From a virus: a DNA stretch of 34,404 nucleotides. The notes under the pieces were generated by a model. It was given only the letters and a program-made list of their open reading frames with translations. It was not told the DNA's origin and made no database searches. The translations under genes and the position numbers were made by a program. Positions 1-34,404 of this stretch are shown piece by piece. Position 1 is the stretch's first letter. Every line of letters starts with the position of its first letter. The stretch is taken from the IMG/VR virus record IMGVR_UViG_3300030406_003992, positions 1 through 34,404 of that record. One strand, written 5' to 3'.

Positions 1-339
1 CTAAAACAAATAACTAAAACAAATAATATATATACTGATGAATTTAATGATTTTTGGGATCAATATCAAAAAATTAAAAAAAGAGCTAGCGGTCAATCTA
101 AAAAACTTACTTTTCAGCATTACAATAAACTTTCAAAAAAAATACAAAGTCAATTAAAACCTGCTTTATTAAGAGCTATAGCTGACCAAAATAAAATTGA
201 AAAAGATGGAGGGTTTGTTACTTGTTTTCCAAATGCGTTTAAATGGATAAAAGATGGCTACTATGAAGTATTTCTTTGTGTACAAGAACAAAAAAGCAAG
301 TTAAAATTAAATTCCAGGAACAAAAACGTTCCATTTTAA
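1..339 (+). CDS. C-terminal part of a replication protein (helicase-loader/primosome-like), 5' end outside window
   Basis: Frame 1 is open from the first base to a TAA at 337-339, giving the last 112 residues of a protein that starts upstream. Visible features are a DEFNDFWDQY motif, a basic helical stretch, and near the end FPNAFKWIKDGYYEVF. This pattern (E/D-x-FW-x-x-Y, basic helices, then a F/HP-x-x-W-hydrophobic-x-x-G/W motif) resembles the C-terminal domain of phage replication initiators and DnaT/DnaD-type helicase loaders, where the end reads roughly HPATWLNGGRW. The family link is from memory and the N-terminal domain cannot be seen. It lies directly upstream of small unknown genes on the same strand. 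Confidence 0.5.
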   Translation, partial: LKQITKTNNIYTDEFNDFWDQYQKIKKRASGQSKKLTFQHYNKLSKKIQSQLKPALLRAIADQNKIEKDGGFVTCFPNAFKWIKDGYYEVFLCVQEQKSKLKLNSRNKNVPF

Positions 340-353
340 ATCCCGCATTAATT

Positions 354-530
354 ATGAAAGATAAAAAAAAGAATAAAAAGCTTGAAAATGTTGGTGAATT
401 TTTCTTTGATGAAAAGACAGAAAGCTTACATCAACTAACAAAAACTGGATTTGATTCTGTCAAATATAGAAATTTAGATCAAGAAATAGATAAAAATTTA
501 GAAGAACACTTTAAAAATTTAGACAAATGA
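354..530 (+). CDS. small hypothetical protein, 58 aa
   Basis: The frame is open from 276, but a start at 276 would overlap the upstream gene by 64 bases. The ATG at 354, 14 bases after that gene's stop, is the simpler choice and gives 58 residues. The product is highly charged (lysine-rich N-terminus, many Glu/Asp later) with no cysteine and no membrane segment. Its TGA overlaps the next gene's ATG as ATGA, suggesting translational coupling. I do not recognise the family. Confidence 0.5.
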   Translation: MKDKKKNKKLENVGEFFFDEKTESLHQLTKTGFDSVKYRNLDQEIDKNLEEHFKNLDK

Positions 531-997
531 CTTTTTTTAAAAGATTAGCTACTGATCGAGATTTAACTTTTCGAGTTCCAGATTACAATTGTTTTGCCTG
601 CAATGACTCTGGAATTGTTCATAATTCTGATGGATATTTATCTAATGAATTACCTGGATATAATCAAAATCAAGATTTAGCTATTATTTGTTGGTGTCGA
701 GCTGCTTATCCTCAACAAGGAGATGATGGTTCAACACTAAAATCTGGCTTTCGTGATGAATCTTCAACTATATGTAACAATGTTGGAGTTGATATACCAA
801 AGGATAAAACTAGATTAATTCATACTTTAAGAAAAGAAAGTTGGGAAGCTAGTTGTAAAGAATTAAATAAAATTAGACAAGAAAATTTAAAAGGAAATAA
901 AATGGAACTTCCTAGTTATATTCTTAAAGTTAAACAACAGTTAAACAATTCAAAAGGCATATTAAATGACATCAGAAAGACAGAAACCAGTAATTAA
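527..997 (+). CDS. hypothetical protein with CxxC/CxC zinc-binding-like motif, 156 aa
   Basis: The start ATG overlaps the preceding stop (ATGA). The protein has CFAC at residues 22-25 followed by NDSGIV, then CWC at residues 55-57 and another Cys at 83. This looks like a small zinc-binding fold related in style to DnaJ or rubredoxin-like knuckles. The C-terminal half is lysine-rich and helical. Position between a replication gene and a methylase module suggests a DNA-transaction accessory protein, but that is only inference. Similar proteins may occur near replication genes of marine cyanophages (unverified recollection). Function unknown. Confidence 0.65.
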   Translation: MTFFKRLATDRDLTFRVPDYNCFACNDSGIVHNSDGYLSNELPGYNQNQDLAIICWCRAAYPQQGDDGSTLKSGFRDESSTICNNVGVDIPKDKTRLIHTLRKESWEASCKELNKIRQENLKGNKMELPSYILKVKQQLNNSKGILNDIRKTETSN

Positions 998-1217
998 ATC
1001 TTTAAAAAAATTATTGTTTAAAGCTGAAGTAATTGCAGCAGCCATTCGTGATAACGCTATAGAAGAAAAGATGCCAATTGAAAAAGACTTGATATTATCA
1101 GTTCATAACCATTTAAAATCTATAGACAAATCATTAGATTATGCAGGAAAAATCGGAAAACACGATCTCAATCCAAGAATTAAATCAAGATCCAAACAAT
1201 GCTCGATTGAGAACTGA
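966..1217 (+). CDS. small helical hypothetical protein, 83 aa, overlapping both neighbours
   Basis: The ATG at 966 lies 32 bases inside the end of the preceding gene, and the C-terminal 25 codons overlap the start of the ParB-like gene (1141). Without it, 998-1140 would be empty in an otherwise fully packed region, which is the main reason to accept it. The first 58 residues look like a normal soluble helical protein (KPVIKSLKKLLFKAEVIAAAI). The C-terminal residues, encoded opposite the conserved ParB-like N-terminus, are low-complexity basic. Function unknown. Confidence 0.5.
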   Translation: MTSERQKPVIKSLKKLLFKAEVIAAAIRDNAIEEKMPIEKDLILSVHNHLKSIDKSLDYAGKIGKHDLNPRIKSRSKQCSIEN

Positions 1218-1665
1218 TCGATCAGCAAAATTAATTTCTGAATCTTTAGAAAAATTTGGTACTGGTAGATCAATTGTTATAGATGAAAATAATACAATTA
1301 TTGCTGGTAATGGAACTATCGAAGGTGCAAAAGCAGCCGGAGTTAAAAATGTAAAAGTTATAGAAACTAATGGAGATGAAATTATTGCAGTAAAAAGAAC
1401 TAATTTAACTAAAGATCAAAAAGTTGGTTTAGCTATTGCTGATAATCGGTCATCTGATTTATCAGAATGGGACAGAGAAGTTTTAGAAGAATTAACTTTA
1501 GATTATGATTTAAAACCTTTTTTTGATGATGATGACTTATCGCAATTATTAGGTGATGGGGAAATTAAAGATTTTGAAGGTTCACGAGAACACGGAGAAG
1601 CAGAATTTAGTGAATTTGATAATACTTGCCCACGCTGCGGATTTGAATTTAATAATAAAAAATGA
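1141..1665 (+). CDS. ParB/Srx-fold nuclease-like protein with C-terminal zinc knuckle
   Basis: The protein is 174 residues. The N-terminal ISIQELNQDPNNAR and the segment IIAGNGTIEGAKAAGVKNVKVI (about residues 53-74) match the ParB/sulfiredoxin fold, in which the N-x-x-R/G-H-R-like loop binds nucleotide. Residues 96-106 (GLAIADNRSSD) follow the usual phage pattern. An acidic linker leads to a C-terminal CPRCGFEF zinc knuckle (residues 163-170). Such standalone ParB-like proteins commonly sit beside DNA methylases in phages and prophages. Here the stop overlaps the methylase ATG (ATGA). It probably acts with the methylase on DNA. A chromosome-partition role is not implied. Confidence 0.85.
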   Translation: MQEKSENTISIQELNQDPNNARLRTDRSAKLISESLEKFGTGRSIVIDENNTIIAGNGTIEGAKAAGVKNVKVIETNGDEIIAVKRTNLTKDQKVGLAIADNRSSDLSEWDREVLEELTLDYDLKPFFDDDDLSQLLGDGEIKDFEGSREHGEAEFSEFDNTCPRCGFEFNNKK

Positions 1666-2693
1666 TTGAAAAAAAAATTGGTGCTTGGAAACTATCTGAT
1701 TTAAAAGATATTAAAAAAAATAATTTAAATGTTTTTAGTTGTTTTCACTGCGGCGGTGGTTCTTCAATGGGCTATAAACTTGCAGGTTTTAATGTTTTAG
1801 GCGGAGTTGAAATCGATAAAGAAATGATGGATATTTATAGAGCTAACCATAAACCAAAATATAGTTATTTAATGGGAGTCCAGGAGTTTAATAAATTAAA
1901 AGAAATTCCAGAAGAATTAAAAAATTTAGACATTTTAGATGGTTCACCGCCTTGTTCAACTTTTAGTATGGCAGGCAAGCGTGAAAAAAAATGGGGTACT
2001 GAATATCAATTTCGTGAAGGTCAAAAATATCAAAGGCTTGATGATTTATTTTTTCATTTTATTCAAACAGCTAAACTTTTACAACCTAAAGTAGTTGTTG
2101 CTGAAAATGTTAAAGGTTTAATTGCTGGAAATGCTCGTGGCTATGTTAAAGAAATATTTAGAGATTTTAAAAAAGCTGGTTATGAAACTCAGTTATTTTT
2201 ATTTAATGCCGCAAAAATGGGTGTACCGCAAGCAAGAGAAAGAACTTTTTTTATTGCACGCCGATGTGATTTAAATTTAAAACCTTTTAAACCTGTATTT
2301 AATGAACAGCCTATATCAGTTGCAGAAGCATGTAAAACAATTCAACCTAATACTGAAGAAAAATTAATTAGTGATAAATTAAAAGAACTTTGGTATAAAG
2401 TAAAACCTGGTAAATCTTTTTCAACTGTTCACCCTAAAGGACATTGTTTTAATATGAGTACTGTTAATCCTCGTTTACCTTCGCGTACTGTAACTGCAAC
2501 TCAAGGATTAGTTTACTGGAAAAAACCTAGATATTTAAACTCTTATGAAATAAAAAGAATACAAACTTTTCCAGAAGATTTTAACTTTTTAAATACTGAT
2601 CCATGCTATGTAATGGGTATGAGTGTTCCCCCTTTTATGACTCAGCGTGTAGCATTAGAAATATATAAACATTGGTTTCAAAAGGATAATTAA
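1662..2693 (+). CDS. C5-cytosine-specific DNA methyltransferase
   Basis: This 343-residue enzyme transfers a methyl group from S-adenosylmethionine to carbon 5 of cytosine in DNA. Motif I is an unusual FHCGGGSSMGYKLAGF (residues 28-43) followed by the acidic GVEID. Motif IV is DGSPPCSTFS with the catalytic Cys98. Motif VI is AENV (147-150), motif VIII is QARERTFF (190-197), and the C-terminal motif IX/X region has SRTVTATQG and MGMSVPP. All core motifs are present and length is normal. It is translationally coupled to the ParB-like gene, and no restriction endonuclease is adjacent, so it is probably an orphan methylase protecting phage DNA or marking it for regulation. Target sequence is unknown. 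Confidence 0.95.
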   Translation: MIEKKIGAWKLSDLKDIKKNNLNVFSCFHCGGGSSMGYKLAGFNVLGGVEIDKEMMDIYRANHKPKYSYLMGVQEFNKLKEIPEELKNLDILDGSPPCSTFSMAGKREKKWGTEYQFREGQKYQRLDDLFFHFIQTAKLLQPKVVVAENVKGLIAGNARGYVKEIFRDFKKAGYETQLFLFNAAKMGVPQARERTFFIARRCDLNLKPFKPVFNEQPISVAEACKTIQPNTEEKLISDKLKELWYKVKPGKSFSTVHPKGHCFNMSTVNPRLPSRTVTATQGLVYWKKPRYLNSYEIKRIQTFPEDFNFLNTDPCYVMGMSVPPFMTQRVALEIYKHWFQKDN

Positions 2694-2696
2694 TTA

Positions 2697-3020
2697 ATGG
2701 CAGCTGCTGAATCAAGCAAAATTGAGATAGATGTCAGAGTACAAAAGCTTTCTCGTATCATTGCGCGAGGTGGTAGAAGGTCTGATTGTCTACGATACGC
2801 TAGGGAAAATTGGGGGGTGTCTGAAGCTACAGTTGATAATTATTTAAAAAAAGCTAGAGATGAAATAAAAAAAGATTGGGATATTGAAAGGCCACAAATG
2901 ATTGCTGATTTATTAGCTCAATGTTCAACCTTACAAATGGAAGCAAGAAATGCTGGTCAATTTAATATTGCTCTTGGAGCTATAAATACTGCAGCTAAAT
3001 TAGCTGATCTTTGCTCGTGA
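2697..3020 (+). CDS. terS: terminase small subunit (putative)
   Basis: The 107-residue protein has an N-terminal helix-turn-helix-like segment (GGRRSDCLRYARENWGVSEA, then TVDNYLKKARDEI), followed by helices that could mediate oligomerisation. Terminase small subunits use such an N-terminal HTH to recognise the packaging site and recruit the large subunit. Position immediately before the large terminase, with a 4-base GTGA overlap, supports the call. The sequence itself is only weakly diagnostic, as is usual for this subunit. Confidence 0.8.
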   Translation: MAAAESSKIEIDVRVQKLSRIIARGGRRSDCLRYARENWGVSEATVDNYLKKARDEIKKDWDIERPQMIADLLAQCSTLQMEARNAGQFNIALGAINTAAKLADLCS

Positions 3021-4363
3021 GTTTTTTAGATACTTTAAAACAAGGTCATGTATTAAGCGGTAATGGTTTATATGAATTACCTTCTGCAAATGAAGTTATA
3101 ACTAAAATTAAAAATAATTTATTACCGCATCAGGAAAAATTTTGTGAAGATACTGAACACAGAAAATTAGCTTTAGTTTGTGGCTTTGGTGCGGGTAAAA
3201 CTTATGCTTTAGTTTCTAAATCTTTTATGCTTGCAGCTATGAATGTTGGACATATTTCTGCTGTTTTTGAACCTACGTCGCCCATGCTCCGTGACATTTT
3301 AATGCGAACTATGAATGACTTACTTGAAGAATGGCAGATACCATATACGTTTAGAGCAAGTCCTTTACCTGAATATGTTTTATCTTTTCAAGAAGGAACA
3401 CATACAATTCTATTAAGAACTATTCTTACTTATCAACGTTTACGTGGACAAAACTTATGTGCAGTTGGATTTGATGAAGCTGATACAGTACCAAAAAGAG
3501 ACGCGGAGCAAGCTATGAATATGGCTTTAGCCAGATTGAGGTCGGGTAATATTCAACAATTTTATGCAACAACAACTCCTGAGGGTCACTCATGGGCATT
3601 TGAAACATTTGAAAAAAACGCCAAAGAAGATACAAGATTAATAAAAGCAAAAACAAGCGATAATCCATATTTACCCGAAGGTTTTATTGATTCTTTATTA
3701 GAAAACTATCCACCGCAATTAATCCAGGCATATTTGAATGGAAACTTTACGAACCTTACAACCGGAGCTGTTTATTCCCGATTTGATCGAATCAAACATG
3801 TTATTGATAAATTACCTTTTCCTATTGAAAACGAAATTATTAAAATTGGAATTGATTTTAACGTTATGAATTGCAATGCAGTTGTTTGTGTAACTACCGG
3901 AGATAAATTAATAGTTATTGATGAAATTACAAAACAAGTTGATACAGATGCTCTGGCAAGAGAAATAGTTAGACGTTATGGTAGAAATAAGATTTTAGTT
4001 TATCCAGATGCTAGTGGTGCCAATAGATCAACAATCAACGCAAGCAAAACTGATATTGCTATTTTGCAAAGTTATGGATTCACAAGTATGGCGCTCAGAA
4101 GCAACCCACCAATTAAAGACCGAGTTCAAACCTTACAAGCACTCTTGGAAAACTCAAAAGGACGGGTGCGAATGGCGATTCATGCCAGTTGCCGACGCTT
4201 AATTGAATGTTTAGAATTACAAAGCTATGATGAAAAAACAGGTGATCCTGATAAACAAAATGGATATGACCACCTTAATGACGCTTTGGGATATTTATGC
4301 TACAGAGAGTTCAATATGATTTATAGTAAAGCAGGAAATAAAACAGGCATTAGAATTTATTAA
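3017..4363 (+). CDS. terL: terminase large subunit
   Basis: This is the packaging ATPase-nuclease that pumps DNA into the procapsid and cuts it. With the GTG start at 3017 the product has 448 residues. This start overlaps the terS stop as GTGA and is preferred to a TTG at 3011. Walker A is CGFGAGKT (residues 55-62), Walker B is LCAVGFDEAD (147-156), and the coupling motif is ATTTPEG (about 184-190). The RNase H-like nuclease has IGIDFN (277-282), VIDEI (about 300-304) and a late DHLNDALGY. All catalytic acids expected for the family are visible and length is typical. Confidence 0.96.
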   Translation: MSFLDTLKQGHVLSGNGLYELPSANEVITKIKNNLLPHQEKFCEDTEHRKLALVCGFGAGKTYALVSKSFMLAAMNVGHISAVFEPTSPMLRDILMRTMNDLLEEWQIPYTFRASPLPEYVLSFQEGTHTILLRTILTYQRLRGQNLCAVGFDEADTVPKRDAEQAMNMALARLRSGNIQQFYATTTPEGHSWAFETFEKNAKEDTRLIKAKTSDNPYLPEGFIDSLLENYPPQLIQAYLNGNFTNLTTGAVYSRFDRIKHVIDKLPFPIENEIIKIGIDFNVMNCNAVVCVTTGDKLIVIDEITKQVDTDALAREIVRRYGRNKILVYPDASGANRSTINASKTDIAILQSYGFTSMALRSNPPIKDRVQTLQALLENSKGRVRMAIHASCRRLIECLELQSYDEKTGDPDKQNGYDHLNDALGYLCYREFNMIYSKAGNKTGIRIY

Positions 4364-4389
4364 AGACCTGATATTATTAAAATAAAACA

Positions 4390-5784
4390 ATGTATAGTTC
4401 TTTTTTCACAAATAAAATAGATAATTTTGAAATACAGGTCACAGAAGTACAGCAGCAGAATCAAGCATGGCGAAATATGCAAAGCCATTGGGGTCTTATT
4501 GAAGATTTAGTTGAAGGTACAAGTAAAATAAGAGGTAAAGCAAGAATTTATTTAAAACAAGAACCGCGTGAAGAAGATGAAAGTTATGATGTTCGTTTAA
4601 GTAGATCAGTTTGCCCTCCATATTATGTAAGAATGGAAAGAATGTTGGCTGGTATGCTTACGCGTAAACCAGTTAGATTAATAGATGTACCCGAAAGAAT
4701 CGAAGAACAATTATTTGATGTTGACCTGGAAGGAAATAATTTAACTAATTTCATATATAATATTTCTCGTTTATGTATTCGTTATGGTCATGTTGGTGTA
4801 TTAGTTGATGCACCTTCAACTGGTGGTAGACCTTATTGGATTCCATATACTCCTAGAGATATTATCGGCTGGCGAACTGAAATAAAAGATGGTTTAAGAC
4901 AATTAACTCAATTAAGGTTAACTGAAAGAATAGTGAAACCTAAAGGATCATATGGTGAAGAAACTATTGAACAGATAAGAGTTTTAGAACCTGGAACATT
5001 TCGAATTTTTCAACGTAATAAAGATGGAGATTTTAAACAAGTTGAAGAAGGAAATACAAGTTTAGACTTCATACCTTTTTCAATTGCTTATTCAAATAAA
5101 GTTGGTATTTTTGAAAGTAGGCCGCCATTAGAAGATATTGCTGAATTAAACATCAAAAGTTATCAAATTCAAAGCGATTATGATAATCAATTACATATAA
5201 GCGCAGTTCCTATGCTTGCATTTTTTGGATTTCCTGCTGCAGCCGAAGAAGTTAGTGCAGGTCCAAGTGAAGCATTATCTTTACCCGAAGGAAGTAGTGC
5301 AAGTTATATTGAACCGAATGGTAATAGTTTTACAGCACAAAAAGAAAGAATAGATAAATTAGAATATCAAATTAATGAATTAGGTTTAGCTGCAATATTA
5401 GGCCAAAAGATGTCAGCGGAAACTGCACAGTCAAAAAGAATTGATAGATCGCAAGGTGACTCAACTATGATGGTTTTAAGTCAACAAATTCAAGATTTAA
5501 TTGATAATTGTTTAAAATTTCATGCTGAATTTGAAAATCAAAGTGTAGCCGGAACTTCTTTTGTTAATAGAGATTTTGTAGATACAAGTTTAGAACCTAC
5601 ACAAATTGATGCTTTATTAAAAATTTATGCTCAAGGAATAATAACTCAAGAAGAATTATTAAAGAAATTAATTGAAGGAGAAGTATTATCTGAGGATATT
5701 GATATTGATGAAATGTTAGAAAAAACTAGTCAAGGCGGTTTAATTGAAATGGATCAAATACCAACAACTGCTACAAATGAATAA
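4390..5784 (+). CDS. portal protein (DUF4055-type)
   Basis: The 464-residue protein follows terL after 26 bases. The N-terminal WRNMQSHWGLIEDLVEGTSKIRGKARIYL, then REEDESYDVRLSRSVCPPYYVRMERMLAGML, is the recognisable start of DUF4055 portal-like proteins. Portals form the dodecameric ring at the capsid vertex through which DNA is packaged and ejected. The middle (PYWIPYTPRDIIGWR) and the late helical segment (YQIQSDYDNQLHISAVPMLAFFG) fit the portal fold, and the C-terminus is acidic. Its stop overlaps the start of the MuF gene. Neighbours on both sides strongly support the assignment. Confidence 0.9.
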   Translation: MYSSFFTNKIDNFEIQVTEVQQQNQAWRNMQSHWGLIEDLVEGTSKIRGKARIYLKQEPREEDESYDVRLSRSVCPPYYVRMERMLAGMLTRKPVRLIDVPERIEEQLFDVDLEGNNLTNFIYNISRLCIRYGHVGVLVDAPSTGGRPYWIPYTPRDIIGWRTEIKDGLRQLTQLRLTERIVKPKGSYGEETIEQIRVLEPGTFRIFQRNKDGDFKQVEEGNTSLDFIPFSIAYSNKVGIFESRPPLEDIAELNIKSYQIQSDYDNQLHISAVPMLAFFGFPAAAEEVSAGPSEALSLPEGSSASYIEPNGNSFTAQKERIDKLEYQINELGLAAILGQKMSAETAQSKRIDRSQGDSTMMVLSQQIQDLIDNCLKFHAEFENQSVAGTSFVNRDFVDTSLEPTQIDALLKIYAQGIITQEELLKKLIEGEVLSEDIDIDEMLEKTSQGGLIEMDQIPTTATNE

Positions 5785-7028
5785 TGGCTATAGAAAAACA
5801 AAATATTCCAGAAGCACTTTATCGAAATGCTATTAATTTAAATAGATATGAAAATAGTGTAGCTTTAGGTATAGTTAGAGAATATAACAATATAATTATT
5901 GAAATTACAAATAGATTAAAACAATTTGAAGCCGGTGAATTAACATTAACTCCTGCTGCTGTTAATCGTCAAAGAACATTATTACTGCAATTACAAGAAA
6001 GTTTAAATACATGGGCTGAAAGTAGTTCTAATACAGTTTCTTCTGAATTACAAGGCTTAGCTGAATTACAAAGTTCTTTTATCCAGGAACAATTAAGAAA
6101 AGTTTTACCAAGTGATGCAACTAAAAATGCAGTTAGAACAGTTGAAATAAGTCCACAATTTGCACAGAATGTTGTAAATACTGACCCGCGTCAAATAAAT
6201 GTTTTTACTTTACCAGAAGAATTTATAGCTCAAACTGCAACTGTTCCTAAATTTAGCTTAACTGCTCGTGAAGGTGCTGTAATAAATTTACCAAATGGTG
6301 TAAATGTTCGAACTGCTTTTAGACGTATTGCAGCTTCTCAAACAGAATTATTTCAAAATACAATAAGAGTTGGATTACTTTCAAATGAAACAACTGCACA
6401 AATAGCAAAAAAATTAAGAGGTAATTTAAATTTTGAAGCAACAGGAACGTTAGCTCAAATAAAAGCAAGAGGAGGTATTGGTACAACTATTGCTAATAAT
6501 CAAATTGATACTATTGTTCGAACCAGTATTAACCAGGTAAGTAATACAGCTACTTTTAATGTTTATAAAGCAAATGCTGAAATTGTTGATCGATATAAAT
6601 ATGTAGCAACTTTAGACAGTAGAACTTCTGCTATTTGTGGAAGATTAGATGGTCAAATATTTGAAATGGGTAAAGGTCCGCAACCACCTCAACATTTTAA
6701 TTGTCGTTCTACTATTGTTCCAATTATTAAAGATGAATTTCTTGAAAGATTTGGATTAGATCAAGATGATTTAACTCAAGGCTTACAAAGACCTGCAAAA
6801 ACAGGATTATCAACTACAGGTAAATTAGTTCCAGCAACAGAAAATTATGCAATATGGTTAAGTAAACAGGATATACCTACACAAAATAAAGTATTTGGAA
6901 TTGAAAAATCAAAAATATATAGATCAGAATTAAAAACAAAAAATCCAACAGAAGTATTTCGTTCATTCGTGCGTTCTGACGGATCAACGTTAACATTAGA
7001 AGAGCTAAGGAAAGCTAATGCCGATTAA
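5784..7028 (+). CDS. MuF-like phage head morphogenesis protein
   Basis: The 414-residue protein carries the MuF (SPP1 gp7-like) C-terminal signature: [20 protein letters not shown] (residues 271-290, with Cys285) and then [13 protein letters not shown] (301-313, with His304 and Cys307), a probable metal-binding site. The N-terminal 130 residues are helical and glutamine-rich. MuF proteins are minor head components attached to the portal. Position directly after the portal, with a one-base overlap, is the canonical SPP1-like arrangement. The last residues overlap the start of the next small basic gene at 7018. No toxin domain is fused to the C-terminus. Confidence 0.9.
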
Positions 7029-7167
7029 AAAAGGAAAGTCACAAAACATTATTTCAAAAAATATTCAAATGTTGAAAAAAGAGGGTAAGCCACATAAACA
7101 AGCGGTTGCTATTGCTTTATCAACAGCGGGTAAAAAAAAGAAAAAAACAAGACGAAAAAAGAAATAA
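7018..7167 (+). CDS. small very basic protein, 49 aa (IKKGKSQ family)
   Basis: The ATG at 7018 overlaps the end of the MuF gene by 11 bases. The product starts [16 protein letters not shown] and continues [18 protein letters not shown] before a lysine/arginine tail. This is a short family that I recognise from many phage genomes (typical wording IKKGKSQKVISKNI...[12 protein letters not shown]). It is the first of five consecutive basic mini-proteins between MuF and the scaffold. A nucleic-acid-binding or virion-packaged role is plausible but unproven. Sequence conservation with remembered family members makes the gene itself secure. Confidence 0.85.
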
Positions 7168-7199
7168 ATAGTAAACTATAAATAGTTGCTTTAAAAATT

Positions 7200-7277
7200 A
7201 TGCCTGGACATTATGGTTCAATGAAACCAAAGGGTACAAAAAAGAAAAAAGGAAAAAAAAAAGCTGTTAAAAAATAA
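7200..7277 (+). CDS. very small basic protein, 25 aa
   Basis: The frame reads MPGHYGSMKPKGTKKKKGKK followed by AVKK, then a TAA sharing its last A with the ATG of the next gene (TAATG). A MPGHYG-x-MKPKG start is, from memory, a recurrent mini-protein in marine phages. The product is almost half lysine and is too short to fold independently, so it probably binds nucleic acid or a larger partner. Coupled start and neighbours support it, but length makes certainty impossible. Confidence 0.6.
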   Translation: MPGHYGSMKPKGTKKKKGKKKAVKK

Positions 7278-7483
7278 TGGCAAAGGTAAACAAGCCAACA
7301 GATCCGGAACTGTATGCTCGTGTAAAGGCTAGAGTTAAAGCTCGTGTTAAACGTTGGCCTAGTGCTTATGCTAGTGCTCAATTAGTTCAAGCATATCAAA
7401 GAGCCGGAGGAGGTTATACTACTGTTAATAAGCCAAAAGCAAAAACTAAAAAAGGTGCTAAACGTGGCAAGAAAAAAAAGTAG
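7277..7483 (+). CDS. basic protein, N-terminal half of a DUF5872-like family, 68 aa
   Basis: The protein begins MAKVNKPTDPELYARVKA and contains KRWPSAYASAQLVQAYQRAGG, then a lysine-rich tail. KPTDPELY...WPSAYASAxLVxxYxxxGG is the first half of DUF5872-like proteins, which I recall from marine phages and large algal viruses. In those, the WFKEKW...CRPTKRVSSKTPKT half follows in the same chain. Here that second half is a separate overlapping frame starting at 7464. The gene ends on an A-rich stretch with an eight-A run (7472-7479) directly before its TAG. Likely nucleic-acid binding; function unproven. Confidence 0.8.
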   Translation: MAKVNKPTDPELYARVKARVKARVKRWPSAYASAQLVQAYQRAGGGYTTVNKPKAKTKKGAKRGKKKK

Positions 7484-7745
7484 GGCTCCAGGTGGTTTAA
7501 CCGATTGGTTTAAAGAAAAATGGGTAGATGTTAAAACTGGTAAACCTTGTGGAAGAAAAAAATCTGAAACAAAAAGAAAAGGTTATCCAGCATGCAGACC
7601 TACTAAACGAGTTTCAAGTAAAACTCCTAAAACACTTTCTGAATTATCACCTGCTGAAAAAAGAAGATTTACCAAAGCCAAAACAAGTAAAAAAAAGATT
7701 TCATTTCAAATGCGACGTAAACGCAAAACAAAAACAAAAAAATGA
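7464..7745 (+). CDS. basic protein, C-terminal half of a DUF5872-like family, 93 aa
   Basis: I place the start at GTG 7464 rather than GTG 7455, because MARKKSRAPGGLTDWFKEKW matches the usual beginning of this family. The protein continues VDVKTGKPCGR, a basic stretch, GYPACRPTKRVSSKTPKT, LSELSPAEKRRF and a strongly basic end. The conserved Cys pair (PCGR, ACRP) and the aromatic WFKEKW motif are intact. It overlaps the previous gene by 20 bases in the +1 frame across an A-run, so the two may be a split or frameshifted single polypeptide. The stop is followed immediately by the next gene (overlap at 7742). Confidence 0.82.
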   Translation: MARKKSRAPGGLTDWFKEKWVDVKTGKPCGRKKSETKRKGYPACRPTKRVSSKTPKTLSELSPAEKRRFTKAKTSKKKISFQMRRKRKTKTKK

Positions 7746-8023
7746 AAAAAACAACAAAAAGAAAAGTAGTAAATTTTAAAAAGGCTGATAAATCAAAAAA
7801 AGGTGGTCTTACTGCTAAAGGTCGCGCAAAATATAATAAAGCAACAGGAGGAAATTTACAGGCACCAGTTACAGGAAAAGTTAAGCCTGGAAGTAAAGCA
7901 GCTAATAGAAGAAAATCGTTTTGTAGTCGTATGAAAGGAATGAAGAAAAAATTAACCGGTAGTAAAAAGGCAAATGATCCTAACAGTAGAATAAATAAGG
8001 CTTTAAAACGTTGGAAATGCTAA
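7742..8023 (+). CDS. basic DUF6321-like protein, 93 aa
   Basis: The start overlaps the previous stop (ATGA). The sequence contains KKGGLTAKGRAKYNKATGGN, LQAPVTGKVKPGSKAANRRK, SFCSRMKGM and an ending ALKRWKC. The GGLxAKGRAKYN...LxxPVTGxVxPGSKAAxRRKSFCxRM pattern is the DUF6321 family, which I recall from many marine phages near head genes. The protein is extremely basic with two cysteines. It closes the five-gene basic array and precedes the scaffold gene after 44 bases. Function is unknown; DNA condensation or head-DNA interaction is a hypothesis. Confidence 0.85.
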   Translation: MKKTTKRKVVNFKKADKSKKGGLTAKGRAKYNKATGGNLQAPVTGKVKPGSKAANRRKSFCSRMKGMKKKLTGSKKANDPNSRINKALKRWKC

Positions 8024-8067
8024 TTTTTCTAAAACAAGGTATATTAGGATTACTTTAAATTTTTTAT

Positions 8068-8775
8068 ATGTCAGAAGAAAATCCCGCAACAACTGTTGAT
8101 GCCTCTGCTGAAATTAATTCACTAAAAAAAGAAATTGAATTATTAAAACAAAAAAACAGAGAAGTTGTAGAAGAAAAACAAAAAATAACTTCAAATGCAA
8201 AATCTGTTGCATCACTTCCAGAAGGCACAGATGTCCAGGCACTTATTGAATTTAAAAGAAAAGTTGAACAAGAAAGGTTAGAAGAAAAAGGACAATATTC
8301 GGAAGCATTAAACAAAAGAGAAGAACAGTTTCGTGAAGCTATTGAAAAGAAAGATATTGAAATTAATAATTTAAAAAATGAATTAAAAGATTTAAAACTT
8401 ATTACCCCTGCAGTTAGTGCTTTATCTGAAATTGTTCATGATCCAGATTATGCAATGGGTAAATTAGACAGAGATAAAATACAAGTACAAAAAGATGGAA
8501 GTGTTGTTTATATGTCTGATGATGGATTTACACATAAGCCAATACAAGAAGCAGTAAAAGAAAAAGTTCAAACATGGGCACTTAAACATCAAGCACCAAC
8601 TGGTTCTGGTGCACCTATTGGAAAATCTGAATCTGTAGGAAGTATTGCCGGAATTGATGAAAATTTATTAAAACGAATGGCTAATGGTGAAGATACTGCA
8701 GCTATGGAAATACATAAAAAATATGGGCGCGATGCTTGGCTTGAAGCTAAAAAACTTGTTAAAAATTACAAATAA
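8068..8775 (+). CDS. capsid scaffolding-like protein
   Basis: The 235-residue protein has a long coiled coil (about residues 10-110, IELLKQKNREVVEEKQKI... and EAIEKKDIEINNLKNELKDLK) with a short LPEGTDVQALIEFK segment between helices, then a compact C-terminal domain. Scaffolding proteins of SPP1/HK97-type heads have this acidic, helical make-up and lie immediately upstream of the major capsid gene, as here. They direct capsid assembly and leave before DNA entry. Assignment rests on architecture and position. Confidence 0.78.
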   Translation: MSEENPATTVDASAEINSLKKEIELLKQKNREVVEEKQKITSNAKSVASLPEGTDVQALIEFKRKVEQERLEEKGQYSEALNKREEQFREAIEKKDIEINNLKNELKDLKLITPAVSALSEIVHDPDYAMGKLDRDKIQVQKDGSVVYMSDDGFTHKPIQEAVKEKVQTWALKHQAPTGSGAPIGKSESVGSIAGIDENLLKRMANGEDTAAMEIHKKYGRDAWLEAKKLVKNYK

Positions 8776-8811
8776 GAAATATTGAGTTATAGTTTTAGTA
8801 ATAACAAATTC

Positions 8812-8869
8812 GGCTGTGCTGATTTGAAAAACTAAATAGAGGCTGTGCTGACATTTAGAGGGCTGTGCT
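8812..8869 (+). repeat. three direct copies of GGCTGTGCT upstream of the capsid gene
   Basis: Exact GGCTGTGCT copies occur at 8812-8820, 8841-8849 and 8861-8869, each preceded by an A/G or C base. Two are followed by GA and the third by CA. Spacing start to start is 29 and 20 bases. They fill the 127-base gap between scaffold and capsid genes, one of the longest gaps in the structural region. The sequence is GC-richer than its surroundings. A regulatory binding site or RNA element controlling the capsid gene is plausible; no function can be read directly. Confidence 0.75.
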
Positions 8870-8902
8870 CAACATTGTAAATCTTTCATTTTCATTTTTG
8901 AA

Positions 8903-9964
8903 ATGGCAACTACTTTAGCGGACATTATTGTTCCAGAGGTGTTTGCAAACAGCATTATTGAAGAAACAACTTTAACAGATAGTTTTCTTCAAAGTGGCGT
9001 TTTAGCACCTCTACCTGAGCTAAATTTAAGCTCACCTCAAGGGGGAAATTTCGTAAACATACCTTTTTACAAGGCAAATTTAAGTGGTAACTATACTCGT
9101 TTAGATGATAGTTCTTCTTTAACACCTAATAAAATTGAACAAAGCAGCCAAATTGGTGTTGTTCTTACTTCTGGTGATGCTTTTTCTGCAAGACAACTTG
9201 CGGGTCAAAAAATTGGTTCAAACTCACCTGATCCAATAGCTGCAATCAGACAAAAATTAAGTGCTTACATAAACAACGAAAAACAAAAAGATTTGTATTC
9301 TTGTTTACAAGGTGCTTTTGGTTCATTAACTAATAACAATAGTTCTTCAGCTTTATTTGAACTTTCAATTGATTCTGAATCAGGTGATACTCCAACAGCT
9401 CTTGGCGCTGGTACTGTAGCTAAAGCTCAGTCCTTACTAGGAGATCAAGGAGACAAACTAACAACTATTGCAATGCATTCAAAAGTGTTTTATGCACTTA
9501 AAGAAAGAAGAGCATTAGATTATGTTACAAACTCAGAAGCAAGATTAGGTACAGCTCCTTCAGGTGCTAGTACTGTCAATGCTTTTGGAGGTTCTTCTGC
9601 AGGCGCTTATGGTGATGTTTCAGTTCCTCAATACATGGGAATGAACATTATTGTTTCAGATGATATTCCAAAATCTGGATCAGGTGCTTCTACAGAATAT
9701 GCTGTTTATTTTTTCCAGCAAGGAGCCGTAGCAACGGGCGAGCAGGCAGCTTTAGTAACTAAAGTTGATGAAGATGTTCTTGCATTTGAAGATGTAGTTT
9801 CATTTAAGCATGCTTACATTTATCACCCTATTGGGTTGAAATGGGCAGTTACAACTACAAACCCAACAAGAACTCAGCTCGAAGTTGCCACTAATTGGGA
9901 AAAAGTTTACGATCTTAAAAACATAGGAATCGTACGTGCTACTGTTACTTCACCATTAGATTAA
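8903..9964 (+). CDS. major capsid protein (SPP1 gp13/HK97-fold-like)
   Basis: The 353-residue protein starts TTLADIIVPEVFANSIIEETTLTDSFLQSGVLAPLPEL, then GGNFVNIPFY, SSLTPNKIEQSSQIGVVLTSGDAFSARQLAG, DPIAAIRQKLSAYINNEKQK and HSKVFYALKERRAL. This order (IVPEVF, SGV, GG-VNIPF, LTPNKI, DP-AI) matches the capsid proteins of SPP1-like phages with the HK97 fold. It forms the icosahedral shell. Neighbours (scaffold before, decoration-like and connectors after) agree. No Shine-Dalgarno sequence is evident before the ATG. The GGCTGTGCT repeats lie just upstream. Confidence 0.92.
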   Translation: MATTLADIIVPEVFANSIIEETTLTDSFLQSGVLAPLPELNLSSPQGGNFVNIPFYKANLSGNYTRLDDSSSLTPNKIEQSSQIGVVLTSGDAFSARQLAGQKIGSNSPDPIAAIRQKLSAYINNEKQKDLYSCLQGAFGSLTNNNSSSALFELSIDSESGDTPTALGAGTVAKAQSLLGDQGDKLTTIAMHSKVFYALKERRALDYVTNSEARLGTAPSGASTVNAFGGSSAGAYGDVSVPQYMGMNIIVSDDIPKSGSGASTEYAVYFFQQGAVATGEQAALVTKVDEDVLAFEDVVSFKHAYIYHPIGLKWAVTTTNPTRTQLEVATNWEKVYDLKNIGIVRATVTSPLD

Positions 9965-9966
9965 TC

Positions 9967-10344
9967 ATGGCTAGTATTTTTGAACTTCAGAATCCTCCTT
10001 TTGGTCAATTAACTAAAACTAAAGTTATTAAAACTGAAAACGGAGCGCATACTTTAACAACTGCTGAACTTATTGAAGGCATTGTTGATGGAACACCTAC
10101 AGGTAATAGGACTGTTACAACACCAACTGCTGCAGCAATTCTTACTGCACTTGGTATTCAGAACAAAGTTGGTCAAACTTTTGAGTTGACTATTGTCAAT
10201 AAGGCAACATCAACCCATAAATTTACTTTGACTGCTGGTTCTGGCGTAACCATTGTTGGTGATGCTGAGGTAGCAGCTGCAACTTCTGGAACTTTTATTT
10301 TTAGAGTTACTAGTTCAACTGCTGTTAGCGCATTTAGAAAGTAA
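9967..10344 (+). CDS. probable capsid decoration protein, 125 aa
   Basis: The protein follows the capsid gene after 2 bases. The second half is beta-rich: GQTFELTIVNKATSTHKFTLTAGSGVTIVGDAEVAAATSGTFIFRVTSSTAVSAFRK. This small beta-sandwich pattern with a QTFELTIVN...TLTAGSGVTIVG core recurs next to capsid genes and in phage fibres. Position and fold type suggest an outer-head decoration or stabilising protein. There is no cysteine and no signal peptide. The fold assignment is from pattern, not from a search. Confidence 0.65.
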   Translation: MASIFELQNPPFGQLTKTKVIKTENGAHTLTTAELIEGIVDGTPTGNRTVTTPTAAAILTALGIQNKVGQTFELTIVNKATSTHKFTLTAGSGVTIVGDAEVAAATSGTFIFRVTSSTAVSAFRK

Positions 10345-10496
10345 TGGGTATAGCTACATTTCGATTAGCTAGAGAAAGGGAAGCTGCTTTAAAAGTGGCT
10401 TCTCAATCTTCTGATAAAATTCAAGTAAAGCCAAAACTAACAAAATCAAATGGCAATAACAATAGTAGAAACTCCAGGAAGCGCAACAGCAAATAG
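10344..10496 (+). CDS. small basic hypothetical protein, 50 aa
   Basis: The ATG shares its A with the preceding stop (TAATG). The protein starts MGIATFRLARERE and ends KPKLTKSNGNNNSRNSRKRN plus SK. A MGxAxFRxxRxREA start followed by a low-complexity Pro/Lys/Asn tail is a mini-protein I recall from many phage head operons, placed just before the DnaT-like head-tail adaptor, exactly as here. It overlaps the next gene by 47 bases. Function unknown. Confidence 0.7.
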   Translation: MGIATFRLAREREAALKVASQSSDKIQVKPKLTKSNGNNNSRNSRKRNSK

Positions 10497-11010
10497 CTAT
10501 GTCTCGCTTACTGCAGCTCAGGCTTTTATTGATGGTCTTATTGAAAATGATGATATAGTTGCTTGGGGAACAAGTACAACCGATCAAAAAAATCGAGCAT
10601 TATTTAGTGCTGCACAAAGAATTGATAGAGAAAGATTTTTGGGAGCAAGAACTAATGATGCGCAAGCATTGGAATGGCCAAGATCGGGTGTAAAAAAACC
10701 TTATACTTATTCAAGTACTTACAACGCTTTATATCCAAGTAATTTACAACCAGCTTTTTATGCTGATAATGAAATACCAAAAAGAGTTAAACATGCGCAA
10801 ATTCATTTGGCAGTATATTTAAACAATAATAAAGATGGACTTGATTTAAGTGGCTTTGAAGATTTTAATGAAGTATCAATTGGAAATTTAAATGTGAAAC
10901 CAAGATTTTATGGTGCTGTCGGAGCAAATCGAATACCACCTATAATTGAACAATACTTAACTGGCATTAGAATAAGTGGGCCAGCTACAATAGCAGTAAA
11001 AAGGAGTTAA
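10450..11010 (+). CDS. head-tail connector, DnaT-like-superfamily adaptor
   Basis: The 186-residue protein has ANSYVSLTAAQAFIDG, NRALFSAAQRIDRERFLGAR, ALEWPRSGVKKPY and VKHAQIHLAVYL. This is the pattern of the putative DnaT-like ssDNA-binding family (NSYVSLxEA...ALxxAxxxID...WPR) that is regularly found between capsid and tail genes. It is better interpreted as a head-tail adaptor of the SPP1 gp15 type than as a replication protein, because of its place. It precedes the other neck genes on the same strand. Confidence 0.8.
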   Translation: MAITIVETPGSATANSYVSLTAAQAFIDGLIENDDIVAWGTSTTDQKNRALFSAAQRIDRERFLGARTNDAQALEWPRSGVKKPYTYSSTYNALYPSNLQPAFYADNEIPKRVKHAQIHLAVYLNNNKDGLDLSGFEDFNEVSIGNLNVKPRFYGAVGANRIPPIIEQYLTGIRISGPATIAVKRS

Positions 11011-11013
11011 CTT

Positions 11014-11238
11014 ATGTCTTACGAATATCCTTCAGCAACAATTATTAATTCAACAAGTGCTGTAACCGGAAGATTTGGAAAATTACAAGCAAATGAAGAT
11101 ACTGTTATTGCTTCATTAACTGCTCAAAACATAGATGGCGCAAGTACTAGCATTACATTAAATGCAAGCTGTGAAATTTGTGGAGTTATAACTGGATTCA
11201 CTTTAGCTAGTGGTTCTGTTATTGCTTATCGTTTGTAA
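11014..11238 (+). CDS. small beta-rich structural protein, 74 aa
   Basis: An AAGGAG Shine-Dalgarno sequence (11001-11006) precedes the ATG at normal distance, one of the few clear ones in the window. The short protein ends ASCEICGVITGFTLASGSVIAYRL and has a beta-rich, Ser/Thr-rich composition resembling the C-terminal part of the decoration-like protein at 9967. A virion decoration role is possible. Its stop overlaps the next ATG. I do not recognise a named family. Confidence 0.65.
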   Translation: MSYEYPSATIINSTSAVTGRFGKLQANEDTVIASLTAQNIDGASTSITLNASCEICGVITGFTLASGSVIAYRL

Positions 11239-11597
11239 TGTCTCAACTTTCAAAAGCTGCAAGAAAAGTTACCTCAAAAGTTCTAGGAAAGTTTGGCGGT
11301 AATATTACTTTTAAAAAAATTGTTCCAGGAACCTATAATGTTTCACGTGGATTAATAACTGAAACAATTGAAACTGAAACAATCAAAGGAATATTACAAA
11401 ATGTAAACCAAAGAGAAACTAATGAATTAATAAAAGAAAACGATAAACTTTTAATTATTGCTGCTTCCGATTTATCTTTTATACCTTCTACAACGGATAG
11501 AGTTTTAGTTGCTGGAATTGAATATCAAATAATTCGTATTTATACAGATGAAAATGATAATCAAAATATTAAATATGAAATTTATTTACGAGCATGA
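11238..11597 (+). CDS. head-closure (stopper) protein, putative
   Basis: The 119-residue protein shows IKGILQNVNQRETNELIKENDKLLIIAASDLSF, then DRVLVAGIEYQIIRI and an alternating hydrophobic end. A core that reads G-x-L, DxxLLI, P-x-xxDRV-x-xGxEYxIxxI is typical of SPP1 gp16/HK97 gp7-type head-closure proteins, which seal the portal exit after packaging. The position between adaptor and the gp10-like protein is as expected. The family is inferred from pattern plus synteny. Confidence 0.72.
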   Translation: MSQLSKAARKVTSKVLGKFGGNITFKKIVPGTYNVSRGLITETIETETIKGILQNVNQRETNELIKENDKLLIIAASDLSFIPSTTDRVLVAGIEYQIIRIYTDENDNQNIKYEIYLRA

Positions 11598-12025
11598 AAA
11601 AAATTGAAATAAGAGATATAGGAAAATTTTTCAAAGAAGAACATGAAAATTTAATTACTTTAGCTGTTTTAACTTTAGACTCAAGAATAAAACAAGTTTC
11701 ACCTGTTGATACTGGTCGTTTTCGTATGAATTGGCAATTAGCAGAAAATAAAAGGACAGCGCCTATACAAGGCGGACCATATTCCCAAAATAAAAGTGCA
11801 ATAATTCCTCCTTTAAAATTAAATTATCAAAAAGAAAAAGCAGGTAATACTTATAGTTTAATTAATCCTTTACCATATGCAGAAGCTGTTTGCTTTGGTA
11901 CTAATACTCCTCCTTCATGGGGCAACACTTTCAGATCAAAAGATACAAATAGAACAGCTGGTTGGCCTTTAAAGGAAGTTGCTATTGTTGCTAGTATTGT
12001 TAAAAAGGCTCAGAGTAAAAAGTAA
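11594..12025 (+). CDS. HK97 gp10-like neck/tail completion protein
   Basis: The 143-residue protein starts by overlapping the previous stop (ATGA). SPVDTGRFRMNWQLAENK (about residues 35-52) is the hallmark V-DTG-x-x-xxxW motif of the HK97 gp10 family, and NPLPYAEAVCFGT matches its later N-x-xPYAxxxExG segment. These proteins join the closed head to the tail. The flanking head-closure and tail-terminator genes fit precisely. It is lysine-rich at the C-terminus. Confidence 0.85.
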   Translation: MKKIEIRDIGKFFKEEHENLITLAVLTLDSRIKQVSPVDTGRFRMNWQLAENKRTAPIQGGPYSQNKSAIIPPLKLNYQKEKAGNTYSLINPLPYAEAVCFGTNTPPSWGNTFRSKDTNRTAGWPLKEVAIVASIVKKAQSKK

Positions 12026-12450
12026 TGGCAGCTTTAGATTTAAATACTGTTCGAGAAAAAATTGAAGAAAAACTAATTGATGAATTTTCAAATGTACCGC
12101 CATTAGAAATTGTATTTGGAAATCAACCGTTTCAACCTGTAGCTGGTACTGGATTTATTCAATGTTTAATTGAATTTACTACTAATGGATATTTAACTTT
12201 AGGAGGAATAACTAATAGTTTTAATAGTCAGGAAGGAGTTATAACAATAAATATTTTTACAAAAATTGGAGTTGGAATGGGTAACAATTTTACAGTAGCT
12301 AAAAGAATAAGGGATTTATACAATAGAGTAAGGATTAATGATATTTTTTTTGAACCTAGTACTGGTCCAACATTAATTGAGACTGCTGCTCCTGAGGGAT
12401 ATGTTCAAAGTGTAATGTCAATTCCATTTACTACTATCGAAACTTTATGA
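12025..12450 (+). CDS. tail terminator protein (DUF4128-like)
   Basis: The 141-residue protein has VREKIEEKLIDEF near the start, then PVAGTGFIQCLIEFTTNGYLTLGG, EGVITINIFTKIGVGMGNNFTVAKRIRDLYNRV. This matches DUF4128 and the lambda U/SPP1 gp17 fold, in which a hexamer caps the tail tube and ends its polymerisation. Synteny (gp10-like before, tail tube after) is canonical. The start and stop overlap their neighbours. Confidence 0.82.
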   Translation: MAALDLNTVREKIEEKLIDEFSNVPPLEIVFGNQPFQPVAGTGFIQCLIEFTTNGYLTLGGITNSFNSQEGVITINIFTKIGVGMGNNFTVAKRIRDLYNRVRINDIFFEPSTGPTLIETAAPEGYVQSVMSIPFTTIETL

Positions 12451-12590
12451 TTGAAATTACTAAAGAAATGCTTGATATTATTGAAAAAATAAAAGGCAAG
12501 CGAAATCCTAATTTATGGGATTCACGTTGCGAATCTGCTTTAATTAGACAAAAACAAGAAAAAGTAGTAAAAAAACAAAAAAAAGGATAA
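12447..12590 (+). CDS. small hypothetical protein, 47 aa
   Basis: The ATG overlaps the tail-terminator stop (ATGA). The product reads MIEITKEMLDIIEKIKGKRN, PNLWDSRCESALIRQ and ends in a lysine tail. It is short and helical, with one cysteine. The coupled start makes translation likely. Placed just before the tail tube gene; I do not recognise the family. Confidence 0.55.
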   Translation: MIEITKEMLDIIEKIKGKRNPNLWDSRCESALIRQKQEKVVKKQKKG

Positions 12591-12617
12591 ACTAAAAACA
12601 AATTCTTAATTTTAACT

Positions 12618-13034
12618 ATGGCCATAGTAAGAGGAGAGGAAGGTTCTGTTGCTTTTGACAATGGATCAGGCTCTGTAAGTGCAGTTGCGGGAACAACCGC
12701 CTGGACTTTAGATATGACTAAAGATGTCTATGAAACAACAGCTCATGGACAAACATCAAGAACTTTTGGTGGTGGTTTAAAATCTGCTACTGGAACTATT
12801 GAAGTACAATATACTGCTACTTCTGGTGACGCTACTGCAGAACTTTTAGCTGATATAAATACAAGCGAAGATCCAGCTGATGCTTCATTTAATTTATTTT
12901 TAGATACAACAGGCGCTAAAAAATATTCTTTCAATGGAATAGTTACAGGCGCAGGAGCATCTTCAACTGTAGGAGAACTTACAACTCAGACTTTAAACTT
13001 TCAAGTCTCAGGCGACGTTACTTTTGCAATATAA
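12618..13034 (+). CDS. major tail (tube) protein
   Basis: The 138-residue protein starts MAIVRGEEGSVAFDNGSG, then AGTTAWTLDMTKDVYETTAHGQTSRTFGGGLKSATGTIEV, and ends FNGIVTGAGASSTVGELTTQTLNFQVSGDVTF. The GEEGSVxF...TxWTLD.....TxxGxxxRTF.GGLxSxTGTI pattern is typical of siphophage tail tube proteins, which stack as hexamers around the tape measure. The position before the frameshifted chaperone gene agrees. It has no cysteine. Confidence 0.88.
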   Translation: MAIVRGEEGSVAFDNGSGSVSAVAGTTAWTLDMTKDVYETTAHGQTSRTFGGGLKSATGTIEVQYTATSGDATAELLADINTSEDPADASFNLFLDTTGAKKYSFNGIVTGAGASSTVGELTTQTLNFQVSGDVTFAI

Positions 13035-13037
13035 TTT

Positions 13038-13394
13038 ATGTCTGAAAAAAGAACTATCGACCTTTTAGTAGGTGCTTTTGATTTAAATCAGCGGAGAAAA
13101 TTCACTTTAAAAAAACCTGATGGTTCTCCATTATGCGATTTATATTTTAAACCTATTACAAGGTCTGATAGAACCCGCGTGCAGGCTTTAGCTAATAGTG
13201 ATGATGCTTTAAAAGTCTCAACACAAATGTTAGTTCACATGGCAGAAAAAGAAAATGGTGAAAAAGCATTTATGGCAGGAGATGCAATTAGATTACAAAG
13301 AGAATTGCCTGAAACTGTTTTAAATGATTTAGAACTATTTTTATTTAATGTTTCAGAAGATGGAATACCGTTAAGCGAAGCAAAAAACGATTAA
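13038..13394 (+). CDS. tail assembly chaperone, short (G-like) form
   Basis: The 118-residue protein (MSEKRTIDLLVGAFDLNQRR...) ends at TAA 13392-13394. Siphophages make a short chaperone (lambda G) and a frameshifted long form (GT) that together load tail tube protein onto the tape measure. Position between the tube protein and the tape measure, and the slippery heptamer near its end (13382-13388), identify it. Residues such as CDLYFKPITRSDRTRVQAL match the usual central part of the family. Confidence 0.88.
   Translation: MSEKRTIDLLVGAFDLNQRRKFTLKKPDGSPLCDLYFKPITRSDRTRVQALANSDDALKVSTQMLVHMAEKENGEKAFMAGDAIRLQRELPETVLNDLELFLFNVSEDGIPLSEAKND
13382..13388 (+). promoter_or_regulatory. programmed -1 ribosomal frameshift site A AAA AAC
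   Basis: The heptamer A AAA AAC is in the correct X XXY YYZ phase with the chaperone frame and lies two codons before its stop. A weak downstream stem can be drawn between AGGGGA (around 13396) and TTTCCT (around 13424) with two G-U pairs; its relevance is uncertain. Confidence 0.88.
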
Positions 13395-13552
13395 AAGGGG
13401 ATACTTGGCTTGAGTTTGAGTTTTTCCTAGCAACAGAACTTAAAATGACCGTTAGTAGGTTAAGAACAGAACTTACTCATTCAGAGTTTGTACATTTTGC
13501 TGCCTATTATGAATTAAAAAGTGAAAGGGAAAAAGAACGATTAGATAAATAG
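13388..13552 (+). CDS. T domain of the frameshifted tail assembly chaperone (GT-like), -1 frame
   Basis: Ribosomes reading GCA AAA AAC in the chaperone gene can slip back one base on A AAA AAC (13382-13388) and continue CGA TTA AAA GGG GAT ACT TGG to TAG at 13550-13552. The extension contains GDTWLEFEFFLATELKM, TVSRLRTELTHSEFVHFAAY and YELKSEREKERLDK, the classic T-domain signature (W-x-xEFxxAxELxMTVxxLRxxLTxxEFxxWxAYY). The fusion, 13038-13388 joined to 13388-13552, is 171 residues. The extension has no plausible start of its own near the conserved part, which supports frameshifting as its only route. Confidence 0.9.
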   Translation, partial: RLKGDTWLEFEFFLATELKMTVSRLRTELTHSEFVHFAAYYELKSEREKERLDK

Positions 13553-13588
13553 GAAAATTACGTGTAAACTATAAAAAAACGCTTATTT

Positions 13589-15679
13589 ATGGCTTTTGCA
13601 AGTGTAGTTATAGATGTTGTTGATAAGGCAAGTGGTAAATTAAGGCAGCTTAATTCACAAAGTGCAAAATTAGATAGATCATTTCGTGTTTTAGATAAAA
13701 GAAATAAAGGTTTAAGTACAAGATTCAACGGTTTAGCAAAAGCTGTTGCTGCTGTTGGATTATTAGAATTTGGAAGGCGTTCAATAAATACAGCTGCTAA
13801 TTTTCAAAAACTTCAATTACGTTTAAAATTACTTACTGAAGCTACAGGAGATTTTAGTAAAGCTCAAGCTATAGCTACTGAAGGACAAAAATTATTTGGA
13901 ATAAGTAATGCTGAAGCATTAGATGGAGTTACCAATATTACAGCTCGACTTTTACCTTTAGGAGTAAGCCTGGAAGATATAAGAACTACATTTATCGGAT
14001 TTAATACTGCTGCAAAATTAGGAGGAGCATCAGCAATTGAAGCATCAAATGCTTTTAGGCAATTAGCTCAAGCACTTGGTTCTGGTCGTTTAGCTGGTGA
14101 TGAATTTCGTAGTGTATCTGAACAAGTTCCTTTAATATTAAAACCACTTGCAGCTGAACTTGGTGTTTCAACTGGGGCTTTAAAAGAACTTGCAGCGCAA
14201 GGAAAACTTACTAGTGATGTAGTTATAAGAGCTCTTAAAAGTATAGGTCGAGAAGGAGGACCAGCATTAAAAGCTATTTTGGAAAATGATCCAACTCAAG
14301 TATTTAAAAACTTACAAAACGAAATTGAAAATTTACAAGTATCAGTAGGTTCAGCTTTATTGCCAGCAGTAAAAGCAGGAACAGAAGCACTGCAAATTTT
14401 AATAAGTGTAGTAAATGCTATTCCACCTGAAATTACTTCTTTTGTAGTTGTTACAGGTACATTAATTACTTCTATAAGTATTTTAAAACCGCTTATTAAA
14501 TCAATTATAGGAACTTTAAAAACATTAAAAGTTTTAATAACTGGTATTACTGCAACGCTTGGGGGTCCGTTAACTGCTTTATTAGCTGGCTTAGCTGCTG
14601 GAGTAATAGGATTAACAAGAGCAATAAAAGATGAAATAGAAGAAAGAAAAACTTTAAATAAATTAATAGAAGAAGGAACTTCTACACAATTAGAAGAACG
14701 ATTGGCAACTGAAAAACAAACTTTAGCTCTTTTAAAAAATAGTGAAGCAAGAGGAAATGCCAAAAGAGGTTTAGAAAGACAAATTAAAGAACAAAAAGAA
14801 TTAATAGCATTATTAGAAAAAGAAGCCGGATTTAAAAAATCTGATGAAGAAGGCGATTTTGGTATTGATACATCTTTTAGAGCAGGTCGGGGAATATCAA
14901 TAGCTGCAGCGCAACCTAAACCTTTAACTGGTAAAAAAGACCCTCGATTAGTAGAACAAAATTTAAATAAAGAAATACAAAGAAGAATAAAACTTAAAAA
15001 CACTGAAGATGATTTTGATAGAAGAATCCTGGAAAGAAAATTTGAATTTATTGATGCTATACGAGAAGTTGCTGAAAATGAAAATATAGTCAATAAAGAA
15101 GCTGTTTTTAAAAGTTTAGAAATAGAAAAACAAATAGATTTACAAAAAATATTAAATGAAAAAATGAAGGAGAATTTAACTCCTGCTGAAAAGTTAGCTG
15201 AAAAGTTTATGGAAATAGGTGCAAGTATTGAAGAAGGTATTGTTTCTAATTTAACTGATGCTGTTATGGGAACTCAATCTTTAGCTGATGCTGCAACTAA
15301 TGTTTTAAATAATTTAAAGAGACAACTTATTGAATTAGCTATACAACAAGCAGTTTCTGGTATTGGAAATTTTATAGGCGGAGCTTTAAAAAATGTTTTT
15401 GGTAAAAGAGCAAGTGGTGGACCTGTTTCTTCTGGTAAAAGTTATATTGTCGGGGAGAAAGGTCCTGAAATTTTAACAATGGGTGGAAGAGGTTTTATAA
15501 CTCCTAATAATAAAATGGGGGGAGGAACTACTAATATAGTAAATGTGTCTGTTGATGCTTCTGGTTCTTCTGTTCAAGGCGAAGAAGGTAACGCAAGGCA
15601 GCTTGGTGCGGTTATAGCGCAAGCAGTACAGGCCCAACTTGTTAAAGAAAAACGCGCCGGAGGTTTATTAGCTAGATAA
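13589..15679 (+). CDS. tape measure protein
   Basis: The 696-residue protein sets tail length and is ejected with the DNA. An N-terminal helical region is followed by the TIGR02675-type tape-measure domain (about residues 65-215: LRLKLLTEATGDFSKAQ..., GASAIEASNAFRQLAQALGSGRLAGDEFRS, TSDVVIRAL). Hydrophobic segments lie at about 265-345, coiled coils at about 345-410 and 460-540, and the late ASGGPVSSGKSYIVGEKGPE and GRGFITPNNK is the usual C-terminal signature. At about 0.15 nm per residue the tail would be near 100 nm. The start ATG at 13589 follows a 36-base gap after the frameshifted chaperone. Confidence 0.93.
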   Translation: MAFASVVIDVVDKASGKLRQLNSQSAKLDRSFRVLDKRNKGLSTRFNGLAKAVAAVGLLEFGRRSINTAANFQKLQLRLKLLTEATGDFSKAQAIATEGQKLFGISNAEALDGVTNITARLLPLGVSLEDIRTTFIGFNTAAKLGGASAIEASNAFRQLAQALGSGRLAGDEFRSVSEQVPLILKPLAAELGVSTGALKELAAQGKLTSDVVIRALKSIGREGGPALKAILENDPTQVFKNLQNEIENLQVSVGSALLPAVKAGTEALQILISVVNAIPPEITSFVVVTGTLITSISILKPLIKSIIGTLKTLKVLITGITATLGGPLTALLAGLAAGVIGLTRAIKDEIEERKTLNKLIEEGTSTQLEERLATEKQTLALLKNSEARGNAKRGLERQIKEQKELIALLEKEAGFKKSDEEGDFGIDTSFRAGRGISIAAAQPKPLTGKKDPRLVEQNLNKEIQRRIKLKNTEDDFDRRILERKFEFIDAIREVAENENIVNKEAVFKSLEIEKQIDLQKILNEKMKENLTPAEKLAEKFMEIGASIEEGIVSNLTDAVMGTQSLADAATNVLNNLKRQLIELAIQQAVSGIGNFIGGALKNVFGKRASGGPVSSGKSYIVGEKGPEILTMGGRGFITPNNKMGGGTTNIVNVSVDASGSSVQGEEGNARQLGAVIAQAVQAQLVKEKRAGGLLAR

Positions 15680-16029
15680 TGTCTTTTACATTTCCATCTT
15701 TCAAACCTGAATACAATTATTCAGTAACCTTTGAAACAAAAAGAAGAATCGTAGCTTTGGGCGATGGCTTTACTCATAGGTCGCTTTTTGGATTACCACA
15801 AAATCAAATTATTACTTCAGCCGATCTAACTTTTAATGTTTCGGAAACGGAAGCAGATACAATTTTTACTTTTTTAAGAGAGCGTGATTTAGATCAAAAA
15901 TCTTTTTTATTTACTTTACCCGACGAAACTGTTGCTAAAAGGTTTATTTGTATTGGTCAAAGAAAAACGATACCTTATTTAAAAAGAGCAAAAATAATTT
16001 TAAAATTTCAACAAGTTTTTGAAACTTAA
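15679..16029 (+). CDS. M: minor tail protein, lambda M-like
   Basis: The 116-residue protein reads FPSFKPEYNYSVTFETKRRIVALGDGFTHRSLFGLPQN, then TFNVSETEADTIFTFLRER, FLFTLPDE and KFQQVFE. A start with P-x-Y-x-xxxxxxxxRIxxxGDGYxQR and an end with the F-Q-VFE motif is typical of the phage minor tail M family of the tail tip. It starts at the tape-measure stop (TAATG) and is directly followed by the L-like gene, as in lambda. Codon use from here on is visibly richer in G/C-ending codons. Confidence 0.85.
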   Translation: MSFTFPSFKPEYNYSVTFETKRRIVALGDGFTHRSLFGLPQNQIITSADLTFNVSETEADTIFTFLRERDLDQKSFLFTLPDETVAKRFICIGQRKTIPYLKRAKIILKFQQVFET

Positions 16030-16602
16030 ATGGCGATTCCGACTAGCGATTTACAAACTTTAACTCCCTCTTCGATAATCGAGTTATTTAAGCTTGAATT
16101 AAATGTTGCTTTACATGGCACTAATCAAGTTTTTCTTTTTCACGCCGGTTCTAATGAATTGAATAATTCAATTATTTGGCAGAATGAAGCTTATGATAAA
16201 TATCCGATAACAGCCGAAGGTTTTGAATATACCGGAAGTGGAACTATGCCAAGACCGATGCTAACGATCTCTAATTTATTTGGTTTTGTTTCTGGTTTAT
16301 TAAATGATACAAATAAAGTCTCGGAAAAGAATGATTTGGGGGGTGCTAAATTTACGAGAAGAAGAACCCTAGCAAGTTTTTTAGATGATGCTAATTTTAT
16401 CGGCGGTGTAAATCCTTTTGGCACACCAAGTTCTAATGAATTACCTCAAGAAATATTTTTTATAGATAGAAAAGTTGTTGAAAACAGAAATATTGTTCAA
16501 TTTGAATTAGTTTCTTCGCTTGATTTACAAGGTGTTAAAGCACCCAAACGGCAAGTAACTAGAAAAGATTTTAGAGGAGTAGGTACTTTTAGAAACGCAT
16601 GA
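16030..16602 (+). CDS. L: minor tail protein, lambda L-like, lacking the cysteine domain
   Basis: The 190-residue protein has the L-family N-terminal part: TPSSIIELFKLELN, IIWQNEAYDKYPITAEGFEYTGSGTMPRPMLTISNL, and GAKFTRRRTLASFLDDANF. In lambda L, the APRRQ-like segment is followed by a C-terminal domain whose cysteines hold an iron-sulfur cluster. Here the protein ends soon after VKAPKRQVTRKDFRGVGTFR and contains no cysteine at all. Role: tail-tip assembly between M and K. Assignment is secure from synteny and motifs; the missing domain is clear in the sequence. Confidence 0.87.
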   Translation: MAIPTSDLQTLTPSSIIELFKLELNVALHGTNQVFLFHAGSNELNNSIIWQNEAYDKYPITAEGFEYTGSGTMPRPMLTISNLFGFVSGLLNDTNKVSEKNDLGGAKFTRRRTLASFLDDANFIGGVNPFGTPSSNELPQEIFFIDRKVVENRNIVQFELVSSLDLQGVKAPKRQVTRKDFRGVGTFRNA

Positions 16603-17303
16603 ACTGGAAAATTGAAGCTGAAGAACACGCTAAAGCCGTACAACCAGATGAATCTTGTGGCTTGGTTGCAGTAATAAAAGGTGAAAAAAAATATTGGCCT
16701 TGTAAAAACTTATCTAAAGAAAATTTTGATTATTTTATAATGGACCCAGAAGATTATGCTGATTGCGAAGATCAAGGCGAAATAGTTGGTTTAGTTCATT
16801 CGCACCCACAAGGTTCAGCCAACCCCTCTGAAACAGATAAAGCGGGTTGTGAATTTAGTGGTCTTGAATGGCATATTTATAGTTGTGAAATGCATAGTTG
16901 GTTTAGTTTTACTCCTTCCGGTTGGAAACCCGATAAACTTATTGGAAGGCAATGGGCTTGGGGGTTGGAAGATTGTTGGTCTTTAGTAACTGATTTTTAT
17001 AAAGAAAAACTAAATATAGATTTAAAAAAATGGCCTAGACCAAAAACAATAAAAAAATTCGCGGAAAACCCTTATTTTGAAAAAGTTTTATTAGGGTCAA
17101 ATTTTAAAGAGATTGAATTTAAAGATATTCAAGAGAATGATATTTTACTTATGGAAGGTGCTTATGAAAAATTAAATCATGTTGCTATTTATATAGGCGA
17201 TCAAACTATTTTGCATCATGTCATAGGTAAGTTAAGTTGTAGGGAGATATTTGATTTACAATATCAACAAATAACAAAAAAAGTTTTTAGATATGGCTCT
17301 TAA
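16599..17303 (+). CDS. K: lambda K-like tail tip peptidase (JAMM/MPN + NlpC/P60)
   Basis: The 234-residue protein combines two domains. The N-terminal JAMM metalloprotease motif is intact: Glu18, then HSHP with His67 and His69, seven residues, and S77-x-x-D80. The C-terminal NlpC/P60 domain has the catalytic Cys126 in WGLEDCWSLV, His194 in NHVAIYIGD, and a later HH pair (206-207). In phages of this type K processes tail-tip assembly and cuts cell-wall peptides during DNA entry. It overlaps the L and I genes by four and eleven bases. No separate endolysin was found in the window, so this is the only visible peptidoglycan enzyme. Confidence 0.93.
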   Translation: MNWKIEAEEHAKAVQPDESCGLVAVIKGEKKYWPCKNLSKENFDYFIMDPEDYADCEDQGEIVGLVHSHPQGSANPSETDKAGCEFSGLEWHIYSCEMHSWFSFTPSGWKPDKLIGRQWAWGLEDCWSLVTDFYKEKLNIDLKKWPRPKTIKKFAENPYFEKVLLGSNFKEIEFKDIQENDILLMEGAYEKLNHVAIYIGDQTILHHVIGKLSCREIFDLQYQQITKKVFRYGS

Positions 17304-17952
17304 AAAAATTAAACTTTATGGAAAACTTAGAAAGTTTATTGGCCAAGCATCATTTATGGCTGATGTAAAAACTCCTGCAGAGGCTTTTAGATTTTTATTA
17401 GCAAACTTCCCACAAGTTGAGAGTCATTTTTATCAGCATCACTACAGAATAAAAATGGGCGAAACAGAAATATCTGAAGATTTATTACACATGAAAAGTG
17501 AAGATGATATTTCAATAATTCCTATAGTTACTGGTTCGGGTTTTATTTTTGCTGCTGGCGCGGCTATATTTTCTGGGGCTGCTGCTGCCGCCGCTACGGT
17601 CGCTACTGCCGTCGTTGCAACCGCCGCCGCCATTGGAGGAGCTGTAGTAGCCGGAGCTACTGCTTTAGCAGCTTCGGGAGCTTTAGGCAGTATCGCTACG
17701 ACTCTTTTAACTAGCTTGGCAATTGATGGTATTACTTCATTATTAACGCCTACAGTAGACATGGGTGCATTTGATGATTCTGGTGTGGAACTGAATGCCG
17801 GTATGCAAGCTAGTAATTTCGCCTTTAACGGAATAGCTAATATTAGCCGAAGTGGAATTGCATTGCCCGTTGTATATGGAGAACGTTTTGTCGGAAGTAT
17901 AGTCGTATCTAATGGAGTAGACACAGTACAAATCGAGGGAACTGCCGACTAA
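17293..17952 (+). CDS. I: lambda I-like tail assembly protein
   Basis: The 219-residue protein starts with a small beta-grasp-like domain (KIKLYGKLRKFIGQASFMADVKTPAEAFRFLLANFPQ...), has IIPIVTGSG, then a long alanine/glycine-rich hydrophobic segment (about residues 80-150), and ends with GIALPVVYGERFVGSIVVSNGV. This is the normal architecture of phage tail assembly protein I. It joins K and J in the tail tip. The alanine run uses many GCC/GCG codons. The stop shares a base with the J start (TAATG). Confidence 0.9.
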   Translation: MALKKIKLYGKLRKFIGQASFMADVKTPAEAFRFLLANFPQVESHFYQHHYRIKMGETEISEDLLHMKSEDDISIIPIVTGSGFIFAAGAAIFSGAAAAAATVATAVVATAAAIGGAVVAGATALAASGALGSIATTLLTSLAIDGITSLLTPTVDMGAFDDSGVELNAGMQASNFAFNGIANISRSGIALPVVYGERFVGSIVVSNGVDTVQIEGTAD

Positions 17953-20900
17953 TGCCTATACCAACCAAGAATCCTAAAATAAGTGACCCAAAACTTCCTA
18001 AGGATCAACTAGGTAGTATTCAAAGGCAATTATCAGTTCATGTACTGTGCGAGGGTGAAATAGAGGGTTTTCCTTCCGCCACCGGTTCACGAGGTTCGGC
18101 GGAATATAATCGAACTTTGGAGAAAGATATTTTTTTAAATGGCACTCAAATATTACAACAATCCTCTAACAGTTCTGCCCCAGACAGTAAGAAAAATTTT
18201 CAAGATGTAAAAACTGAGGCAAGATATGGAACATCTAGTCAAACAAGAATTAAAGGTTTTAAAGATACTGAAACCGAATTTGTTGTGGGACAAAAACTTT
18301 TTCAAGGAGTATCTATAAATAAAACTATTAATAATACTGTTGATAGAATAAGAGTTACTTTACAAGTTGATTCTCTACAAAAATTTAAAGATGACGGAGA
18401 TGTAGTAGGTTTATCTGTAAGGCATAAAATAAAAATTATTCAAAATAATGGAACTACGAGAACTCCAATAGATAACACGATAAAAGGAAAAACTCCTAAC
18501 GCTTATACGAGAGATTACATAATAAATATTCCGGATAATTATGTATATCCCCTACAACTTGAAGTAACAAGAATCACCGCCGATAGTACCGACCCGAAAA
18601 AACAAAATAATTCTAGGTGGCTTCAATATACCGAAATACAAGATAAAGCAGATAGATTTCCTAATACCGCACACGTCGCTTTAAGAGTAGATGCTGAACA
18701 GTTCCCACAAACGCCGAATGTAATGTTCCGTATAAGAGGAAGAAAAATAAAAATTCCTCATAATGCTTCAGTAAGGTCCGACGGTAGTTTGTCTTTTAGC
18801 GGAGTTTTTAACGGTTCCTTAAATTCAACGAGGGTTTATTGTAACGACCCAGCGTGGGTGCTATACGATTTGCTTACGAATGAACGCTTTGGATTTGGAG
18901 ATCATATTACTGAAAGTATGCTCGATAAATTTGCTTTTTATTCAGCATCTGTTTATAACTCTGAAAGAATACCTGATAATGAAGGTAGAAATCTTGCCCC
19001 ACGTTTTAGCTGTAACGCTGTAATCCAAAATCAAATAGATGCCTTTAAATTAATAGGCGAGCTTTGTAGCACTATGAGAGCTAACGCTTTCTACTCCGCC
19101 GGAACTATAACGCTTACCCAAGACAGGCCTACCGACGCTAGTTATCTTTTCACACTCGCAAATGTAACCGAAGAGGGATTTAGTTACACTAACGCATCTA
19201 AAAGTATCAAATACACGGTTGTAAATGTGCAATTTTTTGATATGAATAATCAAGAATTTGATTATGAAACTGTTGAAGATGACATTTATTCCAAAAATAA
19301 ATATGGGGTTGTAGTAAAAAATATAAAAGCTTTTGCGATTACATCACGAACTCAAGCCCAGAGATTGGGCCGATGGTTTCTTTATACTCAAGCCAATGAA
19401 GGAGAAGTAGTAAATTTTGTAACTACTATCGAAGCCGGCTCGTTAGTAAGAGTAGGAGCCGTTATAAAAATTGCCGACCCTGTAAGAAGCGGAGAAAGAA
19501 GAGGAGGTAGAATAAAAGCCGCTACGACTACTACTATAACGGTTGATGATTTTTCAGATGCTACGGATTTAGTTTCAAAAAATAATCCTTTTTTATCGGT
19601 AATAATGCCCGATGGTTCTATTCAGCAAAGACCCGTAAATGGAGACATTATTAATGGAGTGATTCAATTAGGCGGAGACCCTTTACCACAAGTTCCTAAC
19701 TCTAACTCTATTTGGGTATTAGAAAACGATACGGTTGAAACTCAAAAATTTAGGGTAATAAGTGTCACCGAAGTAGATGGTACAAATTATCAAATAAGCG
19801 CAGTTTTTCATGATGATGGAAAATATGATTTTGTTGAAAGAGACATACCATTAGAAGAAAAATCTATTACTACTCTTACGGAACTAAAAGACCCGCCTAG
19901 TAACCTACTTGTCGAAGAAAGAATAGTTGTTGTTAATAATAGAGCGGTAAGTAAAATTTTTATTACTTGGAATCAAGTAGCAGGCGTTAATGAATATAGA
20001 GTTCAATATAGATTTGAAGATGGAAATTTTATAAATACAACGGTTACTAGAACTGATTTTGAAATACTTAATTCCACCGCCGGTTTATATGAAATAAGAG
20101 TTTTTAGTTTAAGTGCTACTAGAAGGCCATCAAATGTTCCGGCAGAGACTACTTTTCGAGCGCAAGGTAAAACGGCAAAACCAGCAAATGTGCAAAATTT
20201 AAGAATGGAACCTATTAACGAAAAGTTAATAAGGTTACGCTGGGACCAATCTACTGAAGCAGATGTTACGCACGGAGGTTTTTGTAGGATAAGGCATTCA
20301 CCAAAAGCCGATGGAACTGCCGTTTTCGAAAACGCTACGGATATAGATAAACTTTCAGGAAATAGTACGCAAATAGTAGTTCCTTATATTGAAGGCGAAT
20401 ATTTACTACGTTTTGAAGATGACACCGGTAATTTAAGTGCGGGAAGTAGTTCTATTCTTTTAGATTTACCTGATGCTTTAGGTAGCCTTTTAGTAACTAC
20501 CGTAAGAGAAGAAGATGATACACCTAAATTTCAAGGTACTAAAACTAATGTTACACGCGACGATAGTCTAAATTGCTTAAAACTAACCGATCCCGCCACT
20601 AACCCGACGGGGGAATATGAATTTAAGGATATACTTGATTTAGGTGCGGTTTTTAGTCTTGATCTTAAAAGACATATTTTTTCTGAAGGCTATTATCCTA
20701 ACGATTTATTTGATTCTAGAACGGCATTAATTGATACTTGGGATGACTTTGATGGTAGCGAAGCCAACAATGTAAATGCAGAATTATTAGTCGCCGTTAC
20801 AAAAGACCCTCCCGCCGGTGCAAATTATGCCGATTCCGATTTTAACAATAAAACATTTAACACTTTTGCTAATGGAATTTTTGAAGGAAGGGGTTTTAAA

Positions 20901-21263
20901 TTTAAAGTAAAATTATCTTCTAGTGATTCTGCACAAAATATTCAAATTAAAGAATTAGGATATACAGCTACTTTCCAAAGAAGGCAAGAACAAAGTGCTA
21001 CGGCGATAGCATCTGGAAGTGCTATTAAAAATATTACTTTCGATAAACCGTTTTTTACAGGTGCTACAGGACTTATTGTAACTCCTAACAGTATCAAGCC
21101 ATCTATAGGCATAACAGCGACAGACAATATTACAAGCGGAGATTATTTTGAAGTAACAAATATTTCAGGCACCGGCTTTTCGGTACATTTCAAAGATTCA
21201 TCTAATGCTAGTATAAATAGAAATTTCAACTTTACTGCGGTAGGATTTGGGAAAGGTGCTTAA
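17952..21263 (+). CDS. J: tail tip attachment / host-specificity protein J
   Basis: The 1103-residue protein is close to lambda J in length. N-terminal motifs include LSVHVLCEGEIEGFPSA, IFLNGTQIL, then VALRVDAEQFPQTPNVMFRIRGRKIKIP, DPAWVLYDLLTNERFGFGDHI and FSCNAVIQNQIDAFKLIGELCSTMRA, all characteristic of the J tip-attachment core. Fibronectin type III-like segments follow at about 655-830 (VSKIFITWNQVAGVNEYRVQY; LIRLRWDQSTEADVTHGGF). The C-terminal 250 residues are beta-rich and likely contact the receptor or fibres. It completes the M-L-K-I-J tail tip. Confidence 0.94.
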   Translation: MPIPTKNPKISDPKLPKDQLGSIQRQLSVHVLCEGEIEGFPSATGSRGSAEYNRTLEKDIFLNGTQILQQSSNSSAPDSKKNFQDVKTEARYGTSSQTRIKGFKDTETEFVVGQKLFQGVSINKTINNTVDRIRVTLQVDSLQKFKDDGDVVGLSVRHKIKIIQNNGTTRTPIDNTIKGKTPNAYTRDYIINIPDNYVYPLQLEVTRITADSTDPKKQNNSRWLQYTEIQDKADRFPNTAHVALRVDAEQFPQTPNVMFRIRGRKIKIPHNASVRSDGSLSFSGVFNGSLNSTRVYCNDPAWVLYDLLTNERFGFGDHITESMLDKFAFYSASVYNSERIPDNEGRNLAPRFSCNAVIQNQIDAFKLIGELCSTMRANAFYSAGTITLTQDRPTDASYLFTLANVTEEGFSYTNASKSIKYTVVNVQFFDMNNQEFDYETVEDDIYSKNKYGVVVKNIKAFAITSRTQAQRLGRWFLYTQANEGEVVNFVTTIEAGSLVRVGAVIKIADPVRSGERRGGRIKAATTTTITVDDFSDATDLVSKNNPFLSVIMPDGSIQQRPVNGDIINGVIQLGGDPLPQVPNSNSIWVLENDTVETQKFRVISVTEVDGTNYQISAVFHDDGKYDFVERDIPLEEKSITTLTELKDPPSNLLVEERIVVVNNRAVSKIFITWNQVAGVNEYRVQYRFEDGNFINTTVTRTDFEILNSTAGLYEIRVFSLSATRRPSNVPAETTFRAQGKTAKPANVQNLRMEPINEKLIRLRWDQSTEADVTHGGFCRIRHSPKADGTAVFENATDIDKLSGNSTQIVVPYIEGEYLLRFEDDTGNLSAGSSSILLDLPDALGSLLVTTVREEDDTPKFQGTKTNVTRDDSLNCLKLTDPATNPTGEYEFKDILDLGAVFSLDLKRHIFSEGYYPNDLFDSRTALIDTWDDFDGSEANNVNAELLVAVTKDPPAGANYADSDFNNKTFNTFANGIFEGRGFKFKVKLSSSDSAQNIQIKELGYTATFQRRQEQSATAIASGSAIKNITFDKPFFTGATGLIVTPNSIKPSIGITATDNITSGDYFEVTNISGTGFSVHFKDSSNASINRNFNFTAVGFGKGA

Positions 21264-21266
21264 TTA

Positions 21267-21893
21267 ATGACTAGACCGACGAATACAAGTTCAGCTCCAA
21301 AAGAAACGGGAAATAATTATCACCCCGATAATGGCACGGGTGCGCAAGTGCGTGCCGCTATGAAAGATATATTTCAAGCTCTTAGAACTTTAAATTCCGG
21401 TTCCGGAGACCCTAGTGGAACTGAAAATTTGGCAGCTTTTCAACCTCACATTGATTCAGATACAAATTTACTTAAAATTAGAAACGGTGCTAATAGTGCT
21501 TTCGTAACTTTAGGAAATGTAAGTCTTGAAAATTTCGGATATGCAACACTAGCCGGTTCTACTTTTACAGGAAAAGTAACTCATAACTATACAAATTCAT
21601 TGAATATTCCTGTAGGAAATACCTCGCAAAGAGATGGAACACCTGCGGTTGGAATGCTTAGATATAATAATCAATTAAATCAATTTGAAGGATATAAAAG
21701 TACGGGGTGGGGTGAAATAGGTGGTTCCGGAACTGTTGGAGGAGGTACAGATCAAATTTTTGTAGAAACCGATCAAAACATGACAGCTAATTACGAAATT
21801 TCAGCAAATAAAAATGCAATGACTATTAGCCCTGTTATAAATAGTGGTGTCACTTTAACCGTGCCAAGCGGAGCAATCCTTGTTATTCTTTAA
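21267..21893 (+). CDS. tail fibre-like protein, 208 aa
   Basis: The protein starts MTRPTNTSSAPKETGNNYHP, has DIFQALRTLNSGSGDPSG, GTPAVGMLRYNNQLNQFEGYKSTGWGEIGGSG in the middle (a widespread fibre module), and ends NAMTISPVINSGVTLTVPSGAILVIL. The tip region is related to the C-terminus of the fibre at 28178. It directly follows J, so it may bind the J C-terminus or replace a lambda Stf-type fibre base. Beta-rich, low cysteine, no enzyme motif seen. Confidence 0.8.
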   Translation: MTRPTNTSSAPKETGNNYHPDNGTGAQVRAAMKDIFQALRTLNSGSGDPSGTENLAAFQPHIDSDTNLLKIRNGANSAFVTLGNVSLENFGYATLAGSTFTGKVTHNYTNSLNIPVGNTSQRDGTPAVGMLRYNNQLNQFEGYKSTGWGEIGGSGTVGGGTDQIFVETDQNMTANYEISANKNAMTISPVINSGVTLTVPSGAILVIL

Positions 21894-21895
21894 CT

Positions 21896-22987
21896 ATGGC
21901 TTTAACAATTAACGGAACAACTGGTATTTCTGGAGTTGATGGTTCAGCTTCTGCACCTGTTTTTACTGGAACTGATAGCAATACAGGAATCTCATTTAAT
22001 ACGGACATTGTAAATATAAATACAGGAGGTTCAACGAGAATACACGTTGATGAAAATGGTTTTATTGGTGTCGGTACAACTACTCCCGATAAACCTTTTG
22101 AGATTAGAACACAAACAGCTTCTCATGAAATTTTTGCAATAAATAGACCAGCTTCGGGAACTGCTGCACTTTATATGGGAAATTCCAGTAACAATGAAGC
22201 AATAATTGCTGCTAATAACAGCACTTTGTTATTTGGATTTGATTTTGACGGAACTCTTACAAAAAGAGTCGAATTTCAAACTGGTAATGAAGGTTTTGGT
22301 TTTGGAAATGGTGTAATAGGTAAAACTTATAGTCAAATCAGAGGTCATTCTGGAACAGGAACTGAAGGAACAAGAATAAGAAATGATGGGACAGTGGTTA
22401 TTGGTACTTATCAGGGTATTCCTTTAAGTTTAAACAGAAGAGGTAATGATGGCACATTAGTAAATTTTAGACAAAATGGAAGCACAGAGGGGTCAATCAC
22501 AGTTTCGGGTAGTACAGTAAGTTTCAACGGAGGTCATTTAAGTAGATGGTCACAATTTAAAGGTTTATCTAATACAGATAAATCTGCAAGGCCAACTATT
22601 TATCAAGGCACAGTAATGAGCAACTTAGATGATTTATGTGTTTGGGAAGGAGAAGAAAATCAACAGTTAAACATGACAAAAGTTTCTGATGTTGAAGGTG
22701 ACAAAGATGTTGCTGGTGTTTTTTATGCTTGGGATGATGAAGATGAAGATGAGAAGTATTTGAATGATTTTTTTGTTGCAATGACAGGGGATTTAGTTAT
22801 AAGAGTGGCAGCGTCAACAACTGTTGCGAGAGGTGATTTGCTTATATCAGCAGGCGATGGAACGGCAAAACCACAGGCAGATGATATTGTTAGAAGCTCT
22901 ACTATTGCTAAAATAATATCAACTAATCATACGGCGACTTATGAAGACGGAAGTAAAGCCTACCCATGTGTTTTAATGGCTTGTTAA
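21896..22987 (+). CDS. tail fibre protein with a conserved C-terminal domain (possible self-cleaving chaperone type), 363 aa
   Basis: The N-terminal part (ALTINGTTGISGVDGSASAPVFTGTDSNTGI; GGSTRIHVDENGFIGVGTTTPDKPFEI) is a phage fibre repeat pattern. The C-terminal 150 residues (GGHLSRWSQFKGL, RPTIYQGTVMSNLDDLCVW, NQQLNMTKVSDVEGDKDVAGVFYAWD, AMTGDLVIRVAASTTVARGDLLISAGDGTA, YPCVLMAC) form a conserved module I recall from marine phage fibres. It could be an intramolecular chaperone domain of the peptidase G2 type, but I cannot confirm the catalytic residues. It has an acidic DDEDEDE run. Confidence 0.78.
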   Translation: MALTINGTTGISGVDGSASAPVFTGTDSNTGISFNTDIVNINTGGSTRIHVDENGFIGVGTTTPDKPFEIRTQTASHEIFAINRPASGTAALYMGNSSNNEAIIAANNSTLLFGFDFDGTLTKRVEFQTGNEGFGFGNGVIGKTYSQIRGHSGTGTEGTRIRNDGTVVIGTYQGIPLSLNRRGNDGTLVNFRQNGSTEGSITVSGSTVSFNGGHLSRWSQFKGLSNTDKSARPTIYQGTVMSNLDDLCVWEGEENQQLNMTKVSDVEGDKDVAGVFYAWDDEDEDEKYLNDFFVAMTGDLVIRVAASTTVARGDLLISAGDGTAKPQADDIVRSSTIAKIISTNHTATYEDGSKAYPCVLMAC

Positions 22988-23000
22988 TGGAGATTATTTA

Positions 23001-24260
23001 ATGTCATCAATTAAACTAAAACATTCTGGCGGTAATGGTGTATCGATAGCAGCACCAGCTTCAAATCCTACAGCCGATAGAATATTAACGCTTCCAAGTA
23101 CCGATGCTGATGGAGTTATAACGACAAAAGATTCAAATGATAATTTGCAAGCTATAACTGGAATTAATGGAGGCAAACTTGGTAATAGAAATTTAATTAA
23201 CAACGGAGCATTTGCTATAGCCCAACGTTCTACAACAGCTACAGGTGGAGGTTTTCTTAGTGTTGATAGGTTTAAGTGTCAAACAAGCGGTCTAGATGAA
23301 GATATTACACAGGCACAAGCAGATGTTGCCGCCGGAACTACGCCTTATTCTTTAGGTTTTAGAAAGTGTTATAAAATAACAAACGGAAACCAAACAAGTG
23401 GAGCCGGCGGAGGAGATTTAGTAAAAATTCAAACATCTGTTGAAGCTCAAAATATCGCATCTAGTGGTTGGAATTATCTCTCAAGTACGAGTTACATAAC
23501 TCTTCAATTCTGGGTTAAATCAAGTGTTTCACAAAATTTTTATTTTAATTTAGTTGATATTAATGCTAGTCCTAACCAAAACTATGTAATGGAAACAGGT
23601 GTTCTAACCGCGAATACTTGGACAAAAATAACAAAAAAAATTGAGGGCAAAAATACTTTAGTTTTTAATGCTGGTGGTGCTGGGGAAGGTTTAAGGTTAG
23701 AGATTAATGCTTTTAGAGGAGGAGATACTACTGGGACACAAACTCTAAATCAGTGGCACGAGCTTGATACTGCAAATCGTATGCCTACTAACACGACAAC
23801 TTGGTTTACAACTAATGATGCAACATTTGAAATAACAGGAGTACAGTTAGAGGTAGGTGATACACCTACAAATTTTGAATTTAAATCATATCAAGAAGAT
23901 TATTATGAATGTCTTAGATATTGCTACGTTATACCAGTTACAAATGGTGATTTTATAGGAAGTAGTTACGCTTTCGTCAATAGCACAACTCAAATTATAG
24001 GACAATTTACTTTTCCGAGAGCGATGCGAACTTTTCCTACAAAAGCACAAACGAGCAGTCTTGTTAGATTAAGAGCAGGGAACTCGTCTGCAAATTTTAA
24101 TTTGACAGATATTATTGCCCATTTAGGAGATACAACCAATCCCAATCCTTTTACTTATGGCTTTATAGTTACCACCTCAAGTATCAGCACCAGCCAATCT
24201 GGTATATTGCAAGGCCAAAACACCAGTGCTGGTAGAATCACATTTAGTGCGGAGTTTTAA
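23001..24260 (+). CDS. tail fibre / receptor-binding protein A, 419 aa
   Basis: The start has a GGAG upstream at 22989-22992. N-terminus MSSIKLKHSGGNGVSIAAPA with RILTLPSTDADG is a common fibre attachment segment. NRNLINNGAFAIAQRS and VDRFK open a lectin-like/carbohydrate-binding domain, with LQFWVKSSVSQNFYFNL, NTWTKITKKIEG and ITGVQLEVGDTPTNFEFKSYQEDYYECLRYCYV as core motifs. The last 100 residues are variable. Homologous to the next large gene (24439). Probable cell-surface binding role. Confidence 0.82.
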   Translation: MSSIKLKHSGGNGVSIAAPASNPTADRILTLPSTDADGVITTKDSNDNLQAITGINGGKLGNRNLINNGAFAIAQRSTTATGGGFLSVDRFKCQTSGLDEDITQAQADVAAGTTPYSLGFRKCYKITNGNQTSGAGGGDLVKIQTSVEAQNIASSGWNYLSSTSYITLQFWVKSSVSQNFYFNLVDINASPNQNYVMETGVLTANTWTKITKKIEGKNTLVFNAGGAGEGLRLEINAFRGGDTTGTQTLNQWHELDTANRMPTNTTTWFTTNDATFEITGVQLEVGDTPTNFEFKSYQEDYYECLRYCYVIPVTNGDFIGSSYAFVNSTTQIIGQFTFPRAMRTFPTKAQTSSLVRLRAGNSSANFNLTDIIAHLGDTTNPNPFTYGFIVTTSSISTSQSGILQGQNTSAGRITFSAEF

Positions 24261-24262
24261 TT

Positions 24263-24439
24263 ATGGCAATACGATACAAAAAATATGCGGATGACCCAGA
24301 AGATGGAGCATTTAATTGCATTGAAAAGATAGAGGAAAATGGCGCGGTCTTATGTGTTCCATTTGTTGAATTAAATGCGGACTATCAAGAATACAAAGAA
24401 TGGCTAAAATTAGGGAACACACCAGAGGAGGCTAGTTAA
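24263..24439 (+). CDS. small fibre-associated protein, 58 aa
   Basis: This short frame sits between two fibre genes and shares its last base with the next ATG (TAATG). It reads MAIRYKKYADDPEDGAFNCI and ends VPFVELNADYQEYKEWLKLG then NTPEEAS. The end matches the protein at 25602 (VPIDEDNTDYQAYLEWAKTN) and the well-known phage fibre-operon end pattern ITxIPxDxxNxDYQxYLxWxxxGNTPE. It may assist fibre folding or attachment. An AGGAGG inside its end (24425-24430) probably serves as the ribosome site for the next gene. Confidence 0.75.
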   Translation: MAIRYKKYADDPEDGAFNCIEKIEENGAVLCVPFVELNADYQEYKEWLKLGNTPEEAS

Positions 24440-25599
24440 TGTCTGAAATTAAAGTTAACAGCGTTAAAGGTGTAGGTGCTACTACCGCAGCTATTACTAT
24501 CAATAATTCTGACGGAACTTGTACAGCAAATCTTTTAAATAATGAAGGTCATAAAAATTTTGTAATAAATGGAGCAATGCAAATTGCACAAAGAGGTCGC
24601 GCTGGTGGAACTGTAGATGGGAGTGCTGGCTATAGAAGCACCGATAGATTCAAAACAGATATTGACGGCAGCAATGGTCGTTTTACGCATAGTACGGTTG
24701 ATGATGTTCCCGCGAATTTAGGTTTTAGAGATTCTGCCAAAATTACTGTTACTACAACTGAAGCTCAACCAACATCGACAACTGCTGCACTTCAGTTTTA
24801 TTACATGAGCGAAATACAAGATGTAACACAATTAAGGTGGGGGTCTAGTAATGCCAAAACTTGCACGTTATCTTTTTATGTTAAAGGAAGTGTAACCGGC
24901 GATTATCCTGTTTGGTTTCAATGGTATGGAGCGAGCGGGACTAATTATTTTTACTATACAAGTTATGCAATAAATTCTGCTAACACATGGGAAAGAAAAA
25001 CAATTACGCTTACAGGTCCAACCTCCGGTGGACAGCTTACTGGTTTTAACACAACTGGTTTTAGAATTGAATGGGGTTTAGGTTATGGGTCCGACACTGA
25101 AACAGGCACATTAAATGAATGGACTACAAGTGGAACAAGAAGAACACCCGCCGGACACGTTTGGTTATGTGAAAATGCTAGTGCTACTTGGTTTATTACT
25201 GGTGTGCAATTTGAAATATCTCCCGTTGCAACTGATTTTGAATTTATTCCGGTAATGAAACAATATCAATATTGTGAAAGATATTATGAAAGATTAGATG
25301 GTCAAGGAAGCGCAATGACTAATGGAATTATGGGTCATTACAACACAACTTCAGAATGTATGTTTTTCTATCATTTTAGAACTAGAAAAAGAACTACCCC
25401 AAGTTTAGAATATAGTGCTTTAAGTGATCTTGACATTGAGCCTTTTGATGATGAACCCTCTGATTTAAATTTATTTATAGCGGATATGAAACACATGGTA
25501 ATAAGATCACAAAATAATCCTACAGTAACTAAAGGATTTGCCGCTACTTTATGTGTCGACACAAATAGCGGACACATTGCTTTTGACGCTGAACTTTAA
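24439..25599 (+). CDS. tail fibre / receptor-binding protein B, 386 aa (paralogue of A)
   Basis: N-terminus MSEIKVNSVKGVGATTAAITINN is a fibre attachment segment. KNFVINGAMQIAQRGRAGG, STDRFKTDIDG, CTLSFYVKGSVTGDYPVWF, NTWERKTITLTG, and ITGVQFEISPVATDFEFIPVMKQYQYCERYYERL line up with the corresponding motifs of the 23001 gene, showing a duplicated and diverged receptor-binding module. The C-terminal 100 residues differ. It has its own AGGAGG ribosome site inside the upstream small gene. Confidence 0.82.
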   Translation: MSEIKVNSVKGVGATTAAITINNSDGTCTANLLNNEGHKNFVINGAMQIAQRGRAGGTVDGSAGYRSTDRFKTDIDGSNGRFTHSTVDDVPANLGFRDSAKITVTTTEAQPTSTTAALQFYYMSEIQDVTQLRWGSSNAKTCTLSFYVKGSVTGDYPVWFQWYGASGTNYFYYTSYAINSANTWERKTITLTGPTSGGQLTGFNTTGFRIEWGLGYGSDTETGTLNEWTTSGTRRTPAGHVWLCENASATWFITGVQFEISPVATDFEFIPVMKQYQYCERYYERLDGQGSAMTNGIMGHYNTTSECMFFYHFRTRKRTTPSLEYSALSDLDIEPFDDEPSDLNLFIADMKHMVIRSQNNPTVTKGFAATLCVDTNSGHIAFDAEL

Positions 25600-25601
25600 T
25601 T

Positions 25602-25784
25602 ATGGCAACTAACATCACAAAATATAGAATATTTAAGGACGCGGCAACCGGTCGTATTCTTTCAGTTCAACCTTTTGCTAGTGATTGGCTTCCAAGATTT
25701 GTCCCGATTGATGAAGATAATACAGATTATCAAGCATATTTAGAATGGGCTAAAACAAACACAGCTGAAGAGGTTTTATCTTAA
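25602..25784 (+). CDS. small fibre-associated protein, 60 aa (paralogue of 24263)
   Basis: The protein reads MATNITKYRIFKDAATGRIL and ends VPIDEDNTDYQAYLEWAKTN then TAEEVLS. It shares the DxxYQxYxEW end with the 58-residue protein at 24263, and each follows a fibre gene of the same family, so fibre gene plus satellite appear duplicated as a unit. The stop shares its last base with the next ATG. Role unknown, possibly fibre assembly. Confidence 0.75.
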   Translation: MATNITKYRIFKDAATGRILSVQPFASDWLPRFVPIDEDNTDYQAYLEWAKTNTAEEVLS

Positions 25785-26131
25785 TGGCAATAATAGCAGG
25801 CGAATTTGATTTTGAAGTTCGAAGAAGAGCTGACCATACAGAAGAACTTACAATTACAGATGGTAATGATAACCCGGTAAATTTAACTGGTTATGAAGTC
25901 GCTGCAAGTATATATGACGAACCTCGTTCAGTAAAATATGCAGACTTCGCAACTGCAATAACAAGTGCAGCTGCTGGAACATTTACTTTAACTTTAACCA
26001 GAGCTCAAACAGCTACATTTACTCCAAGTGAATTACATTATGACGTTAAATTAAAAAATCCATCTGATAAACAAGAATATTATGTAGCAGGTATAATTTT
26101 TGTAAAAGAAGGTTATACTGAATTTCCATGA
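25784..26131 (+). CDS. fibre/baseplate protein with BppU-like N-terminal fold, 115 aa
   Basis: The protein reads IIAGEFDFEVRRRADHTEELTITDGNDNPVNLTGYEVAASIYDE, then a beta-rich remainder including GTFTLTLTRAQTATF and HYDVKLKNPSDKQEYYVAGIIFV. The pattern RGDxxxxxLTxxDxxGxPVxLTGYxxxxxI resembles the N-terminal immunoglobulin-like domain of BppU and other baseplate adaptors that anchor receptor-binding proteins. A connector role between tip and fibre is likely but inferred. Confidence 0.7.
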   Translation: MAIIAGEFDFEVRRRADHTEELTITDGNDNPVNLTGYEVAASIYDEPRSVKYADFATAITSAAAGTFTLTLTRAQTATFTPSELHYDVKLKNPSDKQEYYVAGIIFVKEGYTEFP

Positions 26132-26364
26132 GCCAAATTAAAGTTAATCAAACAAAAAATACAATTACAGTTAATGGAGAAACAAGAGTTGTAACTGTAA
26201 AAGTTCCTGGACCACAAGGACCAAAAGGAGATGGTTTTGATATTACTTTAAATCATACAAATAAAGTAAATAATTCAATTATGTATTATCAACAAAGTTC
26301 TGATACACTTAGACTAGATGCAACCCGTACTGTCGAAAATTTAGTCGATGGCGGAAATTTCTAG
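26128..26364 (+). CDS. small collagen-like fibre protein, 78 aa
   Basis: The start overlaps the previous stop (ATGA). The protein carries TRVVTVKVPGPQGPKGDGFD, a short collagen-like Gly-x-y stretch of the kind used as trimeric stalk in phage fibres, followed by a small beta-rich end. It probably extends or trimerises the neighbouring adaptor. The gene ends at a CTAGAGCT palindrome at 26361-26368. Confidence 0.7.
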   Translation: MSQIKVNQTKNTITVNGETRVVTVKVPGPQGPKGDGFDITLNHTNKVNNSIMYYQQSSDTLRLDATRTVENLVDGGNF

Positions 26365-26376
26365 AGCTAATTAATT

Positions 26377-28152
26377 ATGGCTAACACAATTAGAATCAAA
26401 AGATCCACAGGATCAGGCGCACCAGCTAGTTTAGAAAATGCTGAATTAGCATTTGCTGAAGGTAGTAAAAAATTATTTATTGGTATTGGAACAGGTGGTG
26501 CTGGTGGATCAGCTACAAGTATTGAAGCTATAGGTGGTTCAGGTTCTTTTGTTGATTTAACAACGAGTAGAACAGCAAATACTGTTTTAGCTGCTCCAAA
26601 TGGAAGTAATGGTGCTGGTACTTTTCGATCTTTAGTTGCTGCTGATATTCCTTCATTAGCCCATACAAAAATTTCTGATTTTGATTCTGGTGTTAGAGCA
26701 AATAGATTAGATCAAATGGCTGCTCCTACTGGATCAGTTTCATTAAATAGCCAAAAAATAACAAACTTAGCTGACCCGACTAGTGATAATGATGCTGCAA
26801 ACAAATCGTATGTTGACGGAGTTGCACAGGGATTAGACGTAAAAGATAGTGTGGTAGCTGCTACAACTGCAAATATAACTTTATCTGGAACACAAACTAT
26901 TGATGGTGTTTCTGTTTCTGCTAATGATAGAGTTTTAGTTAAAAATCAAAGTACAGGTTCACAAAATGGTTTATATCTTTGTAAAGCTGGTTCATGGGTA
27001 AGAACTGATGATTTAGCTGCGGGTGCTGATGCTGCAGGCATGTTCACATTTGTTGAACAAGGAACTGCAAATGGAGATAAAGGTTTTGTTTGTACTACTA
27101 ATAAAGGAAGTGCAAGTGTTGGATCGGATTCACTAGCGTTTTCACAATTTAGTTCAAGTGGCGATATAACTGCAGGAGACGGATTAGATAAGTCAGGTAC
27201 AGAATTATCACTTGATTTAAAAGCAAATTCAGGTCTAGTTATTACCAGTTCTGAATTATCAATGAATTTAAGTGCTAGTGGTATTGCTGGAACTTTAGCA
27301 ATTTCAGATGGTGGTACAGGTGCAACAAGTGCTTCTGCTGCAAGAACTGCATTAGGTTTAGCAATTGGTTCAAACGTACAGGCTTATGATGCTGGATTAG
27401 CTGCTATTGCTGGTTTAGCTACAACTGATGGTGGAATTATTGTTGGTAATGGATCAACTTTTGTTTTAGAGTCTGGGGCTACTGCACGTTCTAGTTTGGG
27501 TGTGAGCATCGGAAGCCAAGTCCAAGCTTATGACGCTGACTTAGATAACCTTTCAGGTTGTCAATCTGGTGCTTCTTCTGCTTTAGCTGCATTAACACAA
27601 ACTGAAGTTCAAATTTTAGATGGAGCTACAGTAACAACTGCTGAATTAAATAAGCTAGATGGTGTTACTGCCTCTACAAGCGAAATAAACATACTTGATG
27701 GTGTAACTGCAACCGCAACTGAAATCAACAAGTTAGACGGTCTTACAGCGACCACTACGGAATTGAATAAATTAGATGGAGTAACTGCTACAACAGCAGA
27801 ATTAAACTTTACTGATGGAGTTACTTCTAATATTCAAACTCAGTTAAATTCAAAACAGGCTTCTGATGCACAATTAACAGAGTTGGCAACTATGGCATCA
27901 AATACAGCTTCAGCGTTAGCTGACCTAACAAGCACTGAAGTGGCTATTTTAGATGGTGCTACTGTTACAACAACTGAACTTAATAAATTAGATGGTAATA
28001 CTTCAGCTACTTCAACAACTCTTGTTCAGGCAGATAGATTTGTTTGTAATGATGCTGGAACAATGAAACAAGTTGCATTGTCTGATTTAGTAACATTCCT
28101 GGAAGATGAATCAACAAGTGGTTTTGATATAGATGGTGGGTCATACTCTTAA
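26377..28152 (+). CDS. long tail fibre protein with 13-residue repeats, 591 aa
   Basis: N-terminus MANTIRIKRSTGSGAPASLENAELAFAEGSKKLFIGIGTG is a frequent fibre anchor. NSQKITNLADPTSDNDAANKSYVDGVAQGLDVKDSV is the collar module common in cyanophage fibres, followed by VLVKNQSTGSQNGLYLCKAG. The region 27598-27831 holds six tandem 13-residue repeats (TAELNKLDGVTAS type), and two more lie at 27931-28008. The end, TLVQADRFVCNDAGTMKQVALSDLVTFLED, is a usual module boundary or chaperone-free tip. Codons are mostly A/T-ending, unlike the next fibre gene. Confidence 0.85.
   Translation: MANTIRIKRSTGSGAPASLENAELAFAEGSKKLFIGIGTGGAGGSATSIEAIGGSGSFVDLTTSRTANTVLAAPNGSNGAGTFRSLVAADIPSLAHTKISDFDSGVRANRLDQMAAPTGSVSLNSQKITNLADPTSDNDAANKSYVDGVAQGLDVKDSVVAATTANITLSGTQTIDGVSVSANDRVLVKNQSTGSQNGLYLCKAGSWVRTDDLAAGADAAGMFTFVEQGTANGDKGFVCTTNKGSASVGSDSLAFSQFSSSGDITAGDGLDKSGTELSLDLKANSGLVITSSELSMNLSASGIAGTLAISDGGTGATSASAARTALGLAIGSNVQAYDAGLAAIAGLATTDGGIIVGNGSTFVLESGATARSSLGVSIGSQVQAYDADLDNLSGCQSGASSALAALTQTEVQILDGATVTTAELNKLDGVTASTSEINILDGVTATATEINKLDGLTATTTELNKLDGVTATTAELNFTDGVTSNIQTQLNSKQASDAQLTELATMASNTASALADLTSTEVAILDGATVTTTELNKLDGNTSATSTTLVQADRFVCNDAGTMKQVALSDLVTFLEDESTSGFDIDGGSYS
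27598..27831 (+). repeat. six tandem 39-bp coding repeats in the long fibre gene
   Basis: The period is 13 codons, reading as variants of (T/A)-(A/T/S)-E-(L/I)-N-(K/I)-L-D-G-(V/L)-T-A-(S/T). The protein repeats are clearer than the DNA repeats, because synonymous bases differ between copies. Two further units occur at 27931-28008. Confidence 0.85.
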
Positions 28153-28177
28153 TAATAATTTTTAGGAGGTATGGCTT

Positions 28178-29527
28178 ATGGCAAACACAATAAAATTAAA
28201 AAGAGGAAGCGGTAGCGACCCAAGTGCTAGTGATTTAGCTGTAGGAGAAGTTGCGGTAAGAACCGACGAAGGTAAATTATTTACAAAAAAAGATGATGGA
28301 ACTGTAGCCGAAATATCAGGCGGTGGGTCCGGTACAACTATAAATAATAATGCAGATAATAGAATAATAACTGGTTCGGGAACTTCAAATACTTTAAATG
28401 CCGAATCGACATTCACTTATGATGGTGCGGGTGTTCTTACGCTTTTATCTACCGATACGAGCAGTTCAGCTTTACCAATAATTGAACTTTATAGAAATAG
28501 TGCTAGTCCGGCAGATGCAGATTATTTAGGTCAACTTAAATTTACTGGCGAAAGTGATGACGGCAGTAAGGAAGTCTATGCCAAGATGACGGCCAAAATA
28601 GATGATGCGAGTTCCGGCACTGAAGATGGTTTATTTGAATTTGCATTGAGAAAAGCAGGGTCAAATAATATTGGTGCAAGATTAACTAGCACAGATTTAA
28701 AGCTAATAAACGGAACAGGACTTGAGGTAGCTGGTGATACTACTATGACCGGCGATTTAACAATATCAAATACAGCACCAAAAATACTTTTAACGGATAC
28801 AAATAATGACCCAGATTATGAATTAAAAAATTTCAACGGAGTTTTTGAATTAGATCAAGGCTCAAGTGATACGAAATTTAAAATTACGACCGATGGCCAT
28901 GTTGAATTTCCGAATGACGACCAAGAAATAAGAATTGGACAAGGTTCAGATTTAGTATTAGTTCATGATGGAAGCAACTCAATAATAAATGATGCCGGAC
29001 AAGGTAACTTACAAATACAAAATGCTGGAACTACAATTCTTGGCGTTACTTCATCTGGTATTAATGTTACAGGTGCCATTATCGTATCAAGCACGGTTGA
29101 CGGAAGAGATTTAGCAACTGATGGTTCAAAACTTGATGGAATTGAGAGTGGAGCTACCGCAGATCAAACAAAATCAGATATAGATGCTCTTGGTATTGCA
29201 GCTAGTACGGCAGCCACACTTTTAACAGCAAGAACTATTGCAGGGGTTAGCTTTGATGGGTCAGCAAACATATCTCTTAACAACAACGCAATAACAAATG
29301 GTGCTGGATATATCACAGGATTTAGCGGTGTAGCCGGTGGTGGTACTTTTACCGGAGCTATTACCGCACCAAGAATCTCTGGTAGTAATGGAATTATTGA
29401 AATGAAACAAGAAATAGGCACTTCTCAAACACTAACTTCGGGATACAATGCTTTATCCGTAGACCCTACGATTGCTAATGGCGTTACCATAACGGTGCCA
29501 ACTGGGGCTATTTGGTCTATAGTTTAA
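28178..29527 (+). CDS. tail fibre protein with shared C-terminal tip, 449 aa
   Basis: A strong AGGAGG lies at 28164-28169. Of two nearby ATGs, 28178 is at the proper 8-base distance, while 28171 is too close and out of frame. N-terminus MANTIKLKRGSGSDPSASDLAVGEVAVRTDEGKLFTKKDDG resembles the anchor of the preceding fibre. The middle has fibre modules (TDTNNDPDYELKNFNGVFEL, GQGSDLVLVHDGSNSIIND, TVDGRDLATDGSKLDGIESGATADQTKSDIDALGI). The end, TSGYNALSVDPTIANGVTITVPTGAIWSIV, resembles the end of the protein at 21267. G/C-ending codons are more frequent than in the fibre before it. Confidence 0.85.
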   Translation: MANTIKLKRGSGSDPSASDLAVGEVAVRTDEGKLFTKKDDGTVAEISGGGSGTTINNNADNRIITGSGTSNTLNAESTFTYDGAGVLTLLSTDTSSSALPIIELYRNSASPADADYLGQLKFTGESDDGSKEVYAKMTAKIDDASSGTEDGLFEFALRKAGSNNIGARLTSTDLKLINGTGLEVAGDTTMTGDLTISNTAPKILLTDTNNDPDYELKNFNGVFELDQGSSDTKFKITTDGHVEFPNDDQEIRIGQGSDLVLVHDGSNSIINDAGQGNLQIQNAGTTILGVTSSGINVTGAIIVSSTVDGRDLATDGSKLDGIESGATADQTKSDIDALGIAASTAATLLTARTIAGVSFDGSANISLNNNAITNGAGYITGFSGVAGGGTFTGAITAPRISGSNGIIEMKQEIGTSQTLTSGYNALSVDPTIANGVTITVPTGAIWSIV

Positions 29528-29535
29528 GTAAAACT

Positions 29536-29769
29536 ATGCAAGAAATTACGCAAAAACAAATAGCGGAGTGGAAGGAAGAACTTGTAAGGCAAGTTCAAAC
29601 AAGAGATGCGGCGCAAAAAGAATTAGATGCAGCAAATATAAATATTAACGCTTTACAGGGTGGCGTTCAGTTTGGGGAGTTGCTGTTGAAAAAGAACGAG
29701 TCATTAAGCCAGCAATCAAATATAACGGTGCAAGACCCACAAATAAAAAAAGGCACATCAAAGAAATAG
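29536..29769 (+). CDS. small coiled-coil protein, 77 aa
   Basis: The frame is open from 29512, which would overlap the fibre gene. The ATG at 29536, eight bases after the fibre stop, is preferred. The product begins MQEITQKQIAEWKEELVRQV and is helical for most of its length (QTRDAAQKELDAANININALQGGVQFGE), with a basic end. No signal or membrane segment is visible. Possible virion or lysis-region accessory protein; the family is not recognised with confidence. Confidence 0.65.
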   Translation: MQEITQKQIAEWKEELVRQVQTRDAAQKELDAANININALQGGVQFGELLLKKNESLSQQSNITVQDPQIKKGTSKK

Positions 29770-29772
29770 GAG

Positions 29773-29784
29773 CTAGAGCTCTAG
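29773..29784. repeat. 12-bp perfect palindrome CTAGAGCTCTAG
   Basis: The palindrome lies in the 37-base gap between the coiled-coil gene and the proline-rich gene. It could be an operator or simply a processing hairpin; no T-run follows. Confidence 0.45.
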
Positions 29785-29806
29785 TAAACGCTTCTTTCCA
29801 CATAAA

Positions 29807-30310
29807 ATGAATGATTTATATTTGCCTAACTTACCAGATACTGATTATATTCTCAATCCGCCCACAACAATTTTTTATCCGCCTGTAGCGGAAGTTCCGT
29901 ATTTAGACCCTCTACTTCTTCCAAGCTTGGAACAGGTAGATTCGGGACTTGAGGCAGATCAGGCAAAGACTTCTTCAGAAAATAAGGAACTAAACTCGGA
30001 AGGGCTAAATATAAACCCAGAGCAGATACCGTCAAACCTCCTAAAAAACCAAGAAAATATTTCAATTGAAGAACCTGTAGCTACTTTTAATCTACCATTT
30101 TTTGGTGAATTTCCTATACCTGCCCCTGAAGTAATAGCGTCGAGCGTAATAAGTGCGGGAGTTGCGTCTACTGTAACTGTCGGCGGCTCTATTCTTATGC
30201 AAGCGGTCGTAAATAAATTAAAACAAATATTCAAAAAAATATTTACTAAAGTACTAAAAAAAGAAGTTGCTAACGTAAAAGAAAAGTTAGATAATAAAAA
30301 AGGTAGCTAG
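29807..30310 (+). CDS. proline-rich protein with a glycine/alanine hydrophobic helix, 167 aa (cyanophage-type)
   Basis: N-terminus NDLYLPNLPDTDYILNPPTTIFYPPVAEVPYLDPLLLPS is proline-rich and extended. A Glu/Asn-rich linker follows, then a hydrophobic segment IPAPEVIASSVISAGVASTVTVGGSILMQAVV (about residues 105-137) long enough to cross a membrane, and a strongly basic helical end. From memory, proteins starting with LPNLPDTD and PPxTxxYPPVxEVP occur in cyanophages and marine cyanobacteria. It could be a virion or cell-entry membrane protein. Its TAG is the start of the hairpin terminator at 30303-30350. Confidence 0.75.
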   Translation: MNDLYLPNLPDTDYILNPPTTIFYPPVAEVPYLDPLLLPSLEQVDSGLEADQAKTSSENKELNSEGLNINPEQIPSNLLKNQENISIEEPVATFNLPFFGEFPIPAPEVIASSVISAGVASTVTVGGSILMQAVVNKLKQIFKKIFTKVLKKEVANVKEKLDNKKGS

Positions 30311-30350
30311 AGTACACATACACCCGTAATGTGGCGTCTAAACTAGCTAC
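30303..30350. terminator. bidirectional hairpin terminator between convergent genes
   Basis: Arms GTAGCTAG (30303-30310) and CTAGCTAC (30343-30350) are exact inverted repeats. An inner stem CACAT (30315-30319)/ATGTG (30329-30333) can form in the loop. On the plus strand TTAAATTTTT follows, and on the minus strand a TTTTTT run follows, so it can end transcription from both sides. The two flanking genes run their stops into the stem. Confidence 0.75.
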
Positions 30351-30883
30351 TTAAATTTTTCGGAGTTAGCTTTTACATAACTTCTAATATTTATTACGTC
30401 ATTGCAAATATAAGCAAATTCGGATTTAGGATTTATCATATAACCGCTTGCGTGCAATTGTGAACATTTTAAAACTCTCACTAATTGCTTATCATGGACT
30501 TGCTTGTTTAGTTCTTCTTTGGCTAACTTTAGCTTTACTTCTGCTAACTCGGAACACGTTTCATTATTAGTACCTAGAGGCACCATAAAAGACATTTGAA
30601 ACCCCCAACCTTCATTAATACTATAAGTTTCACTATTAGGATTTTCTGCATCATTGCCTGTATAAAAAGGAGTAAACGCCATAGTCGGCTGGCTGCATAT
30701 TAAATTTCCAAATTGTAATTTGCCCGTCATTCCGTTATTGACGTTCATATTTTGATTAATTATTGATGAATTTCCTATCGCATTGGGTTGCGCTTGAACG
30801 TTAGTATCGCCCTCCGCTTTTACCGGATTACTGACTAAACACGCTGAGAGAAGTGATAACGCTAGTAGTCGTGATCGTATCAT
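30347..30883 (-). CDS. exported cysteine-rich protein, 178 aa (cyanophage-type)
   Basis: N-terminus MIRSRLLALSLLSACLVSNP followed by VKAEGD is a signal peptide. LSAC could serve as a lipobox, or VKA|E as a signal peptidase I site. The mature part has NSSIINQNMNVNNG, LICSQPTMAFTPFYTGND, GWGFQMSFMVPLGTNNETCSEL and later LKCSQ and YICNDV, giving four cysteines that could form two disulfides. I recall this SIINQN...CxxPTxxxTPFYTG...FMVPL...C family from cyanophages and picocyanobacteria. It overlaps the upstream exported-protein gene by 56 bases. Function unknown. Confidence 0.8.
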   Translation of the reverse strand: MIRSRLLALSLLSACLVSNPVKAEGDTNVQAQPNAIGNSSIINQNMNVNNGMTGKLQFGNLICSQPTMAFTPFYTGNDAENPNSETYSINEGWGFQMSFMVPLGTNNETCSELAEVKLKLAKEELNKQVHDKQLVRVLKCSQLHASGYMINPKSEFAYICNDVINIRSYVKANSEKFK

Positions 30884-31193
30884 TCTGTGTAATTTGTTCT
30901 GTTAACGCTCCGGCAGCCCTCGTAGTAACTTGCAGAGACCAATCTGCCGAAGTATCAGCAACAGTAAATACAGCATCACCGCCAGCGATTCCGGCGGAAG
31001 CGGCTACGGATATATTAGAAGCTTCCCAAGAATTTAGGGCTGAACCGTATTTTTCGGTCACTATGGAACGGGTTATCGTCTGAGTAGTATTTTCGGTTCT
31101 GTTACTAGAGCCGGTAGTCCAAGTTGGAATACCGTTAGCAAAAACAGGTGACGACATTAATAAAAAAATTGGTAAAGTAATTAATTTTTTCAT
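30828..31193 (-). CDS. exported protein, 121 aa (cyanophage-type)
   Basis: The signal peptide is MKKLITLPIFLLMSSPVFAN, with a likely cut at VFA|N. The mature protein is Thr/Ser-rich and beta-like: GIPTWTTGSSNRTENTTQTI, ALNSWEASNI, GDAVFTVADTSADWSLQVTTRAAG and the end TSVITSLSVFSQ. The TWTxG...TEVTQTI...W...TRAAG...TTSxxTSLSVFSQ pattern is a family I recall from cyanophages. It starts within the stop of the membrane-protein gene (31190) and forms a three-gene minus-strand unit. It may coat the periplasm or cell surface of the infected cell; role unknown. Confidence 0.8.
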   Translation of the reverse strand: MKKLITLPIFLLMSSPVFANGIPTWTTGSSNRTENTTQTITRSIVTEKYGSALNSWEASNISVAASAGIAGGDAVFTVADTSADWSLQVTTRAAGALTEQITQNDTITTTSVITSLSVFSQ

Positions 31194-31447
31194 TTGATTC
31201 CTACGTTGTTTTTACTATTATCAATCATTTTAGGAGAATTTGCATTTTTCTTTTTGTTAACTGAGATACCATAGCTGCCTAAAACTCCACTGGTTAGGCC
31301 GGCTAAAAACGCGCCATCATTACGAATTTTATCCATATAGCCTAAAGTCATCATTGCTAAAGACCAGCATAAAATCATAAATCTAACAGCATGACCAAAA
31401 ATTTCAGCCCAATCGGTGCCTTCTTTTTCTTCTTTATCTTCTTCCAT
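31190..31447 (-). CDS. small two-helix membrane protein, holin candidate, 85 aa
   Basis: A charged N-terminus (MEEDKEEKEGTDWAEIFGHA) is followed by a hydrophobic helix at residues 19-38 (VRFMILCWSLAMMTLGYM), a short charged turn, a second hydrophobic helix at 45-63 (GAFLAGLTSGVLGSYGISV), and a basic tail. Size and topology fit a small holin, and I recall similar GHAxRFxxLCWSLxxMTxGY proteins in cyanophages. No endolysin sits beside it, so the holin role is a hypothesis. It is the first gene of the minus-strand trio. Confidence 0.75.
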   Translation of the reverse strand: MEEDKEEKEGTDWAEIFGHAVRFMILCWSLAMMTLGYMDKIRNDGAFLAGLTSGVLGSYGISVNKKKNANSPKMIDNSKNNVGIK

Positions 31448-31512
31448 AAAAAACTGTATTTATGGCAAATTTAGCAAAAATTGTTATGTTTGGAAAGTAA
31501 CACACATTTTTC
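31448..31512. promoter_or_regulatory. divergent intergenic region, probable promoters both ways
   Basis: Minus-strand genes start at 31447 and plus-strand genes at 31513, so transcription in both directions should begin in or near these 65 AT-rich bases. A possible minus-strand TTGCTA box is visible, but no convincing consensus pair can be fixed by eye. Confidence 0.4.
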
Positions 31513-31677
31513 ATGATTAAAATTTTAAAACCAATACTATTGACGTTCCTTACAACGACTACTGTAAAGCGTTTAGTAGTAGACCTCTTACGTGCAATAT
31601 GTAAACAAACCTCAAACAGTCTTGATGACCGTGCTGTTGATATTTTGGAAAAACAATTATTTCCAGTAAGACAATGA
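31513..31677 (+). CDS. small conserved protein, 54 aa (cyanophage-type)
   Basis: The product reads MIKILKPILLTFLTTTTVKR, LVVDLLRAICKQTSNSLDDR and ends AVDILEKQLFPVRQ. It has a hydrophobic start and a helical body. The MIKxxKPLLLTFLTTTxVKRLVVDLLxA...DDxAVDxI pattern is, from memory, a recurrent mini-protein in cyanophages. Its stop overlaps the next ATG (ATGA). It may be membrane-associated and lysis- or virion-related; not proven. Confidence 0.8.
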   Translation: MIKILKPILLTFLTTTTVKRLVVDLLRAICKQTSNSLDDRAVDILEKQLFPVRQ

Positions 31678-31943
31678 GAAAATTTTTAAATATTGAAATT
31701 GAAGAAGCACCTCCTGAACTTCAACTATCAGTTGAAATGAGATGCAGAGACATTATGCAAAGTGAAGATTATGACAATATCAAAAGGTATTGCACTCACT
31801 TAGTAAGACATCAAATGGATCAAGATGTTTTTCTTGCTTCAATGCTCGGAAGATTAATTGAACTTGAAGCTGCTTTAGTTAAAAAAAATTTAGCTGAAGA
31901 GAAAAAAACTAACCCTATAAAAAAGCTTTTTCGTATTGATTAA
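31674..31943 (+). CDS. conserved small helical protein, 89 aa (cyanophage-type)
   Basis: The start overlaps the previous stop (ATGA). The sequence has PPELQLSVEMRCRDIMQSED, IKRYCTHLVRHQMDQDVFLASMLGRLIELEAAL and a basic end. LQLSxEMRCRDxMQS...YCxxLxRHQMxQDVFLAxxLGRxIELE is a family I recall from cyanophages, usually adjacent to the gene above. No membrane segment. The 3' end overlaps the convergent minus-strand gene by 29 bases. Function unknown. Confidence 0.8.
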   Translation: MRKFLNIEIEEAPPELQLSVEMRCRDIMQSEDYDNIKRYCTHLVRHQMDQDVFLASMLGRLIELEAALVKKNLAEEKKTNPIKKLFRID

Positions 31944-32202
31944 TTTCTTCATCTGTAAAATCTCTAATTAATAAATTATCAATTTTATTTAATTCATAAT
32001 TGTATTTAATAACAGCAGTTTTTATATGCTCTGCAATCCAACGACCTTCACCATAAACTACTTGAGCTTTTCCATTTTTATTTATATGCACATAATGATC
32101 TTGACCTTTTAATTGAACATCTAAAAAGTTTCTTTCTAAATTTTTACGCCTTATATTTTTTAATCTTTGTAGTTTTACAGAAGAATGTACTTTTTTTTTC
32201 AT
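31915..32202 (-). CDS. basic hypothetical protein, 95 aa
   Basis: The product begins MKKKVHSSVKLQRLKNIRRK and contains DVQLKGQDHYVHINKNGKAQVVYGEGRWIAEHIKTAVIKY. It is the last gene of the leftward operon, and its start overlaps the preceding gene's stop (ATGA at 32199-32202). The basic N-terminus suggests nucleic-acid contact, but no family is recognised. It converges with and overlaps the 31674 gene without any terminator hairpin that I can see. Confidence 0.65.
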   Translation of the reverse strand: MKKKVHSSVKLQRLKNIRRKNLERNFLDVQLKGQDHYVHINKNGKAQVVYGEGRWIAEHIKTAVIKYNYELNKIDNLLIRDFTDEEINQYEKAFL

Positions 32203-32354
32203 TTTAATTCAAGTGTAATATCAATCCAGCAAGGTTGCGGTTTAACTCCTGGAATTTGTTTATAAAAAGGATTTGTTATGTATTCATAAGTTTTTTCACC
32301 ATCAAAAAAAATTCTGCCAATATAAGGATCTGATGGAAACTTTGGTCTCTTCAT
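32199..32354 (-). CDS. small hypothetical protein, 51 aa
   Basis: Read on the minus strand from ATG at 32354: MKRPKFPSDPYIGRIFFDGE, KTYEYITNPFYKQIPGVKPQ and PCWIDITLELK, ending at TGA 32199-32201. It fills an otherwise empty gap, starts four bases after the nuclease-like gene ends, and its stop is coupled to the next start (ATGA). Family unknown; the tight packing is the main support. Confidence 0.65.
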   Translation of the reverse strand: MKRPKFPSDPYIGRIFFDGEKTYEYITNPFYKQIPGVKPQPCWIDITLELK

Positions 32355-32358
32355 ATAA

Positions 32359-33015
32359 TTACATAACTATATTAATTTTATTGCCTAATTCCTTCATAAT
32401 TACTTTTATATCATCTTTATTAAGATTCCTAAAAACTTCATATTTAAGAACTCTTTTATCTTTAAACATTTTATGAAGTTTTCTTTCCAATGATTTAAAG
32501 TCACTACGACGAGGACTAACAGCTAAAACTTTATCTGGTTGTTGTTCTTTTATTCTTATTTTTATTCTTGAAGCAGTAGCTCTACCAATTTTCCAATAGC
32601 CCTGACTTTCAACAAAATATACATGACCCCATTCTTTAGATTTTTTAGGCGCTTTATAACTTTCAGGTGGAGTCCAGGCATTTTCCCAACCTTCATCTAG
32701 TGCTTCTTCATTCCAAACTTCTTTACCTCTAACATATTTAACAAAGCCTTTTCTTATAAGCCATAACATAGCTTCAAAGTCACTAGACATTTCATATTGT
32801 TTTACTCCATTTATAAATATGTCAGTTTCTTTAAAAACAATTCCATATTTTTTATATATTGTTTCTTCGTCCATACCAAAAAATTTTTCATGTTCAGTCC
32901 TGGTATCTTTTTCATAATCTCCAACCCAAGTACGAATAGTACCATCACCAGTTGTAGTAACGGTACATTCATTATTATTATTAAAAACTAATTTTGGATA
33001 GCCGGAATTAAGCAT
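32359..33015 (-). CDS. T5orf172/GIY-YIG-type nuclease-like protein, 218 aa
   Basis: The C-terminal domain has GHVYFVES (residues 130-137), YWKIGRA (140-146), a basic strand SPRRSDFKSLERKLHKMFKDKR (167-188) and YEVFRN (192-197). This is the order VYF/YxIG, R, LExxLHxxF-xxxR, EWF of T5orf172/MUG113 domains, members of the GIY-YIG nuclease superfamily. Glu177 and Glu193 are candidate catalytic or metal-binding residues. The first 125 residues, with FDFEAMLWLIRKGFVKY-like helices, form a separate domain that I do not recognise. It lies in the recombination operon; a DNA-cutting or repair role is plausible. Confidence 0.78.
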   Translation of the reverse strand: MLNSGYPKLVFNNNNECTVTTTGDGTIRTWVGDYEKDTRTEHEKFFGMDEETIYKKYGIVFKETDIFINGVKQYEMSSDFEAMLWLIRKGFVKYVRGKEVWNEEALDEGWENAWTPPESYKAPKKSKEWGHVYFVESQGYWKIGRATASRIKIRIKEQQPDKVLAVSPRRSDFKSLERKLHKMFKDKRVLKYEVFRNLNKDDIKVIMKELGNKINIVM

Positions 33016-33217
33016 TTGAATTAAATTTTGTTTTTAAATATTCAAGTTCAATTGCTTTTTTATCTCGTAAATAATCTTCATTCGTCATGGTAGATTCCAT
33101 TAAATATCGATCATTTAAACGAGATATGGCAGCATCATATTCTTGTTGGTTCAAAATGGAATGTCCTCCGTTTCTTCTTCTGTTTGTATTCTTCTTGGAT
33201 TTATAGTTCCAAAACAT
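33008..33217 (-). CDS. small hypothetical protein, 69 aa (or 48 aa from an internal TTG)
   Basis: The frame from ATG 33217 gives MFWNYKSKKNTNRRRNGGHS and then ILNQQEYDAAISRLNDRYLM. It would overlap the DIPF-protein gene by 67 bases. A TTG at 33154 overlaps that gene's TGA as TTGA and would give 48 residues, in line with the GTGA and ATGA couplings elsewhere. The second half (SRLNDRYLMESTMTNEDYLRDKKAIELEYLK) looks like a real helical protein; the first part does not. The end overlaps the nuclease-like gene start by eight bases. Confidence 0.6.
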   Translation of the reverse strand: MFWNYKSKKNTNRRRNGGHSILNQQEYDAAISRLNDRYLMESTMTNEDYLRDKKAIELEYLKTKFNSNA

Positions 33218-33504
33218 GAATCTTCATCATCTTCGAATTTACTTTTTTTACCATTTCCATTTAAATAAATACCTTCAACTTCTTCGTATTGTTCTGTTCT
33301 CATGTCATAAACTTTTCCAGGTTTATGTAAATCTTTTACTTTAGCTGCAGCTTGTAAATGAGCGCAAAATTCATCAACAGAGCTTAATGGAACAAAAACT
33401 CTAAGTTGTTTTGGATATTTTTCTTTACTGTTTTCGTAAGGATTATTTCTAACCCCAAAATTAACAGGTAATGAAAGTGCTGGATCAAATTCTTGATAAG
33501 CCAT
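33151..33504 (-). CDS. putative ssDNA-binding protein with DIPF tail, 117 aa
   Basis: The frame is open from 33552, but that start would overlap the HTH gene. ATG at 33504 gives MAYQEFDPALSLPVNFGVRN, QLRVFVPLSSVDEFCAHLQAAAKVKDLHKPG, VEGIYLNGNGKK and an acidic end TEEETEDIPF. Bacterial SSBs end in an acidic tail closing with DIPF, which docks onto repair and replication proteins. Together with the ERF gene upstream, this suggests an SSB partner for annealing. The first part is not a canonical OB-fold SSB that I recognise, so the SSB call is an inference from tail and context. Confidence 0.6.
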   Translation of the reverse strand: MAYQEFDPALSLPVNFGVRNNPYENSKEKYPKQLRVFVPLSSVDEFCAHLQAAAKVKDLHKPGKVYDMRTEQYEEVEGIYLNGNGKKSKFEDDEDSCFGTINPRRIQTEEETEDIPF

Positions 33505-33509
33505 AATTT

Positions 33510-33740
33510 TTAAAATGAATGAATTGGTGTAATGTTGTGTGCTTCTTCCCATGCCAAAACATGGTGAAGCTCGTAGCGAACGCGAGGTTGACCGATCGCT
33601 AAATGAGTTTTTGGTAATGTGTACCAGGTCGGACCTGTTTTATTACCAGCTTTAGTTTTATCTCGCCAACTTTTAATAGTTGCAGGTTTTAATGCATATC
33701 TATAAGCGAGGTCTTTAGTTGTTAAATACTGCTTCTCCAT
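33510..33740 (-). CDS. small HTH protein (MerR/excisionase/AlpA-like), 76 aa
   Basis: The sequence YLTTKDLAYRYALKPATIKSWRDKTKAGNKTGPTWYTLPKT and VRYELHHVLAWEEAH is the helix-turn-helix layout of DNA-binding domains of the MerR/excisionase family (LT-x-xDLAxRxxxxxxTIxxWR, then RYxxxDVxAWE). It may regulate the recombination operon or act as excisionase, but no integrase is in the window. The start shares a base with the ERF stop (TAATG), and the next gene begins six bases after its end. Confidence 0.8.
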   Translation of the reverse strand: MEKQYLTTKDLAYRYALKPATIKSWRDKTKAGNKTGPTWYTLPKTHLAIGQPRVRYELHHVLAWEEAHNITPIHSF

Positions 33741-34404
33741 TAGCTATTTATTTGTTCAGTAAGATTTTCGATTTTAGCTTCTAATAAATCAAGTAATTTA
33801 ACGTGTTCTTCTACAGTTATTTTCCCTTCATTTAATCTATCGTTAAAAGAATCAGTATAAGAATCAAGTTTTTTAAGTTGTTTACAATCTTCGATAGCTT
33901 TTTTAGCTAAAACAAAAGTTGTAGATTTTTGACTAACTGGTGGTTTTTTTGATACTTCTTTAATTGCTTCTTCTTTCTTTTGGGCTGTAATTATTTCAGT
34001 TAGAGTTTTTTCTTTTTGTTTTTTTGGCTTTTCTTCTTCAATTTCCATATTGTTATCCATATCAGTTTCAAGACCAAGAATTAATTTAATACTGTATCTT
34101 CTCTGATAGGTAACAGAACCACCCCAAACATGAGCTTCATTTTTCTTTTGTAAATCACGTGGAGGTAAAAATAAAGGTAATTCACTTACTTCTTCATGTC
34201 CTTGTTCATGAACTAATTTAGTTTTTACTAAAGTTTCACCTGTTGGCGTGTAACCAAAAAGTTGAGATAAATGAAAACCATTGTTATGTAAAACAGGTTG
34301 TATTAAAGAAAGCATTTGTTCAAGTGGTAAATAATCATACCCAAATGCACCTTGATTAACATGTTTAGATTTTCCTAAAGTTGGAAATTCTTTTTGTGCT
34401 TTTT
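33740..34404 (-). CDS. erf: ERF-family single-strand annealing protein, 5' end outside window
   Basis: The open frame runs to the window edge. Before the first internal Met (34315) the frame still encodes KEFPTLGKSKHVNQ and GYDYLPLEQ, so the true start lies beyond 34404. Family motifs are the YxYxxLExxLxxIQPxLxxxGF pattern (DYLPLEQMLSLIQPVLHNNG), GGSVTYQRRYSIKLILGLETD with the aromatic TYxRRY core, and a charged linker with a helical C-terminus. ERF proteins anneal complementary single strands in phage recombination. It heads the leftward operon that includes HTH and DIPF-tailed proteins. Confidence 0.88.
   Translation of the reverse strand, partial: KAQKEFPTLGKSKHVNQGAFGYDYLPLEQMLSLIQPVLHNNGFHLSQLFGYTPTGETLVKTKLVHEQGHEEVSELPLFLPPRDLQKKNEAHVWGGSVTYQRRYSIKLILGLETDMDNNMEIEEEKPKKQKEKTLTEIITAQKKEEAIKEVSKKPPVSQKSTTFVLAKKAIEDCKQLKKLDSYTDSFNDRLNEGKITVEEHVKLLDLLEAKIENLTEQINS

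Follow-up and report, generated by a model that had tools for sequence, protein, structure and literature searches.

A group of neighbouring genes in cyanomyoviruses, T4-GCs 218, 219, 234, 235 and 237, has been described as 'clustered for functional reasons' and as perhaps mobile; no function was proposed (Sullivan et al. 2010, PMC3037559). Relatives of this cluster are present in the window, by which we mean the whole of the 34,404-base virus record analyzed here: T4-GC 218 is equivalent to tm85, 235 to sp178 and 236 to sp121, while 234 is g167-like. The two loci share the homologous DUF6450 gene (218) as well as 234, 235 and 236, the same convergent g167/sp178 junction and the overlapping sp121/sp178 pair. 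They differ in several ways: GC219, GC237 and the 'plasmid stability' gene are missing from the window, where tm85 forms part of the sp operon, s54 and am70 are additional, and the carrier is a siphovirus. GC237 is present in MED4-184 and in the myoviruses and absent from the window's sp operon, where gene overlaps of 4 and 56 nt leave no room for it.

In P-SSP7-type cyanopodoviruses all five families recur, with their order unchanged (g167-tm85-sp121-sp178-s54), between the tail fibre and TerS, but with all genes co-directional and no am70. In one P-SSP7 record (GU071093, 5905-6348 and downstream) the sp178 homolog lacks an annotation and is broken across two frames; in another (AY939843) it aligns in one piece. 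P-SCSP1 and P-SCSP2 (MPP-C) match the window in architecture, including am70, which is unannotated in their records, but are T7-like podoviruses of about 37 kb. The GH19-type endolysin cassettes of P60, S-CBP42 and KBS-S-2A share the genomic slot and have small transmembrane (TM) partners, but encode a recognizable muralytic enzyme, have no Sec signal and are unrelated to the block in sequence. The Rz/Rz1 spanins and the gp17.5 holin of T7 resemble the block in their T7-like position and overlapping gene pair, but the block has no lipobox, i-spanin anchor or sequence match to them. The cluster itself is already known and uncharacterized; here we show that it is common to three morphotypes, is exchanged as a unit, alternates with endolysin cassettes and is extended by a probable overprinted gene.

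Layout and predicted products of the block

The TerL, portal, major head, tape-measure and J-type tail genes of the window have their nearest relatives in the marine cyanosiphoviruses MED4-184, MED4-117, P-HS2, S-H1 and KBS-S-2A, and by these affinities the window phage is classed as a cyanosiphovirus with a MED4-184-like backbone. A preliminary description had listed five ORFs, all of which are present, with a minus-strand unit and two diverging plus-strand genes; this layout holds, with tm85, sp121 and sp178 on the minus strand and s54 and g89 diverging from them. The overlaps of 4 nt (tm85/sp121) and 56 nt (sp121/sp178) recur in 138 and 95 of the fetched relatives, respectively, so the three genes are predicted to form a translationally compact operon. 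The left end was placed too far inward, at 30347; the unit begins at 29807 with g167 (29807-30310, plus strand), which encodes a Pro-rich protein with a C-terminal hydrophobic stretch and a basic tail. It belongs to phrog_9426 and is a relative of T4-GC 234 of the cyanomyoviruses, based on the GC234 profile (GC234 also matches phrog_9426, E 0.003). The unannotated 70-aa ORF am70 (29853-30065, minus strand, TTG start) lies antisense within g167. At the convergent g167/sp178 junction is a conserved hairpin (30300-30352; stem GGTAGCTAG/CTAGCTAC(T)) that contains both stop codons and is T-rich on the plus side; its stem is identical in relatives and its loops vary. Its stability is modest (z about -1.5), and in sequence it is terminator-like.

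Sec signals were found in both proteins for which signal peptides had been claimed. For sp178 (30347-30883, minus strand; phrog_1755/848; T4-GC 235, 'gp165') the signal peptide reads MIRSRLLALSLLSACLVSNPVKA/EG, the slash marking the predicted cleavage site, and this Ala-Glu site is invariant among podovirus, myovirus and window members. The mature part has four invariant Cys, and its structure model is poor and uninformative (pLDDT 56). For sp121 (30828-31193, minus strand; phrog_650; T4-GC 236 / DUF6322 in myoviruses) the signal peptide is MKKLITLPIFLLMSSPVFA/NG, and the model of this beta-rich protein is confident (pLDDT 89, pTM 0.47), with two paired strands of 23-24 residues that suggest the formation of oligomers. 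No significant fold match was found for sp121 beyond its own family; Foldseek gave weak resemblances to pore-stem, needle and fibre proteins, the best of them at a non-significant E of 0.018. None of the block's proteins had a significant sequence match to a solved structure.

The membrane protein tm85 (31190-31447, minus strand; T4-GC 218) passes the cut-off for Pfam DUF6450 (7e-8). Its earlier description as a two-helix protein agrees with the two hydrophobic segments of the family alignment. A class II holin-like protein would have two TM helices and charged tails, but the window copy itself falls under a strict Kyte-Doolittle TM threshold, and no holin profile matched. In eight relatives, though not in the window, a nested hairpin (CTGCC...AAGCAGTGGTCATCTGCTT...GGCAGTTTTTTT) immediately precedes the start of tm85 and shows paired changes (CTACC/GGTAG, CTGTTTG/CAAACAG); it looks like a terminator or attenuator, had no Rfam match, and yielded no structure from RNAalifold on a gapped alignment. 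The divergent intergenic region (31448-31512) contains a conserved TATGTTTGGAAAGTAACACA-type leader 5' of s54 that is also found in the siphovirus MED4-184. The 54-aa protein s54 (31513-31677, plus strand) belongs to phrog_2738/402, and g89 (31674-31943, plus strand) encodes a small protein common to the cyanosiphoviruses MED4-184, KBS-S-2A and AG-345-A17 and to many IMG/VR relatives. A GIY-YIG/MUG113/T5orf172-type nuclease gene, possibly a mobility factor, adjoins the block (32359-33015, minus strand). An Rfam search for known RNA elements and a PADLOC search for defense families were without match.

Distribution and exchange among phage morphotypes

Searches with tblastn recovered sp178 in 336 phage records (E ≤ 0.01), and the myovirus versions of sp178 and of the DUF6450 protein in 444 and 435 records, respectively; all are cyanophage, marine-virus or uncultured. 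A cellular origin was considered and rejected: the matches in genome contigs look, from their context, like phage contigs in MAGs and SAGs. One of them, a 188-kb contig with a cyanomyovirus-type sp178 locus in the isolate genome of Nonlabens xiamenensis 1Q3, is perhaps phage contamination of the assembly. Relatives of the block co-occur in order in podovirus-, myovirus- and siphovirus-type cyanophages. In the IMG/VR podovirus layout, g167-tm85-sp121-sp178-s54 all point the same way; of 80 loci, 67 are complete and 6 more lack s54 alone. In the myovirus layout, GC237-sp121-sp178 converge with GC234 (78 of 80 loci), and DUF6450 usually follows. In the siphovirus/MPP-C layout, as in MED4-184 and AG-345-A17, g167 converges with sp178-sp121-tm85, which diverges from s54(-g89). 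The families that the preliminary description likened to those of cyanophages are indeed present in hundreds of cyanophage records, in fixed order and far beyond chance. Its prediction of co-occurrence is strongly supported, and the families are not scattered.

The structural genes of the window share 62-73% DNA identity with those of MED4-184. Over about 1.85 kb (window about 29,820-31,670), however, it is the T7-like podoviruses P-SCSP1 and P-SCSP2 that align, at 72-78% DNA identity, while the similarity of the g167-s54 stretch to MED4-184 is limited to the start of s54. Homology with the podoviruses stops at 31664-31671, the end of s54, and g89 lies outside the shared DNA. By this alignment, the exchanged unit runs exactly from g167 to s54. 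Of the five genes first grouped as a block, sp178, sp121, tm85 and s54 are retained, g89 drops out, and g167 and am70 are to be added. That a siphovirus and T7-like podoviruses carry the same unit shows exchange across morphotypes, and the alignments show the block as having moved whole, in one direction or the other. We considered and rejected the idea that tm85-sp121-sp178 had been inverted locally in MPP-C and in the window phage: MED4-184 and AG-345-A17 share the convergent/divergent layout, which makes acquisition of a siphovirus-type locus the simpler explanation.

The block adjoins tail-fibre genes in podoviruses and siphoviruses, and the best fold matches, none significant, include phage tail components. 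Both observations would fit a role in the virion or its assembly. Some products would then be minor components of the virion or chaperones for tail or fibre, and what look like signal peptides would serve another purpose. We consider this very unlikely, as the cleavable Sec signals with their invariant Ala-Glu site would export the products from the cytoplasm, the compartment of virion assembly, and the myovirus block lies among replication genes, far from structural genes.

The endolysin slot and a possible role in lysis

In the podoviruses the module lies between the tail fibre and TerS/TerL, and T7 keeps its holin and Rz/Rz1 in this fibre-terminase interval. The fibre-TerS stretch of P60 and S-CBP42 encodes a GH19-type endolysin and two small TM proteins, with the module absent; S-TIP37, which bears the module, has a relative of the XhlA-like small TM neighbor in these cassettes directly between sp178 and TerS. 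The siphovirus KBS-S-2A, also without the module, has an endolysin (phrog_181, 1.4e-37) and small TM proteins between a DUF7936 gene and g89, the very place that the module takes in MED4-184. The block occupies the lysis-gene slot of these related genomes.

Among 22 genomes, 13 encode sp178/sp121 and no phrog_181 endolysin, and the other 9 encode the endolysin and neither sp protein (Fisher 2e-6, a value that is indicative only and overstated, since the genomes were picked for carrying endolysin or module and are related). No PF01510 or free PF00959 protein was found in the module carriers tested, and no Amidase_2 in the window record; the sole Phage_lysozyme domain of S-SM1 is inside a 925-aa ORF, presumably a baseplate protein. 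For S-PM2, a myovirus reported to lack the T4-GC cluster (PMC3037559), a free lysozyme was predicted; its genome has no sp178 and does encode a stand-alone 169-aa Phage_lysozyme ORF.

The T7-like position, the replacement within the slot, the lack of overlap with endolysin and the S-PM2 prediction lead us to read the block (g167, tm85, sp121, sp178 and s54, with am70 in this lineage) as a late envelope-disruption (lysis) module, with a probability of about 0.5. The preliminary description had offered superinfection exclusion, a surface coat or lysis control. Lysis control is now favored because the block is in the endolysin slot and, in the genomes examined, never has a GH19-type endolysin next to it, and the description's phrase 'exported non-lysis proteins' is weakened on the same grounds. 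As a lysis module, the block would replace the recognizable holin-endolysin cassette in most marine picocyanophages. We propose that tm85, with its two membrane segments and its place in the holin position of the T7-like order, would act at the inner membrane together with the membrane-associated, Pro-rich g167. The protein sp121, with its long paired beta strands, and the disulfide-stabilized sp178 would be produced as an overlapping translational pair and sent by Sec to the periplasm, where they may weaken the wall or outer membrane or recruit host autolysins. A cytoplasmic endolysin would then be unnecessary.

Several observations count against a role in lysis. The module proteins match no lysis family in Pfam, PHROGs or NCBIfam, none of them resembles a muralytic enzyme, no muralytic endolysin gene was found in the block with the same three databases, and the sp178 model is poor. 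Syn5 has no module and no phrog_181, PF00959 or PF01510 protein. P-SS2 also lacks the module, and its reported lysozyme (PMC2784084) was not found by these families. In the myoviruses the block resides among replication genes rather than late ones. A DUF6450 relative persists, with sp121/sp178 absent, in the endolysin-bearing cyanomyoviruses S-H34, S-CREM2 and S-B68; the set is thus not always replaced whole, although retention of this gene also fits a holin. Finally, S-TIP37 tolerates insertion of a resistance marker between g45 and g46, at a site called 'non-coding' (PMC8776855). The site (about 4466-4666) overlaps an unannotated DUF6450 homolog and an out-of-frame g167 C-terminus, and tolerance of the insertion implies that this DUF6450 copy seems dispensable.

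An unrecognized endolysin may be encoded elsewhere in the genomes of module phages. The block could then be the auxiliary partner of a cryptic lysis system, supplying spanin-like outer-membrane disruption and a holin. The sp121/sp178 overlap recalls that of Rz/Rz1, DUF6450 is retained in endolysin-bearing myoviruses, and marine cyanobacteria are Gram-negative. We found neither a conserved lipobox Cys, as in an o-spanin, nor the i-spanin combination of an N-terminal anchor and a periplasmic coiled coil: the window copy's LSAC motif is not conserved, the signal peptidase I site is, and no N-terminal anchor is kept in sp121 or sp178. The missing lipobox and anchor led us to reject sp121/sp178 as a spanin pair, and the module's loss goes together with acquisition of the endolysin itself. 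We regard an auxiliary role as quite unlikely.

Export of two or three beta-rich proteins with membrane partners would also suit superinfection exclusion or surface remodeling, with the products coating or altering the periplasm or outer membrane and blocking adsorption or injection by a second phage. The presence of the block in most cyanophages of three morphotypes, its exchange among them and the predicted long strands of sp121, with their non-significant likeness to pore-stem, needle and fibre proteins, count in favor of such a role. Exclusion genes, however, are usually variable and dispensable, but the block is near-universal with conserved order, and neither endolysin cassettes in the same slot nor its absence beside GH19 endolysins would be expected of them. 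We therefore regard exclusion as rather unlikely.

Cyanophage lysis frees a large share of ocean primary production. To our knowledge, no holin/spanin set has been described for cyanophages of the P-SSP7 type or for most T4-like ones, and literature searches found none. If the block is a lysis module, a testable function could be given to hundreds of cyanophage genes annotated as 'hypothetical protein', and there would be a genetic handle on the timing of phage-driven carbon release. A broader picture can be put forward only tentatively: most marine picocyanophages would open their hosts by an endolysin-independent, Sec-exported module that has spread among siphovirus, podovirus and myovirus types and been swapped for an endolysin cassette in others, with one lineage adding an antisense membrane protein inside a partner gene.

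An antisense reading frame within g167

The new element of the locus is the membrane gene am70, whose ORF starts with TTG or ATG and encodes an N-terminal TM helix followed by a Pro-rich tail; the product is hydrophobic in 94 of 94 distinct copies. Synonymous diversity of g167 (93 distinct sequences) is 0.107 at residues 54-86, compared to 0.31 at residues 16-53 and 0.53 at residues 97-130 (Mann-Whitney p = 7.7e-9). In the region of low diversity, third codon positions of g167 vary less than first and second positions. In its IK and IR classes, am70 is best conserved at the second position of its own codons and most variable at the third, and the second is again the lowest in variability in the KY class; these column comparisons do not model the tree. 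The frame is open in 81 of 81 sequences tested but in just 2.5% of synonymous shuffles, and shuffles that are open and also match am70 in hydrophobicity are rarer still, at 0.4% (the tree again not being modeled). The open frame and the constraint exceed what the host gene g167 imposes, which argues that am70 is probably an overprinted gene. If real, it would be a rare and well-supported example of antisense overprinting between two phage genes. No am70-like ORFs were found in the g167 relatives of P-SSP7-type phages, MED4-184 or the myoviruses. Since am70 lies beyond the terminator-like hairpin of its own strand, its expression would need read-through or its own promoter.

The 'plasmid stability' proteins of the cyanomyovirus cluster (T4-GC 414 / phrog_568) are also small, with an N-terminal TM segment and, by alignment, a Pro-rich composition. 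Homology of am70 to these proteins was rejected (phrog_568/GC414, hhalign probability 1.3%), with only the anatomy similar. From sequence, the 'plasmid stability' label, the source of the cassette-mobility idea, itself looks doubtful.
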